Program-made: the position numbers and the translations under genes
Shown: positions 1-41,409 of the stretch, piece after piece
Position numbering within the stretch: the first letter of the stretch is position 1
Layout of the letters: the number at the start of each line of letters is the position of its first letter
The notes under the pieces: generated by a model
The model's database searches: none
Told to the model about the DNA's origin: nothing
The model's input: the letters and a program-made list of their open reading frames with translations, nothing else
IMG/VR virus record: IMGVR_UViG_3300037140_000143
Location: 1-41,409 of that record
Length of the DNA: 41,409 nt
Direction: 5' to 3' (one strand)
DNA from: a virus

Positions 1-2
1 AG

Positions 3-377
3 TCTCCCGGCGCGTTGTATGAGCTTGAGCGTGTCGAATTCATCGACGGGCAGAAGATCGACCATCCCGAGGGCGGCGGCAAGGACATGGGGGACGCTCT
101 TGTCAGGGTGATCCAGCACGCGTGCGAACACGGACCGCAGGCGATGGGCTTCGGAACCGTCAAAGGCCACGGCAGTCAGTACGCGAACGCTGCCGTTATC
201 CCATCGGAGCGCAAAGCGGTCGACCCGGACCGCACCGAAACGGTCGGGGATCGCCTCCGCCTGCAGGAGGAACAGAACCGCAAGGAACGCCCCCTAGGAG
301 AGCTGGTGCCGGGGGAGGGCACCGTGGATGGTCGGAAGATGGGCTTCGGCTCGATTGGCCGGCCGGACGTGCTCTGA
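3..377 (+). CDS. Terminase large subunit, C-terminal end (partial)
   Basis: The frame is open from the left edge, so the true start lies outside the window. The visible 124 residues contain IDHPEGGGKDMGDALVRVI, which matches the conserved C-terminal end of phage terminase large subunits (typically DHP-x-G-G/S-x-KD-x-x-DAL-A). In the family this ATPase/nuclease packages DNA through the portal and its C-terminal nuclease half cuts concatemers. Only the tail of the nuclease half is visible, so no catalytic residue can be checked. The last 60 residues are charged and look disordered. Position before the portal fits a terminase. A TTG at 15 is an artefact of the window edge rather than a start. 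Confidence 0.8.
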   Translation, partial: SPGALYELERVEFIDGQKIDHPEGGGKDMGDALVRVIQHACEHGPQAMGFGTVKGHGSQYANAAVIPSERKAVDPDRTETVGDRLRLQEEQNRKERPLGELVPGEGTVDGRKMGFGSIGRPDVL

Positions 378-384
378 ACTTTTC

Positions 385-416
385 TTTGCGTAGCGTGACC
401 ATTCTTGTTACGCAAA
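385..416. promoter_or_regulatory. Inverted repeat, possible operator
   Basis: TTTGCGTA (385-392) and TACGCAAA (409-416) form a perfect 8-bp inverted repeat with a 16-base spacer. They lie in the 57-base gap between the terminase stop and a small HTH gene. The placement suggests an operator for that HTH protein. The loop is long and no U-tract follows, so it is unlikely to be an intrinsic terminator. Confidence 0.35.
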
Positions 417-434
417 CGGCATGGGTAGTTGAGC

Positions 435-671
435 ATGCCTACGGCCACCGACATCAGCCGGCTGCGCCTGATGTGCCGGGATGGCACAGCCAGGCAGGTA
501 CGAGAGGCAGCGGACCTCTCGCTCAGCGACATCGCACGCGATGTGGGATGCACTGCCGCGTCGATCAGCCGCTATGAGACCGGCCTGATCCGTCCCGGCA
601 GACGACGGGCGGTGGCTTATCTGGCGGTACTTGACGCGCTAACTAACCAGGAGAGAGATCATGGGCATTGA
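435..671 (+). CDS. Small XRE-type helix-turn-helix protein
   Basis: The protein has 78 residues from the ATG at 435; a TTG at 429 is the alternative. The stretch VREAADLSLSDIARDVGCTA followed by ASISRYETGLIRPGRRRA is a classic XRE/Cro-like helix-turn-helix with the usual S-x-Y/W-E-x-G recognition end. It lacks any further effector domain, so a DNA-binding regulator is the likely role. It sits just after the terminase and overlaps the next gene by 11 bases. The inverted repeat at 385-416 immediately upstream may be its binding site. Small DNA-binding proteins near terminase can also be terminase small subunits, which is a less likely alternative here. Confidence 0.7.
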   Translation: MPTATDISRLRLMCRDGTARQVREAADLSLSDIARDVGCTAASISRYETGLIRPGRRRAVAYLAVLDALTNQERDHGH

Positions 672-1059
672 GAGAATCCCCGAGGGGCATAAGGATGCGC
701 CCCCCGCAGGAGAGGTGTCATTCACAGGGGAGCAGATGACTACCGTGGTCGGAGAACGCGATAGCTATCGGGCTGCCTTGTATGAGGCCACAAACGCACG
801 ACTCACGGACGTCGACAAAGTTGCTGATGCGCTAGGGAAGATCGACACCCTCCACCGCGAACTGCACACGCTCTGCAAAGAGCGTGACCAAGCGCGCCAG
901 GAACTCAAGGACGCCGATCGGCTACTTGACTCGCCCTTACGGACGATCAGCTTCGGTGCAGGTGGGCTTGCTGAGCTTGCTCGAGGGCGTGTAAAGGCTC
1001 ATCGGCGGACTCGTGGCACCTACTCGCGTTATGAGCCACGTCGAAAGAAGTTCCGATGA
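661..1059 (+). CDS. Hypothetical protein with central coiled coil
   Basis: The protein has 132 residues. The start is supported by AGGAGAG eight to nine bases upstream of the ATG. Residues 40-80 are charged with heptad-like leucines and predict a coiled coil. The C-terminal 30 residues are strongly basic (RGRVKAHRRTRG and following). I do not recognise a family. The gene overlaps the HTH gene upstream and ends four bases before the GTG-type frame of the next gene, so it belongs to the same transcription unit. Confidence 0.6.
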   Translation: MGIERIPEGHKDAPPAGEVSFTGEQMTTVVGERDSYRAALYEATNARLTDVDKVADALGKIDTLHRELHTLCKERDQARQELKDADRLLDSPLRTISFGAGGLAELARGRVKAHRRTRGTYSRYEPRRKKFR

Positions 1060-1085
1060 GCGTCGGCGAACGCAAAGGAGAGACG

Positions 1086-1334
1086 ATGAGCACGCTTATT
1101 GAAGTAGACCCAGAGGGCGCGATCCGCGTTGAGGTGGATGGTGGCCACGCATCCTACTTCGAGAACGCCAAGCCCGAGGGCGGGCTTGTAGAGGGTCACG
1201 ATGCCGTCCGCCTTCAGTGGTCCGACGGCTCATGGAGCTGCGTCTGTCACGCACATCTAAGGGAGTCCCCTTGCACTCCTGGCTGTGAGGTGTGGGAGGC
1301 GTACAGAGCTGCGGCGGGAGGTCCCCGACGATGA
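1086..1334 (+). CDS. Hypothetical protein, Cys/His-containing
   Basis: The protein has 82 residues from the ATG at 1086, which is preceded by AAAGGAG at a good distance; an in-frame ATG at 1056 lacks this. The C-terminal half holds SWSCVCHAHLRESPCTPGC, with four cysteines and two histidines that could bind a metal. No family is recognised. It overlaps the following gene in ATGA, which implies translational coupling. Confidence 0.6.
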   Translation: MSTLIEVDPEGAIRVEVDGGHASYFENAKPEGGLVEGHDAVRLQWSDGSWSCVCHAHLRESPCTPGCEVWEAYRAAAGGPRR

Positions 1335-1633
1335 GCGTCGGCGAGGCCATGAATCTCCAGCAGTGGCAGGAGCGCGTAGGCGCGCTACGAGCTACCGACC
1401 CGCTGATAAAGCGGGGACGCTGGCACGGCTGTCTTCTCGCCGGGGTCCCGGACGGCGCCCCGATCCACGGGACCTATGCGCTGGTCCGGTGGGAGCTGCC
1501 CTCCATCTCTGTCGCGCACGAGGACCCGGACGAGGCGGTACGCCTCGCTCAGTTGATCGAGGACGGATTTCGCACGGAGGACGAACAGGTTGAGCAGGGC
1601 CGCACACCGTTTGGGGAGGAGTCACCCGCATGA
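1331..1633 (+). CDS. Hypothetical protein
   Basis: The protein has 100 residues from the ATG at 1331, whose ATGA overlaps the preceding stop. An in-frame ATG at 1349 is the alternative. It is a soluble, mixed alpha/beta-like sequence rich in acidic residues in the second half and ends in a disordered tail. I do not recognise it. It ends in another ATGA overlap with the next tiny gene, so the four small genes between terminase and portal form a coupled run. Confidence 0.6.
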   Translation: MSVGEAMNLQQWQERVGALRATDPLIKRGRWHGCLLAGVPDGAPIHGTYALVRWELPSISVAHEDPDEAVRLAQLIEDGFRTEDEQVEQGRTPFGEESPA

Positions 1634-1725
1634 CTAGCTGCGTCTGCATCGACAAACACGGTAAGCCTCGGCCGCTACCTGACCTGCCGGTCGGGACTTG
1701 CATCAAGTGCGGGCGGCCATGCTGA
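1630..1725 (+). CDS. 31-residue cysteine-pair microprotein
   Basis: A short ORF begins in the ATGA that ends the preceding gene and stops in TGATG, where the HNH gene begins. The product MTSCVCIDKHGKPRPLPDLP continues into GTCIKCGRPC, so it has a CxC and two CxxC-like pairs, which would suit a single zinc knuckle. Overlaps on both sides are the main argument that it is translated. Nothing else is known about it. Confidence 0.45.
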   Translation: MTSCVCIDKHGKPRPLPDLPVGTCIKCGRPC

Positions 1726-2153
1726 TGGAGCATTTCTGGGCAAAGGTCAACTTCCGGGGGCGAATGCTGTCGCCGTATCTGGGCCCATGCTGGGAGTGGA
1801 CGGCCGCTCGCGCCAATGGCTATGGACGCTTCTGGATCAATGGCGGCTCTCGTGTCGCATCGCGCGTTGCCTACGAACTGGTCCACGGTGAGGTTGCCCC
1901 CGGGCTGGAGATCGACCACCTCTCCCGCAACCGCGCCTGCGTCAACCCGGCGCACCTTGAGCCCGTTACGAGCGCAGAGAACTCTCGACGGGGGCATGCG
2001 GGATACGCTGTGCGAGAACGTCAGCGTGCCAAGACGCACTGCCCACAGGGTCACGTCTACGACGAGACCAACACCTACATTCATCGCGGCAAGCGCGCAT
2101 GTGCGACATGCCGTCGAGCTGCAACACGCCGCTGGCGAGCAGGGAAGGGCTGA
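1725..2153 (+). CDS. HNH endonuclease with C-terminal zinc finger
   Basis: The protein has 142 residues. CWEWTAARANGYGRFWINGG near residues 22-41 is the usual N-terminal fold of phage HNH homing-type nucleases. EIDHLSRNRACVNPAHLEPV (62-81) carries the HNH residues H65, N74 and H77. Residues 106-129 (CPQGH to CATC) form a zinc-finger-like second module, and the C-terminus is basic. The ATG at 1725 overlaps the preceding stop; a GTG- or TTG-type start at 1698 is less likely. HNH proteins near terminase either home into DNA or assist packaging cleavage; the zinc-finger module favours a free-standing homing type. That choice is inference. Confidence 0.85.
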   Translation: MEHFWAKVNFRGRMLSPYLGPCWEWTAARANGYGRFWINGGSRVASRVAYELVHGEVAPGLEIDHLSRNRACVNPAHLEPVTSAENSRRGHAGYAVRERQRAKTHCPQGHVYDETNTYIHRGKRACATCRRAATRRWRAGKG

Positions 2154-2156
2154 GAC

Positions 2157-4079
2157 TTGGCACGGACCATTTACGGACCTGACGGACAGCCGATCTCGGT
2201 AGTGGGAGGGACGCCCCTCACTAGCACGCAGGCCCTCCAACGTCTCGACCAGGACGCGATGCTCGACCAGGTTGAAAAGCGCGTCAAGAGCCAGGGCACC
2301 ACCCTCAGTCAGGTGTGGGACCCATCCAGGGGCAAGCCTAAGCCGACGTCTATCACTTATCAGACGCTCAGGATGATGGCGACCAGATGCGAATGGGTAG
2401 CGGCGGTCATCAAGACCCGCAAGAACCAGATCGGGAAGGCATCCTGGTCCGTTCTCCCCCAGGACGAGGCCGATGAAAGCCCTGGTGTTGAAGCGCTCTG
2501 CACGAAGATCACGAACCTGTTGAAGCGCCCCAGCATGCACGGCAGCCGGCCCACCTCACGGAGTTGGCGGCAGTTCATCAACGAGGTCCTCGTCGACATC
2601 CTCACCCTCGACCAGGGGATCATCGAGAAGGAGTGGACGGTCGACAAGTGGATCGCCGCGATGTACCCCGTGGATGGGGCGACAATGGCGCCGAACATGG
2701 ACGAGCGCGGCGGCTTCCACGACGACGCCTACGTGCAGGTCGTGGACGGTCAGGTCACCGCGCGGTTCGGGATCGAGGACATCATTTGGATGATGGACAA
2801 CCCGCAGACGGATGTGCGGATGTCCGGGTTCGGGTTCAGTCCGCTCGAGAACCTCATCGTGTCCGTCACCGCCGAGCTGTATGCGTCGAAGTACAACGCG
2901 AGCTACTTCGAGAAGGGTTCAGTTCCCGAGGGCTTGATCAACCTCGGCCCGGAGGCCGCACCGGAGGACGTGAACGCTTTTCGGCTGTACTGGATGAACG
3001 AGATTATGGGCCGGCCGTGGGCGATCCCGATCGTCGGCGGTTCGCAGGCTGAGTGGATTCCGTGGCGGGCTAGCAACAAAGACATGGAATACATGGCCTA
3101 CCAGGAATGGCTGTTGAAGAAGGTCTGCGCGAACTACCAGATCACGACGAAGGAAATGAACCTGATCCAGGACGTGAACCACTCCACGGCGGAGAGCGAG
3201 GATCAGAGCGAAACCGAAAAGGGCATCCAACCGCTGTTGACGCTGATCGCGGACTACTTCGAGGTCGAGGTCATCGGCGAGCACGGCCTAGGTGTCGGGG
3301 ACTACGTCAAGTTCGCGTTCGATGATGAGGAGGAGAGCCAGGAGGCAATCGACGCACGGTTCTCGATCCGCGTCGAAAAGGGCGTTGCTACCCGTGCGGA
3401 GTGGCGCGAGGCCATCGGCCTGGAACCAGGCGAAAACGAGGGCCTGGACGAGTACACCACCGACACGGAAATCTTCCCTTTGCCCGCCACGCCCGAGGAT
3501 CTGGAAGCGCTCTCTCCGGCGGCTCGTGCTGAGCAGAAGTCCGAAGAAGCGAAGGAACGCTTTGCGGAGCTAAACGCCGGCGGGAAGGGCGGGAACACTA
3601 CGGGCGAGTCCGCTCCGGAGTTCGGAAGCCCAGAGGCCGAGAAGACCGCAAAGGTTTTCGACCAGCACAACCCTCAGCTCGTTGAGCGGCAGGAGGATGC
3701 CGAGAGCGTCTTCGAGAAAGCGTCCGACAGCCTCGTCAAGGAGCTGGAGGGCATCCTACAAATGCCGCTTGGGAAGACCGTCACGATGCCGCAGCGCCGG
3801 CAGGTCAACCTGGCTGAGCTGCGCGTCGACACGGACTACCAGCGTCCCGAAGACCGCGAGAAGGTGTTGAGCATGCTCAAGCGCCTACGTGCTGGCATCG
3901 AGTTGGACGGCGATGTGAAGGTCAATGAGCGCGAAGACGGCAGTCTCTGGATCACTGACGGGCAGCATCGTGTGAAAGCGATGATGCTCGCCGGCCGCAC
4001 CCATCATGAGGCGCTTGTGGCGAAAGATCCGCAGCAGTTGGAGGAGAAACGCGCGAACCTGCTGACCGCGCATGTCTGA
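2157..4079 (+). CDS. Portal protein with C-terminal ParB-like domain
   Basis: The protein has 640 residues, starting at a TTG preceded by GGGAAGGG. Residues 1-450 match the HK97/SPP1-type portal fold: repeated short helices, WVAAVIKTRKNQIGKASWSV near residue 80, the FSPLE-LYASKYNASYFEKGSVP clip/wing region, and EWLLKKVCANYQITTKEMNL. Portals form the dodecameric DNA channel at the capsid vertex and dock terminase. Residues 460-545 are charged and linker-like. Residues 547-640 carry an unrelated module: VDTDYQRP, then SLWITDGQHRVKAMMLAG, which is the ParB/sulfiredoxin-like signature (DGQHR at about 601-605). That fold can bind and hydrolyse nucleotides or cut DNA. The next gene starts in the stop codon (TGATG). 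Confidence 0.85.
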   Translation: MARTIYGPDGQPISVVGGTPLTSTQALQRLDQDAMLDQVEKRVKSQGTTLSQVWDPSRGKPKPTSITYQTLRMMATRCEWVAAVIKTRKNQIGKASWSVLPQDEADESPGVEALCTKITNLLKRPSMHGSRPTSRSWRQFINEVLVDILTLDQGIIEKEWTVDKWIAAMYPVDGATMAPNMDERGGFHDDAYVQVVDGQVTARFGIEDIIWMMDNPQTDVRMSGFGFSPLENLIVSVTAELYASKYNASYFEKGSVPEGLINLGPEAAPEDVNAFRLYWMNEIMGRPWAIPIVGGSQAEWIPWRASNKDMEYMAYQEWLLKKVCANYQITTKEMNLIQDVNHSTAESEDQSETEKGIQPLLTLIADYFEVEVIGEHGLGVGDYVKFAFDDEEESQEAIDARFSIRVEKGVATRAEWREAIGLEPGENEGLDEYTTDTEIFPLPATPEDLEALSPAARAEQKSEEAKERFAELNAGGKGGNTTGESAPEFGSPEAEKTAKVFDQHNPQLVERQEDAESVFEKASDSLVKELEGILQMPLGKTVTMPQRRQVNLAELRVDTDYQRPEDREKVLSMLKRLRAGIELDGDVKVNEREDGSLWITDGQHRVKAMMLAGRTHHEALVAKDPQQLEEKRANLLTAHV

Positions 4080-5821
4080 TGACCGATGATCTCCTCGCGG
4101 GCCTCCGCACCCAGCTAAGCATCCCGACCCCAGCGCATGAGCTAGATGTAGTCAAGCGCTTCGGCCTCCACAAGGGTCTGCTCACCCCAAAGCGCTGGGA
4201 GGCGGTCAACGACGCTATCCAGCGGTGGAAGCAGAACGTCCTGCACGGTGCCCGGGACATGCCGCACCAGGCGTACCTGCAGGGTCATGGGCAGACCACA
4301 CGGTTCCTGCGGCTACTCGGCACCCGCGCACCAATGGTCACGCCCGCGCCTGACCGTGCGACGAGCGAGTGGCTGCGATGGCTACTCGAGCACGAGCTCA
4401 CCGGCACACTGGACCGCTACGCGGACGACATCCGCTCCGCGGTGCTGTATGGGGTGCAGGGCGAGACGAACCCCGTCAATGTCGCGAGCGCGCTATACAA
4501 GGCCACGGAAGCCGCCGATCGTGACTGGCGGCTCGTCGCACAGACCGAGATGGCACGCGCCAATGCGCTGGGCCGACTCGATGGCTGCGTGCAGATGGGC
4601 TATGACGAAGTTTGGGTCCCTCCCCATGCCGGCGCATGCGCAGCCTGCAAAGAGCTGATCGAGAATAGGGTGTTCCTCGCGAGCATCTTGAAGACGAACA
4701 GCAACTACGGCAAGAAACGCGCGGAATGGGTGCCGTGTATACCATTGCACCCCAGATGTAGTCACGCGGCTTTGCCATATGTGGAGGAGCTGTATCAGGA
4801 AGCGCAGGAGCAGTACGCGCACATGCGCGACACGGGCCTGGACGACGAGGCGCTGAGCGAGATGTTCGACACGTCCGGGCAGCTCCGACCGCAGTACGCG
4901 CACAACGAGCGCCTGGAAGCGTTCTTCGCCGGCAAGACGATCCGCGACCCCTTCGATCACATGCTCGGCCACGTCGTCGAGAAGGTCCGCTCCACGGGAC
5001 GGGTGAGCAAGGGGTTCTTCGACCCGCCGCAGGTCGGCCTCGACCCGCTGGTATGGGAAGACAAACAGCTCAAGCCGGACGTCCGCACCGCGATCCTCAA
5101 CTTCTGGACGGGCGTGCTCGGCGACGGCTGGCGGGAATGGGCGAAGGTCTACATCACCGGCTCCGCCACGAGCTACCAGTGGGGCACGGGCTGGGCGCAC
5201 CCATGGCTTGGCTCGCACCACACCCCGACCTATCCGGATGTGGACACGCACCTCGTGATCGACTACGCGCAGGTCCGCAAGGACCGACCATTGTGGGCAG
5301 GCATGAGCCCGATGGAGCTACGGAAGCTCCTGGAGTCCTGGGTCAAGCGCGCCAAGGCCGATGTCGAGGTCGCCCCCGGACTTCGACTAGACGCATACGT
5401 GCGGCTTGAGGCCACCGAGGACGAGTTCGAGCGGGACATCCGCCATACCGGTCAGGGCGTCTACGACGTCGGCGGGGACGCGTGGGTGATCGGTCCGGCC
5501 CAGCCGGCGAACGGCGAATACGTCAAGCACGGGCACATGCTCGCCGGCACCGGAGGACGACTCGCTCACGAGCACCCCGAGTGGGTGCAGCACGCCGAGC
5601 GAGCCGGGAACGAACTACAGGATCTGCTTGCGGCCTACCAAGCCGATCGAGTGCCCGGCACTCTTGAGCCACTCCAGGCACTGATGGACACCCTCTACGA
5701 CGATCGCACCATCGGGTTCCTCGACGGCAACGGGCAGGAAGACCGCGGGAACTTCACCTGGGCATACCTGTCGAACTTCGGCCCGCTGCAGGAAGTCAAA
5801 GAGCTGCTGGCCGCCGGATAA
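4079..5821 (+). CDS. MuF-like head morphogenesis protein fused to nucleotidyltransferase-like domain
   Basis: The protein has 580 residues. Residues 100-240 resemble the MuF/SPP1 gp7 head morphogenesis domain, with RLVAQTEMARANALGRLDG and a metal-binding-like set CAAC (187-190) and HPRC (224-227). These minor head proteins sit on the portal or inside the capsid. From residue 330 a second domain begins: LKPDVR, then ITGSATSYQW (G361, S362) and YPDVDTHLVID (D387, D389), with D438 a possible third acid. This is the GS-DxD pattern of nucleotidyltransferases, and related domains are known in actinophage head regions. Its substrate is unknown. MuF proteins can carry toxin domains at the C-terminus, so an effector role is possible. 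It is coupled to the portal by a one-base overlap. Confidence 0.8.
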   Translation: MTDDLLAGLRTQLSIPTPAHELDVVKRFGLHKGLLTPKRWEAVNDAIQRWKQNVLHGARDMPHQAYLQGHGQTTRFLRLLGTRAPMVTPAPDRATSEWLRWLLEHELTGTLDRYADDIRSAVLYGVQGETNPVNVASALYKATEAADRDWRLVAQTEMARANALGRLDGCVQMGYDEVWVPPHAGACAACKELIENRVFLASILKTNSNYGKKRAEWVPCIPLHPRCSHAALPYVEELYQEAQEQYAHMRDTGLDDEALSEMFDTSGQLRPQYAHNERLEAFFAGKTIRDPFDHMLGHVVEKVRSTGRVSKGFFDPPQVGLDPLVWEDKQLKPDVRTAILNFWTGVLGDGWREWAKVYITGSATSYQWGTGWAHPWLGSHHTPTYPDVDTHLVIDYAQVRKDRPLWAGMSPMELRKLLESWVKRAKADVEVAPGLRLDAYVRLEATEDEFERDIRHTGQGVYDVGGDAWVIGPAQPANGEYVKHGHMLAGTGGRLAHEHPEWVQHAERAGNELQDLLAAYQADRVPGTLEPLQALMDTLYDDRTIGFLDGNGQEDRGNFTWAYLSNFGPLQEVKELLAAG

Positions 5822-6020
5822 TTTTGCAGTCATCTGCACAGCACCAGCCGTCGGGCGTCTCAACACATCGAAGTGAGTGACGGCCCGCAGCCCCGAAGTC
5901 GCGCCATATCAGCTCGCATGTACGGTCGAAAGCGCGCTCGGTAAGTGCCGGTTCGACCGTCGCTCCGCAGCTCGTGCATATCGCCTGTCCGTCAAGGATC
6001 TCCGTGTGCTCAGCGTGCAT
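5796..6020 (-). CDS. Small antisense Cys/His protein
   Basis: A minus-strand ORF of 74 residues starts at an ATG preceded by GGAGCT at good spacing. An upstream GTG would give 90 residues but has no ribosome site. The N-terminus MHAEHTEILDGQAICTSCGA and the later WCCADDC give one H-x-x-H/CxxC set plus a CC-x-x-C set, which suggests a small zinc-binding protein. It overlaps the 3' end of the MuF gene tail-to-tail by 26 bases and fills an otherwise empty gap. No family is recognised. Real expression is uncertain because neighbours run the other way. Confidence 0.45.
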   Translation of the reverse strand: MHAEHTEILDGQAICTSCGATVEPALTERAFDRTCELIWRDFGAAGRHSLRCVETPDGWCCADDCKIIRRPAAL

Positions 6021-6087
6021 ACAGGAGCTCCAGAAGCTCATGTCGCTAGGTGAGCCAAAGAGATCCACAAAGAGAGGATACCCTGCG

Positions 6088-6354
6088 ATGCCGACTTATA
6101 CCTACCGGTGCCCCGAGGGTCATCACACCGAGGGCTTGTTCAAGATGAGCGACCACCCTGAGCACATCCAGTGCGACTGCGGGAAACGCGCGAGGCGTGT
6201 ATTTGAGCCGCCCGCAGCGATCTGCTTCAGGGGCCCGGGCTTCTACTCAACCGACGTGACTGGTCGGATCGGACGCAAACGACGTCCCAACCCAGGGGAT
6301 GATCTGCACAAGGAGTTCGATACCCCAGCGGCACGCATCGCTGACAGCATCTGA
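6088..6354 (+). CDS. FmdB-like zinc-ribbon protein
   Basis: The protein has 88 residues from the ATG at 6088; longer in-frame extensions read through a non-coding-looking leader. MPTYTYRCPEGHHTEG and HIQCDCGKRARRVFEPPAAI match the FmdB family of small zinc ribbons, which begin MPxYxYxCxxCG and have a second CxCG pair, followed by a disordered basic tail. Here the first pair is C-PEG-H, so the ligand set may be C/H/C/C. FmdB-like proteins are common in phage head regions but their role there is not established. Confidence 0.75.
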   Translation: MPTYTYRCPEGHHTEGLFKMSDHPEHIQCDCGKRARRVFEPPAAICFRGPGFYSTDVTGRIGRKRRPNPGDDLHKEFDTPAARIADSI

Positions 6355-6575
6355 GCCCCGTGACCGTTTTACCGGCACGCATGGCATAGGCACTACAGAG
6401 AGGGACACCCGTTCGCGGTCCCGGACGCATCGCTTGATCCACTTCCCCCTGCGACTGCCGCATGTGCAAGGACTGATGCCCTATCCCATATCCGCGTGAA
6501 AATCTTGCCTGGGTGCCAGCCGCCCCCGCCGCAAACAAAGCCGCTGTAGCCGAATCGAAGACCCCGGAAGAAAGC
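6355..6575. other. Short intergenic stretch, nothing recognised
   Basis: This stretch of 221 bases lies between the FmdB-like gene and the next small gene. I see no convincing ORF, strong hairpin or promoter in it. The next gene could be extended to a GTG at 6513, which would shorten the gap, but that start has no ribosome site. Confidence 0.4.
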
Positions 6576-6809
6576 ATGAGGATGCGTCTCATCCGGGTGC
6601 TGTTCGGCTACGGTCCCGGCACACTCTCGGGCGGCGAACTGGTGATCACGGACACGGTGACCACGCTGACCATGCTTGTGCCCGCTGTTGGCCCGGTGGA
6701 ACTCAACCCCGAATTTCAAGGTGCTCCGGGGAAACCGATCAAAGTCACGCTCGCCGCTGGTGGCAGCGGTGTCGCGGGGACCGTCAACGCACTCTTCACC
6801 ATCGACTGA
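6576..6809 (+). CDS. Hypothetical small beta-rich protein, head region
   Basis: The protein has 77 residues from the ATG at 6576, which follows GGAAGAAAGC. A GTG at 6513 would add an Ala/Pro-rich N-terminus without a ribosome site. It contains FGYGPGTLSGGELVITDTVT and alternating hydrophobic residues, which suggest a small beta sandwich. The position before the scaffold/capsid group suggests a decoration or head-associated role, but I recognise no family. Confidence 0.55.
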   Translation: MRMRLIRVLFGYGPGTLSGGELVITDTVTTLTMLVPAVGPVELNPEFQGAPGKPIKVTLAAGGSGVAGTVNALFTID

Positions 6810-6820
6810 GAGAGCACATC

Positions 6821-8458
6821 ATGGCTCCCACCAAGACCGATACCGGGCACGGCGCGCTGTTCGACAGCTTCCCCGACCGTCCGCAGTCCCTACACGGCGG
6901 CGCGAAATTCGACGAGGGGTTCAACCTCCAGCCGAAGCCTGCAGGCCGAGCTGGCAGGAACTTCGATGAGTTCGGCAACCCGACCGCACCGGAGAACGGG
7001 CAGCACGGCGAAATCTTCGACGACTGGCGCGAGTGGACCTCCATGCCAGACGCGCACGGCGGGACGATGTTCGACGAGGGCTTCGGCGAGCACACCGCCA
7101 ACCAGTCGAGTCAAGGCCCGCTGTTCGACCTCTTCCAGCCCTCTACACAGGTCAAGTTCATCTACGACGGTCAGGACAGCGAAGGGATCGTCGACCACGT
7201 ACGCCAGGACGGTGTTGTAATGGTCGCACCGCGCGGCGGAGGGAAGGCCGTGGAGGTCGATCTCGGCCAGTTCCTCGGCTACCGGTCACCGTCGATGGAC
7301 AACGCGACGACCACTGCTGAGCGTTCGACTGCCGAGGCGCCTTCCGCTTGGGATCAGATTGCGCACGGCGCTAAGCGCGGTGCGGCACCGGACATCGGAA
7401 CACCTGTACAGCCCGTCAGCGAGGGGCCGGGCAACACGAACGGGCGCTCTGACGTTGACGCTGACTGGTCAGTCGTCGATCACCTCAAGACGCTGCTAGG
7501 CGAGGACGATGTAGCGAAGGCGGCGGGTGAGCCGGGGTATAGCCATAGTGAGATCACGGTTGGAGGCCTTCGCTCTGGTATGCACGAGCACTATCACGGC
7601 AGCAATGTCATCGGCATCTCTAGCCATGCGAGTAATCGGGACGGCATCACGGCCAGTGGGATTACGGGCAGCACATCGCGGCCTCTTGCTGGTCACTTCG
7701 CATCGCATAGGGAAGCCCACCAGGCGATCGTTGCCCATCACCAAAGCCTCGGCAAGACCACTGGCTCCCTGCTCAATGTGGCGAAGGTCCGTCTCCCCAG
7801 CGAACGCCTCCGCTCCTATAGCGAGTGGTCCGGCGTCACGACGATCGCCAAGGAGGTCACGGTCGCCGAGACCGCAGTCCAGGCGGAGGAAGGCCGTGCG
7901 ACGCTCGCGGGCGCAAAGGGTGCCGGTAGCTACTGTCCGGAATGCCGGGAGCAGAAGGGCAAGCTCACGGACGACGGTCGCTGCCCGGACTGCAACACGG
8001 TCCTCAAGGCTCACGAGCCCGGCGTCATCTCACGCGAGAAGGGCGACGGCAACGGCTCTAGCGAAGACAGCTCCACACCCGGCGTCGCTGACAAGACCAA
8101 CACATCCTTCGGCGAGCTCCGCAAGGCGTTCGGCGCCGCCGCCGACCCGGGCGCCGGCGGCCAGACCGTGACATGGGATGGCTCCCCCCACTCCCAGGGC
8201 CAACAGACCGGGCAGGCCACCTCTGACCCGGATGGCCCCGAGGTCCCCGAGCGGGAGCACAAGGACAGCGACCACCACGGCAACCTGTCCGGTGTCCCAA
8301 CGACCTGCCCGCACTGCGGTCAGGTGATCGCCGAACTCGACGCCAAGACCGAGGAGGGCGCGCCCACACACAAGTGTCTTGAGGGACTGCTCGGTGTCAC
8401 CAAGACCGAGAAGGAGACCTCGGCCTTTGACGCGCTCCGCTCACTGGTAGCGGCATGA
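6821..8458 (+). CDS. Head-region protein with FD-motif repeats and zinc ribbons
   Basis: The protein has 545 residues and no family that I recognise. Residues 11-105 carry six FD motifs (at 14, 30, 48, 66, 84 and 102), in contexts such as HGGAKFDEGF, AGRNFDEFG, HGEIFDDW and HGGTMFDEGF; the last five are exactly 18 residues apart. Residues 110-160 look like a small beta domain. The middle (about 240-340) is His-rich and may be a folded domain. CPEC and CPDC (about 367-390), and a later CPHC with HKC, are two zinc-ribbon-like sets separated by a disordered Gly/Ser/Pro segment. The C-terminus ends in SAFDALRSLVAA, resembling another FD motif. It is coupled to the protease gene by ATGA, so an internal head or scaffold-associated role is likely. 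Confidence 0.7.
   Translation: MAPTKTDTGHGALFDSFPDRPQSLHGGAKFDEGFNLQPKPAGRAGRNFDEFGNPTAPENGQHGEIFDDWREWTSMPDAHGGTMFDEGFGEHTANQSSQGPLFDLFQPSTQVKFIYDGQDSEGIVDHVRQDGVVMVAPRGGGKAVEVDLGQFLGYRSPSMDNATTTAERSTAEAPSAWDQIAHGAKRGAAPDIGTPVQPVSEGPGNTNGRSDVDADWSVVDHLKTLLGEDDVAKAAGEPGYSHSEITVGGLRSGMHEHYHGSNVIGISSHASNRDGITASGITGSTSRPLAGHFASHREAHQAIVAHHQSLGKTTGSLLNVAKVRLPSERLRSYSEWSGVTTIAKEVTVAETAVQAEEGRATLAGAKGAGSYCPECREQKGKLTDDGRCPDCNTVLKAHEPGVISREKGDGNGSSEDSSTPGVADKTNTSFGELRKAFGAAADPGAGGQTVTWDGSPHSQGQQTGQATSDPDGPEVPEREHKDSDHHGNLSGVPTTCPHCGQVIAELDAKTEEGAPTHKCLEGLLGVTKTEKETSAFDALRSLVAA
6851..7135 (+). repeat. Degenerate 54-bp (18-codon) coding repeat
   Basis: Six copies of a G-x-x-F-D-x-x/F unit lie here in the N-terminal part of the 545-residue head-region protein. 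The FD pairs are at codons 14, 30, 48, 66, 84 and 102, so four of the five intervals are exactly 18 residues. DNA identity between units is modest, so the repeat is old or kept at the protein level. Confidence 0.7.
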
Positions 8459-9897
8459 AACGCACCGATGCAGTTGCACTTAACGAGGACTTCGAGTACG
8501 TCGGCGACATCACGAAGTCGTACATCGACGAGGCCACCGGGAAGCGTTACATCATCGGTGCTGCGACCGGGCTCGAGGAGGACCAGGACGGCGAGCGCAT
8601 GTCCAAGCGCGCGATCGACGGCATGATGCGCGCGATCAACGCAGGCGGCGTGAAGGTCACCGCAGGCACCCATGACCAGAACTGGATGACCGAGATCGGC
8701 GATGTCGTCCAGGCGCACATCGACCCCGAGACCGACCAGCTGATGATCAAGACGGAGCTTCCCCCGGCGGGCGCCGACGCGATCGCTGACAAGGCGTGGG
8801 ACGAGACACGCAAGCGCAAGATGGCATGGTCGGTCGGCGGCAAGCTCCGCGCCGCATTCCACGAGCTCACCGACACTGGCAAGAAGCGCAAGGTACTCGA
8901 CCTCGTTGACCCGCGCCACATGTGCCTGACCGACAAGCCTGCCTACCAGCACAGCTTCGCGCACGCAGTCGCCAAGACCTGGGACGGCGATGAGCCAGCC
9001 GACGACGCTTTCGTAGAGGAGGACATCGCGAAGGATGTGACGGGCTCGTGGGTGCCCGGCGGCGGCGGTAACAGCGGCCAGGACAGTGAAACGGGCGGCA
9101 AACGAAACGCCGGCACCAAGAAGCCCGGCAGCAAGGGCCTCAGCGTCGACGACGACGGCAAGGACAAGCCCGAGGACGACGACAACGAGGACACCGTCGA
9201 ACCGGCCGAGCGGCACCTCTCCTGCCCCCAGTGCGGTCACGAGTTCGCGGCGGATATCCCGGTCGACATGACCCCGGAGGAACGCCAGGACCAGGACAAG
9301 CGCAAGAACGAACTTGAAGACAGCGTCCCCGGCGATGGCTCCGGGGCCGGCAGTAAGAACGATGGCGAATCCTCCGAGGACAAGCCTGCTGATAACAACC
9401 AACAGGACGACGACGATGACGACGACAAACCGTCGAAGTCGACCAAGAAGTCCAAGGAGGCCACGATGGATCTCGAGAAGCGCATTGAGGAGCTAGAGGC
9501 TCTTCTGGCGAAGCAGGCCGACGACGCGAAGCAGCAGTCCGCCACCGAGGTGGCGAAGTCCAAGAAGGTCAGCGACGCTGTCCTGAAGATGGCCACCGAC
9601 GAGGGTGTCGACCCCGGTGTCCTGAAGGTCGTCGCGCTCGCGACAGGCGACCTGTCGGAGGATCTGGAGAAGACGCGCACCGAATCCAAGGAGGGCTTCG
9701 AGCTCGTCGCGAAGGCGCTGATGGAGCTCAGGGAGACCGTCGGCAAGCTCCCGGCCGGCCGTAAGAGCGTCGCCCGCGTCCTGAAGAACGGCAAAGAGGA
9801 CGACGCGGAGACCACGGTGGAGAAGGAGATCGACGACGCCGAGTCCGTCACGGACGTGCTGAAGGTCATGAACCGCGAGACGTACGGCATCCACTAG
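8455..9897 (+). CDS. Prohead protease with C-terminal scaffold domain
   Basis: The protein has 480 residues, starting in an ATGA overlap. Residues 15-170 match the HK97-type prohead serine protease family: VTAGTHDQNWMTEIGDVVQA gives candidate catalytic H73, and KMAWSVGGKLRAAF gives S126. Such proteases cleave scaffold and capsid N-termini during maturation. Residues 180-335 are highly charged, disordered and contain one CPQCGHEF zinc-knuckle-like element. Residues 338-480 form a coiled-coil scaffold (LEKRIEELEALLAKQ), which can also be made separately from an internal start at 9466. The protease-scaffold fusion with a nested scaffold resembles the lambda C/Nu3 arrangement. It directly precedes the capsid region. 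Confidence 0.85.
   Translation: MKRTDAVALNEDFEYVGDITKSYIDEATGKRYIIGAATGLEEDQDGERMSKRAIDGMMRAINAGGVKVTAGTHDQNWMTEIGDVVQAHIDPETDQLMIKTELPPAGADAIADKAWDETRKRKMAWSVGGKLRAAFHELTDTGKKRKVLDLVDPRHMCLTDKPAYQHSFAHAVAKTWDGDEPADDAFVEEDIAKDVTGSWVPGGGGNSGQDSETGGKRNAGTKKPGSKGLSVDDDGKDKPEDDDNEDTVEPAERHLSCPQCGHEFAADIPVDMTPEERQDQDKRKNELEDSVPGDGSGAGSKNDGESSEDKPADNNQQDDDDDDDKPSKSTKKSKEATMDLEKRIEELEALLAKQADDAKQQSATEVAKSKKVSDAVLKMATDEGVDPGVLKVVALATGDLSEDLEKTRTESKEGFELVAKALMELRETVGKLPAGRKSVARVLKNGKEDDAETTVEKEIDDAESVTDVLKVMNRETYGIH
9454..9460 (+). promoter_or_regulatory. Internal Shine-Dalgarno for nested scaffold
   Basis: A perfect AAGGAGG lies five bases before the in-frame ATG at 9466, inside the protease gene. 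It is one of the best ribosome sites in the window and stands exactly where the disordered linker ends and the coiled coil begins. Confidence 0.7.
9466..9897 (+). CDS. Nested capsid scaffold protein (internal start)
   Basis: The product has 143 residues, identical to the C-terminus of the prohead protease gene. MDLEKRIEELEALLAKQADD begins a long charged coiled coil, the usual form of an assembly scaffold. The AAGGAGG at 9454-9460 makes separate translation likely. The protease would be present in few copies and the scaffold in many, as in lambda and other phages with overlapping protease/scaffold genes. The internal start is inferred from the sequence, not proven. Confidence 0.65.
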   Translation: MDLEKRIEELEALLAKQADDAKQQSATEVAKSKKVSDAVLKMATDEGVDPGVLKVVALATGDLSEDLEKTRTESKEGFELVAKALMELRETVGKLPAGRKSVARVLKNGKEDDAETTVEKEIDDAESVTDVLKVMNRETYGIH

Positions 9898-10164
9898 ATG
9901 CGCTGGGGTGAGGCGCCTCAACGCGAGTACACCGTGCGGCGTCTCTGCCCCGGCCCACACGGCTCCGACGCGCACATGTCGGAGTGGTGGCGCTGGGTCA
10001 ACCCCCCGGACCGTGACGGCTGGCACTGCTGCGCCTGCGGATGGAACCCCCCAGAGGTCTCACCGATCGACGGGACGACCGTTGAGCACCCGGACAGCAC
10101 CATCCGGCCAGTCCGACGCGCCATCGTCTTCACCCTTGACGAGCCCATAGCGCTCGCCGCCTAG
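9898..10164 (+). CDS. Hypothetical small Cys-containing protein
   Basis: The ORF has 88 residues and starts directly after the scaffold stop codon. WHCCACGWNPPEVSP is the only recognisable motif and may be half of a zinc site. An internal ATG at 9976 would give a shorter protein of 62 residues. No ribosome site is evident at either start other than coupling to the upstream gene. No family is recognised. Confidence 0.45.
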   Translation: MRWGEAPQREYTVRRLCPGPHGSDAHMSEWWRWVNPPDRDGWHCCACGWNPPEVSPIDGTTVEHPDSTIRPVRRAIVFTLDEPIALAA

Positions 10165-10303
10165 ATCCGGGCCTAGACCCAGATCCCCTACAGCCCCATG
10201 GCTGTCTAGCTTGCCCGCGCCCGCGTGCGGGAGTCACACAACCGCCCCCTCTGGCGGATCTCATAAACCAGCAGAAAGGTCCCCACGAGGGGAGGAGTTA
10301 ACT

Positions 10304-11314
10304 ATGGCTGAATGGATTGACCCAGGCGCATTCGACATGCCGGACGTGAACAAGGCGGTCGATTCAACCGAGCGCGCTCTCATCCGACAGGACTTGGAGC
10401 CCGCAATCACCCGGATCGACATGAAAGGCACACCGCTGCGTAAGCGGTGGGGTCGCATCAAAGCGAACGGCCTCACGCACGAGTACACGCAGCGCACCTC
10501 ACTCGGCACGCCGGAAGGCGGGGCGTTCTACGCCGACGGACAGCTCCCACCGGACGGAACGACGAAGTACCTCCGCAAGGGCAAGATGATCAAGTGCATC
10601 GGCGAGGTCGGCCGCGTCACGGGACTGATGATCGCCGCAGGTCGCTCCTTCGCGGACCAGCTCGCGCTGGAGCAGCAGGCCCGGATGGTCAGTGTCCTCC
10701 AGGAAGAGGAGAAAGGCCTTGTCTACGCCTCCGCGGCGAACCCGAAGACCATCGTCAACGCCGACGGGTCACAGACCGTTGAGTTCCTCGAATTCGACGG
10801 TATCAGCCGGATCATCAACAACGAGGGCGGCGTCGTGTTCTCCGCCTCCGGATTTGCCGGCGGCACGAAGATCAGCATCCCGCTGCTGAACAGCGTGATC
10901 GAAAAAATCTACAACAACAACGGGGAGCCCACCTCGATCCTGGTAGGGGCGAGGGAGAAGCGGTTCTTCAACGAGCTGCTGCAGTCCTTCGTGCGCTACA
11001 ACGGCGACGGGGTCGTTCACGTCGAGCGCCAGCTCGGCACGTCGGTTATGTACTACGACTCGGACTTCGGCAGCCTGCCGATCATCCCCACGCGTTACAT
11101 CACCCCGGAAGCTGGCACCAACGAATCGCAGGCGTTCGTGTTCTGCGAGAAGACCGCCGGCGAGAACATCATCGAGATCGCCGAGCTCCAGAAAATCGGC
11201 TCGCAGCCCCTCGCGAAGATCGACGACTCGGAGAGGTTTATGATAAATGAGTACGAGGCACCCATCTGCCGCGCTCCCCAGTGGAACGCGGAAATAACTG
11301 GGCTAACAGCCTGA
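10304..11314 (+). CDS. Major capsid protein (HK97-fold, SU10-like)
   Basis: The protein has 336 residues. The ATG at 10304 follows GGGGAGGAG at about nine bases, one of the strongest ribosome sites here, which fits a highly expressed gene. Sequence features such as EYTQRTSLGTPEGGAFYADG, GEVGRVTGLMIAAGRSFADQ, EEKGLVYASAANP and SILVGAREKRFFNELL resemble the SU10/DUF5309-type major head proteins with an HK97 fold. The place just after protease and scaffold supports this. The N-terminus has no long delta domain, which fits the presence of a separate scaffold. The C-terminal codons overlap the 3' end of the antisense HNH gene. Confidence 0.85.
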   Translation: MAEWIDPGAFDMPDVNKAVDSTERALIRQDLEPAITRIDMKGTPLRKRWGRIKANGLTHEYTQRTSLGTPEGGAFYADGQLPPDGTTKYLRKGKMIKCIGEVGRVTGLMIAAGRSFADQLALEQQARMVSVLQEEEKGLVYASAANPKTIVNADGSQTVEFLEFDGISRIINNEGGVVFSASGFAGGTKISIPLLNSVIEKIYNNNGEPTSILVGAREKRFFNELLQSFVRYNGDGVVHVERQLGTSVMYYDSDFGSLPIIPTRYITPEAGTNESQAFVFCEKTAGENIIEIAELQKIGSQPLAKIDDSERFMINEYEAPICRAPQWNAEITGLTA

Positions 11315-11737
11315 GTTCTCTCGGTAGGCTCGCGCTGCGCCAGCATGGGCAGCGCGACAAGCGTCGCAGCGGCAATGACCGTTGGTGTATCCACCGTTAG
11401 TACCATGTCGCCAAGGCGATTGTCTTTCCATGATGTGCAGAGCGCGATGACAGTGGTCGCAGAGCACGTCGCACTTAGCCAACTCGGCTTCCCGGCGATC
11501 ATGACCCCAGTGCCACACTCGCGTAAAGTTGGGGGCCTTCGTGGTCTTATCCCGGTGATGGGCAACAAGGCGCTTGGTTGAGCCACATTTGACGCAGATC
11601 TTCCCAGCGAACCATGCGCCCCGGCGTTCGTGTTCGACGCGGCGTTCGCGTTTGCCCTTGTACTCGCGGTGTATGGCGCGACATGCCTCACATCGGCAGG
11701 CGTGGTAGTTGTATCCATTGAGGGTCCCATGCTCCAT
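11303..11737 (-). CDS. Antisense HNH endonuclease with duplicated DNA-binding modules
   Basis: The protein has 144 residues on the minus strand. The core (46-101) has CVKCGS (48-52), AHHRD (60-63) and LCDHCHRALH (92-101), a typical HNH zinc-bound nuclease. It is flanked on both sides by copies of one module: HGTLNGYNYHACRCEACRA (3-21) and HGTNGGYTNGHCRCDACRAA (111-130), each followed by a basic stretch. These CRCxxCR modules are common next to phage HNH domains and probably bind DNA. The gene overlaps the last 12 bases of the capsid gene and fills the gap to the next gene, as expected of an intergenic homing element. I see no clear ribosome site. Confidence 0.85.
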   Translation of the reverse strand: MEHGTLNGYNYHACRCEACRAIHREYKGKRERRVEHERRGAWFAGKICVKCGSTKRLVAHHRDKTTKAPNFTRVWHWGHDRREAELAKCDVLCDHCHRALHIMERQSPWRHGTNGGYTNGHCRCDACRAAHAGAARAYRENSGC

Positions 11738-11776
11738 GTGGAATATGGTATCACAGAACTAGGTGAGGAAGGAAGC

Positions 11777-12244
11777 ATGACTGCATACCCTCCAGAGATC
11801 CTCCGGCCCGACCCGATCGCACTCGGCGAGGGGCCTGCGGGGACCGGTAACGGGCCTGTCGTGATCGTCCAGAACAGCCCTGCGACGGGCGACATCATCA
11901 CCCGTAACAGTGAAGGCTACTGGGTGAACGGGAGCCTCGCGACCGTGCTCGGCTCCCCCGGTGTTACGGCCGCAGTGTCGAAACCGACAGTGGTCTCCGG
12001 CGAACCGATCCAGGACGTCACCGGTGTCTGGTCGACATGGTATGTCGTGACCGCGACCGCCGGGAAAATCAACGTCTCGATCGGGTCATCCAAGGCTATC
12101 GCGGAAGCGAAAACGAACGAGATCATCCCCGCTGCAACGACCCTCGCCGTCAACGTCGAGGAGTTCCGGCTCCCGCCGAAGTGGTGGGTGCTCGTAGAAG
12201 TGACCACCGCGACGATCTCCGAAGTTCGAGTCGTCGAAGGCTAA
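11777..12244 (+). CDS. Hypothetical structural protein after capsid
   Basis: The protein has 155 residues from the ATG at 11777, preceded by GAGGAAGGA. Upstream in-frame codons lie inside the antisense HNH gene and are not convincing. It has an N-terminal Pro/Gly-rich part and a beta-rich C-terminal half ending VEVTTATISEVRVVEG. The location and size suggest a capsid decoration or head-fibre protein. Its C-terminal half resembles in style the next gene (both handle beta-strand patterns with T/A/V), so the two could be related domains; I cannot prove that. Confidence 0.65.
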   Translation: MTAYPPEILRPDPIALGEGPAGTGNGPVVIVQNSPATGDIITRNSEGYWVNGSLATVLGSPGVTAAVSKPTVVSGEPIQDVTGVWSTWYVVTATAGKINVSIGSSKAIAEAKTNEIIPAATTLAVNVEEFRLPPKWWVLVEVTTATISEVRVVEG

Positions 12245-12272
12245 GAGACCACCGCAAACAAAGGATCGTGAC

Positions 12273-12776
12273 ATGCCAGCAACACCACGCGATCTCCTGA
12301 AGCCGCGCGCACAGCGGCTTGCGGAGGTCTTCCAGTCCGAGCAGCTCCAGGCCGGCCAGGCCAACGCCCAGCAGATCATCTTCGGTCTCGAAGCGAAAGC
12401 CGAAGGCACCACCGTCAAATACGAAATCACTGCCGGGGAATACGCACCGGACGGGGTTTCTTTGCCGGTGTCGATCAAAGCCCAGACAGCGCTTGCGCTA
12501 CCGTCCGGGGCAACGACCGGCGCCGGGCAGAAGTGCCTCGTTCTCGTCGAGGTCAACGCTGCGGAAGAAGTTTTCGCCACGGCGTCCGCCCTCACGTCCG
12601 GAACCCCAGTCCTCCCGGCCTTGACGGCTGGTACCGCAGCGAAACCGAAGCGGATCGCGGTCGCGGAAATCCTGGTGCCGGAATCGTTCACCGTCGGCAC
12701 CAGCAAAACGTCACTCTGCACGTTCACGGCGATCAAGTACAGCGCGGGCAACGAGTCGCCGGTCGGCGGCTTCTAG
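12273..12776 (+). CDS. Hypothetical structural protein
   Basis: The protein has 167 residues. The first 40 residues are helical and charged (PRAQRLAEVFQSEQLQAGQA). The rest alternates beta-like segments such as TVKYEITAGEYAPDGVSLPV and KCLVLVEVNAAEEVFATASA. It sits between the capsid and the connector genes, so a head decoration or fibre protein is the natural guess. No family is recognised. Confidence 0.65.
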   Translation: MPATPRDLLKPRAQRLAEVFQSEQLQAGQANAQQIIFGLEAKAEGTTVKYEITAGEYAPDGVSLPVSIKAQTALALPSGATTGAGQKCLVLVEVNAAEEVFATASALTSGTPVLPALTAGTAAKPKRIAVAEILVPESFTVGTSKTSLCTFTAIKYSAGNESPVGGF

Positions 12777-12800
12777 ACAGCAAGCAGAAGGAGAGAGAAC

Positions 12801-13526
12801 ATGGACACGATGCTGGACGTACTGTCGGTCTTGGACTCCAACGACGAGCCCGTTTACAGCAACTGCACGTTGCAGATGGGGGAAGTCGCCCTGGAGTTCA
12901 AGAACGGCCGTAGCAAGGTCGCAGAGCAGTACGCACCCGAGGTGCTTCGCAATCCGAAGCTGATGGTTCCAGGCTACACCGGACCGGCAGCCCCGAAGGT
13001 GCCGAATGTCGCGGCGGAGATCGCCGGTGATGTCCGCCAGCAGCGTCAGGAGTCCCCGGCAGAGACCGAGGCCCGGGTAGCTGCATCGGAGGAGTATCTG
13101 CGCAGCCAGGGCATCCCTATCCCAGAGCGTGTGGCGCCCGTGGCACCTTCAGCGGAGACGGAGGAGTTGAAGGCCAGGATCGCGGAGCTGGAGGCAATGG
13201 TCGCCAGTAGTGTGGACCTGAACACCAAGAAGACGGGGGACGCTTTGCCGGATGGCGGGAAGCGACAGGGCATCGAGTTCCCGGCTGATGGCAAGCCACA
13301 CACCGCGTCGCTGGAAGGCCCCGATGGCAAATCGAAGGAAATCACCACGAGTGTCAAGGTGCTCCCTCCGGATGAGGCTGTGCTGCCCGAGGGCGTCGAG
13401 CCGCTCACCACGGACGGCGAGCCTCGCTGCTGGGCACGTAAGGGTGACGGTACCCAGTGCTCCAACGCGTCGCTCGAGAACAGTCATGCCTGCGGTCTTG
13501 CAGCCCACAAAAAGCTCGTGAAGTAG
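12801..13526 (+). CDS. Hypothetical head-region protein with C-terminal Cys/His motif
   Basis: The protein has 241 residues, with GGAGAGAGAAC before the ATG. Residues 75-135 are charged and contain a short coiled coil (EELKARIAELEAMV). The last 35 residues hold RCWARKGDGTQCSNASLENS then HACGLAAH, a C-x9-C-x9-C-x4-H pattern like the small zinc motif seen at the end of many phage and bacterial proteins. The function is unknown. Two hairpins follow the stop codon. Confidence 0.65.
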   Translation: MDTMLDVLSVLDSNDEPVYSNCTLQMGEVALEFKNGRSKVAEQYAPEVLRNPKLMVPGYTGPAAPKVPNVAAEIAGDVRQQRQESPAETEARVAASEEYLRSQGIPIPERVAPVAPSAETEELKARIAELEAMVASSVDLNTKKTGDALPDGGKRQGIEFPADGKPHTASLEGPDGKSKEITTSVKVLPPDEAVLPEGVEPLTTDGEPRCWARKGDGTQCSNASLENSHACGLAAHKKLVK

Positions 13527-13530
13527 ACAC

Positions 13531-13557
13531 CTTCCGTCCTCCCCGCAAGGACGGAAG
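13531..13557. terminator. Stem-loop after the capsid group
   Basis: CTTCCGTCC (13531-13539) pairs perfectly with GGACGGAAG (13549-13557) around a 9-base loop. It begins five bases after the stop of the preceding gene. No U-run follows, so it may be an attenuator or an mRNA 3'-end stabiliser rather than a full terminator. Confidence 0.5.
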
Positions 13558-13559
13558 CG

Positions 13560-13608
13560 GCCGGGCGTCCCGCGCGTCACCCTCTCTCCGCTCGCGGGAC
13601 GGCCCGGC
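13560..13608. other. Second GC-rich stem-loop
   Basis: A 15-base left arm (13560-13574) pairs with a 16-base right arm (13593-13608) with one bulged base; the loop is 18 bases. With the first hairpin it fills most of the 103-base gap before the connector gene, whose ribosome site (AGGGAGAGGA) lies just after it. Confidence 0.55.
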
Positions 13609-13629
13609 ACCCTTGAGGGAGAGGAACCA

Positions 13630-14574
13630 ATGGCCGTAAACGACAACCGTCCCCAGGTCTCGCAGGTCCTGCGCCGGCTCGGAGCCCTACCGGCAGCATT
13701 GCTCTCCCCGTTCGAACTGAAGGAGGGCGATGTTACGATCTACCCGCTGATCGAAGAACTCCTGTGGGAGTCGATCGCATGGGTCGAGGACCAGGCCACC
13801 ACCGCATTCAACTGTCGCTATCTCCCCGTCACCCAGGAAGGCATCGCGCTCGAACCGGAGCCCGAAGGCGAACAGGGCGAAGGGAAAGAGATCCTCGAAC
13901 GGGGGTTCAAGCTCCCCGAAGGTCAGTGCTTCGAGTACGGGGAAGAAGTCGGCTACGAGGTGTTCGACGGGAACACCACGAACCAGATCCAGCCTCGTAA
14001 GCGCCCGATTGCCCGGATAGCTGCACTGCAGGTCGTCACTCCGATCCTCGGCTACACGAGGGTGTACACGGCGGAAGAGATCAAGAACTACGTCAAGGAG
14101 GGCGTCGTCAAGGTCTGGACCTACAAGTTGGCTGTCGAGCAGGCCCTTCTGCAGACGATCGACTACCAGGCCTGGGGTTCCCTCTTCCCGCCACTCCCCC
14201 AGGCGGTGCAGCTCGCCTACGCGTACGGCTACCCGCTGTTCGACCCGGAGCACGAATTCGGCGGCACTGTCGGGGTTGGGCCTGGCACAAGCTACGACGG
14301 TGGACGGTACTGGCATGTAGGGGACATCCGTGACCCAGAGCAGCTCAACTGGCTGCGGAACCTGCAGCAGGCCGCGGTCTGCAATGCAGCGGCCGAATTC
14401 TTGGGTCAGTCGGCCGGTCTCGCGAGAGGCGTCGTCTCGAGCGTCAGCTTCGACGGGTACAGCCGGGGCCTCTCCACCTCCCCGTTCCAGTCGGAGGTCC
14501 AGGCCCTGATCTCCCGGCGCGACGAGCTGATGGGTCGCCGCAAGCGCCGCTACATCATGAGTACGATCGGATGA
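13630..14574 (+). CDS. Putative head-tail connector protein
   Basis: The protein has 314 residues from an ATG after GAGGGAGAGGA. It is largely helical at both ends, with central segments such as RVYTAEEIKNYVKEG and a beta region. No named family is certain. It is the first of four genes between capsid group and sheath, where myophages place the adaptor, stopper, tail completion and tail terminator. By order it is likely the adaptor/neck protein. The basic C-terminus (RRKRRY) and the ATGA overlap with the next gene support a joint role. Confidence 0.55.
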   Translation: MAVNDNRPQVSQVLRRLGALPAALLSPFELKEGDVTIYPLIEELLWESIAWVEDQATTAFNCRYLPVTQEGIALEPEPEGEQGEGKEILERGFKLPEGQCFEYGEEVGYEVFDGNTTNQIQPRKRPIARIAALQVVTPILGYTRVYTAEEIKNYVKEGVVKVWTYKLAVEQALLQTIDYQAWGSLFPPLPQAVQLAYAYGYPLFDPEHEFGGTVGVGPGTSYDGGRYWHVGDIRDPEQLNWLRNLQQAAVCNAAAEFLGQSAGLARGVVSSVSFDGYSRGLSTSPFQSEVQALISRRDELMGRRKRRYIMSTIG

Positions 14575-15086
14575 GCTTCGAATCTCCCAACGGCCCCGTC
14601 CCCCAGTTCACACCCTCAACAGTGGACTTGGACTCGGCGGTCATGGAAGAGTTGTTCTCGTGGGAGGGTGCCGTGTCCCTAGGGTGGGAGGTGGCAAGTC
14701 GCTGCTCGTGCTACTCGGCTGATAGCAAACAGCCGGAGTGGGGACACGAACCTTGCAAGGGGTTGGGTGTCATATACGCCCCACGAGTAGAAATCAAAGG
14801 CCTGTTCCGCAGCCAAGACCGCTGGCTATCCTTTCGCCGGGAGGGGGAGCTGGAGCGAGGCGAAGCCCAGCTCACAACCCCACTTGACATCCGCCCAGGC
14901 TACATCGACCGTCGCGTCAGGGATCGGATCATCACCCTCTCCGCCGTAGGAGACGCCGAGGAAGGCCGGGTTTTCTATCCCGCCGCGCAAGCCAAGCCCT
15001 TTATCTTCGCTGGCGCCCAGCGTGCGTGGCGGGTGAGCCTGCAGTCCGCGAGCGAAGCCGACCAGCTCGTCAACTATGGGGTGTAA
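14571..15086 (+). CDS. Putative head-tail stopper/neck protein
   Basis: The protein has 171 residues starting in an ATGA overlap. It is beta-rich in the second half, with RDRIITLSAVGDAEEGRVFY and RAWRVSLQSASEADQLVNYG. The N-terminal half has three cysteines, CSCYS and EPCKG, which could bind a metal. Order suggests the stopper that closes the head after packaging. No motif confirms this. Confidence 0.5.
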   Translation: MSFESPNGPVPQFTPSTVDLDSAVMEELFSWEGAVSLGWEVASRCSCYSADSKQPEWGHEPCKGLGVIYAPRVEIKGLFRSQDRWLSFRREGELERGEAQLTTPLDIRPGYIDRRVRDRIITLSAVGDAEEGRVFYPAAQAKPFIFAGAQRAWRVSLQSASEADQLVNYGV

Positions 15087-15089
15087 ACC

Positions 15090-15857
15090 ATGGCCCTCAT
15101 CGAAGCGCGCTACGAACGGGGCAGCCTGCAGGTCCTGATGAAACGCGCCACGCTGACGCAGCTCGGTGGTGGTAACCGTGTGCTCGGCGAAGGCGTGCGG
15201 GATGGCGCGGAGAAGATCCGTCAGCGCGCAGTCCGCAATGTGTCGGGCTACCCCGTGACGTACACGGGCGGCGCGTTCGTGGTCAGGGTCAAGACCGGGG
15301 CGTTGAAGGGCGCGATGGAAACAGAATGGCCGTTCACGAGCCAGTGGACCGCGCGCGTGTTCGTCAACGGCACGCACACCTCAACTTCGAACACGGGTGG
15401 TTACCCGGGAAAGCCGGTTCCGGTCAGCCGGTATGCTGGCGCGATCGAGCGCGGCCACAAAGAGATCGACCTGAAGAAGACGATGCTCGGCAAGACCGTC
15501 CCGTTCTTCGGCGCCCGGGCCCTGAACCCCTCCGGTCCATATTCGGCAACCGGGTTGCGGAAGACCGAATACCTGACCGAAGGCTCCGATGGTGTGCTGA
15601 AGCGCGCCAGTAGCTATCGCAGCGAGAGCCTCGAGCAGAAACTTCGCTCTCAGGGCAAGTCGCCGATGAACTTCGACCGTAAGCGCACCGCGTCCGGCGG
15701 CAGCTACTTCATCGCGTTCCGGAAGGTCGGTAAAAAGGGCTGGATCATCCCCGAGGCGAAGCCCCGGCCGTTCATGGACGCGGCGGCGCAGGCATCGACA
15801 CAGGACGTGCGCCGGATTATTGGCGGGAAGGTGAGGGTGGTCCTCGCGGAAAGGTAG
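15090..15857 (+). CDS. Tail completion protein (HK97 gp10-like)
   Basis: The protein has 255 residues. An early helix with GAEKIRQRAVRNVS, the phrase RYAGAIERGHKE and the end WIIPEAKPRPFMDAAAQAS are the layout of HK97 gp10-type minor/completion proteins: helix, beta core, then P-RPFM-A near the end. It is longer than the usual 130-180 residues because of a basic insert at about 130-200. It lies between the stopper candidate and tail terminator, as expected. Confidence 0.65.
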   Translation: MALIEARYERGSLQVLMKRATLTQLGGGNRVLGEGVRDGAEKIRQRAVRNVSGYPVTYTGGAFVVRVKTGALKGAMETEWPFTSQWTARVFVNGTHTSTSNTGGYPGKPVPVSRYAGAIERGHKEIDLKKTMLGKTVPFFGARALNPSGPYSATGLRKTEYLTEGSDGVLKRASSYRSESLEQKLRSQGKSPMNFDRKRTASGGSYFIAFRKVGKKGWIIPEAKPRPFMDAAAQASTQDVRRIIGGKVRVVLAER

Positions 15858-15859
15858 CG

Positions 15860-16705
15860 ATGGAGCAGCAGATCGCGGAAATCCCCACGCCGACCGTCAC
15901 CTACCCGACACAGGAAGGCCTCGTTTTCCCCGAAAACGGGGAAGGACTGAACTTCGGTCCCGCAGGGCTTGCGTTTCCTTCCGTTGCACCCGACGCCAGC
16001 GGTTTCTTCCCGTCGTATCTGCCGAATCCGGAGCAGATCGTTTGGGACACCCTGAACGATGCGACGCAGGTTGCCGTGTTCTTTCCAGAGGACACCGACC
16101 AGGGCCTCACCCTTCCCCTCACATTCGAGACACCACCCGACATTGGGCTATTCGCCGGCATCGACCCGGAAACGTACCCCACAGTCAGCGGAATCACGAA
16201 CAGCCCGATCAAGATCGTCAAGGGCTGGCCCACCTACCCCGGGGCGATGCCGCAGATCGGCGTGGCAATCGCTACGGAGAGCGAGGACGGCGCCGGGAGG
16301 CTCGGGCAGGGTGGCTTCGCCGGGGACGCGTATGTGCGCGATGGGGAAGACAACATCGTCGCAACGTGTGCCTACTACGCGGAGCCGCTGTACAGCGTTG
16401 TCGTAGTCGAGCTGATCCATGTCAATCGCGACGAGCGAGATCGGCTGCACAATCAGCTGCGCCGCAAGCTCTACCCGCTCAGACATCTCGTGCCGTCGTC
16501 GAGTTCACAGGTCAAGGAGCTGCAGGTCCAGGCCGAGAAGCAGGACCTCCCCGTCGACGAGCAGCCGAACACCATCTACGTGAGCCTTTTCACCGTCGAA
16601 TTCTGGTCGGAGGCGCTGATCCCGACACAGGTGCAGGTCAACCCGGCCGTCATCGGATCGATCGAGGCGGCGGTCGACGTCGAACTGAACATCGAGCCGT
16701 ACTAA
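15860..16705 (+). CDS. Tail terminator-like protein with FPxNGEGL motif
   Basis: The protein has 281 residues. Residues 115-260 look like a tail terminator/completion fold: KIVKGWPTYPGAMPQIGVAI, VVVELIHVNRDERDRLHNQL and TIYVSLFTVEFWSEAL. These proteins cap the tube and sheath when the tail reaches full length. The N-terminal 100 residues are an extra domain with EGLVFPENGEGLNFGPAGLA. This short FPxNGxGL motif returns in the tail I-like protein at 28778-29548. The DNA for the motif contains a perfect 7-bp hairpin with an AAAA loop (15926-15943). Confidence 0.65.
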   Translation: MEQQIAEIPTPTVTYPTQEGLVFPENGEGLNFGPAGLAFPSVAPDASGFFPSYLPNPEQIVWDTLNDATQVAVFFPEDTDQGLTLPLTFETPPDIGLFAGIDPETYPTVSGITNSPIKIVKGWPTYPGAMPQIGVAIATESEDGAGRLGQGGFAGDAYVRDGEDNIVATCAYYAEPLYSVVVVELIHVNRDERDRLHNQLRRKLYPLRHLVPSSSSQVKELQVQAEKQDLPVDEQPNTIYVSLFTVEFWSEALIPTQVQVNPAVIGSIEAAVDVELNIEPY

Positions 16706-16714
16706 GGAGGGCGC

Positions 16715-16906
16715 ATGCCCCGCAAAACGACAGAGCCGACGGTCTCCGCAGAGGACGCGATCGGCGACGACACACGCGAACGAATCCCGTTCGCGGGCCT
16801 ACTTGCGGAGCGGCCAAACCTGCGGAACGAGCAGCACACCCACGCGGAGTGGCAAGAGCTACTCGACGCCTACCTCAACCCCAGTGAGGACCCAGATGCC
16901 GGCTAA
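16715..16906 (+). CDS. Small protein before the sheath
   Basis: The protein has 63 residues with a strong ribosome site (AAGGAGGG). It is acidic at the end, with a predicted helix EWQELLDAYLNP. It overlaps the sheath start by 11 bases. Small genes at this place are frequent in myophages, but I recognise no family. Confidence 0.6.
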   Translation: MPRKTTEPTVSAEDAIGDDTRERIPFAGLLAERPNLRNEQHTHAEWQELLDAYLNPSEDPDAG

Positions 16907-18380
16907 TCTCGTCACGCGCCCCGACTTCAACGTCGTACAGCCGGGTGCCTATAGTGCGGTCAACGCGAGCGAACTGCAAAACCCCGCACCCAACACCGGT
17001 CCGATACCCGCGATCCTGGGTGCCTGCACGGGTGGTAAGTCGGGCGAAGCGATGTACTTCAGCTCCCCGGGTATCCTCGCCTCCGTCCTGCGATCCGGAC
17101 CGGCATACGATGGGGCCCGAATTGCGCTCGCGAAGTGCTCGCAGGTTTGTGTAGTACGGGTCGGCAAGAAAGTCACGCAGGCCACCATCGAACTGGCCGG
17201 TGCGACAGGTGAGCTCGTGAAGCTCACCTCCTTCGGCTATGGCATATGGGCGAACGCGATCACCGTCGCAGTGGAAGCGGGCCCGATCGTGGTCCTCAAG
17301 TACACCGACCCGTCCGGCAACGTGTACCGTGAGAAATGGAACTTCGCCAGCCTTGAATCTGGCAAACCGACCAACGCGCATATCGCTGCGGCGATCAACG
17401 GCGAACTGTTCGGCTACACCGCGAGTAACTTCGTCACCGCCGAAGCGAAGGCTGGCACGGGCGAACTGAAAACAGCGTCCGCTACCGCACTGGCGGGTGG
17501 TGAAGAAGAAGCCCCCGAAGCGGCCAACTGGGTTGCGGGTCTCGCCGCGCTGGAATCGCAGCCGATCAGCATCATCACACCGATGACCGCTGAAGCGAGC
17601 GTGCATGCGATGGTCGAAGAACACTGCAACATCATGAGCAACGGGAACGCTCGCAAAGAGCGCACCTGGATCGGCGGCGGAGCGGTCGGGGAGACGTACA
17701 CGAAAACGATCGAACGGATCAACGGCTCAAGCCCACTGCAGAACAAGCGCACCCAGATCGCCTGCCCCGCCATGTACTTCTACAACTCCACCGGGCAGCT
17801 CACACTCTACCCCCCCTACTACCGGGCAGCGATGTACGCCGGCATGCACTGCGGTCTACCGGACGTCGCGACATCCCTCTGCCATGAGGAAACGATCGAG
17901 GTGGCACCCGAGACCGTCTACTCCACCGCGCAGGGTGCGGAACTCGACCAGCTCCTGCTCGCCGGCGCCTCACCATCCGCGCCCAAGCCCGGTGGGGGGA
18001 CGTACGTGGTGGACAGTCTCTCGACGAGCAACGAAGCAGCCGGGTACTACCGGGACTACCACAAGACACGCTCGGCCGACTATGTGTCGCGGTTTCTGCG
18101 CACTGAACTCGAAGCAAAGTACACGGGCGGAAAGAATCTCAACGGGACCGCCGAATCCCAGGAAAAGACAGCGGAACTGCTGCTGAAAGAGTTGCTGTCG
18201 GCGCAGATCATCCGTGCGTTCAAGCCGCCTACCGTGGAGCCCGGGCCGACTACGGGTGCGGTGGTTACGTCGTCGAACTCGTACATCCTCAACGCGCCGG
18301 TGATGCTGATCGACGCGGACAAGTACACGTTCATCGAAGTGGCGCTCCAGTCACCCAACGCGATCCAGACAGGGGCGTGA
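16896..18380 (+). CDS. Contractile tail sheath protein
   Basis: The protein has 494 residues from the ATG at 16896, with GAGG upstream. A longer frame exists but runs through the previous gene. The C-terminal domain (about 370-494) has RSADYVSRFLRTELEAKYTG and a final NAPVMLIDADKYTFIEVALQ, as expected of the conserved core that interlocks with the tube and neighbours. The N-terminal part starts with RPDFNVVQPGAYSAVN, the usual early strand P-G-V-Y of sheath proteins. Sheath proteins contract to drive the tube through the cell envelope. The tube gene follows at once. Confidence 0.85.
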   Translation: MPANLVTRPDFNVVQPGAYSAVNASELQNPAPNTGPIPAILGACTGGKSGEAMYFSSPGILASVLRSGPAYDGARIALAKCSQVCVVRVGKKVTQATIELAGATGELVKLTSFGYGIWANAITVAVEAGPIVVLKYTDPSGNVYREKWNFASLESGKPTNAHIAAAINGELFGYTASNFVTAEAKAGTGELKTASATALAGGEEEAPEAANWVAGLAALESQPISIITPMTAEASVHAMVEEHCNIMSNGNARKERTWIGGGAVGETYTKTIERINGSSPLQNKRTQIACPAMYFYNSTGQLTLYPPYYRAAMYAGMHCGLPDVATSLCHEETIEVAPETVYSTAQGAELDQLLLAGASPSAPKPGGGTYVVDSLSTSNEAAGYYRDYHKTRSADYVSRFLRTELEAKYTGGKNLNGTAESQEKTAELLLKELLSAQIIRAFKPPTVEPGPTTGAVVTSSNSYILNAPVMLIDADKYTFIEVALQSPNAIQTGA

Positions 18381-18385
18381 TCTGA

Positions 18386-18853
18386 ATGGCTACTATCTTG
18401 CAGCCAAAAGAAGAACCGGGTGCCGGAGGGATCACGTCCCGCAACGCGACACGGATCAACCTGCGGATCAACAACAACCGCGTCGGACGTGTCCAAAGCA
18501 TGGGACGCTCCGCGAACAACAACGTGCAGGTCCTCCGCGAGCTCGGCGCACAGGTCGCCGTAGAGCTGAAGAAGGGCATCAGCGAATACACGTTCACGAT
18601 CGCGAAGATGTGGGTCCACAACGATGTGATCGACGAACTCGAACAGGGAGCGATCTTCGAACTCGAGACCGTCGACGAATCCGCACAGAACCCCATCACG
18701 GGCAGCGGCAGTACCGAAATCCTCGACCTGTTCAAATACTGCGCGATCAACAGCCTCGACCGCCAGTACACCGCGGGGCAGGCCACGGTTGCGGCGAACG
18801 TCTCGGTAGTCGTCATCGGCCAGCCGCAGGGCGGCCAGCTTTCAGAAGGCTGA
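18386..18853 (+). CDS. Tail tube protein
   Basis: The protein has 155 residues. Segments such as INLRINNNRVGRVQSMGRSA, YTFTIAKMWVHNDVID and SLDRQYTAGQATVAANVSVV resemble myophage tube proteins, which form stacked hexamer rings inside the sheath. Size and position, directly after sheath and before the chaperone, are as expected. The intergenic region after it is structured. Confidence 0.8.
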   Translation: MATILQPKEEPGAGGITSRNATRINLRINNNRVGRVQSMGRSANNNVQVLRELGAQVAVELKKGISEYTFTIAKMWVHNDVIDELEQGAIFELETVDESAQNPITGSGSTEILDLFKYCAINSLDRQYTAGQATVAANVSVVVIGQPQGGQLSEG

Positions 18854-19037
18854 GAGTGGCAGCCGAATAGGCAGCCACGAACATAGACACCCTCCGGGTG
18901 TCGTCATATAGGCGCCACAGGTCGCCCACCCAACCTAGGTCGCAACCCCTCCCTGGGGTTGAGCCGTCTCTCGGGGACGGATTCGGGTGGACGGCCCGTG
19001 GCGCTTTTTGTCGTTGTACGAGCAAAGGAGAGAGAAC
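18854..19037 (+). other. Structured intergenic leader with three hairpins
   Basis: Three perfect or near-perfect hairpins stand in a row: GACACCC/GGGTGTC (18886-18902), CAACCCC/GGGGTTG (18943-18961), and CCGTC/GACGG (18964-18980). A T-run (GCGCTTTTTG) at about 19010 follows. The region may reduce transcription from the highly expressed tube gene into the chaperone and tape-measure genes, or act as their leader. The chaperone ribosome site AAAGGAGAGAG ends it. Confidence 0.5.
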
Positions 19038-19532
19038 ATGGACGAGCTTCAACAGATCGCAGCGGGCGACGCGGTGCCGTGGAGCGAGACCTTCAAGCAC
19101 CCGCAGCACGGTGAGCTAACCGCACGGGTGGCGAACCTCCCGAAAAACCGGGATTGGCTCAAGCACGCCAACGAATGTGACCTCCTGATCCGGGAGATGG
19201 GGGGAGACCCAAATGCCGCGAGCGAAGGCACCACACGCTTCGCCGGCGCGCTCGCCGGGTTCAGGGTGATCTTCGCGCCGATCGTGACGGCAGAGAGCCG
19301 TACGGTCGATCCCGAGGACGGCCATGAGCGCATCGAAAAGCACCTCTACGACCCGATGGACGACGAGAACATGGAGATCCCCGTCAGGGTGTGGCTCAAC
19401 TTCTGCGACTGGCGCCAAAGCCTCTTGAACAGGGCCGGTGACCTGGGGAAATCCTCCGGGGAGACGAATGGCAACGGGTCCGACGCATCGTCGCCCGTGG
19501 ATACGGACTCCCCTTCAACGACCCCCGCCTAG
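19038..19532 (+). CDS. Tail assembly chaperone, short form (gpG-like)
   Basis: The protein has 164 residues from the ATG at 19038 with a strong ribosome site. It is a soluble helical protein with a low-complexity end (ETNGNGSDASSPVDTD and following), which is typical for the zero-frame end of tail chaperones. In lambda and many other phages the G and GT proteins bind the tape measure during tail assembly. Position directly before the tape measure and the second reading frame open downstream support this. Confidence 0.8.
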   Translation: MDELQQIAAGDAVPWSETFKHPQHGELTARVANLPKNRDWLKHANECDLLIREMGGDPNAASEGTTRFAGALAGFRVIFAPIVTAESRTVDPEDGHERIEKHLYDPMDDENMEIPVRVWLNFCDWRQSLLNRAGDLGKSSGETNGNGSDASSPVDTDSPSTTPA

Positions 19533-19744
19533 AAGACTGGACGGACGCCGACTATCTCCGCGAGTTCGCATTCATCGACCTCGAGGCGAAAGGTGCCCTC
19601 GTAGACCCGAGCGCAGCCGACGCTGAGGATGAGTTCGAGGAGGAACTAGGACGCGCCGCAGCCGGGGAATGGGAGGCTCTGGGCCTCGACTCACCAAAGG
19701 ATCTTCAGCCCGCGAGCATAGAGGAGTTCCGCAATGGCAGTTGA
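19038..19744 (+). CDS. Tail assembly chaperone, -1 frameshift product (gpGT-like)
   Basis: The -1 frame is open from 19442 to a TGA at 19742-19744 and has clear coding character, for example DEWQRVRRIVARGYGLPFND and DADYLREFAFIDLEAKGA. It has no start of its own with a ribosome site. A slip at GGGGAAA (19445-19451) would join 137 zero-frame residues to 98 residues of the -1 frame, giving about 235 residues. The extension is acidic and ends 11 bases inside the tape-measure gene. This is the standard GT arrangement. Confidence 0.8.
19445..19451 (+). promoter_or_regulatory. Probable -1 ribosomal slippery site GGGGAAA
   Basis: In the zero frame the bases read CTG GGG AAA. After a one-base backward slip the P-site codon is again GGG, with a less perfect A-site re-pairing (GAA). 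It lies four bases inside the window where both frames are open (19442-19532). A C-rich run at 19521-19526 is a weaker alternative. Confidence 0.6.
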
Positions 19745-22082
19745 CAGCAGCGGCTCGATCCCTGTGCAGGCGGTCCTGAAACTGATCATCGACCGCGGTG
19801 GCACCCAGGCGATCGAAGACCAGCTCAAGAAACAGGACGAGTCGTTCACCAAAGTCGAGCAGACCGTTACTCGTATCGGGACCGGGATGGAGGGCGTCGC
19901 CCGCACAGTCGCCGACCTCGCCGGTGTCGCCGGGGTTGGTGCGCTGCTGGACAAGTTCGTGAAGGTCGAGACCTCCGCGTCAAATGTCGCACTCGCGATG
20001 GGCAAGGTCACCGGCGGCCCAGGCGCATATCACCCCATCGGCCAGGAACTGCTCGGCGTGCAGTCCCGCACCGGCGTGACGGTCGGCGAATCCGAATCCG
20101 CGCTGCGGTCCCTCGCGGCGAGCGTGGGCCTCTCCCCACGCGCTGGACAGGCCGGGATGCTCGCCGAAGTCATCGCCGGCTACAGCAAGGTCACCGGCAT
20201 GCCCTCGTCCACGCTCGGAGCCATTCTGGGACCGATGCTGCAGGCCGAGGGACGAGGATCGACAGCTAGTGCGTCTGCGTACACGCTTGGAGAAGCTCGA
20301 GCGAACCTCACAGCCTTTCCCGGCTCGCAGATCGAAGGGATGCTGCCCGTCGTCTCGAACCTCACGACCTCCGCGGCCCTCGGGACTGCAGGGGGGTCTG
20401 GTAAGGGCGTGAGCGTTGGCGGGATCTCCTCGCTCATCAACGCGATCTCCGGCCCTGGGAGCGTGCTGCGTCAGCCCGGTGTCGCCGAACAGGCCGCGCA
20501 GGGCATTGGTGGAACTCTGCAGGGTGCCTACCAGAACCCGCGCGTGTACGCGTTCATGAAAATGGCCGGTGTTAGCTTCAAGGAATCGCAGCTCGGGTTC
20601 AACGACCCGGCCACCATGGAAAAGATCGTGCGGGAGGCCAACCGCCAGTACCCCGGGAACACCGAAACGGACTGGAAAATGCGGCGCCTCTTGTACCTCG
20701 AACTCGGCCAGGGTGAGGCTGGGGCCGACGCGTTGGAACGCATCGAATCCGCGACGCATGGGGGGACCAAGGCTCTACATGTCGCTACGCCGCAGGTGAA
20801 GAAGGAAGCCAAAGAAGCTCACAACGCACAGACTCTCACGACCCCTGAATCATGGCTGTCGAAACTCGCCGGCAAAGTGCAGGGATTCGCATTCGGAAGC
20901 CTCGGCGGGGCTGGGGCGACTCTTGGCGGACTGATCCTTGGCGCGGGCGCGGGGAAAGCCGCCATCGGAGGAGTGCAGAGCGGTATAGAGGGACTGTTCG
21001 GCGGGGGCGCGGAGGGTGCCGCGGAGGCAGGTGGTGCAACGCTCGGGGATCTGGCCGGCGGTGTGGCAACGGCTGGTGTACTGTCGACGGTCATGTCGCT
21101 GATCGATCCGGGTGGCAGCGGCGACATCATCGGGAAACTTACCGGTGGAGGCCTCTCTGGAAACGTGTCGGGCAACTCACGCAAGGCGATCGAACAGCGC
21201 GCTAACGCGAAAGCCGTCGAAGGGGTCGCGGCTGCCGCCCAGCGAAAGTTTGGGTCCGGGTGGAACACGGGCGCCGGACGCAAGTGGATGGAAAAAGAAC
21301 TGAACAACCCGCACTCCCACTATGACCAGGAGACGTCGGTGGGGATCGGGGAATCGCAGACAAGCATGCACCCATGGGCCGCGACGCATCTTCTCCAGCA
21401 GTCCCTCAACGCGGCCGGGACCGCTAGCGGCGGCGGGGAAGGGGCACAGTTCTCCGAAGCGGTCAAGAAGTTCTCCGAAGCCGTCGCGAAGATGACCGGC
21501 ACCCACAGCACCTCCTACGGCGGGGGTGCGGCGATGCACAACGCGTCGTTCATGGGTGCACCTGCGGTAGCGGCAATGCAGTCCAGTGTTCCGGGGATGG
21601 TCATGGCCGCGTTCCTATCGAAGGGGGGCGGCACGACCCCGATGAGCGCGGGTGCGGGAACTCAATTGGCGTCCTACTCCGGATCGGCTAGCGGTGGCTG
21701 GAACTCGGTGCTCGAGAAGTACAGCGGCAACAGCTACGGTCTCTCTCACGTCGAACAGCTCGCCGGCGAACAGTCCGGCGGCGGAGCACACGCTGGTGAT
21801 CGCGCGACGGTTGAAGCGGACGCTAAGAAGTACGGCATCCCCTTCAACGTTCTGTGGGGCGTTTATGGGGCCGAGTCGAGCTTCGGGAAGGCCAAGAGCA
21901 ACTTCGGCCTGACCGGGCAATATCCGGGCACCGGTACATCTGGCAACTTCGGAACGGATGCGCGCATGTCGGCTGAAGATCTTGCGGCGCTCGCTAAGCA
22001 GTTGCACATCAACGTCAATGTGAACGTCGGAGGGTCAAAGGTCGAACAGCACAAGGCCAAGGTCGGAGGGCAGCTCGTATGA
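19734..22082 (+). CDS. Tail tape measure protein with lytic transglycosylase domain
   Basis: The protein has 782 residues. The N-terminal 100 residues are helical; the centre is hydrophobic and Gly/Ala-rich (roughly residues 390-480: GGAGATLGGLILGAGAG and similar), as in tape measures with membrane-active segments. The last 85 residues are a transglycosylase-like domain: KYGIPFNVLWGVYGAESSFG with probable catalytic E714, then SNFGLTGQ. The length of this protein sets the tail length; the family rule of about 1.5 angstroms per residue would give a tail of roughly 110-120 nm. The start overlaps the end of the chaperone extension. Confidence 0.85.
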   Translation: MAVDSSGSIPVQAVLKLIIDRGGTQAIEDQLKKQDESFTKVEQTVTRIGTGMEGVARTVADLAGVAGVGALLDKFVKVETSASNVALAMGKVTGGPGAYHPIGQELLGVQSRTGVTVGESESALRSLAASVGLSPRAGQAGMLAEVIAGYSKVTGMPSSTLGAILGPMLQAEGRGSTASASAYTLGEARANLTAFPGSQIEGMLPVVSNLTTSAALGTAGGSGKGVSVGGISSLINAISGPGSVLRQPGVAEQAAQGIGGTLQGAYQNPRVYAFMKMAGVSFKESQLGFNDPATMEKIVREANRQYPGNTETDWKMRRLLYLELGQGEAGADALERIESATHGGTKALHVATPQVKKEAKEAHNAQTLTTPESWLSKLAGKVQGFAFGSLGGAGATLGGLILGAGAGKAAIGGVQSGIEGLFGGGAEGAAEAGGATLGDLAGGVATAGVLSTVMSLIDPGGSGDIIGKLTGGGLSGNVSGNSRKAIEQRANAKAVEGVAAAAQRKFGSGWNTGAGRKWMEKELNNPHSHYDQETSVGIGESQTSMHPWAATHLLQQSLNAAGTASGGGEGAQFSEAVKKFSEAVAKMTGTHSTSYGGGAAMHNASFMGAPAVAAMQSSVPGMVMAAFLSKGGGTTPMSAGAGTQLASYSGSASGGWNSVLEKYSGNSYGLSHVEQLAGEQSGGGAHAGDRATVEADAKKYGIPFNVLWGVYGAESSFGKAKSNFGLTGQYPGTGTSGNFGTDARMSAEDLAALAKQLHINVNVNVGGSKVEQHKAKVGGQLV

Positions 22083-22972
22083 GCGTCTACGCCTATCCCG
22101 GTAGCCAGGAAGCCCTCAAGCTCGACGGGGAACGCGCAATCGAAGGCTTTGCTGCAGGCGCAACCAAGCAGCTCGCGACCGCCAACGCGTCCCCGTTCTC
22201 GTGGAACGCTAAGAGCCCTACAGCTAACCCGCGCGTCGGCTGGATTTTGAAGCAGGATGGCAAGGAAATCGCAAATTGGGCGTTTTCGATCAACCCGCAG
22301 GCGATCACCCGGTCTCCGACTACCAGAACGCAGATGTTTGCGACCAGGGGAGCATTCTACGTCGATGACTTCGGTGCCGGCCCAACTTCGATCCAGATCA
22401 ACCAGCTCATCGGAGCTGGCATCCAGAAGCCCGGGGAATACCAATCACTGAGAGAGAGCGTCCTCGGGTTCTACGACCAGATCTGGGTGCCAGCCGCAGG
22501 TCCCGGATATAGCAATACGCCCGTGGAAGTGTTCTTCTACGACAACCACCTGTTCGCTGGCCTACCTGCCGCCGCGAAGATACCCGAGCGCGTGTACTTC
22601 CCGGCACAGAACAGCTTTTCGCTGATGCGCTCCGTGTCGCAGAACAACGTGTGGCAGCTCACGATCACGATGATCGGCCTCGAAAAGCCATCCAACCCGA
22701 CCGCCCTCCCTGGGGCAAAGGGGAAGACGAAGCCTTACCGCGTGAAAGCGAACGAGACGCTGAAGAAGATCGCCACCCAACTCGCTGGGAAGAAACCGAC
22801 AGCGAAGCAAACGCTGGCGATGGAGAAAGCGATCGTCAAGCTCAACCCGAGCATCGCAAAGAACCGGCCAGAGAACATCTACTCGCCGCTGAACAGCACA
22901 ACGCCGGTCTCCACGGTAGAAGTGAAGCGCAACCATGTCCATGAGGGCGAGATAATCACGGTCCCGGCCTGA
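22079..22972 (+). CDS. Baseplate protein with C-terminal LysM-like domain
   Basis: The protein has 297 residues and starts in an ATGA overlap with the tape measure. The first 200 residues have strands such as NWAFSINPQAITRSPTTRTQ and NNVWQLTITMIGLEKP. From residue 218 a LysM-like module begins, PYRVKANETLKKIATQLAG, then VKLNPSI and a final HEGEIITVPA. LysM modules bind peptidoglycan glycan or serve as a fold in baseplate hubs of contractile systems. Position after the tape measure fits a tail-tip or hub-assembly protein. Confidence 0.75.
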   Translation: MSVYAYPGSQEALKLDGERAIEGFAAGATKQLATANASPFSWNAKSPTANPRVGWILKQDGKEIANWAFSINPQAITRSPTTRTQMFATRGAFYVDDFGAGPTSIQINQLIGAGIQKPGEYQSLRESVLGFYDQIWVPAAGPGYSNTPVEVFFYDNHLFAGLPAAAKIPERVYFPAQNSFSLMRSVSQNNVWQLTITMIGLEKPSNPTALPGAKGKTKPYRVKANETLKKIATQLAGKKPTAKQTLAMEKAIVKLNPSIAKNRPENIYSPLNSTTPVSTVEVKRNHVHEGEIITVPA

Positions 22973-24897
22973 TGGCCGTCCAGGCGATCTCAAAGGATGT
23001 TGTCAGGCTCGGCCCATGGGACCGCCGCTACACCCCGGCCTACCAGATCGACTGGTATCGGGACGGCAACCCGGCGAAGGTGATTCACGGCGAGTTCGAT
23101 ACCACGTCGATCGTCAGTATCGAAACGTCGAAGAACATCACGAACATCTCTGGGACGTTTCGGATCGTACTCAAGGACGCCAGGGCCGAACACGCCATAG
23201 CTCCGATGGATGTGGCGATCATCAAGCTCAAGGGGCACAACGTACCCCTGACGACAGTTCTACACGGGGTTGTAGATAACGTCGAAAAAGAAGATGCGGC
23301 TGAACTCGAATCGGCTTCGGAGAACACGGTCATCGAAGGCCGCTGCATGGGGAAGTATTTGCAGATCAACAGCCTGTTCCTGCCGGTCTGGGAAACGCAG
23401 GGACTCCTTCCAACCGCGTTGACGTTCGGTCTGGGTGATAGCACCGAAAAGGCCGGTACGACCGTCAGTGTGACCGTCCCCAAGGAAATCTTTGGCTACG
23501 TCTACCGACGCTACATAGTCGGTGAATCCAAACGCGTCGGGATCTCCGGCACCCCCGCCGCCAAGCACTGGTTGAACAAGGACACCCGCTTCGAAGAGGT
23601 CAAAGTCAAAGGTGAGGGGACCTACCATGTTCCCTACATCCAGTTCGACGAAAACACCACCGACCAGGTCCTCACGGCGCTCACGATCACAGGTTTCACC
23701 GAGGGTTGGGTTGACGAGTTTGGGTACGTCGTCTACCGCCCACCAGGGTGGGATCTCCCCGTCAACTACGTGCTCTCCACGGAAGGACTCCTGAACGACC
23801 AGCTAGGCGGCTCCGATGTCGGGCTCGTGACCTACGTAGAGGTCGTGCCATCCGGGGCGCTGGGAATCAGCACCGCCGCACAGCAAGCCACGGCGGCTGG
23901 TCGCGCTCCGATGCCATCAAACTATCACGCGAGCATCACGGGCACCGGGGACGAAGGCCACGCCTATGTAGACAAAGAATTCGTGATCGACGCGAACGGG
24001 AAAGGCGAAGTCACAAAGAAGGGCGCCGAGAACTACTGGTACCGACGGCAACGCAAGTACGGGCTCCGTCCCTACCAGGTCACCAGCCCGCTGCTCGTCA
24101 GCCAGGCCCAAGCCCAAGCCCAGGCCCAGGGGCTGCTGAAATTCCTCGGGAACCGCCTCACAAAGACCGGTACCGTGACGATCCCCGGCGAGCCGAACAT
24201 TCGCCTCGGCACGACGATCCTGATCAAGGGCACTTTGCGCGGAAAGAAAATCGAACGGACCTTCTACATCGAAGGTGTCAGCCACGAATACATCGACGGC
24301 CAGGGCTACAAGACCACACTCGAACTGACGCATGGTCGGGACCCGTGGGACCCCGAGTGGAAGAGCATGGTTCTCGCTGCTAACCCGTCGGAAGCCGCGA
24401 TGCTCGCCGAAGTCGGGGGTGTGAGCGAACCAAACTCGGGGGCTGCGGAAGGACAGGAAGCGAACACGATCCCCGGCGAGTCGGGCAAGGTCCTCGCGAA
24501 CGGCGAAGCCGTAGCACCAGCTGAAGCCCCACGGCAGGTACGGCAGATGCTTTCCGCCGGCAACGAAATCCGCAACAAGCCGTATGTCTACGGCGGTGGC
24601 CACGGGCAATCCCTTGAAACCCCGGCGCAATCCTACGACTGCTCCAGCTCAGTCGACTACCTTCTCTTCCATGCTGGCCTGATCGGGAACGAAACACCCA
24701 CGAGCGGCGACCTCGAGGGAATGTTCGAATCGGGTCCTGGGAAGTGGGTGACTATCTACGCCAACGCCGAACACGTGTGGATGGTCGTCGCCGGGATCTC
24801 CTGGGACCACGGCGAAGGGCACTGGTATCAGGGCATGCGCGGGGATGGTAATGAGGATCTGTCGAGGTTCGTCGTTCGTCACCCAAAGGGCTTCTAA
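22972..24897 (+). CDS. Baseplate hub protein with C-terminal NlpC/P60-like domain
   Basis: The protein has 641 residues; its start overlaps the preceding stop. The first 510 residues resemble the gp27/gpD-like hub fold of contractile tails, with early strands (TTSIVSIETSKNITNISGTF), a swapped barrel region and an Ala/Gln-rich helix near residues 375-390. Residues 526-641 are an NlpC/P60-type cell-wall peptidase: YVYGGGHG, SYDCSSSVDYLLF with nucleophile C557, and YANAEHVWMV with H601. The enzyme would cut peptide cross-links when the tip meets the wall. This makes the hub a combined spike base and wall hydrolase. Confidence 0.8.
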   Translation: MAVQAISKDVVRLGPWDRRYTPAYQIDWYRDGNPAKVIHGEFDTTSIVSIETSKNITNISGTFRIVLKDARAEHAIAPMDVAIIKLKGHNVPLTTVLHGVVDNVEKEDAAELESASENTVIEGRCMGKYLQINSLFLPVWETQGLLPTALTFGLGDSTEKAGTTVSVTVPKEIFGYVYRRYIVGESKRVGISGTPAAKHWLNKDTRFEEVKVKGEGTYHVPYIQFDENTTDQVLTALTITGFTEGWVDEFGYVVYRPPGWDLPVNYVLSTEGLLNDQLGGSDVGLVTYVEVVPSGALGISTAAQQATAAGRAPMPSNYHASITGTGDEGHAYVDKEFVIDANGKGEVTKKGAENYWYRRQRKYGLRPYQVTSPLLVSQAQAQAQAQGLLKFLGNRLTKTGTVTIPGEPNIRLGTTILIKGTLRGKKIERTFYIEGVSHEYIDGQGYKTTLELTHGRDPWDPEWKSMVLAANPSEAAMLAEVGGVSEPNSGAAEGQEANTIPGESGKVLANGEAVAPAEAPRQVRQMLSAGNEIRNKPYVYGGGHGQSLETPAQSYDCSSSVDYLLFHAGLIGNETPTSGDLEGMFESGPGKWVTIYANAEHVWMVVAGISWDHGEGHWYQGMRGDGNEDLSRFVVRHPKGF

Positions 24898-25196
24898 TGC
24901 TGCGCCAGAACGACATCGACCGGCTACAGGGTGTGCGAGGCCTCACACGCTCTAACGCAGGCGCGGCCACTGGGCTGCGCGAAGCCGAAGTCGTGACGGT
25001 CCATGCGCATGGCAAGCTGGATGCCCGGATGACATCGGGGCGCTCTGTGACGGTCGGTGCGCGCTACCCGCTCTGGTACGAACCGCAGATCGGAGACAGG
25101 GTGCTGCTCGGCGAACTACAAGGAGACGAGCGGATGCGCGTTGTGCTCCAGGTGATGAGCGACAAGACCGGTGGGGCGCCGAAAGTGGTGAGCTGA
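24897..25196 (+). CDS. Small OB-fold-like baseplate spike protein
   Basis: The protein has 99 residues, start overlapping the preceding TAA. The pattern AEVVTVHAHGKLDARM, GRSVTVGARYPLWYEPQIGD and RVLLGELQGDERMRVVLQVM is a five-strand OB-like barrel of the kind found in gpV/gp5 baseplate spike proteins. There is no C-terminal beta-helix, so it may be a reduced spike or an adaptor for another tip protein. It lies between hub and gp25-like genes, the normal place for the spike. Confidence 0.6.
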   Translation: MLRQNDIDRLQGVRGLTRSNAGAATGLREAEVVTVHAHGKLDARMTSGRSVTVGARYPLWYEPQIGDRVLLGELQGDERMRVVLQVMSDKTGGAPKVVS

Positions 25197-25197
25197 C

Positions 25198-25743
25198 ATG
25201 GGCAACGAATACGGCGTGGACCTCGCGATCGAAGGTGATGGGGATCTCGCGGTCAACTCGGCTGGCGGCCTGACGACAATCGGCGAATACCAGGTGATGG
25301 CGCAGGCCCTCCAGCTGCGCATACGCACAGCGTTGGGCGACCTCGCGTTGCACCCGACGTACGGTACGGACCTACCGACCGGGTCGAAGATGGACCCGAC
25401 CGCGGTAGCGGCAGCGTTGAACGGCGAGTTGGCGCAGGCGATAGTCAACGACCCACGTATCCAGTCCGCGACCGTGACAGGCGTGGAATACCCCGCGTCG
25501 GGTAACCCTACGGCCGTGTCCCTCGAAGTGACCGTGCTTCTGGCCGGCGGTGAGCAGTTCGCGGTCTCCGGGCTACCCGGCGAAGTCCGGCTGAGCGAAG
25601 TGACGCTCACCGGGAATGTATCCGGGGAATCCGACCTGAGCCCGTTCGAAGAACAGCCCTACTTCGCGGGGGAAGACGAAACACGCGAAATCGAAGACGA
25701 ATCGGAAGTCAACAGCTTGGTAAATGACATCACAGGGAGCTGA
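25198..25743 (+). CDS. Baseplate wedge protein, gp25-like
   Basis: The protein has 181 residues. YGVDLAIEGDGDLAVNSAGG, then EYQVMAQALQLRIRTALGDL and ALHPTYGTDLP follow the plan of phage gp25/lysozyme-like wedge proteins (DUF2634-like): early strands D-L-x-x-D-x-G-D-L, one helix, G-x-Y-G-x-x-L. Wedge gp25 proteins start sheath polymerisation on the baseplate. The last 40 residues are acidic and probably disordered. The J gene follows with a 3-base gap. Confidence 0.75.
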   Translation: MGNEYGVDLAIEGDGDLAVNSAGGLTTIGEYQVMAQALQLRIRTALGDLALHPTYGTDLPTGSKMDPTAVAAALNGELAQAIVNDPRIQSATVTGVEYPASGNPTAVSLEVTVLLAGGEQFAVSGLPGEVRLSEVTLTGNVSGESDLSPFEEQPYFAGEDETREIEDESEVNSLVNDITGS

Positions 25744-25746
25744 CCC

Positions 25747-26922
25747 GTGCCCGGACCCGTCACTAGCGTCTACATCCCCGTCGATACGGCCGTCGGATTG
25801 CAGATCGCCTCCATGCAGTCTGAAGACTCGCCGCTAAGCGATTTTAGCGAAGGCTCGGCGACGCGGACGATGATTGAGAACACGGCGATCCTTGTGAGTA
25901 CCCAGTCCCAGGTCGCGGACCAGCTCCAGCAGGACTCGTTCTTGGAAACGGCGACGGAAGCGGCGTTGGATGCGCAGGGCTCCAACTGGCAGGTCACCAG
26001 ACTCCCTGCTGTTCAGGCGACGGGCACTGTCAAGATCACCCGCGAATCCGGCGATGGAGCACTGACGATCCCCGCCGCATGGGGCCAGCTGACTGTGCCT
26101 CCGTCGGTACCGGGTGGGGAAGGTGTCGCGTTCCTCACGACGACGGACGCTGAATTTGCGGAAGGCGTTACGGAAGCGACCGTGCAAGCGCAGGCCGTGA
26201 TCGGCGGAACCGTCGGAAACATCACCGAGGGAACGGTGCTCGTGCCGATCAGTCCCGTGAGCGGCATCTCGAGCGCCACCGGCTTCGTCGTCTCCGTGAC
26301 GTTCACAGGGGGCGTCAACGAAGAGACCGACGAAGCGTACCGAGCACGCATCCCGAAGGTTGTGCAGGGCCGCGTGAAGGGCCGCAAGGTCAGCTTCGAA
26401 GGCGCCGCTCTCTCCGTACCCGGCGTGGAATCGGTCGGTGTGCTCAGGGCCGGCACGGAGCGCAGCAACAGCACCGTCGTCGAACCGAGCTATGTCGAAG
26501 TGGCCTACCAGGGCGTCGAAGGCCTCCTTGCGGCGGTCACGTCGGCGTGTGAAGAAGCCGCCACGATCAACCAGAAAGTGGTCGTGGTCTCCGCGGCGGC
26601 CCTTGGCTCTCCACGGGGCAAACAGCGTCTCCGGTTCAGCGGGACGATCTACTATGCACCGGGTATTGACCCGACGACGTTGGAAGCGGAAGTCGTGAAG
26701 CTCGCGGTCGAATATGTCCAGAAAGTCGGCCTCGGTGGCACTCTGTTTATGAGTGGGCTAATCGAGGCGATCCACGCCCTCCCGAACGTGATCTCGATTA
26801 GCATTCCGCTTACTAGACTCGCGATCTATCCGGAAACGGGGGCGACGGACATCCCGACGTTCCCGGACCAGTACGTCTCGCTGGCCGAATCAGACATCTC
26901 CCTAACCCTCACGGAAATCTGA
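25747..26922 (+). CDS. Baseplate J-like protein
   Basis: The protein has 391 residues from a GTG start. The middle carries ITEGTVLVPISPVSGISSAT, FTGGVNEETDEAYRARIPKV and a VEVAYQG strand, a plain match to the baseplate J family (gpJ of P2, gp6 of T4), which builds the wedge ring of contractile tails. The C-terminal third has GIDPTTLEAEVVKLAVEYVQ and LGGTLFMSGLIEAIHALPNV, the usual last domain. Together with the gp25-like gene it proves a contractile tail. Confidence 0.85.
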   Translation: MPGPVTSVYIPVDTAVGLQIASMQSEDSPLSDFSEGSATRTMIENTAILVSTQSQVADQLQQDSFLETATEAALDAQGSNWQVTRLPAVQATGTVKITRESGDGALTIPAAWGQLTVPPSVPGGEGVAFLTTTDAEFAEGVTEATVQAQAVIGGTVGNITEGTVLVPISPVSGISSATGFVVSVTFTGGVNEETDEAYRARIPKVVQGRVKGRKVSFEGAALSVPGVESVGVLRAGTERSNSTVVEPSYVEVAYQGVEGLLAAVTSACEEAATINQKVVVVSAAALGSPRGKQRLRFSGTIYYAPGIDPTTLEAEVVKLAVEYVQKVGLGGTLFMSGLIEAIHALPNVISISIPLTRLAIYPETGATDIPTFPDQYVSLAESDISLTLTEI

Positions 26923-26932
26923 GGAGCTGACA

Positions 26933-27658
26933 ATGGCACGCTGCCCTATACCTTTCGTGCTCCAGTCTCCAGTTACGGGCTCCGCGCTGGTAGGCGACAA
27001 ATTCACGTTTACGATTCACGAACCCGGCAAATCTCTCGGGTCTGGGGCGGCCGCAACCATCTATACCACCGAGACCGAAGCGACCACCACGGGCTCAAAC
27101 GTACTGACGACAGACAGCAGGGGGTCGTTGACCCAGGGCGAATCTGCCTCCCCGGCGTGGGCCTGCTACTGGATCGCGCCAGCTACATACGACATCCTGA
27201 TATCCGGTGCGGGGCTCAAATCGGTGTATATCGTCCGGGACCTCGTCTCGGCCGAGCCCGAATCGGTTGGGACCCCCCTACTAGCGAACCTTGCGGTCAC
27301 GGAACCCAAGCTTGCCGCCGCGGCTGTCACCGGAGTGAAGCTCGGTGAGGGTACCGTGCGCCAGGAGACGGGCACCACGCAAAGCTTCCTATCATGGGGC
27401 GAGATCACCGGAACCACCGGAGCGACTTTGTCCGGGAGCGGGGACTTTACGGCGGTAAAAATCGAAACAGGTAAGTACGAAATTACCTGGACTAAAGAAA
27501 AGTCATCGGCTAACTACGCGGTGATTAGCACATGCGCCAACAAAAATTGCGTGGCCACTGTAGAAACGACGACCGCAAAAGGCTTTATAATGAGGCAGTT
27601 CTCGGAAAACGTGGCGGTTGGAGTTAACTTTAGCTTCGTCGCCCTCAGTGCTAGCTAG
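26933..27658 (+). CDS. Putative tail fibre / receptor-binding protein
   Basis: The protein has 241 residues with a GAGGAG ribosome site. Residues 1-100 are beta-rich and would attach to the baseplate. TEPKLAAAAVTGVKLGEGTV (about 124-143) is the short repeat often seen before the trimeric tip of fibres. The last 85 residues form a separate domain whose codons are visibly richer in A and T than the neighbouring genes (AAA, GTA, ATA, TTA are used), which suggests a recently exchanged tip. Receptor binding is inferred from position and this change. Confidence 0.6.
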   Translation: MARCPIPFVLQSPVTGSALVGDKFTFTIHEPGKSLGSGAAATIYTTETEATTTGSNVLTTDSRGSLTQGESASPAWACYWIAPATYDILISGAGLKSVYIVRDLVSAEPESVGTPLLANLAVTEPKLAAAAVTGVKLGEGTVRQETGTTQSFLSWGEITGTTGATLSGSGDFTAVKIETGKYEITWTKEKSSANYAVISTCANKNCVATVETTTAKGFIMRQFSENVAVGVNFSFVALSAS

Positions 27659-27704
27659 CCACCGTGGAACCCGGCAGCCAGCGACAACGCCATCTATACA
27701 GTCA

Positions 27705-28187
27705 TCATCTTGTAGCGACACGACATTGAGGCACAGCATCAAAGTTAGGCGAGCCTTCTTCTACGATGGCGTTCATTATCGAGCTGGGTGAACCGCCGTC
27801 AGGGATACCCGCGAAATGTCCCTCCTCATGTACCACTACATCACAAAACCAGCGGTAGTTTATGGCCTCCGTTGTTGCGGGATTCCGTCGTGCCCATACT
27901 TCTTCGTTTAGGTGAATCACGCACAGCGGATCATCAACGATAGACCAGGCAAGCACCCCCGCATCCGACGAAGCATCCGCGAAGGACACACCTGCAGTGC
28001 TGCTGTACTGCACGCGCACACCCGTCGGGCAATGGAGCTGTTGCCCCCAGTAGGACGTAGCGGTGGCCTCAGCCCTCAATGTGGGGCCGTTGACAACATT
28101 CATCCCGATGGGATAGGCGACTGTGCTAGCGGGCAGCGAGAGCGAGACGAGTACGGCGAGGATGGCTGCTAGCTTTGGGCGTGACAT
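27705..28187 (-). CDS. Secreted metzincin-like zinc metalloprotease (antisense)
   Basis: The protein has 160 residues on the minus strand, with AGGAGG nine bases before the ATG. Residues 1-24 are a signal peptide (PKLAAILAVLVSLSLPASTVA). VVVHEEGHFAGIPDGG contains the zinc motif HExxHxxGxxD (H120, E121, H124, G127, D130), and SIMNA (M138) provides the Met-turn of metzincins. LCVIHLNEEVW before it resembles the edge strand of matrixin-type enzymes. Four cysteines (53, 89, 115, 155) could form two disulfides, which fits an exported protein. Aspartate as third zinc ligand is also seen in snapalysin. It sits in the tail-fibre area on the opposite strand, as an independently expressed cargo gene would. 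Confidence 0.8.
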   Translation of the reverse strand: MSRPKLAAILAVLVSLSLPASTVAYPIGMNVVNGPTLRAEATATSYWGQQLHCPTGVRVQYSSTAGVSFADASSDAGVLAWSIVDDPLCVIHLNEEVWARRNPATTEAINYRWFCDVVVHEEGHFAGIPDGGSPSSIMNAIVEEGSPNFDAVPQCRVATR

Positions 28188-28210
28188 GGGATCTAACCTC
28201 CTGTGTCCAT

Positions 28211-28237
28211 GCCCCCGGCGTCCAACCGCGCGGGGGC
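28211..28237. other. GC-rich hairpin between two antisense genes
   Basis: GCCCCCG (28211-28217) pairs with CGGGGGC (28231-28237) around a 13-base loop. It lies upstream of the metalloprotease start and downstream of the membrane-protein stop on the minus strand. Without a T-run on that strand it is more likely an attenuator or stabiliser than a terminator. Confidence 0.4.
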
Positions 28238-28275
28238 GCTTTGTAGGCCCAGCATCCCACGGATCGGAACGCCTG

Positions 28276-28725
28276 TCAAGACCCGATGAGGCTTAAGAGG
28301 GTTGTGAGTCCCGCGATGACGGCGAGCACAGCTATCGGAGCGAGGAGCAGCGTGAGGTGTCGTCCCCAGCGTATGCCACGCCGCTCGGAGGCGTCTGTTG
28401 TCTCCGGGGCTGTGTGGCGCGCCCACGTGGGAAGGCTCTCGGGCTCCCGGGTTGTCCGTGAGCGGGCTCTTACGCTCTCCTCCCATGCGATCTCCGCTTC
28501 ACGAGCCTTCACGCGCTTGCGGGCTCGCTTGCGGTCCCCCCGCGCTCCGAGCGCCAGGACCGCCAGGAACACGGCGAGACCTGAGACAGCACCCAGGGCG
28601 GGGTAGCGCATCGGTGCGGCCCAGCTGTTGTGGAACCCGACGGCCCCCCAGTAGCCGACGAAGAGGCCCGCGATGATGGCGCAGAGCTGGTTGTAGAGCC
28701 GGTGGAGCGCGTCGAGGAAGCCCAT
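28276..28725 (-). CDS. Antisense membrane protein with charged cytosolic loop
   Basis: The protein has 149 residues. Hydrophobic stretches CAIIAGLFVGYWGAVGF (about 15-31), ALGAVSGLAVFLAVLALGA (about 44-62) and LTLLLAPIAVLAVIAGLTTL (about 124-143) are three probable membrane helices. A highly charged segment (64-110, RKRARKRVKAREAEIAWEES) separates the second and third. It precedes the metalloprotease in the same direction, so both may form one minus-strand unit. The family is unknown; a transporter helper or a superinfection factor would be guesses. Confidence 0.6.
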   Translation of the reverse strand: MGFLDALHRLYNQLCAIIAGLFVGYWGAVGFHNSWAAPMRYPALGAVSGLAVFLAVLALGARGDRKRARKRVKAREAEIAWEESVRARSRTTREPESLPTWARHTAPETTDASERRGIRWGRHLTLLLAPIAVLAVIAGLTTLLSLIGS

Positions 28726-28777
28726 TTGGGTCGAGGACCTTACCAGAACAGTCCAGTGAGCGGAATGGAGGGGCCGT

Positions 28778-29548
28778 ATGGCCGAAGAGATCGCCCCAGA
28801 CTTCGCGCCGGCGCTCGAAGACCTTCAAGACCATCTGCCGTACTGGTGGGCATCTCGCGAGCCGAACTCGGCGCTCTACAGCCTCCTCGCGGCTTCTGGT
28901 GTGGTGTTCGACCAGCTCGCATGGCTGTGGGAGAACCCGTATCTGAACTCGGTCCTCGACACGGCCGACGGGGAAGGCCTGTTGCGGAACTTCGCGTTCG
29001 CATGGGGCTTGCAGTCGGAACAGCTACCCCCCACGGTCGAACAGATCCGCTCCTATATCAAAGCGTGCGCGGAATCCGACGGGAGCCTCGAGAGCCTCCT
29101 CAACACGCTCACAGCGCTTCTGGAAACATCGATCAACACCACCGGGGGAGCGGTCCTCACGTTCCCCTCGGGTGGGGAAGGGTTCACGTTCCCAGCAAAC
29201 GGTGAAGGGCTCAAGCTCTACCAGTTCGCCCCCGGCGACGAGCCGACTGCCGGCCTGATCTTCCCCGCTAACGGAGACGGGCTCACGTTCCCCGTCCTCC
29301 CCTTGAGCCTGCCGTCGGACAATGTGATCGGCGCTACCGGCGAAACACCACCCGGCGCAGGTCCAGGCTTGATCTTCAGCCAGAACGGCTTCGTGTCCAT
29401 CCAGCAGAACACACCGACCCCGGATCAGTTCACGGTCGAAGTGTGTAGCTGGCTGACGTTCGATCGCAAAGCCTTCCAACGCGCTGTCGAACGCTACGAA
29501 CCCGCGGACTGCCTTCCGGCGGTCATCCGCGAAGTCGAAGCCGTCTAA
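28778..29548 (+). CDS. Tail I-like baseplate protein with repeated FPxNGxGL motif
   Basis: The protein has 256 residues. The N-terminal 120 residues (DLQDHLPYWWASREPNSALY, then ADGEGLLRNFAFAWGL) are typical of the tail I/YmfQ-like wedge component that follows J. The middle has three related short motifs: GGEGFTFPANGEGLKLYQF, AGLIFPANGDGLTFPV and GPGLIFSQNGF. The same FP-x-NG-x-GL signature occurs at the N-terminus of the tail terminator-like protein at 15860. The end DRKAFQRAVERYEPADCLPA is helical. The protein probably links baseplate wedges to fibres. Confidence 0.7.
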   Translation: MAEEIAPDFAPALEDLQDHLPYWWASREPNSALYSLLAASGVVFDQLAWLWENPYLNSVLDTADGEGLLRNFAFAWGLQSEQLPPTVEQIRSYIKACAESDGSLESLLNTLTALLETSINTTGGAVLTFPSGGEGFTFPANGEGLKLYQFAPGDEPTAGLIFPANGDGLTFPVLPLSLPSDNVIGATGETPPGAGPGLIFSQNGFVSIQQNTPTPDQFTVEVCSWLTFDRKAFQRAVERYEPADCLPAVIREVEAV

Positions 29549-29574
29549 GACCAACCCCACAGTAAGGAGCGCAC

Positions 29575-30147
29575 ATGTCGGCCATCAAGGTCTTCGTAAA
29601 TGGAGGCACGCTACTCCCTGGTGATTTGAACGCGATTGCCACTGACTATGGCGGCGCATACGAATACAAAAAGCACCTGCTGGCGCAGTCCACGCTCCTC
29701 CAGGAACCGGGTGCCGCTACATATCTGCTCGGCGCGGGGAGCCCGAACGTGATCCATACGGCGGAACTCGCCGGCCTCGCGGCGTTCTACCTGAACCCGG
29801 CGGACTACAAAGAGTCGGCGGTCAACGAACGGACGGTGAAACTGAACCTCCAGGCAACATGCGTCACGAACGCGGTTGCTCCTGCGGTGACGTTCACGGT
29901 GGGGTTGTATCCGGTGTCTGGGTCTGCTGGCGCGGAAAAAAAGGTCGAATTGACGCTTGGATCGGTCGTGTCTGGGTCGACGGCTGCGTTTACAACGCCA
30001 GCCAAAGAAGTCCAGGTTGAGCAGGCGAGCGGCCTGTTCACGTGCCCATCCGCGGGCCTGTATGCCGTCGCGGTCGTGGTTTCGGGTAGCGCCGCGGCCA
30101 AATCGGCTGTTGCGGTGCGCGCCAATCTTCAGATGAGCCAGGTCTGA
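29575..30147 (+). CDS. Putative minor tail or fibre protein
   Basis: The protein has 190 residues with AAGGAG upstream. The start (FVNGGTLLPGDLNAIATDYG) is a short attachment part common in small tail fibres; the rest is a beta sandwich with VTFTVGLYPVSGSAGAEKKV and LYAVAVVVSGSAAAKSAVAV. It is the last gene of the tail group before the lysis area. A capsid- or tail-decorating adhesin is the likely role, by position. Confidence 0.6.
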   Translation: MSAIKVFVNGGTLLPGDLNAIATDYGGAYEYKKHLLAQSTLLQEPGAATYLLGAGSPNVIHTAELAGLAAFYLNPADYKESAVNERTVKLNLQATCVTNAVAPAVTFTVGLYPVSGSAGAEKKVELTLGSVVSGSTAAFTTPAKEVQVEQASGLFTCPSAGLYAVAVVVSGSAAAKSAVAVRANLQMSQV

Positions 30148-30195
30148 CGACTGGCCAGTTCGGGCTGGCGGATGGCATAGAAGGGGAGAGCGCCC

Positions 30196-30267
30196 ATGCC
30201 GTCAAACCCGTGGAACCCCGGGAGGTCCGGAATGATCGTAAGCAACCTGCATAGAGCGGCCAGATGA
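30196..30267 (+). CDS. 23-residue ORF coupled to membrane genes
   Basis: This tiny ORF begins after AAGGGGAG at six to seven bases and ends in TGA directly before the next ATG. The product starts MPSNPWNPGRSGMIVSNLHR. The good ribosome site suggests real translation, perhaps only to load ribosomes on the next gene. No function is assigned. Confidence 0.4.
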   Translation: MPSNPWNPGRSGMIVSNLHRAAR

Positions 30268-30489
30268 ATGGCGCCCGTCAGGAAGCTATGGCGGCGCGTG
30301 TCCCGGGACTGGCCCCGGTGGGCGCAGATCGGGGGACTCCTACTCGGGGCGCAGCAGATCGTCTCGTGGTGGGCGGGAGGCCACGAACCCAACCTCGGGG
30401 CGATCACATTCGCTGGAGCCCTGTTGATGTTCCAGCGTGTGGCGTCTGCCCGCCCCTCCAAAGACCACGACGCCCGTGGCGGCCCCTGA
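30268..30489 (+). CDS. Small protein with one or two membrane segments
   Basis: The protein has 73 residues. A basic N-terminus (VRKLWRRVSRDWPRW) precedes AQIGGLLLGAQQIVSWWAGG and AITFAGALLMFQRVAS, one or two weak membrane helices. It directly follows the 23-residue ORF and overlaps the next microprotein by one base. The position just before the lysozyme suggests a part in lysis, without proof. Confidence 0.55.
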   Translation: MAPVRKLWRRVSRDWPRWAQIGGLLLGAQQIVSWWAGGHEPNLGAITFAGALLMFQRVASARPSKDHDARGGP

Positions 30490-30581
30490 TGCAGGGCCTA
30501 CAGCATCATCATCTGGTGTGGGTGCTAGCGGGTAGCGCGGTCGCGGCGGTCGCGCAGTGGATCGGCTTGTTCCATGTCTAA
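30489..30581 (+). CDS. 30-residue single-span membrane peptide
   Basis: The ORF starts in TGATG with the previous stop and ends inside the start of the next gene. The product MQGLQHHHLVWVLAGSAVAA continues VAQWIGLFHV, one clear membrane helix. Its neighbours on both sides overlap it, which supports translation. It is a candidate small holin or antiholin. Confidence 0.5.
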   Translation: MQGLQHHHLVWVLAGSAVAAVAQWIGLFHV

Positions 30582-31050
30582 GCTCAAGACTGTTGGGCGA
30601 GCGCTGGACAAGCTGAGCCCATGGATCGCGATCGGGCTGATCGCACTCGGCTTCTCGCAGATCCATAGCCAGGGCGTCAGCGAGGAATCGCTACGCACCG
30701 CGCAGCTGCGGTCCTGCCACCGCCTGAACGTGATCAGGGCCGAGGACAACCGTAGCCACTTCGACGACTACCGCTTCGACTCGACGCTCGCTGCGCTGCT
30801 CCGGATCAGCCTCGCGCAGCCACAGGAACCCGACCGGCGGCTGTCGCCCTCGCAGCAAGCGGGCGACAGGCATCTCGTCGACGAGTTCACGTCGGGTCTA
30901 GAGGCGGACGCGAAGGACAAGCAGTGGACGGAATTAGCGAAATGTGTGCCTGCCACCGACGACCCCCTGACCTATGTCCCGCCGTCGCCGATCCCGTTTT
31001 CGAAGCAGTTGCCGCCACCGTCGACGCTGACCGTCGGGCCGGGTGAGTGA
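30574..31050 (+). CDS. Membrane-anchored protein, lysis region
   Basis: The protein has 158 residues. WIAIGLIALGFSQIHSQGVS near residues 17-36 forms a signal anchor, after which the protein is soluble and ends in a Pro-rich tail (YVPPSPIPFSKQLPPPS). Two cysteines (about 48 and 124) lie in the soluble part. A single N-terminal anchor with an external domain and a proline-rich end recalls spanin-type or signal-anchor lysis proteins, but no family is recognised. Confidence 0.55.
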   Translation: MSKLKTVGRALDKLSPWIAIGLIALGFSQIHSQGVSEESLRTAQLRSCHRLNVIRAEDNRSHFDDYRFDSTLAALLRISLAQPQEPDRRLSPSQQAGDRHLVDEFTSGLEADAKDKQWTELAKCVPATDDPLTYVPPSPIPFSKQLPPPSTLTVGPGE

Positions 31051-31484
31051 TGCCGTTCTTCCTCACCGAACACTTCTGGGCCTTCTTTTTCGGGATGCCT
31101 GGCGGCCCGCACTTCTACGAAGCGGCCGTATGGGGCAATGTGGTCGCCGTGCTGCCCCTCGCGGTCCTCGCGCTGTTCGGCTGGTTCTGGCACAAGGGTG
31201 CTGTGGAGGAGATGCACCGCAAGCTCGACGCCGCAGCGGCGCGCGCCGACGTTCACGCGGAGCACATGAAGAAAGTGCTCGACCTGCTGAACCCCGAGAC
31301 AGACGGCGGGATCGCGGACGTGCTGGACCGCCTGGACCCCGTGTCGCCGGGTGGCTTGCAGGTCGTCGTGGACCGGATCGAGACTCTCGGCAAGAGCGTT
31401 GCGGATCTACACGGCCGGCTAGATGACGCGGCCCTTGACCAGAAGCCCAAGCCGCAGCGGTCCGGCCGCGCACCCTCGGAATAG
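31050..31484 (+). CDS. Membrane protein with C-terminal coiled coil
   Basis: The protein has 144 residues from the ATG at 31050; a GTG one codon earlier is possible. AVWGNVVAVLPLAVLALFGW is one membrane helix, and the hydrophobic N-terminal region (FFLTEHFWAFFFGMP) may be another. The rest, about residues 48-130, is a charged coiled coil. This type of small membrane protein is common directly before endolysins in phages of high-GC hosts and may help lysis. That is inference. Confidence 0.55.
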   Translation: MPFFLTEHFWAFFFGMPGGPHFYEAAVWGNVVAVLPLAVLALFGWFWHKGAVEEMHRKLDAAAARADVHAEHMKKVLDLLNPETDGGIADVLDRLDPVSPGGLQVVVDRIETLGKSVADLHGRLDDAALDQKPKPQRSGRAPSE

Positions 31485-31492
31485 GAGACCTC

Positions 31493-32410
31493 ATGAAGCG
31501 TTTTCTTCTCGCGGCCACGGCCGCGCTACTCCTCGCCGCCGTGTGTGCGGCCACGATCGCTGGCTGTGGGGGTCATTCGTCCCCTCTCCCTCCTCCGCGG
31601 GTGGCTCCCCAGCCGGCGACCACCACTGGCATCCCACCAGGGAGCATCGCGGTGCCGCCGGAATCCGCTCGCGTCCCGGAAGGCGCGAAACCCGAGGCAC
31701 CTCCCGTCTCGTTGTTCCTCGGCGTGTCGGAGAAACACGTCGACGCCGCGGGCCTGCACCTGATCGAGCAGTTCGAGGGCTACAGCCGCTGCGCGTACTG
31801 GGACCCTTATGGCGGGGTCTGGACGGTGGGTTTTGGGCAGACCCATGGGGCCTACCAAGGCTTCTGCTTCTCCGGGCGTGCGGCGGCCGAAGCCAACCTC
31901 AAGTCCTCGGTGGAGAGCGAATACGAGTGGGCGCTCCGCGCCTTGGACGTGACCTTGAACCAGAACCAGTGGGATGCCCTGTGCTCTTTTGTCTACAACC
32001 TCGGCGCCGGGATCTTCCAAGGCACCACGGTCGGCGCGGATCTGCGCGCCCGGGCGTTCTACGCCGCGTCACGACAGATGCTGGCCTACGACCATGCGGG
32101 TGGCCAGGTGCTCCCCGGTCTCGCCGTCCGGCGTGCGGATGAGGTGCGGCTGTTCCTCACCCCGGTCTCGAAGCCTAAGCCGCCCTCGCATGCGGAGATC
32201 CTCGCGCGGGAGCACCGGGAGCTCGACGCGCACTACCGGCTCCGCGAGCAACTGCGTGCCCTGCTCACAAGGCACGAGTGCCGCAAACCACCGTGGCCCC
32301 ACCCGAAGCCCAGCACGCGCGCCTACAAGGACGCCTGCCGGACCTGGCTTGTGCAGGGCGCAATCGAGAACCGCGAGATCCTGAAGTTTCATCGGATCGG
32401 GGTGTATTAG
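31493..32410 (+). CDS. Lipoprotein-type GH24 lysozyme (endolysin)
   Basis: The protein has 305 residues with AGGAGAC before the ATG. Residues 1-25 are a lipoprotein signal: a hydrophobic core (LLAATAALLLAAVCAAT) and lipobox IAGC with C25. Residues 28-75 are a Pro-rich linker. The enzyme domain starts at about 80: LIEQFEGYSRCAYWDPYGG, then WTVGFGQTHG, with the GH24 set E95, D104 and T111, as in T4-type lysozymes. LNQNQWDALCSFVYNLGAGI is the conserved later helix. Residues 210-305 are a basic helical tail. It cuts the glycan of peptidoglycan. Unusually it can leave the cell by the Sec pathway and be lipid-anchored. Confidence 0.85.
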   Translation: MKRFLLAATAALLLAAVCAATIAGCGGHSSPLPPPRVAPQPATTTGIPPGSIAVPPESARVPEGAKPEAPPVSLFLGVSEKHVDAAGLHLIEQFEGYSRCAYWDPYGGVWTVGFGQTHGAYQGFCFSGRAAAEANLKSSVESEYEWALRALDVTLNQNQWDALCSFVYNLGAGIFQGTTVGADLRARAFYAASRQMLAYDHAGGQVLPGLAVRRADEVRLFLTPVSKPKPPSHAEILAREHRELDAHYRLREQLRALLTRHECRKPPWPHPKPSTRAYKDACRTWLVQGAIENREILKFHRIGVY

Positions 32411-32767
32411 ATGCAGGGCACGCGGCTACCCGACGACGAATGGCTCAACCGTGCGGCTGACGGCGAGATCAAGCCCGGCGACTACGGCCGCTGTAACGTC
32501 ACGCCGGGTGCTGGCTCCGACACAAGCGCCGTGCAATGGGATTGGTTCGTGTGCTGCCCCGATGGCTCGACAACTCGGCTGTGGGTCAACGAGGACGACA
32601 AAAACGGATGTCGGCACATCATCACCGAGCACGATGACGGCTCGATCAGCGTGGGGGGGTCAATCCAGGGCGCAGACGTGGTCCCCGTGGTTGCACTGAT
32701 CGTCCCCGCCAGCACCGGCACCTATTGGCATGGCTATCTCCGCGCTGGCGTGTGGGAGAGCTGCTGA
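32411..32767 (+). CDS. Small conserved-looking phage protein
   Basis: The protein has 118 residues, starting directly after the lysozyme stop. WDWFVCCPDGSTTRLWV, CRHIITEHDDGSISVGGSIQ and YWHGYLRAGVWESC follow the plan of a small phage family that ends in H-G-Y/W-L-x-x-G-V-W (DUF6527-like). That identification is by eye only. Four cysteines may bind a metal. The role of the family is not known. It overlaps the next gene in TGATG. Confidence 0.6.
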   Translation: MQGTRLPDDEWLNRAADGEIKPGDYGRCNVTPGAGSDTSAVQWDWFVCCPDGSTTRLWVNEDDKNGCRHIITEHDDGSISVGGSIQGADVVPVVALIVPASTGTYWHGYLRAGVWESC

Positions 32768-32994
32768 TGCGCGAACTCGGCTACATCCCGATGCGCGATG
32801 AAGCTGGCCGGGTGTGGCCCATCATCGTGACTAACGAACCGATCCCCGAACCGATCCCCGATTCGCCGCTACACCCCGGCTTCGCCGTGGTCCAGCCGTT
32901 CCCCGTCATCGAAACCACGGGTCAAGAGCTTGTTGTGCCGCCGAGGGAGTACGGGACGCTCGTCGAGCGTCCGGCGGTCTGTGAAGCAGCCTGA
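32767..32994 (+). CDS. Hypothetical proline-rich protein
   Basis: The protein has 75 residues, coupled to the previous gene by a one-base overlap. The centre is rich in Pro and Ile/Val (TNEPIPEPIPDSPLHPGFAV), and there is no membrane helix. No family is recognised. Confidence 0.55.
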   Translation: MRELGYIPMRDEAGRVWPIIVTNEPIPEPIPDSPLHPGFAVVQPFPVIETTGQELVVPPREYGTLVERPAVCEAA

Positions 32995-33013
32995 CCACTA
33001 ACGAAAGGTAACC

Positions 33014-33397
33014 ATGTCTTCTGTCGCCTTGAAGCTGAAAGTCCAAGCAAGCTCGCTAAACGCAACGATCCTCGCGGTCGTGACCGCTGTTGGTGGTCTC
33101 ATCGTGGGCGTCGGCCTGATTTCCTCCTCACAGGAGGGCCTGCTTGTCGCTACGACAACGGCGGGTATCGCCGCCGTCGGCTTGGTCGCCAACGCGATTC
33201 ACACGGGCGCGATCGAACCGTCCGCGATCGTCACGTCTGTCGTGGCCGTCGTCACACAGGCCGTTGCCCTGCTCGTGTCGTTTCTGTTCATCACTGAAGC
33301 GGAAGCGGCGCACATTGTCGTGATCGTGACTGCGGTGGTGATCGCGGCGGCCCAGATCGCGCACGCGCTGATCTCGAAGACGGTGCCGGCGTCATGA
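33014..33397 (+). CDS. Four-helix membrane protein, holin candidate
   Basis: The protein has 127 residues. Four hydrophobic segments lie at about 17-39, 43-65, 70-97 and 99-121: ILAVVTAVGGLIVGVGLI, VATTTAGIAAVGLVANAI, IVTSVVAVVTQAVALLVSFL and HIVVIVTAVVIAAAQIAHAL. Charged residues are few and lie at the ends. Size and composition fit a phage holin that lets the lysozyme act or collapses the membrane. The gene lies 0.6 kb after the lysozyme. The papain-like protease gene starts in its stop codon. Confidence 0.65.
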   Translation: MSSVALKLKVQASSLNATILAVVTAVGGLIVGVGLISSSQEGLLVATTTAGIAAVGLVANAIHTGAIEPSAIVTSVVAVVTQAVALLVSFLFITEAEAAHIVVIVTAVVIAAAQIAHALISKTVPAS

Positions 33398-34239
33398 GCT
33401 ACCCCGTCTACGGCCGCTACCAGGTCGAGGAGGCTCCGTCAGCGCTCCTCGGCCTGCATGTGCACGACACCTCGACCCCGTTGAAGGAGGTCGATAACGA
33501 AACCCCGATCACGGTGCTCGACCAGTCTGATCTGGTCGAGCAGGGCATCCACACGTCCCGGTTCATTCCGGGCTGCAGGACGGACGCTACGGCTCTCGGG
33601 TCGTGCACGTTCAACACGGCGATCGAGGCGACTGCAAAGCTGCTGCCGGAGGCGGAGTTCTTGGCGTTTTGCAAGCGGCTGATCAGCTCGGACTATGCTG
33701 AACACCCGACGAGCTACGACCAGGCGCCGCAGCTCGAGCGCGCTGCGATAGCGGGCTATCACCTGTGTACTGATCAGACGGGGCAGCCGGCGGAAGAGTG
33801 GCCGCCCACGGACTGCGGCTCCACCGGGGCGTACGTGGTGCAGCTGCTACAGAAGCTCGGTGTTGTCCAGGGCGCGGTCATCGCGTCCGCCGGGGAAAGC
33901 CTGCTCTCGCTGATGCAGAAAGGGCTCGTGATGATGGGGAGTCCGTGGTTCTACAAGTGGGAGGAACCGGACGCGCAGGGCTTCATCGACGGGGATGGGT
34001 CGGTCGCGGCGATCGAAGAATCGATCCGCTCGGGTGTTGCCGGGGGACATGAGACGTCGCTGACGGCGATCGAGACGATCAAGTTCCTGCCTACAGGCCA
34101 TGTGGATCTGGTGAGCACGGTCCTCCGTGGGAGGAATCACTGGACGAAACCGTGGGGCGACCAGGGCTGCTACCGCATCCATGCCTCGACGCTCGTCGCG
34201 ATCAGTGGCGCCTGTGACTTCAGGCAGTTGACAGCATGA
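33394..34239 (+). CDS. Papain-like cysteine protease (C1 family fold)
   Basis: The protein has 281 residues, starting in ATGA. TALGSCTFNTAIEATAKLLP carries the papain nucleophile pattern G-S-C-T-x-N (C71). DCGSTGAYVVQLLQKLGVV follows. GGHETSLTAI gives the catalytic His (H219), and RGRNHWTKPWGDQGCYRI matches the papain N-[SH]-W-x-x-x-W-G-x-x-G-Y-x-R-I end (N248). The triad is therefore complete. There is no pro-peptide and no signal peptide, so the enzyme stays in the cell, leaves by the holin or is packed in the virion. It is coupled by ATGA to a phospholipase-D-family gene. The substrate is unknown. Confidence 0.8.
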   Translation: MSYPVYGRYQVEEAPSALLGLHVHDTSTPLKEVDNETPITVLDQSDLVEQGIHTSRFIPGCRTDATALGSCTFNTAIEATAKLLPEAEFLAFCKRLISSDYAEHPTSYDQAPQLERAAIAGYHLCTDQTGQPAEEWPPTDCGSTGAYVVQLLQKLGVVQGAVIASAGESLLSLMQKGLVMMGSPWFYKWEEPDAQGFIDGDGSVAAIEESIRSGVAGGHETSLTAIETIKFLPTGHVDLVSTVLRGRNHWTKPWGDQGCYRIHASTLVAISGACDFRQLTA

Positions 34240-34865
34240 GCACTCCGCAGCCGAGCCTCCAGACGTTCGACCTCGGCGACCTGGCGCAGTACGCGGCTGA
34301 GGGCGCGTTCTCGGCGAGCGACAGTCCGGACTCGCGGCTGTTTCTCGTTGGCCGCGATGACTGCCACGGGGTGCTGATGCACCTATACGAGCGGGTGTCG
34401 CTGTCGATCGAGTCCACGATGTTCGGTTTCGATGACGACCAGCTCAACGAAGTGATCTGGGGCAAGGTCGAAGACCCGAGCGTCGTGACGGAGTTCGTGC
34501 TCGACAAGTCGCAGTCCGGCGGCGTTCATGAGAAGAAGATTGTCGCCTCCGACGTCGCTAAGGACCCAGTGAAGTTCGCTGCCGACTTCGTGATCACGAC
34601 CTCGGAGACATCGCAGATCGTCCACACGAAGGGCGGCGTTCTCGACGGGATCGTGGGCTACGAGGGCTCAATGAACTGGAGTTCCTCCGGCGAGGGACAG
34701 GGGATCGGCCTGCATGGCGCTGCGAACGCCAAGGGCTTCAAGGCCCAGGAGAACACGCTGATGGTGTTCACGAACCCCGTGCAGTTGGCGAAGCTTGCCG
34801 CACGGATCAAGTACTCGGCGATCGTTGGTCGTCAGCGCCAGGAAGCCAAGGCCAAGGCGGCATGA
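34236..34865 (+). CDS. Phospholipase D-family protein with one HKD motif
   Basis: The protein has 209 residues. IVHTKGGVLDGIVGYEGSMN W shows H130-x-K132-x4-D137 and, a few residues later, G-S-x-N (144-147), the signature of the PLD superfamily. An earlier helix LMHLYERVSLSIESTMFGF is also typical, as is NTLMVFTNPVQLAKLAAR at the end. One motif per chain means an active dimer, as in the nuclease Nuc. Members cut phosphodiesters in lipids or DNA; no signal peptide is present, which favours DNA or an inner-membrane substrate. Start and end overlap its neighbours by ATGA, so it is translated with the papain-like protease. Confidence 0.8.
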   Translation: MSTPQPSLQTFDLGDLAQYAAEGAFSASDSPDSRLFLVGRDDCHGVLMHLYERVSLSIESTMFGFDDDQLNEVIWGKVEDPSVVTEFVLDKSQSGGVHEKKIVASDVAKDPVKFAADFVITTSETSQIVHTKGGVLDGIVGYEGSMNWSSSGEGQGIGLHGAANAKGFKAQENTLMVFTNPVQLAKLAARIKYSAIVGRQRQEAKAKAA

Positions 34866-35044
34866 TCGGCCGCGTCTTCATGGCTATCTGGTTCGGCGCG
34901 CTGCCCGTCCCTCTGGACTGGCTGCTCGTCGAAGCAGCCGAGAAGCATCAGTCGACCGGGAGCGTCATCATGCTCGGCTTCATTGGCGTGACGCTCACCG
35001 TGGGGCTGGTTTGGTTCGCTTCGTGGTTCTTGTTCTATGACTGA
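34862..35044 (+). CDS. Small two-helix membrane protein
   Basis: The protein has 60 residues. VFMAIWFGALPVPLDWLLVE and SVIMLGFIGVTLTVGLVWFA are two probable membrane helices joined by a short charged turn. It overlaps the PLD gene by ATGA. It could be a membrane partner of the protease-PLD pair or a small holin. No family is recognised. Confidence 0.55.
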   Translation: MIGRVFMAIWFGALPVPLDWLLVEAAEKHQSTGSVIMLGFIGVTLTVGLVWFASWFLFYD

Positions 35045-35138
35045 CGTGATGTCCAGGAAGCCCAAGCGCCCGTGGCCTTCTCCGCTGCCCTGTCTGTTGT
35101 GCGGTGCCGAGCCGGGCCAACCCTGCAAAGGTCACTGA
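35037..35138 (+). CDS. Small phage zinc-knuckle protein
   Basis: The product has 33 residues and is too short for most gene callers. PCLLCGAEPGQPCKGH is the well-known phage pattern C-x-x-C-G-A-x-x-G-x-x-C-x-x-x-H, a small zinc site found in many short phage proteins of high-GC hosts. It overlaps the membrane gene by eight bases and the next gene by one. Confidence 0.6.
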   Translation: MTDVMSRKPKRPWPSPLPCLLCGAEPGQPCKGH

Positions 35139-35311
35139 TGCGCCTGTTCCTGTTGACCGGCGAACCCGTCTACGAAGACGGCCGGGTGGTTGGCTGGCGG
35201 CGGGAAGCTAGGGAGCTGTGGCGCGCTCGGCCGTTTCCTTGGGCTGTCCTGCGATGTGCGCGCGTGCGCCGGACGCCTTCGGACGCGGGTCGTCTACAGG
35301 GGACCGTCTAA
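35138..35311 (+). CDS. Hypothetical basic protein
   Basis: The ORF has 57 residues starting in TGATG with the zinc-knuckle gene. It is rich in Arg and Trp (REARELWRARPFPW). No motif is recognised. Its last four bases overlap an antisense ORF, so the plus-strand run ends here. Confidence 0.45.
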   Translation: MRLFLLTGEPVYEDGRVVGWRREARELWRARPFPWAVLRCARVRRTPSDAGRLQGTV

Positions 35312-35439
35312 ACGGGCCAGATGCGCCGTAGCGCCCAGCGCAGGCGCGGAAAGCGTGGCGCCGAGTAGTCCCCGCTGACGATCCAGGGAGGCACATCGTA
35401 GAGGCGGGCGATGCGCCGCATGTCGAACTGCTCGTCCAC
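35308..35439 (-). CDS. Short antisense ORF with a portal-like motif
   Basis: A minus-strand ORF of 43 residues with a GTG start. DMRRIARLYDVPPWIVSGDY resembles the I-A-x-x-F-x-V-P-P-x-x-I/L-G motif near the C-terminus of HK97-type portal proteins. The rest is basic. It may be a free copy of such a motif or a fragment of a lost gene. The ribosome site is weak. It follows another antisense ORF in the same direction. Confidence 0.4.
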   Translation of the reverse strand: MDEQFDMRRIARLYDVPPWIVSGDYSAPRFPRLRWALRRIWPV

Positions 35440-35506
35440 CGTCTGATCGTACCTCGTCTATGTGACGGGATGAACGCCGACGGCTGGCGTTGACCGGCCT
35501 AGAACT

Positions 35507-35707
35507 TCACTGGGGTGGCGAGTAGTCCTCCGGCTGGAGCCTGGTCTCGAAGTACGGCCAGAGCTGTTCGCAGGTCTCGCACGGCAAGCGTTCTGTGTGC
35601 TTGTCGAGGCCGTCTGTCGTTGTCTTGACGCGCGCTGGTCTAACCAGGCAGATCGAGCACGGCATCTGCGAAACGGGGATCTCCGCGACCGTGACGCTCA
35701 TGGCCAT
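35507..35707 (-). CDS. Small antisense two-CxxC protein
   Basis: The protein has 66 residues. PCSICLVRPARVK and LPCETCEQLWPYF give two CxxC pairs 26 residues apart, as in a small zinc ribbon. No ribosome site is clear at the ATG at 35707 or at the next ATG. With the following ORF it forms a short minus-strand patch inside a plus-strand region. Confidence 0.45.
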   Translation of the reverse strand: MAMSVTVAEIPVSQMPCSICLVRPARVKTTTDGLDKHTERLPCETCEQLWPYFETRLQPEDYSPPQ

Positions 35708-35838
35708 CGCATGAGTTTACCGCTCGAAGTGGAGCGATGACGCCGAAGAGGGCGTGACCGGCCTCGGCATCGCGCCGTGGCTCAACGAGACAGGAGGCAC
35801 CTTGACCGATCCTGGCAACCACTCTGACAATCGCCGCG

Positions 35839-36264
35839 TTGCTTCTGACCGGCGTACAGGACACACCATCGTCGAAACCAGCGGTGGCTTCCGGCAAGAG
35901 AGCAACGCACCATCGCCGACAGAGCCCCCGCCAAAGCCCAGCGATGCTCGGGCGAGCGCCCGGCCGTCATTACACGGTTAGCTCGACGTGCTCGAACTCC
36001 CGTCCGGTCCCGTGCATCGTCCAGGCCGCAGAGCGCTACCACCAGTCCGTAGACGAGGCCGAGGATGTAGCGTGGTGCGAGAGCCGCGACGATCCGTCGG
36101 CGGTCAACAGCGAATCGGGTGATGCCGGGCTATGGCAGTTCGAAGCGGCCACATGGGCTGCGACACCGTACGCGCGCCACTCGGTGTTCTCGGCGCACTG
36201 GTCCTCCCTGGGAGCCATGTGGTACTGGAGCCGTGGCGAACAGTCGCGGTGGAGCTGCTGGTAA
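35839..36264 (+). CDS. Transglycosylase/Rpf-like protein with uncertain start
   Basis: The last 80 residues of this frame are a lysozyme-like cell-wall enzyme: DVAWCESRDDPSAVNSESGD, AGLWQFEAATWAATPYARHS and MWYWSRGEQSRWSCW. These are the features of small transglycosylase/Rpf domains, with E in CES as probable acid. The open frame extends upstream to 35806 and there spells a hydrophobic ILATTLTIAALLLTG, a good export signal, but it has no ATG, GTG or TTG before the TTG at 35839, inside that signal. A perfect AGGAGG (35792-35797) is followed by a TTG (35802) in a different frame. So the gene either has a rare start (ATC or CTG at 35809-35812), needs a frameshift, or is damaged. Confidence 0.6.
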   Translation: MLLTGVQDTPSSKPAVASGKRATHHRRQSPRQSPAMLGRAPGRHYTVSSTCSNSRPVPCIVQAAERYHQSVDEAEDVAWCESRDDPSAVNSESGDAGLWQFEAATWAATPYARHSVFSAHWSSLGAMWYWSRGEQSRWSCW

Positions 36265-36471
36265 CATTCGCTGTGCGTGGGTCTCCCACGGTGGCTGACA
36301 TGGAGACATCTGGCCCGGCACTACGCCTGATGAAGCGAAAGCAGAAACGCCCTCGGGCGTCGCGTGGAGTCCTCCCGGCCGGGGAATAACTGAGGACCTA
36401 GGCCACCACATATCCCCTCGCTGCGCTTCGGCGGGCGAGATGCAAGAGCCCGTCGGGCTCGTTGCGAACAT
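36265..36471. other. Non-coding interval with several hairpins
   Basis: This 207-base interval after the transglycosylase-like gene has no convincing ORF. It holds CGTGGG/CCCACG (36276-36290), ACGCC/GGCGT with a CTCG tetraloop (36347-36360), the palindrome CCCGGCCGGG (36374-36383) and GAGCCC/GGGCTC (36446-36460). The terminator follows 12 bases later. A structured non-coding RNA or a staged 3' end are both possible. Confidence 0.45.
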
Positions 36472-36510
36472 GAGCCCCCCAGCCCCCTTGTGTGGCTGGG
36501 GGGCTCTTTT
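36472..36510 (+). terminator. Strong rho-independent terminator
   Basis: A 13-bp perfect stem (36472-36484 with 36494-36506), GC-rich, with a 9-base loop and followed by TTTTGTG. It is the best terminator in the window and points along the plus strand, so it closes the late (structural and lysis) transcription unit. The 180 bases after it hold no good ORF and lead to the promoter of the next unit. Confidence 0.9.
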
Positions 36511-36692
36511 GTGTTGGGGGCGCAAGACGGGCAGCTCCACGGCCGTTTCTATAGAGTCGCGGTGCGATGGCCCATTCGTCCACGACCGGCCCGAACTGGC
36601 GTATGCGCTGCTCAAGGGGGTGATCGAAGTCGTCCATGACTAGAGAGAGTGGGGCGTTTGGCGTGCCTCTGCGCGCGATATCCTGACGCCTC

Positions 36693-36722
36693 TTGACATA
36701 TTGTGGCGCAATCTGCTACATT
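36693..36722 (+). promoter_or_regulatory. Sigma70-like promoter with operator-like repeats
   Basis: TTGACA (36693-36698) and TACATT (36717-36722) are separated by 18 bases. ATTGTGGCGCAAT, an inverted ATTG/CAAT pair, lies in the spacer and ATTGTGCC overlaps the -10, so a repressor could bind here. The expected transcription start, about seven bases after the -10, coincides with the A of the ATG at 36729, which implies a leaderless mRNA. Confidence 0.75.
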
Positions 36723-36728
36723 GTGCCT

Positions 36729-36956
36729 ATGAGCGACACAGACCGAGGGCATGCACAGGCGCGGTTCGACCTCGCAGCAGCTCGCTTGAACGCTGGCCAC
36801 TCAGTGGGTTCGCTCGCTGCCGTGCTCGATATAGACCGCAGGACGCTCGCGCGTCTTGAGGCTGGCGAGCCGATCCATCCGGCGAAGGCGTTGCGGGTCG
36901 CGGAGTATTTCGGTGTGCAGGTCACGGACCTGATGCTCGACGGGGTTGCGGCATGA
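36729..36956 (+). CDS. XRE-family regulator, apparently leaderless
   Basis: The protein has 75 residues. ARFDLAAARLNAGHSVGSLA, AVLDIDRRTLARLEAGEPIH and AKALRVAEYFGVQVTDLM are a complete XRE/Cro-type helix-turn-helix. There is no oligomerisation domain. The ATG has no ribosome site and lies at the expected start of transcription of the promoter at 36693-36722. An upstream ATG in frame would lie within the promoter. The gene is first of a long operon of small genes, so it probably represses that operon or acts as a Cro-like switch. Confidence 0.8.
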   Translation: MSDTDRGHAQARFDLAAARLNAGHSVGSLAAVLDIDRRTLARLEAGEPIHPAKALRVAEYFGVQVTDLMLDGVAA

Positions 36957-37105
36957 ACGGTGTCGTCTATACCCGTCGCCTTCAGGAACAGGAAGCCCGC
37001 GAGCTGGCCGCTGAACGTGAGCGGCAGGATGAGCGTGACAAGGCCCGTCGTAAAGCGCGTAAGGCGCAGCGTGAGGCCCGTCGACGGAACCGAGGCCAGT
37101 CGTGA
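36953..37105 (+). CDS. Small highly charged helical protein
   Basis: The protein has 50 residues, coupled to the regulator by ATGA. From residue 9 it is one long Arg/Glu/Ala helix (LQEQEARELAAERERQDERD, then KARRKARKAQREARRRNR). The end is strongly basic and might bind nucleic acid. No family is recognised. Confidence 0.6.
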   Translation: MNGVVYTRRLQEQEARELAAERERQDERDKARRKARKAQREARRRNRGQS

Positions 37106-37281
37106 ATCTTCGCCGGGCATCCCTAGCCGAATGGCTCGACCGTGCCGGCTTCTCACCGACGCTGGATGAGGTCGCCTACGACTCCGGCCTGTATGACCTC
37201 CTCGAGACGGACCAGGCGGCGCGTAGTCAGGCGTTGACGGACCTACTGTTCTTGATGTCGGGTGGTGTGGCCCGGTGTTGA
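37102..37281 (+). CDS. Hypothetical small helical protein
   Basis: The protein has 59 residues from a GTG in a GTGA overlap. ASLAEWLDRAGFSPTLDEVA and DLLETDQAARSQALTDLLFL are two acidic helices. No family is recognised. It belongs to the run of overlapping early genes. Confidence 0.55.
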   Translation: MNLRRASLAEWLDRAGFSPTLDEVAYDSGLYDLLETDQAARSQALTDLLFLMSGGVARC

Positions 37282-37288
37282 CGCGGCC

Positions 37289-37465
37289 ATGCCGGTGGGT
37301 GGCATCGTGAGCGCCCGAGAGGAGCCGCCCGTCCTGCTGCGGCGTGAGTATGTGCGTTGCCAGCGGACAGCGCAGTGTGGCTGGTCTGGGTACCGGACTG
37401 CGGATACTCGGGAGCAGCGGGAGCGGGCTTGCTGCCCGAAATGCGGCGGGCGCGTGAAGGCGTGA
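37289..37465 (+). CDS. Small zinc-ribbon protein
   Basis: The protein has 58 residues from the ATG at 37289; a GTG at 37307 is also possible. RREYVRCQRTAQCGWSGYRT and ACCPKCGGRVKA form a four-cysteine zinc ribbon (C-x5-C and C-x2-C). VSAREEPPVL at the start resembles the AAREEP repeat found further downstream. It overlaps the next gene in GTGA. Confidence 0.6.
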   Translation: MPVGGIVSAREEPPVLLRREYVRCQRTAQCGWSGYRTADTREQRERACCPKCGGRVKA

Positions 37466-37761
37466 TCCGCTTGGAGCTGGAGGAGAACGAGGCGCGGGCG
37501 CTGGCCGCGACTGTCAGGTTCGCCGACGAATGCTTCGGCGCGCTGGGGGTACGGAGTGAGCATCCGCGTGGGGGGAGCCCGAGGGCTATCGCTTTGCAGA
37601 AGCTCGCTCATGCTCTTGAGGTCGGCGAGGGGGAGCGCGCGCAGGCGCACTATGGGGAGATGCTCGCCGAGGCCCGGGTGTTTGACCGGCACCCGTGGGA
37701 CGTGTCTCCGTGGCAGCACGCGGACCGCCTGGATACGGCCGAAGGCGAGGGGCGGCGCTAA
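37462..37761 (+). CDS. Hypothetical helical protein
   Basis: The protein has 99 residues from a GTG in a GTGA overlap. It is acidic and helical, with RLELEENEARALAATVRFAD and ALQKLAHALEVGEGERAQAH. It ends in a Pro/Trp-containing tail (RHPWDVSPWQHADRL). No family is recognised. Confidence 0.6.
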   Translation: MIRLELEENEARALAATVRFADECFGALGVRSEHPRGGSPRAIALQKLAHALEVGEGERAQAHYGEMLAEARVFDRHPWDVSPWQHADRLDTAEGEGRR

Positions 37762-37970
37762 TGGTCACGGTCGCCCTGATCTTCGCCGCGTTGTCTGTGG
37801 TGGTCGTGCCGTTGCTACTCGCGCTGGCTTTGTGTGCGGCAGCCCGGATCGGCGATGAGCAGGAACGCGACGCGCTCGCGGAACTACGGGAGACCCCTGC
37901 TTGTGGGGCGCGCACTCACGCTGTCTTTAGGGATGGCGTGGGGATGCCGGACCGGAGAGGCGTCCGATGA
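37761..37970 (+). CDS. Small membrane protein
   Basis: The protein has 69 residues, starting in the TAATG overlap. VALIFAALSVVVVPLLLALA (about 4-23) is one strong membrane helix; the rest is a charged cytosolic tail with one cysteine in ETPACGARTH. The role is unknown. Confidence 0.6.
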   Translation: MVTVALIFAALSVVVVPLLLALALCAAARIGDEQERDALAELRETPACGARTHAVFRDGVGMPDRRGVR

Positions 37971-38302
37971 GCGCCGACCTACACGCCCGCGTCTGCACCT
38001 GCGGGCATACAGCGCACTGGCACAACGCGATCCTCGACGCCAGCGAGCTACGGATCAACCAGTCAGACGTCGAGCGTCAGCAGGGCCAGGGCGAATGCGA
38101 AGCGAACAAGGACTGCAAGTGCTCACGTTTCGTGGAAGGCAAAACCGATAGCTACGAATCTCTCCGACGCGAACTGCGCCTTGCGATAGAGGAGCGCGAT
38201 CAAAACGCCGAGATCGCCGAGGGCCTAGCGGAGCGTGTTCGCATGGAGCTGGACGATTACCCGGCCTATGTGAGCGCGATGGACGGACTGGTGTCGTCGT
38301 GA
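37967..38302 (+). CDS. Cys/His-rich protein with helical tail
   Basis: The protein has 111 residues. RVCTCGHTAHWHNAI and later QGECEANKDCKCSRFV fit a phage zinc pattern, C-x-C-G-H-x3-H then C-x-x-x-x-x-C-x-C-x-x-F, found in small proteins of high-GC phages. Residues 65-100 form a charged helix. It overlaps the next gene in GTGA. Confidence 0.6.
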   Translation: MSADLHARVCTCGHTAHWHNAILDASELRINQSDVERQQGQGECEANKDCKCSRFVEGKTDSYESLRRELRLAIEERDQNAEIAEGLAERVRMELDDYPAYVSAMDGLVSS

Positions 38303-38913
38303 GCGACATGGCCGAACGCGAGCTGGCACCGGAGCTGGCAAGAGAGCGTGCCGACTGGATGGAGAAGGCTGGGAAATACCTAGAGCGACTGCACGAGGCC
38401 GAACTAGAACGAGACGCCGCTAACAGACGCTATCGGGAGTTGGCCGCTGCCCGTGAGGACACCGAGCGACCGGACACGGAGACACTAGAGATCATCGAAG
38501 GGCTGTTCCGTGCGGGCTTGCGAGACGTAGAGATGTCAGTGGGCGAGCAAGAGCGACTGGTTGAACGGACCGAGCGTGTTCTCCAGCGGTATGGCAGGAA
38601 GCTCCCCACTGGGGCCATGCGGGACATCGAGCGACCGGCCACGCGCACTTCCGACGACGACCTTGCCGATCTTCAAGCGTGTGCTCAGGAGGTTCGTGAC
38701 GCCTTCGCAGGTGAGGACACAGACCAAGACAACCAGGGATTGCGGGAGGCCGCCAATGGCGTGCTGGACCACTACTTCCATCGTCGCGCCAAGTCCCTGC
38801 TGCAAGATCGCACCCTCGAAGCCGCCATGCAGCGCCTTTATCGCGCCGTCGCAGCCTCCTCACGCGATATGTCGCCGGTCGTGCGGGACACCGAGCAGGA
38901 GCCCGAGCCATGA
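38299..38913 (+). CDS. Helical protein with AAREDTERP repeat
   Basis: The protein has 204 residues from a GTG. It is almost entirely helical. AAAREDTERPD (about residues 49-59; bases 38446-38474) is one copy of a repeat that recurs in several of the following genes. It is followed by an amphipathic helix pair (TLEIIEGLFRAGLRDVEMSV). The last residues, PVVRDTEQEPEP, are nearly repeated at the end of the protein at 40391-40693. No family is recognised; its function is unknown. Confidence 0.65.
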   Translation: MSDMAERELAPELARERADWMEKAGKYLERLHEAELERDAANRRYRELAAAREDTERPDTETLEIIEGLFRAGLRDVEMSVGEQERLVERTERVLQRYGRKLPTGAMRDIERPATRTSDDDLADLQACAQEVRDAFAGEDTDQDNQGLREAANGVLDHYFHRRAKSLLQDRTLEAAMQRLYRAVAASSRDMSPVVRDTEQEPEP

Positions 38914-38914
38914 G
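38874..38914 (+). repeat. 3'-end repeat, copy 1
   Basis: These 41 bases at the end of the gene differ at only four positions from 40654-40694, which also ends a gene and also runs into the start of the next one in ATGAG. Confidence 0.75.
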
Positions 38915-39023
38915 TGACGCAATCGGAAAAGTGGTCGCCGCCGTTGTTCTCGGATGTGTCTGCGCGCTAATGCTCACGTTCACGGTCGTGTTGTGTGTGA
39001 CGATCTGGCAGGAAATCTTATGA
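38910..39023 (+). CDS. 37-residue membrane peptide
   Basis: The ORF starts in ATGA and ends in an ATGA overlap with the next gene. KVVAAVVLGCVCALMLTFTV continues VLCVTIW, one long membrane helix with three cysteines. The tight overlaps on both sides support translation. Its role is unknown. Confidence 0.55.
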   Translation: MSDAIGKVVAAVVLGCVCALMLTFTVVLCVTIWQEIL

Positions 39024-39922
39024 GCACCGATCAAGAGCGCGAGGCGCTGGTGCCGTGGAAGGTGAGGCAGAAAGAGCTGAGAGCCGCCCGGCGAGAGCAC
39101 TTCAGCAAGCACCTGCCCGGGACTCAGTCGCCTGGCGATGATTTCGCCGCTGGCTACCGTGCCGCTCTCGCTGCGAATATTCGCCTTGATCAAGTGGTCC
39201 TTGACCGCGAGGAGTGGGAGCAGAACAATCGCGCGCATAGCTTCGCATTGTTCGTGGCGGCGCTGGATAAGCCGATCGCCGCGAGCGTGCGTCGGACGAT
39301 CACCCTGGAGCGCCTGATCGAGAAGGCGAAAGAGGCGCTTATCGGCTCATCTGCCGCTGCCTGTGAGGACACCGAGCGACCGGACGAGGATGAAATCTGG
39401 CGTGTACAGCAGCTTCTCGTGAAGGATCTACGCCCCAGCCGCCAGAGAGATGCGCGAGAGATTGCGATGGCTGTCCTCGGCGTGCGGGCCGCGTCGTCCC
39501 GAGAGGCTAGGGATCTGCGGCTCGTAATCAGAGAAGCCGCTCTCGCTGCCCGTGAGGAGCCACAATCCACGATTGAGCGTATTACGGCGGAACGCGACGA
39601 TCAGCGCGAGCGGGCACTAGAGGCAGGTCGCGAAGTCGACGAGTTGGAGGACCGACTTTCTAATGCCCTCGCCGTTCGAGAGGACACCGAGCGCACGGTG
39701 CTTGATGTTTGGGTTTGCACTACCTGTGGGGAGATACAGCCTCGGCGGGGTGTTGATGCTCATTGTGCGGGTTCGGCGACGGAGGGCCTTGCTCATGTGG
39801 ACGCGCCGATGTGGGCTACAACAGCGACGATCGCTGCCCGTGAGGCCGAGCAGGCACTCGTGATTGTCGCACTGCGAACCACCGACCGGCATATTCAGCG
39901 ACGCCTAGAGACAGATGCCTGA
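39020..39922 (+). CDS. Modular helical protein with four AARE-type repeats
   Basis: The protein has 300 residues from the ATG at 39020. It contains AAACEDTERPDED (bases 39356-39384), LAAREEPQST (from 39545), LAVREDTERTV (39671-39693) and IAAREAEQAL (near 39833), each between helical segments. WVCTTCGEIQPRRGVDAHC is a small zinc-binding-like insert before the last copy. The part after the first copy, EIWRVQQLLVKDLRPSRQRD, resembles the helix after the repeat in the gene at 38299. The layout suggests domains joined by one linker. No family is recognised. Confidence 0.65.
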   Translation: MSTDQEREALVPWKVRQKELRAARREHFSKHLPGTQSPGDDFAAGYRAALAANIRLDQVVLDREEWEQNNRAHSFALFVAALDKPIAASVRRTITLERLIEKAKEALIGSSAAACEDTERPDEDEIWRVQQLLVKDLRPSRQRDAREIAMAVLGVRAASSREARDLRLVIREAALAAREEPQSTIERITAERDDQRERALEAGREVDELEDRLSNALAVREDTERTVLDVWVCTTCGEIQPRRGVDAHCAGSATEGLAHVDAPMWATTATIAAREAEQALVIVALRTTDRHIQRRLETDA

Positions 39923-40394
39923 TCTAGATCCACAAGAGTACGAAGCATTAGAGAGAGCGGAATTACTCGGAAATGGTGGAGCCATTTGGCGCGCTGCACG
40001 TAACTATTACCGCGCCGCTCTCGCTGCCCGTGAGGAGCCGCAGACAGATGGGGTAGCGGCATGGGCTGACCACGCGAACCGGATCGCGGACGCCGAGCGT
40101 GTCATCGACGGTGCAGCCTACGTGCCTGCGATTGAGGCCTACTGCGTGGTGCGCGACCTCCAAGCGATGCAAGGTGATGGTGTGCTCTATTCGCCTCAGG
40201 AGCGCGACGGGGTGTTTCGATGGGCCGCCGCCCGTGAGGACACCGAGCGACGTGATCCTGCGCTGGCGATCGTGGGGGGGCTGTTGCGCGTCGTGCGCGG
40301 TAAGGTCAGCGAGAGCGACGCGGCGACCGACATTGAGGCTGCCGAACGGTTCCTAGCGGGCGAGGAAACCGGGCGACCGAAGGTGGAGCGATGA
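39915..40394 (+). CDS. Helical protein with AARE-type repeats
   Basis: The protein has 159 residues, overlapping the previous gene by eight bases. LAAREEPQTD (40023-40042) and AAAREDTERRD (40227-40255) are two repeat copies. After the second copy a helix LAIVGGLLRVVRGKVSESDA follows, matching the helices after other copies. Function unknown. It overlaps the next gene in ATGA. Confidence 0.65.
   Translation: MPDLDPQEYEALERAELLGNGGAIWRAARNYYRAALAAREEPQTDGVAAWADHANRIADAERVIDGAAYVPAIEAYCVVRDLQAMQGDGVLYSPQERDGVFRWAAAREDTERRDPALAIVGGLLRVVRGKVSESDAATDIEAAERFLAGEETGRPKVER
40227..40255 (+). repeat. REDTERP dispersed repeat, one of the best copies
   Basis: One of five long copies of a repeat whose best form is GCTGCCCGTGAGGACACCGA followed by GCGACCGGA. 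Other copies: 38446-38474, 39356-39384, 39671-39693 and 41283-41304. A shorter sister form (GCTGCCCGTGAGGAGCC) stands at 39545-39561, 40023-40042, 40892-40911, and more weakly at 37313-37329, 39833-39846 and 41134-41145. All are in the same reading frame relative to their genes. Confidence 0.8.
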
Positions 40395-40693
40395 GCAACA
40401 TCATCAACGCGAGGATCTTCAAGGGCCAGATGCCCGATCTGGGCGGTGGGCGCAGGCACAACAAATTGCCGCCGGTGCCGCTCTATCACGTTCGCTGCGA
40501 CTGCGGGTACGCGAGGGGTCATTTTACGCAGGCGTCCGCAGAACGTGATCTTGACGAACATGCGCAACGGGAGTCCGAAGGCCGTTCTTGGGCGTATAGG
40601 GAGCCTATGTTCGTTGGGCACATTGACAAGGCCGTCCAACTCACGATCGAGCGGCCGGTCGTGCGGGCCACCGAGCAGGAGCACGAGGGATGA
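40391..40693 (+). CDS. Hypothetical Cys-containing protein
   Basis: The protein has 100 residues. YHVRCDCGYARGHFTQASAE looks like half of a zinc ribbon (CxCG), followed by a helix with DLDEHAQRES. The end, PVVRATEQEHEG, repeats the end of the protein at 38299-38913 (DNA 40654-40694). No family is recognised. Confidence 0.6.
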   Translation: MSNIINARIFKGQMPDLGGGRRHNKLPPVPLYHVRCDCGYARGHFTQASAERDLDEHAQRESEGRSWAYREPMFVGHIDKAVQLTIERPVVRATEQEHEG

Positions 40694-40694
40694 G
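40654..40694 (+). repeat. 3'-end repeat, copy 2
   Basis: The partner of 38874-38914, with 37 of 41 bases identical. Both end a gene and include the next start codon. Confidence 0.75.
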
Positions 40695-40860
40695 ATATCG
40701 AGTGCATGTGGTTGAGAGCACGCAGGCCACCTACGACATCGAGGCGAAATCCAAAAGCGACGCTGAAATCAAGGCCAATGCCCAGGACCACGGGGGCCGC
40801 GATGTGTGGGACACGGATGTCATAGCAATCACTGGAGTGGAAAGGGCTGTCGATGACTGA
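40690..40860 (+). CDS. Small hypothetical protein
   Basis: The protein has 56 residues, starting in ATGA. YRVHVVESTQATYDIEAKSK and SDAEIKANAQDHGGRDVWDT suggest a small beta-alpha-beta fold of the type often found in phage accessory proteins (strand, helix with A/K, strand ending DTDVIAITG). The function is unknown. The next gene overlaps its last eight bases. Confidence 0.6.
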   Translation: MRYRVHVVESTQATYDIEAKSKSDAEIKANAQDHGGRDVWDTDVIAITGVERAVDD

Positions 40861-41409
40861 CGAGCAGGCTGAGAACGTGGCGAAGCTGCTCGCTGCCCGT
40901 GAGGAGCCGCAGGTGGAGATCACCGTCTGGACGTGCCTGTCGTGCGGGAATCACGGTGAGGGGCAGTCGTGCGGCAACTGTGGCCATGAGGCTATGCCCG
41001 GCCGCTGGCTGGAGGCTGAGAGTGCGGAGCGCCAGTTAGAGGGGCTGCGCGCCGAACTCGCAGCCGCAGACAGAGCGTGGGAGAAATGCAAGGAGAGTCT
41101 AGAAAACGAGAAGAAACGTCGCCGTTTCCCGATCCGTGAGGAGCCACCCGCTAAGACGCACGAGTACGAGATGCCCGAGGCTGCGTGGATGGTCTTGCGG
41201 ATTCGGAGTGTTCTCGAACGGGATGGTTTCCCGAGCAACGAGGCCGAGCGGCTGGCTCACTTGATTGTCGCTGCTCTCCCGCGTGAGGACACCGAGCGAC
41301 CGGAGGAGCGACCGGAGTGGCTAATCAAAGTCTTGCAGCAAGCCAGGGCTGATTTAGCCAAAGCGGCGAGTTGGATTATCGACGTGGAACGACATGAGCG
41401 CATTCAGAC
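40853..41409 (+). CDS. Modular repeat protein with zinc ribbon (partial at right edge)
   Basis: The frame is open to the window end; 185 residues are visible. LLAAREEPQVE (40892-40911), FPIREEPPAK (about 41134) and LPREDTERPEE (41283-41304) are repeat copies. Residues 30-45 have CLSCGN and CGNCGHEAMPG, a four-cysteine zinc ribbon. A coiled coil follows (ESAERQLEGLRAELAAADRA). AAWMVLRIRSVLERDGFPSN resembles the helix units around the repeat in neighbouring genes. It extends the modular family of this operon. Confidence 0.65.
   Translation, partial: MTDEQAENVAKLLAAREEPQVEITVWTCLSCGNHGEGQSCGNCGHEAMPGRWLEAESAERQLEGLRAELAAADRAWEKCKESLENEKKRRRFPIREEPPAKTHEYEMPEAAWMVLRIRSVLERDGFPSNEAERLAHLIVAALPREDTERPEERPEWLIKVLQQARADLAKAASWIIDVERHERIQ

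What the first reader, a model, noticed from the sequence alone, without database searches (positions are those of the whole stretch)
33394..34865. Papain-like protease translationally coupled to a phospholipase-D-family enzyme
Two enzyme genes overlap by ATGA just after the lysis genes: one with a full papain triad (C71, H219, N248), the other with a single HKD motif (H130, K132, D137). A two-helix membrane gene follows, also overlapping. Neither enzyme has a signal peptide. A protease plus phosphodiesterase pair with a membrane partner could be a lysis aid, a host-takeover module, or an anti-competitor effector system. I do not know a described phage system with this pair.
Basis: partly seen in the sequence, partly recalled or inferred. 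Interest (0 to 1): 0.7.

Follow-up and report, generated by a model that had tools for sequence, protein, structure and literature searches.

The report
Phage lysis cassette with protease-nuclease pair
Next to the lysis genes of an uncultured phage sit a papain-like protease and a small enzyme most like a bacterial DNA-cutting enzyme; both are recurring optional parts of lysis gene clusters in related phages, and whether they work together is not shown.

Summary
Three ORFs overlap by ATGA at 33394-35044: a 281-aa papain-fold peptidase (C71/H219/N248 invariant in 57 phage relatives), a 209-aa single-HKD PLD-superfamily protein, and a 60-aa two-helix ORF. Both enzymes model confidently. (1) The "phospholipase D" is closest to the Nuc/NucT endonucleases and meets their signature, though the family is uniformly acidic. 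(2) The genes do co-occur: 17 of 143 non-redundant phage PLD loci have a papain on the same strand within 4 kb, with about 15 state changes on the PLD tree. (3) That rate is no higher than in GH25-endolysin-anchored control loci (10 of 56), so an exclusive pair is not shown; both look like optional lysis-cassette genes. (4) The 60-aa membrane ORF was found in no other phage here. (5) Two details go beyond the finding: window-type papains carry a conserved 20-21-residue insert between the oxyanion Gln motif and catalytic Cys, and the endolysin of this cassette type carries a lipobox kept across different catalytic domains. Best reading: a lysis cassette whose cytosolic peptidase and Nuc-like phosphodiesterase act once the holin opens the membrane. 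Function is inferred.

The parts
31493..32410 (+). putative lipoprotein endolysin, GH24 phage lysozyme (305 aa), lipobox Cys at residue 25, Pro-rich linker to the catalytic domain
   Evidence: Pfam Phage_lysozyme 2.2e-27; the G-C-G around the lipobox Cys is invariant in six endolysins with differing catalytic domains
33014..33397 (+). holin-like ORF, four hydrophobic segments; its stop overlaps the papain start
   Evidence: hydropathy; ATGA; 65% identical homologue at the same place in L028; small TM ORFs at this place in L008 and L029, and beside the PLD in L009 and L012
33394..34239 (+). papain-fold (C1-like) cysteine peptidase, C71/H219/N248, conserved insert between VLDQ44 and C71
   Evidence: AF2 pLDDT 91.0; xylellain 3ois Z 19.1 and papain/cathepsins Z about 15-16; profile hit 3ois 7e-19; phrog_16701 peptidase 4.5e-10; triad and insert
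34236..34865 (+). single-HKD PLD-superfamily protein, Nuc/NucT type (H130, K132, D137, G144-S145-x-N147)
   Evidence: AF2 pLDDT 86.5; NucT 6ehi Z 16.3, Nuc 1byr Z 16.2; NCBIfam NucT models match up to 9 of 26 relatives; sister-clade profile hits 1byr 3.8e-10
34862..35044 (+). 60-aa two-helix membrane ORF overlapping the PLD stop
   Evidence: no homologue in any fetched locus other than the same phage, so membership in the module is not supported

Best explanation
This is a lysis cassette of a phage with a contractile tail. The order is: endolysin with a lipobox (putatively exported and tethered outside the membrane), small ORFs, a multi-TM holin-like protein, then translationally coupled papain-fold peptidase and Nuc-type PLD. 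The last two have no export signal and would stay in the cytosol until the holin permeabilises the membrane. Then the peptidase would cut peptide bonds in the envelope (peptidoglycan cross-links, as a separate-gene analogue of the papain-family N-terminal domains of actinophage LysA, or envelope proteins), and the Nuc-like enzyme would cut a phosphodiester, most likely nucleic acid released from the dying cell. Shown: gene order, overlaps, folds, conserved catalytic residues, no signal peptides, recurrence in other phages' lysis loci. Inferred: timing, holin dependence, substrates, benefit to the phage.
For: Endolysin and holin-like ORF directly upstream. 46 of 143 non-redundant PLD loci have a GH24/GH25/DUF1906 endolysin domain within 4 kb, a lower bound as only three endolysin types were modelled; 22 of 72 papain loci do likewise. 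PLD loci with a papain have an endolysin domain nearby more often than those without (10/18 vs 37/128; Fisher p 0.03). Annotated actinophages Mufasa8 and Aleemily carry 'cysteine protease' in the lysis cassette. PLD nearest Nuc/NucT by profile and fold. NucT signature HxK(x)4D(x)6GSxN (PMC5714352) is met by the window, strictly by 114 and loosely by 145 of 146 relatives. Mycobacteriophage LysA N5 domain is papain-family (PMC3314691).
Against: No function was tested. All 146 PLD domains are acidic (median pI 5.2, net charge -3 to -14) whereas a plasmid Nuc relative has pI 9.0, which weakens the DNA reading. Most PLD loci have no recognised endolysin domain within 4 kb; L014 and L022 sit beside replication-type genes. 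No fusion of either enzyme with an endolysin domain was found. Peptidoglycan cleavage is not the usual activity of C1 peptidases; the LysA analogy is inference.
Confidence: 0.5

Rival explanations
1. Two unrelated accessory (cargo-like) genes that merely share a favoured place next to the lysis genes; no joint function.
For: Papain rate near PLD loci with an endolysin (10/47) equals that in GH25-anchored control loci (10/56), Fisher p 0.80; PLD near papain 7/72 vs 2/56, p 0.30. Gene order and spacing vary. Papain presence is scattered on the PLD tree. In L006 an HNH gene sits where the PLD sits in the window.
Against: Direct overlap or adjacency recurs (8 of 17 within 100 b), including L008, where the PLD is 86% identical to the window's but the papain only 25%, so different papains have come to lie beside near-identical PLDs. 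The control was seeded from papain and PLD loci, so its papain rate may be inflated.
Confidence: 0.3
2. The PLD protein is a true phospholipase or cardiolipin hydrolase that attacks the cytoplasmic membrane at lysis, with the papain clearing envelope proteins.
For: Lysis context; acidic protein; Zucchini/PLD6-type proteins, named cardiolipin hydrolase in PDB, are also close in fold (Z 14-15).
Against: Nearest by profile and by fold are the Nuc and NucT endonucleases; the two-HKD Streptomyces phospholipases score lower (Z about 11-12) and the window protein has one HKD motif only; no hydrophobic N-terminal segment.
Confidence: 0.13
3. A host-takeover or anti-competitor pair acting inside the cell, a cytosolic protease and nuclease against host or rival-phage components.
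For: No signal peptides; relatives of the PLD resemble DrmC of DISARM; some PLD loci lie near replication genes.
Against: Lysis-cassette placement in the window and in many relatives; no immunity-like partner seen; the PLD is absent from 395 of 396 actinobacterial genomes sampled, so it is not a common bacterial weapon.
Confidence: 0.07

Closest known systems
Nuc (pKM101) and NucT (Helicobacter pylori) single-HKD endonucleases
   Same: Fold (Z 16), single HxK(x)4D(x)6GSxN motif, size of the catalytic domain; homodimer class
   Different: 12-14% identity in the structural alignment; no signal peptide here (the plasmid Nuc relative in L331 appears to have one); acidic instead of basic; extra conserved SQxxGVHE motif; lies in a phage lysis region
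C1 papain family, nearest solved structure xylellain (3ois)
   Same: Fold (Z 19.1), Cys-His-Asn triad in order, NxW...WG...G motif around the Asn
   Different: No signal peptide; 20-21-residue insert between the oxyanion Gln motif and the catalytic Cys in the window-type clade; phage lysis context
'cysteine protease' or unnamed homologous genes of actinophages (Arthrobacter phage Mufasa8, Gordonia phage Aleemily, Streptomyces phage ZL12)
   Same: Homologous peptidase (29-33% identity); lysis-cassette position in Mufasa8 and Aleemily
   Different: No PLD neighbour in these phages
Papain-family N5 domain of mycobacteriophage LysA; split LysA genes of Gordonia phages
   Same: Papain-superfamily or other single-activity peptidase working beside a glycosidase or amidase of the lysis system (PMC3314691, PMC9671378)
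   Different: C39-like rather than C1; homology to the window peptidase not tested

Membership tests
C1 papain-like cysteine peptidases | Cys-His-Asn triad in this order with GSC and N-x-W context | tested here: met
   Invariant C71, H219, N248 in 57 relatives
C1 papain-like cysteine peptidases | Papain fold | tested here: met
   AF2 pLDDT 91; xylellain Z 19.1, rmsd 2.8 over 210 residues
C1 papain-like cysteine peptidases | Oxyanion-hole Gln six residues before the Cys | tested here: inconclusive
   Ala at -6; a conserved DQ lies 27 residues before C71, separated by a clade-specific insert; 31 of 57 relatives have Gln at -6; model coordinates not available to measure geometry
C1 papain-like cysteine peptidases | Proteolytic activity, E-64 sensitive | not testable with these tools
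   needs purified protein
Nuc/NucT-type single-HKD PLD nucleases | HxK(x)4D(x)6GSxN signature | tested here: met
   H130, K132, D137, G144, S145, N147; strict in 114, relaxed in 145 of 146 relatives; signature from PMC5714352
Nuc/NucT-type single-HKD PLD nucleases | Fold of the Nuc/NucT catalytic domain | tested here: met
   NucT Z 16.3 and Nuc Z 16.2 are the top two of 985 chains; FAM83B and 7e0m are within about 1 Z
Nuc/NucT-type single-HKD PLD nucleases | Score above a curated family cut-off | tested here: not met
   Window protein scores 16.7 bits against the PLDc_2 cut-off of 27 and has no NucT model match itself; relatives match NucT models down to 1.4e-11. So it is described as Nuc-like, not filed as a NucT
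Nuc/NucT-type single-HKD PLD nucleases | Positively charged groove across the dimer | tested here: inconclusive
   Whole domain is acidic in all 146 members; groove charge not measured
Nuc/NucT-type single-HKD PLD nucleases | Nuclease activity as a homodimer | not testable with these tools
   needs purified protein
Phospholipase D proper (two HKD motifs in one chain) | Two HKD motifs | tested here: not met
   One HxK(x)4D motif; the other conserved His (H98 in GVHEKK) lacks the HxK(x)4D spacing and is HER in the sister clade

The most novel reading that the evidence does not exclude
A protease-triggered lysis switch: the endolysin is exported early as a lipoprotein and held on the outer face of the membrane by its lipid anchor and Pro-rich linker, and the cytosolic papain, let out by the holin, cuts the linker and frees it (a proteolytic counterpart of the SAR endolysin/releasin logic of other phages), while the Nuc-type enzyme clears released nucleic acid. 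Not excluded: the lipobox Cys is kept in six endolysins with differing catalytic domains, all of them in cassettes with a papain.
Probability: 0.1. Interest if true: 0.75.

Novelty: new variant of a known kind. Interest (0 to 1): 0.42.

Why it matters
It shows that lysis regions of uncultured actinophage-like viruses carry further enzymes beyond holin and endolysin, with a Nuc-like PLD family that had no match in 50,697 annotated phage records and is rare in sampled actinobacterial genomes. If the peptidase proves to act on the endolysin tether or on cross-links, it would add a regulatory or enzymatic step to phage lysis of Gram-positive hosts; if the PLD is a nuclease, it would be a lysate-clearing enzyme of practical use. 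As it stands the pair is a set of testable candidates, not a demonstrated system.

Tried and rejected
PLD protein against annotated phages: no match for the window's or for a sister (L073). Plasmid search gave Nuc-type plasmid genes at about 30% identity. A fusion of papain with PLD, or of either with an endolysin domain, was sought and not found. Exclusive pairing was tested against a GH25-anchored control and not supported; a first, broader GH25 alignment was too diverse to scan with. A link with permuted papain-fold (C92/NlpC-like) proteins looked enriched near PLD (23/143 vs 1/56, p 0.003), but that model was built by iteration from three weak seeds (Pfam 0.01, 8.5e-4 and no match) and the locus sets differ in phage type, so it is only a lead. 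The 60-aa membrane ORF was rejected as a conserved partner. Anti-phage defence membership: relatives resemble DrmC, the window protein itself has no PADLOC hit. Literature searches found no paper describing a papain plus PLD lysis pair in the open library and none using the phrase 'lipoprotein endolysin'; subscription journals are mostly not covered.

Full report
Observation. On the + strand the window holds ORFs 33394-34239 (281 aa), 34236-34865 (209 aa) and 34862-35044 (60 aa), each overlapping the next by ATGA; the upstream holin-like ORF 33014-33397 also overlaps the papain start by ATGA. All have coding-like GC by codon position. The window is a 41,409-base virus record, and a 67-kb IMG/VR contig holds the identical cassette. 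Portal, head, tail-sheath and baseplate genes upstream mark a phage with a contractile tail.

The papain. Pfam did not recognise it at its cut-off, but PHROG 16701 'peptidase' matches at 4.5e-10, a profile of four relatives hits xylellain at 7e-19 with cathepsins and papains below that, and a confident AF2 model (pLDDT 91) aligns with xylellain at Z 19.1 and with papain-family enzymes at Z 15-16. C, H and N are invariant in 57 aligned sequences. In the stretch before the Cys the relatives fall into two sets: 31 have the canonical pattern with Gln at -6 (mostly DQGxLGSC), while 26, the window included, have a pattern like VLDQ(E/S)DLxxQGIxTSxxxPG...DALGSC, that is an insert of 20-21 residues between the Gln motif and the Cys. 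Position -6 is then Ala or Val in nearly all of these. Whether the displaced Gln still forms the oxyanion hole could not be measured, since model coordinates are not exposed.

The PLD protein. The window protein alone is only a weak PLDc_2 match, but 23 of 26 relatives match PLDc_2 and up to nine match NCBIfam NucT models. The AF2 model (pLDDT 86.5) is nearest NucT (Z 16.3) and Nuc (Z 16.2), followed by FAM83, Zucchini and PLD3/4; the two-motif Streptomyces phospholipases score about 11-12. A profile of the sister clade hits Nuc (1byr) at 3.8e-10 and NucT at 7.5e-7 and nothing else below 0.03. The signature given for NucT, HxK(x)4D(x)6GSxN (PMC5714352), is met. D137 is Val in one sub-clade. 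There is an additional conserved SQxxG(V/I)HE motif (127 of 146). Against a simple DNase reading, all 146 members are acidic, median pI 5.2, whereas a plasmid Nuc relative has pI 9.0. I therefore call it a Nuc-type single-HKD phosphodiesterase, nuclease more likely than lipase, substrate not shown.

Neighbours elsewhere. Scans of IMG/VR gave 143 non-redundant phage clusters with this PLD and 72 with this papain. Seventeen PLD clusters have a papain on the same strand within 4 kb, eight of them within 100 bases; seven papain clusters have a PLD. On a PLD tree of 146 tips the 18 papain-near tips need 15 changes of state, so the association was made or lost many times. In L008 the PLD is 86% identical to the window's while the adjacent papain is 25% identical. 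46 of 143 PLD clusters have a GH25, GH24 or DUF1906 endolysin domain within 4 kb.

The control. GH25-anchored loci (56 clusters after removing the seed contigs) have a papain within 4 kb in 10 cases, a PLD in 2 and a C92-like protein in 1. Papain near PLD loci that have an endolysin is 10 of 47, the same rate (p 0.80); PLD near papain is 7 of 72 against 2 of 56 (p 0.30). Caveats: the GH25 seeds came from papain and PLD loci, contigs are often fragments, and only the best 80 loci per scan were kept. The conservative conclusion is that both genes are optional members of lysis regions and that a dedicated pair is possible but not shown. PLD genes also occur away from lysis genes (L014 and L022 beside replication-type genes) and, rarely, in bacterial genomes (a Pseudonocardiaceae genome and a Bacteroidetes bin; 1 of 396 actinobacterial genomes, that one being the genome the search was centred on).

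The cassette. The window's endolysin (31493-32410, GH24) begins with a Sec-type signal ending in a lipobox. Aligned endolysins of L006, L008, L016, L028 and L029 share the invariant G-C-G around that Cys and parts of the C-terminus, although the catalytic domains are GH24 (window, L016, L029), GH25-like by weak match (L006, L008) or unrecognised (L028). By a simple pattern filter, lipobox ORFs of 190-450 aa lie upstream in 6 of 88 papain clusters and 2 of 127 PLD-only clusters. A lipid-tethered endolysin would need either to act in place or to be released; the cytosolic papain is a candidate releaser, a speculation recorded as the novel case. The Mu releasin (PMC9239132) is a precedent for a separate release factor for a membrane-tethered endolysin, not for proteolysis; its authors considered a protease model and argued against it.

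Mechanism, with what is shown and what is inferred. Shown: folds, conserved catalytic residues, gene overlaps, placement, lack of export signals. Inferred: co-expression with lysis genes, release through holin lesions, peptidase action on the envelope, phosphodiesterase action on released nucleic acid. Papain-family peptidase domains are known inside LysA of mycobacteriophages (PMC3314691) and Gordonia phages split LysA into single-activity genes (PMC9671378); separate 'cysteine protease' genes are annotated in the lysis cassettes of Mufasa8 and Aleemily. The window peptidase is homologous to those annotated genes (29% identity), and is not shown to be homologous to the LysA domains.

Verdict. 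Observation confirmed; interpretation partly supported. The enzymes are a new variant of known kinds in a known kind of place. Interest is moderate because of the rare Nuc-like family, the papain insert and the lipobox endolysins, and is limited by the absence of any functional test and by the negative pairing control.

Noticed in passing
window 31493-32410; L006 4700-5638, L008 3192-4127, L016 3962-4807, L028 4298-5161, L029 4565-5392: Endolysins with a lipobox and Pro-rich linker; the Cys is invariant although the catalytic domains differ (GH24, GH25-like, unrecognised). Possible lipid-tethered endolysins.
   Followed up: partly
window 33394-34239, residues 44-71, and 25 relatives (e.g. L028, L029, L031, L036): Conserved 20-21-residue insert between the oxyanion-hole Gln motif and the catalytic Cys of the papain, defining one of two clades.
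   Followed up: partly
L012 4687-5208, L018 5965-6450, L021 6582-7079, L019 6536-7075: YiiX/NlpC-P60-like (permuted papain fold) ORFs beside the PLD gene in loci without a C1 papain; 23 of 143 PLD clusters against 1 of 56 controls.
   Followed up: partly
L006 6840-7459: An HNH endonuclease gene stands where the PLD stands in the window, and a second stretch like the last 29 codons of the papain overlaps and follows its end, as if the HNH gene had arrived with a duplication.
   Followed up: no
L010 5079-5804: In place of the papain a 241-aa ORF with SHELLEMAVDP, possibly a metallopeptidase; no Pfam or PHROG match.
   Followed up: no
PLD proteins of L014, L015, L019, L021, L022, L024: HKD Asp replaced by Val (HTKGGVLVGQ or similar), with one extra residue before the GSMN; activity may be altered.
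   Followed up: no

Follow-up and report, generated by a model that had tools for sequence, protein, structure and literature searches.

Whether phage mosaic genes arise by random cut and paste or under the guidance of short homologies is an old dispute. Conserved joints have, to our knowledge, rarely been seen in phages. Rickettsia palindromic elements are palindromic repeats that have inserted in frame, as coding sequence, into unrelated genes across the genome. The start-associated sequences of cluster K mycobacteriophages are non-coding, upstream and regulatory. Conserved boundary sequences have been put forward as guides for homologous recombination between modules of phages (see the discussions in PMC3029335 and PMC2327257), and annealing proteins of the RecT/Red-beta type promote relaxed recombination, using limited homology and giving mosaics (PMC3945230; PMC2327257). 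Domain mosaicism, or the shuffling of protein fragments, is highlighted for receptor-binding proteins, lysins and replication proteins in the available portion of Smug et al. (2023; PMC10684548). Start-associated sequences are named in PMC3203893.

Here we analysed a window of 41,409 nucleotides (positions 1 to 41,409 of IMG/VR record IMGVR_UViG_3300037140_000143), which belongs to an uncultured phage with a contractile tail. The same virus is represented by a contig of 67,096 b (G001), to which window positions 1331-41409 are 99.86% identical. At this locus, we find four short coding elements: a start tag (N-tag, QEREALE), linker E (AALAAREEPQ), linker D (AAREDTERP) and a stop tag (C-tag, RDTEQEPER-stop). 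Each of the four sequences is tied to its own position in the gene grammar, in which the two tags alone stand at gene borders and the linkers are internal and in frame. The repeats of the window lie on the plus strand only and in one reading frame, within genes beginning near 37.3, 38.3, 39.0, 39.9 and 40.85 kb. G001 carries about 20 copies, all in frame on the coding strand and spread over ten small genes or ORFs; the set continues beyond the window end, reaching G001rc 54.3 kb. The same elements occur in six further IMG/VR contigs from approximately four additional phage lineages.

The initial annotation had described two repeats that recur in frame in neighbouring genes. Both are real and lie where it had placed them, but the set is larger, as the start and stop tags are also conserved in DNA. 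GAGGACACCGAGCGACCGGA occurs 6 times in the window with at most 3 mismatches, against 0.02 expected from dinucleotide shuffles, and GCTGCCCGTGAGGASMC 7 times against 1.03; none of 100 shuffles reaches either count. These shuffles and reversed-pattern controls rule out a chance origin. Copies of the D1 family are dispersed in the window, 165-1049 bp apart.

All copies named below are on the plus strand. The full linker D (AAAREDTERPD, 38443..38474) lies in the gene at 38299-38913, and an Arg-to-Cys variant (AAACEDTERPD, 39353..39384), whose TGT form is also present in contig G004, begins an EIWR module also present in another gene. Within these, 38446-38474 and 39356-39384 differ by a single base (C/T), just as had been noted before. 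Linker D reads AAAREDTERR at 40224..40251, LPREDTERPE at 41276..41305 and, in diverged form, LAVREDTERT at 39668..39699. Linker E reads AALAAREEPQ at 39536..39564 and at 40014..40043, where it closes the N-terminal helical domain, and LAAREEPQ at 40889..40912, where it precedes a CxxC zinc-ribbon-like module. A partial linker (IAAREAEQ, 39824..39852) retains the core GCTGCCCGTGAGG, and a truncated linker E (YRAALAA without REEP, 39155..39174) ends an N-terminal domain. Of the copies listed earlier, the short linker E-like SAREEPP (37313..37328) and IREEPP (41132..41149) are weak and could be chance matches or eroded copies. The N-tag appears as QEREALV (39032..39052), and its DNA, CAAGAGCGCGAGGCGCTG, is identical in four G001 genes and in contigs G005 and G007. 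The C-tag occurs with its stop codon (RDTEQEPEP-stop-ATGAG, 38887..38914) and with overlapping stop and start codons (RATEQEHEG-stop-ATGAG, 40667..40694).

Three plus-strand genes of modular build lie within the window. The gene at 38299..38913, which matches no Pfam family at its cut-off and no PHROG, consists of a helical segment, linker D, a helical segment and a C-tag. The gene at 39020..39922 contains an N-tag, a helical segment, linker D, the EIWR module, linker E, a coiled coil, the linker D variant, a CxxC module and the partial linker. At 39915..40394, the N-terminal helical domain is followed by linker E, a module, linker D and another module. A fourth modular gene (40853..41409, plus strand) runs off the window and is complete in G001; it comprises linker E, the CxxC zinc-ribbon-like module, the E-like copy, a module and linker D. 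A small gene at 40391..40693 (plus strand) has no internal linker and ends in a C-tag. A stand-alone plus-strand gene at 37967..38302 encodes a CxCGHxxxWH...C.C zinc-like module, which sits between two linkers in contig G007. No Pfam or PHROG family scored above threshold for the repeat genes, and no close relatives of the repeat-gene proteins tried were found in INPHARED. Two single-sequence AlphaFold runs gave mean pLDDT values of 36 and 55, too low for use; as modelled, the linkers would come after helices, which we take as a hint.

Modules between linkers reappear in other orders and contexts, and the homology often stops at a linker. Module B (194 bp, 89%) starts from linker E and stops at the first base of linker D. 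Module C begins at linker D in both of its genes and in one of them directly joins the C-tag; module C and the REAALAAREEP segment stand in opposite order in the two genes. A permutation test of module breakpoints gave p from 0.10 to 0.006 depending on tolerance, a moderate result with six blocks. Homologous modules exist both with and without linkers.

A degenerate scan for AREDTERP across 2.9 million viral contigs returned these seven contigs only, and the copies read back carried one codon set with single changes at most. With LAAREEP, the corresponding scan picked up about 50 single copies elsewhere, with mixed codons. Searching with N-tag and C-tag DNA for a wider family gave other contigs without linkers, which look like single chance matches. 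We rejected a host origin of the repeats, as an exact-pattern scan of 84,980 prokaryote species gave six single matches, none with either native form. Among the known isolates in INPHARED, there was no DNA match to the region and no real repeat match; the 38-mer gave low-score matches to portal and exonuclease genes of Mycobacterium phages, apparently by chance. The motif string is absent from the open-access literature corpus.

The linkers are conserved at the level of codons. Between contigs, codon identity at same-residue positions is 0.921 for linker D, against a null of 0.393 (maximum of 200 simulations 0.468), and 0.884 for linker E, against 0.388 (maximum 0.486). The flanks of D and E, at 0.443 and 0.391, lie at the null level. 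The same holds for the N-tag (0.886 against 0.468) and the C-tag (1.0 against 0.578), whose flanks are also at null. When contigs were scanned codon-blind, 31 of 31 coding-strand peptide matches had the canonical codons, and the joint codons are frozen across phages with GC contents of 52-63%. The linker peptide comes in several forms (REEPP, REEPR, REDSE, CEDTE), with hardly any variation in its codons. Through divergence, duplicated modules are now 76-86% identical, yet in their linkers the same-residue codons have stayed the same (Fisher p 0.016 and 0.036). Thus the comparison of synonymous sites proposed in the initial annotation finds them frozen within the copies and free in the flanks.

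An exchange at a linker is seen between two sister contigs, G003 and G006. They are 98-99% identical and differ by a 476-bp segment with both ends in linker, so that related phages do differ exactly at the repeats, another check proposed earlier. The left flank is identical to copy 1 and the right flank to copy 2, placing the crossover inside CTCGCTGCCCGTGAGGAC, and the difference fuses two genes in frame. Misassembly at the repeat in either contig is unlikely. This is the one direct recombination event between near-identical genomes in hand. We regard it as the most telling observation of the analysis.

Taken together, the frozen codons, the module order, the ends of homology and the G003/G006 difference lead us to conclude that the linkers are probably recombination joints, at which proteins are rebuilt by intragenic module shuffling. 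The main reading of the initial annotation, in which a common linker connects the modules and recombination at it shuffles them, is thereby supported by the tests it had proposed. Because the joints (18-38 bp) are near-identical in DNA from gene to gene and from phage to phage and share one frame, modules can be exchanged without breaking the frame. A gene would follow the plan of start tag QEREALE, module, linker E, module, linker D, module and stop tag RDTEQEPER, with helical, coiled-coil or zinc-ribbon-like modules. General recombination between any two joints, within one genome or between co-infecting phages, would swap, delete, fuse or add modules with the frame kept.

Among the repeat genes, G001 encodes a RecT-like annealing protein and a partner PD-(D/E)XK exonuclease (phrog_4171, E 1.4e-9; phrog_298, E 1.4e-26). 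The exonuclease is present in G002 and G005 too; the RecT-like protein was matched in G001 only, most of the other contigs being fragments. We also considered a site-specific recombination cassette, such as a shufflon or invertase, and rejected it, as no serine or tyrosine recombinase (PF00239, PF00589) was matched in the seven contigs, most of them fragments. Since the phage encodes these two proteins and no site-specific recombinase was found, single-strand annealing is the probable route, with the RecT-like protein as the putative enzyme. Repeated exchange could keep the joints identical, whether or not it is itself selected.

The alternatives differ in what they make of the frozen codons. 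If shared ancestry alone were responsible, the genes would form an old paralogous family with the motif as a conserved structural part, such as a helix end, left in place. Several genes and contigs do share a homologous N-terminal domain, QEREALE...FEAGYRAALAAREEP, in which the motif keeps a constant position, and a subset of AALAAREEP copies occupies one homologous position, the end of this shared helical domain; these copies, unlike the others, may reflect simple descent. Against this, several copies per gene stand at non-homologous places with unrelated flanks, codon identity is about 0.9, against about 0.4 predicted for descent under peptide selection, and synonymous codons have diverged in duplicated modules, not in linkers. 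Together with the G003/G006 junction, these points largely refute ancestry as the only source of the internal copies, and we consider it quite unlikely overall; the single fixed place per gene with free synonymous variation, by which the initial annotation would have recognized it, is not what we find. A DNA signal hidden in codons (a binding site, a Chi-like sequence, or one for replication or packaging), with the peptide incidental and recombination a by-product, would suit the codon identity across phages of such different GC content and the single orientation throughout. However, the copies are limited to one gene family, and each of the four different sequences keeps its own place in the gene grammar. 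At 40 of 46 plus-strand sites, the repeat frame is the longest plus-strand open frame, although the element's own sequence leaves two of three plus frames and every minus frame open. No clear intergenic copy was found in the contigs scanned, and a free binding site alone leaves this coding-strand, in-frame placement unexplained. We therefore judge such a signal unlikely.

A peptide docking tag for a partner common to all the proteins, its DNA identity due to very recent spread, agrees with the in-frame conservation of a charged, helix-ending sequence in many proteins. Recency alone fails because the linkers of duplicates are identical while the attached modules have diverged by 14-24%, and the peptide is more variable than its codons; this explanation seems to us decidedly unlikely. 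Thus the docking peptide and DNA element offered in the initial annotation as alternatives do worse than shuffling, and docking alone leaves the codon identity unexplained. Short dispersed coding repeats, and homologous modules with and without them, could also point to a selfish mini-element inserting in frame, like the Rickettsia elements. But the copies occur in one gene family only, at module junctions and not in the interior of modules, the change observed in G003/G006 is exchange or deletion between copies and not a clean insertion, and no terminal inverted repeat is seen in the element, making this highly improbable. Recombination joints, the reading we prefer, face the objection that direct repeats this long could recombine without any special role. 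The joints are near-identical in DNA across lineages and placed in frame on one strand; this identity may be maintained by conversion, or by selection on DNA or peptide, and a mixture, with the peptide under selection and the DNA homogenised, may also apply.

The proteins could be adaptors in early host takeover or in counter-defence, where a repertoire that keeps changing would pay. We tentatively suggest, as a possibility we do not favour strongly, that phages of a shared gene pool keep four DNA-frozen joints because lineages with recombinable joints can rebuild host-interaction proteins faster. This would amount to a dedicated natural grammar for assembling proteins, with selection for evolvability acting through the conservation of joint codons. 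The joints described here can be seen within coding sequence; they are numerous, their codons stay frozen between phages that are largely unrelated, and one exchange has been caught. Guided intragenic shuffling becomes directly testable in this system. The joints mark a family of genes that changes fast and may have its role at the host interface, and they offer a natural model for linkers that accept fusions between many different domains.

Compared with known systems, the start-associated sequences resemble the tags in being a short repeat at one position relative to many small phage genes, but they are upstream and non-coding, whereas our elements are coding. Rickettsia palindromic elements are longer, palindromic and scattered; here we see one gene family and position-specific tags. 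PARCELs, like these joints, are short coding repeats with conserved DNA that have spread horizontally and been reshuffled inside genomes. They occur, however, in cellular microbes, as tandem repeats of 25 residues with dyad symmetry, while our copies are dispersed joints of 7-12 residues between unlike phage modules. The genes here share with those of Smug et al. (2023; PMC10684548), as far as the available portion of that paper goes, ongoing intragenic module exchange and mosaic proteins; the word 'linker' is absent from the text of that study, and no common DNA joint is described in the available portion. Boundary sequences, too, are short stretches of DNA at module borders that are conserved between phages otherwise unlike each other, and they provide homology for exchange. 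Our joints are identical in dissimilar phages and, with moderate statistics, lie at the edges of exchanged modules. Boundary sequences are described at module or gene borders, between genes and not within them, whereas the joints lie inside genes, in frame and in many copies per genome. RecT/Red-beta single-strand annealing, for which G001 encodes both the annealing protein and the partner exonuclease, is the likely machinery; the papers on it describe exchange at existing homology, whereas here the homology is concentrated in short coding joints.

The window, a contig of an uncultured virus, encodes portal, major head, tail sheath and baseplate genes and is therefore a contractile-tailed phage, whose terminase has distant relatives, mostly from actinobacterial phages. 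All sequences discussed here are metagenome contigs. The contig IMGVR_UViG_3300038457_000086 (G001, 67,096 b) represents the same virus, with 99.86% identity to window positions 1331-41409; its reverse-complement coordinate (rc) is the window coordinate minus 254. We notice that window positions 1-892 reach only 86% identity, to the other end of G001, so that near its left end the contig may have recombined or may represent a different strain.

The in-frame repeats that the initial annotation had placed at 37313-41304 are found there at a frequency far above chance. Linker E (peptide AALAAREEPQ) and linker D (AAREDTERPD/E) have the common core CTC GCT GCC CGT GAG GA, and their copies in G001 extend to 54.3 kb, across ten ORFs. 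Pattern scans gave 15 and 9 matches, all on a single strand, and a reversed-pattern control gave 0. The linker-bearing genes carry two further DNA-conserved coding elements, the start tag CAAGAGCGCGAGGCGCTGGAG (N-tag, QEREALE) and the stop tag GACACCGAGCAGGAGCCCGAGCGATGAG (C-tag, DTEQEPER and a stop overlapping the next start). Between repeat genes lies a tandem repeat region (G001rc 51407-51600; shift ~72 bp, copies 87-93% identical).

Exact forms of the repeats are also present in six further IMG/VR contigs, of which G002, G003 and G006 form one lineage and G004, G005 and G007 (local GC content 52 to 63%) are additional phages; no credible match was found in an 84,980-species genome collection or in INPHARED. 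Outside the repeats, these contigs have only some genes in common, at 66-96% DNA identity (G003 and G007, 96% over 136 bp; G001 and G007, 89% over 258 bp). On this sequence comparison, the repeat-carrying phages seem to share a single gene pool. Immediately downstream of the repeat cluster, G001rc 55330-55587 has 85-89% DNA identity to G007rc 4846-5103 (and G003 1378-1598); it is a fragment corresponding to part of a larger gene in G007 and G003, a sign of recent exchange among these phages. The window (39353-39372) and G004 (112911-112930), phages that otherwise differ, both have a rare TGT (Cys) linker variant, GCCGCTGCCTGTGAGGACAC, which looks as though this particular copy had passed between them.

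Synonymous sites separate the copies from their flanks, a comparison proposed in the initial annotation. Between contigs, codon agreement at same-residue positions is 92% for linker D and 88% for linker E, in copies gathered by DNA similarity and thus possibly biased, against 39% predicted from codon usage (maxima over 200 simulations, 47% and 49%, respectively); in the flanks, it falls to the null level within a few codons of the element. Both tags show the same pattern. A codon-blind peptide search likewise returned canonical codons in 31 of 31 coding-strand matches. A codon-degenerate scan of 2.9 million contigs for AREDTERP matched these seven contigs only, and the copies read back to one codon set with single changes at most. 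An equivalent scan for LAAREEP gave ~50 unrelated single occurrences with mixed codons, which are a natural control for the codon conservation.

A frame-blind DNA element could also hold its codons constant. The element is open in two of three plus frames and all three minus frames, so such an element would scatter over five frames; every listed copy can be read in frame with its gene. The longest plus-strand open frame also coincides with the repeat frame at 40 of 46 plus-strand core sites, and the other six include likely chance matches and sites under a longer overlapping open frame. Recent copying alone does not account for linker identity, as duplicated modules in G001 show: these have diverged down to 76% and 86% identity, and the attached linkers are unchanged at all same-residue codons (p 0.016 and 0.036). 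Repeated conversion may keep the linkers identical, as may selection acting on the DNA or on the peptide.

Exchange at the linkers, as the initial annotation had supposed, is visible in the sister phages G003 and G006 (98-99% identity), in one event. Two G006 genes bear linker copies at 138 and 614 (G006rc). The single G003 copy matches copy 1 on its left and copy 2 on its right, and thus the 476-bp difference ends in the linker on both sides, within the shared stretch CTCGCTGCCCGTGAGGAC, and yields an in-frame fusion. It may be a loss in G003 or a gain in G006; in G002, an 87%-identical relative, the whole locus is absent at that place. The same pair also differs by a 510-bp G006 segment that is associated with a ~90-bp repeat and is absent from G003 (G006rc 2575-3175, G003 8026-8115), indicating repeat-mediated change more than once in this lineage.

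Module boundaries were compared as well. Homology of module B (EFILPARF...VCDDL) begins just upstream of linker E in two genes; in the second it ends where linker D starts, on its first base. Module C (EIWRVQQL...ILGVR) begins at linker D in two genes, continues straight into the C-tag in one, and changes order with a REAALAAREEP segment between them. Two linkers flank a CxCGHxxxWH zinc-like module in G007; this module is also present on its own at window 37967-38302. In the 43-kb gene, another cysteine-rich module precedes a linker; it recurs in a linker-free ORF at the contig's other end. Depending on tolerance, 5-8 of 12 block ends fall at an element (null ~2.2-3.4; p 0.10 to 0.006), supportive of module ends at joints in a small sample of six block copies.

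Annealing-type recombination at short homologies would be the simplest route for linker exchange, and exchange at a joint would preserve the frame and fuse modules at a linker. Between the repeat-bearing genes of G001 lie a RecT-like annealing protein (G001rc 44187-45077) and a PD-(D/E)XK exonuclease (G001rc 46197-47051). Exonucleases are present in G002 and G005 too; among the seven contigs the RecT profile matched G001 only, and none of the seven yielded a serine or tyrosine recombinase. Recombinases of the RecT-like annealing class make mosaics in temperate phages (PMC3945230, PMC2327257). One idea is that the linker proteins are early host-takeover or counter-defence adaptors, given that they are small and modular and lie close to recombination genes and to genes judged by eye, from sequence, to be methyltransferase-like. 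The literature searched contained no account of phage modules joined by dispersed in-frame linker repeats. Shuffling of domains in phage proteins has been described (PMC10684548), in a text that does not mention linkers.
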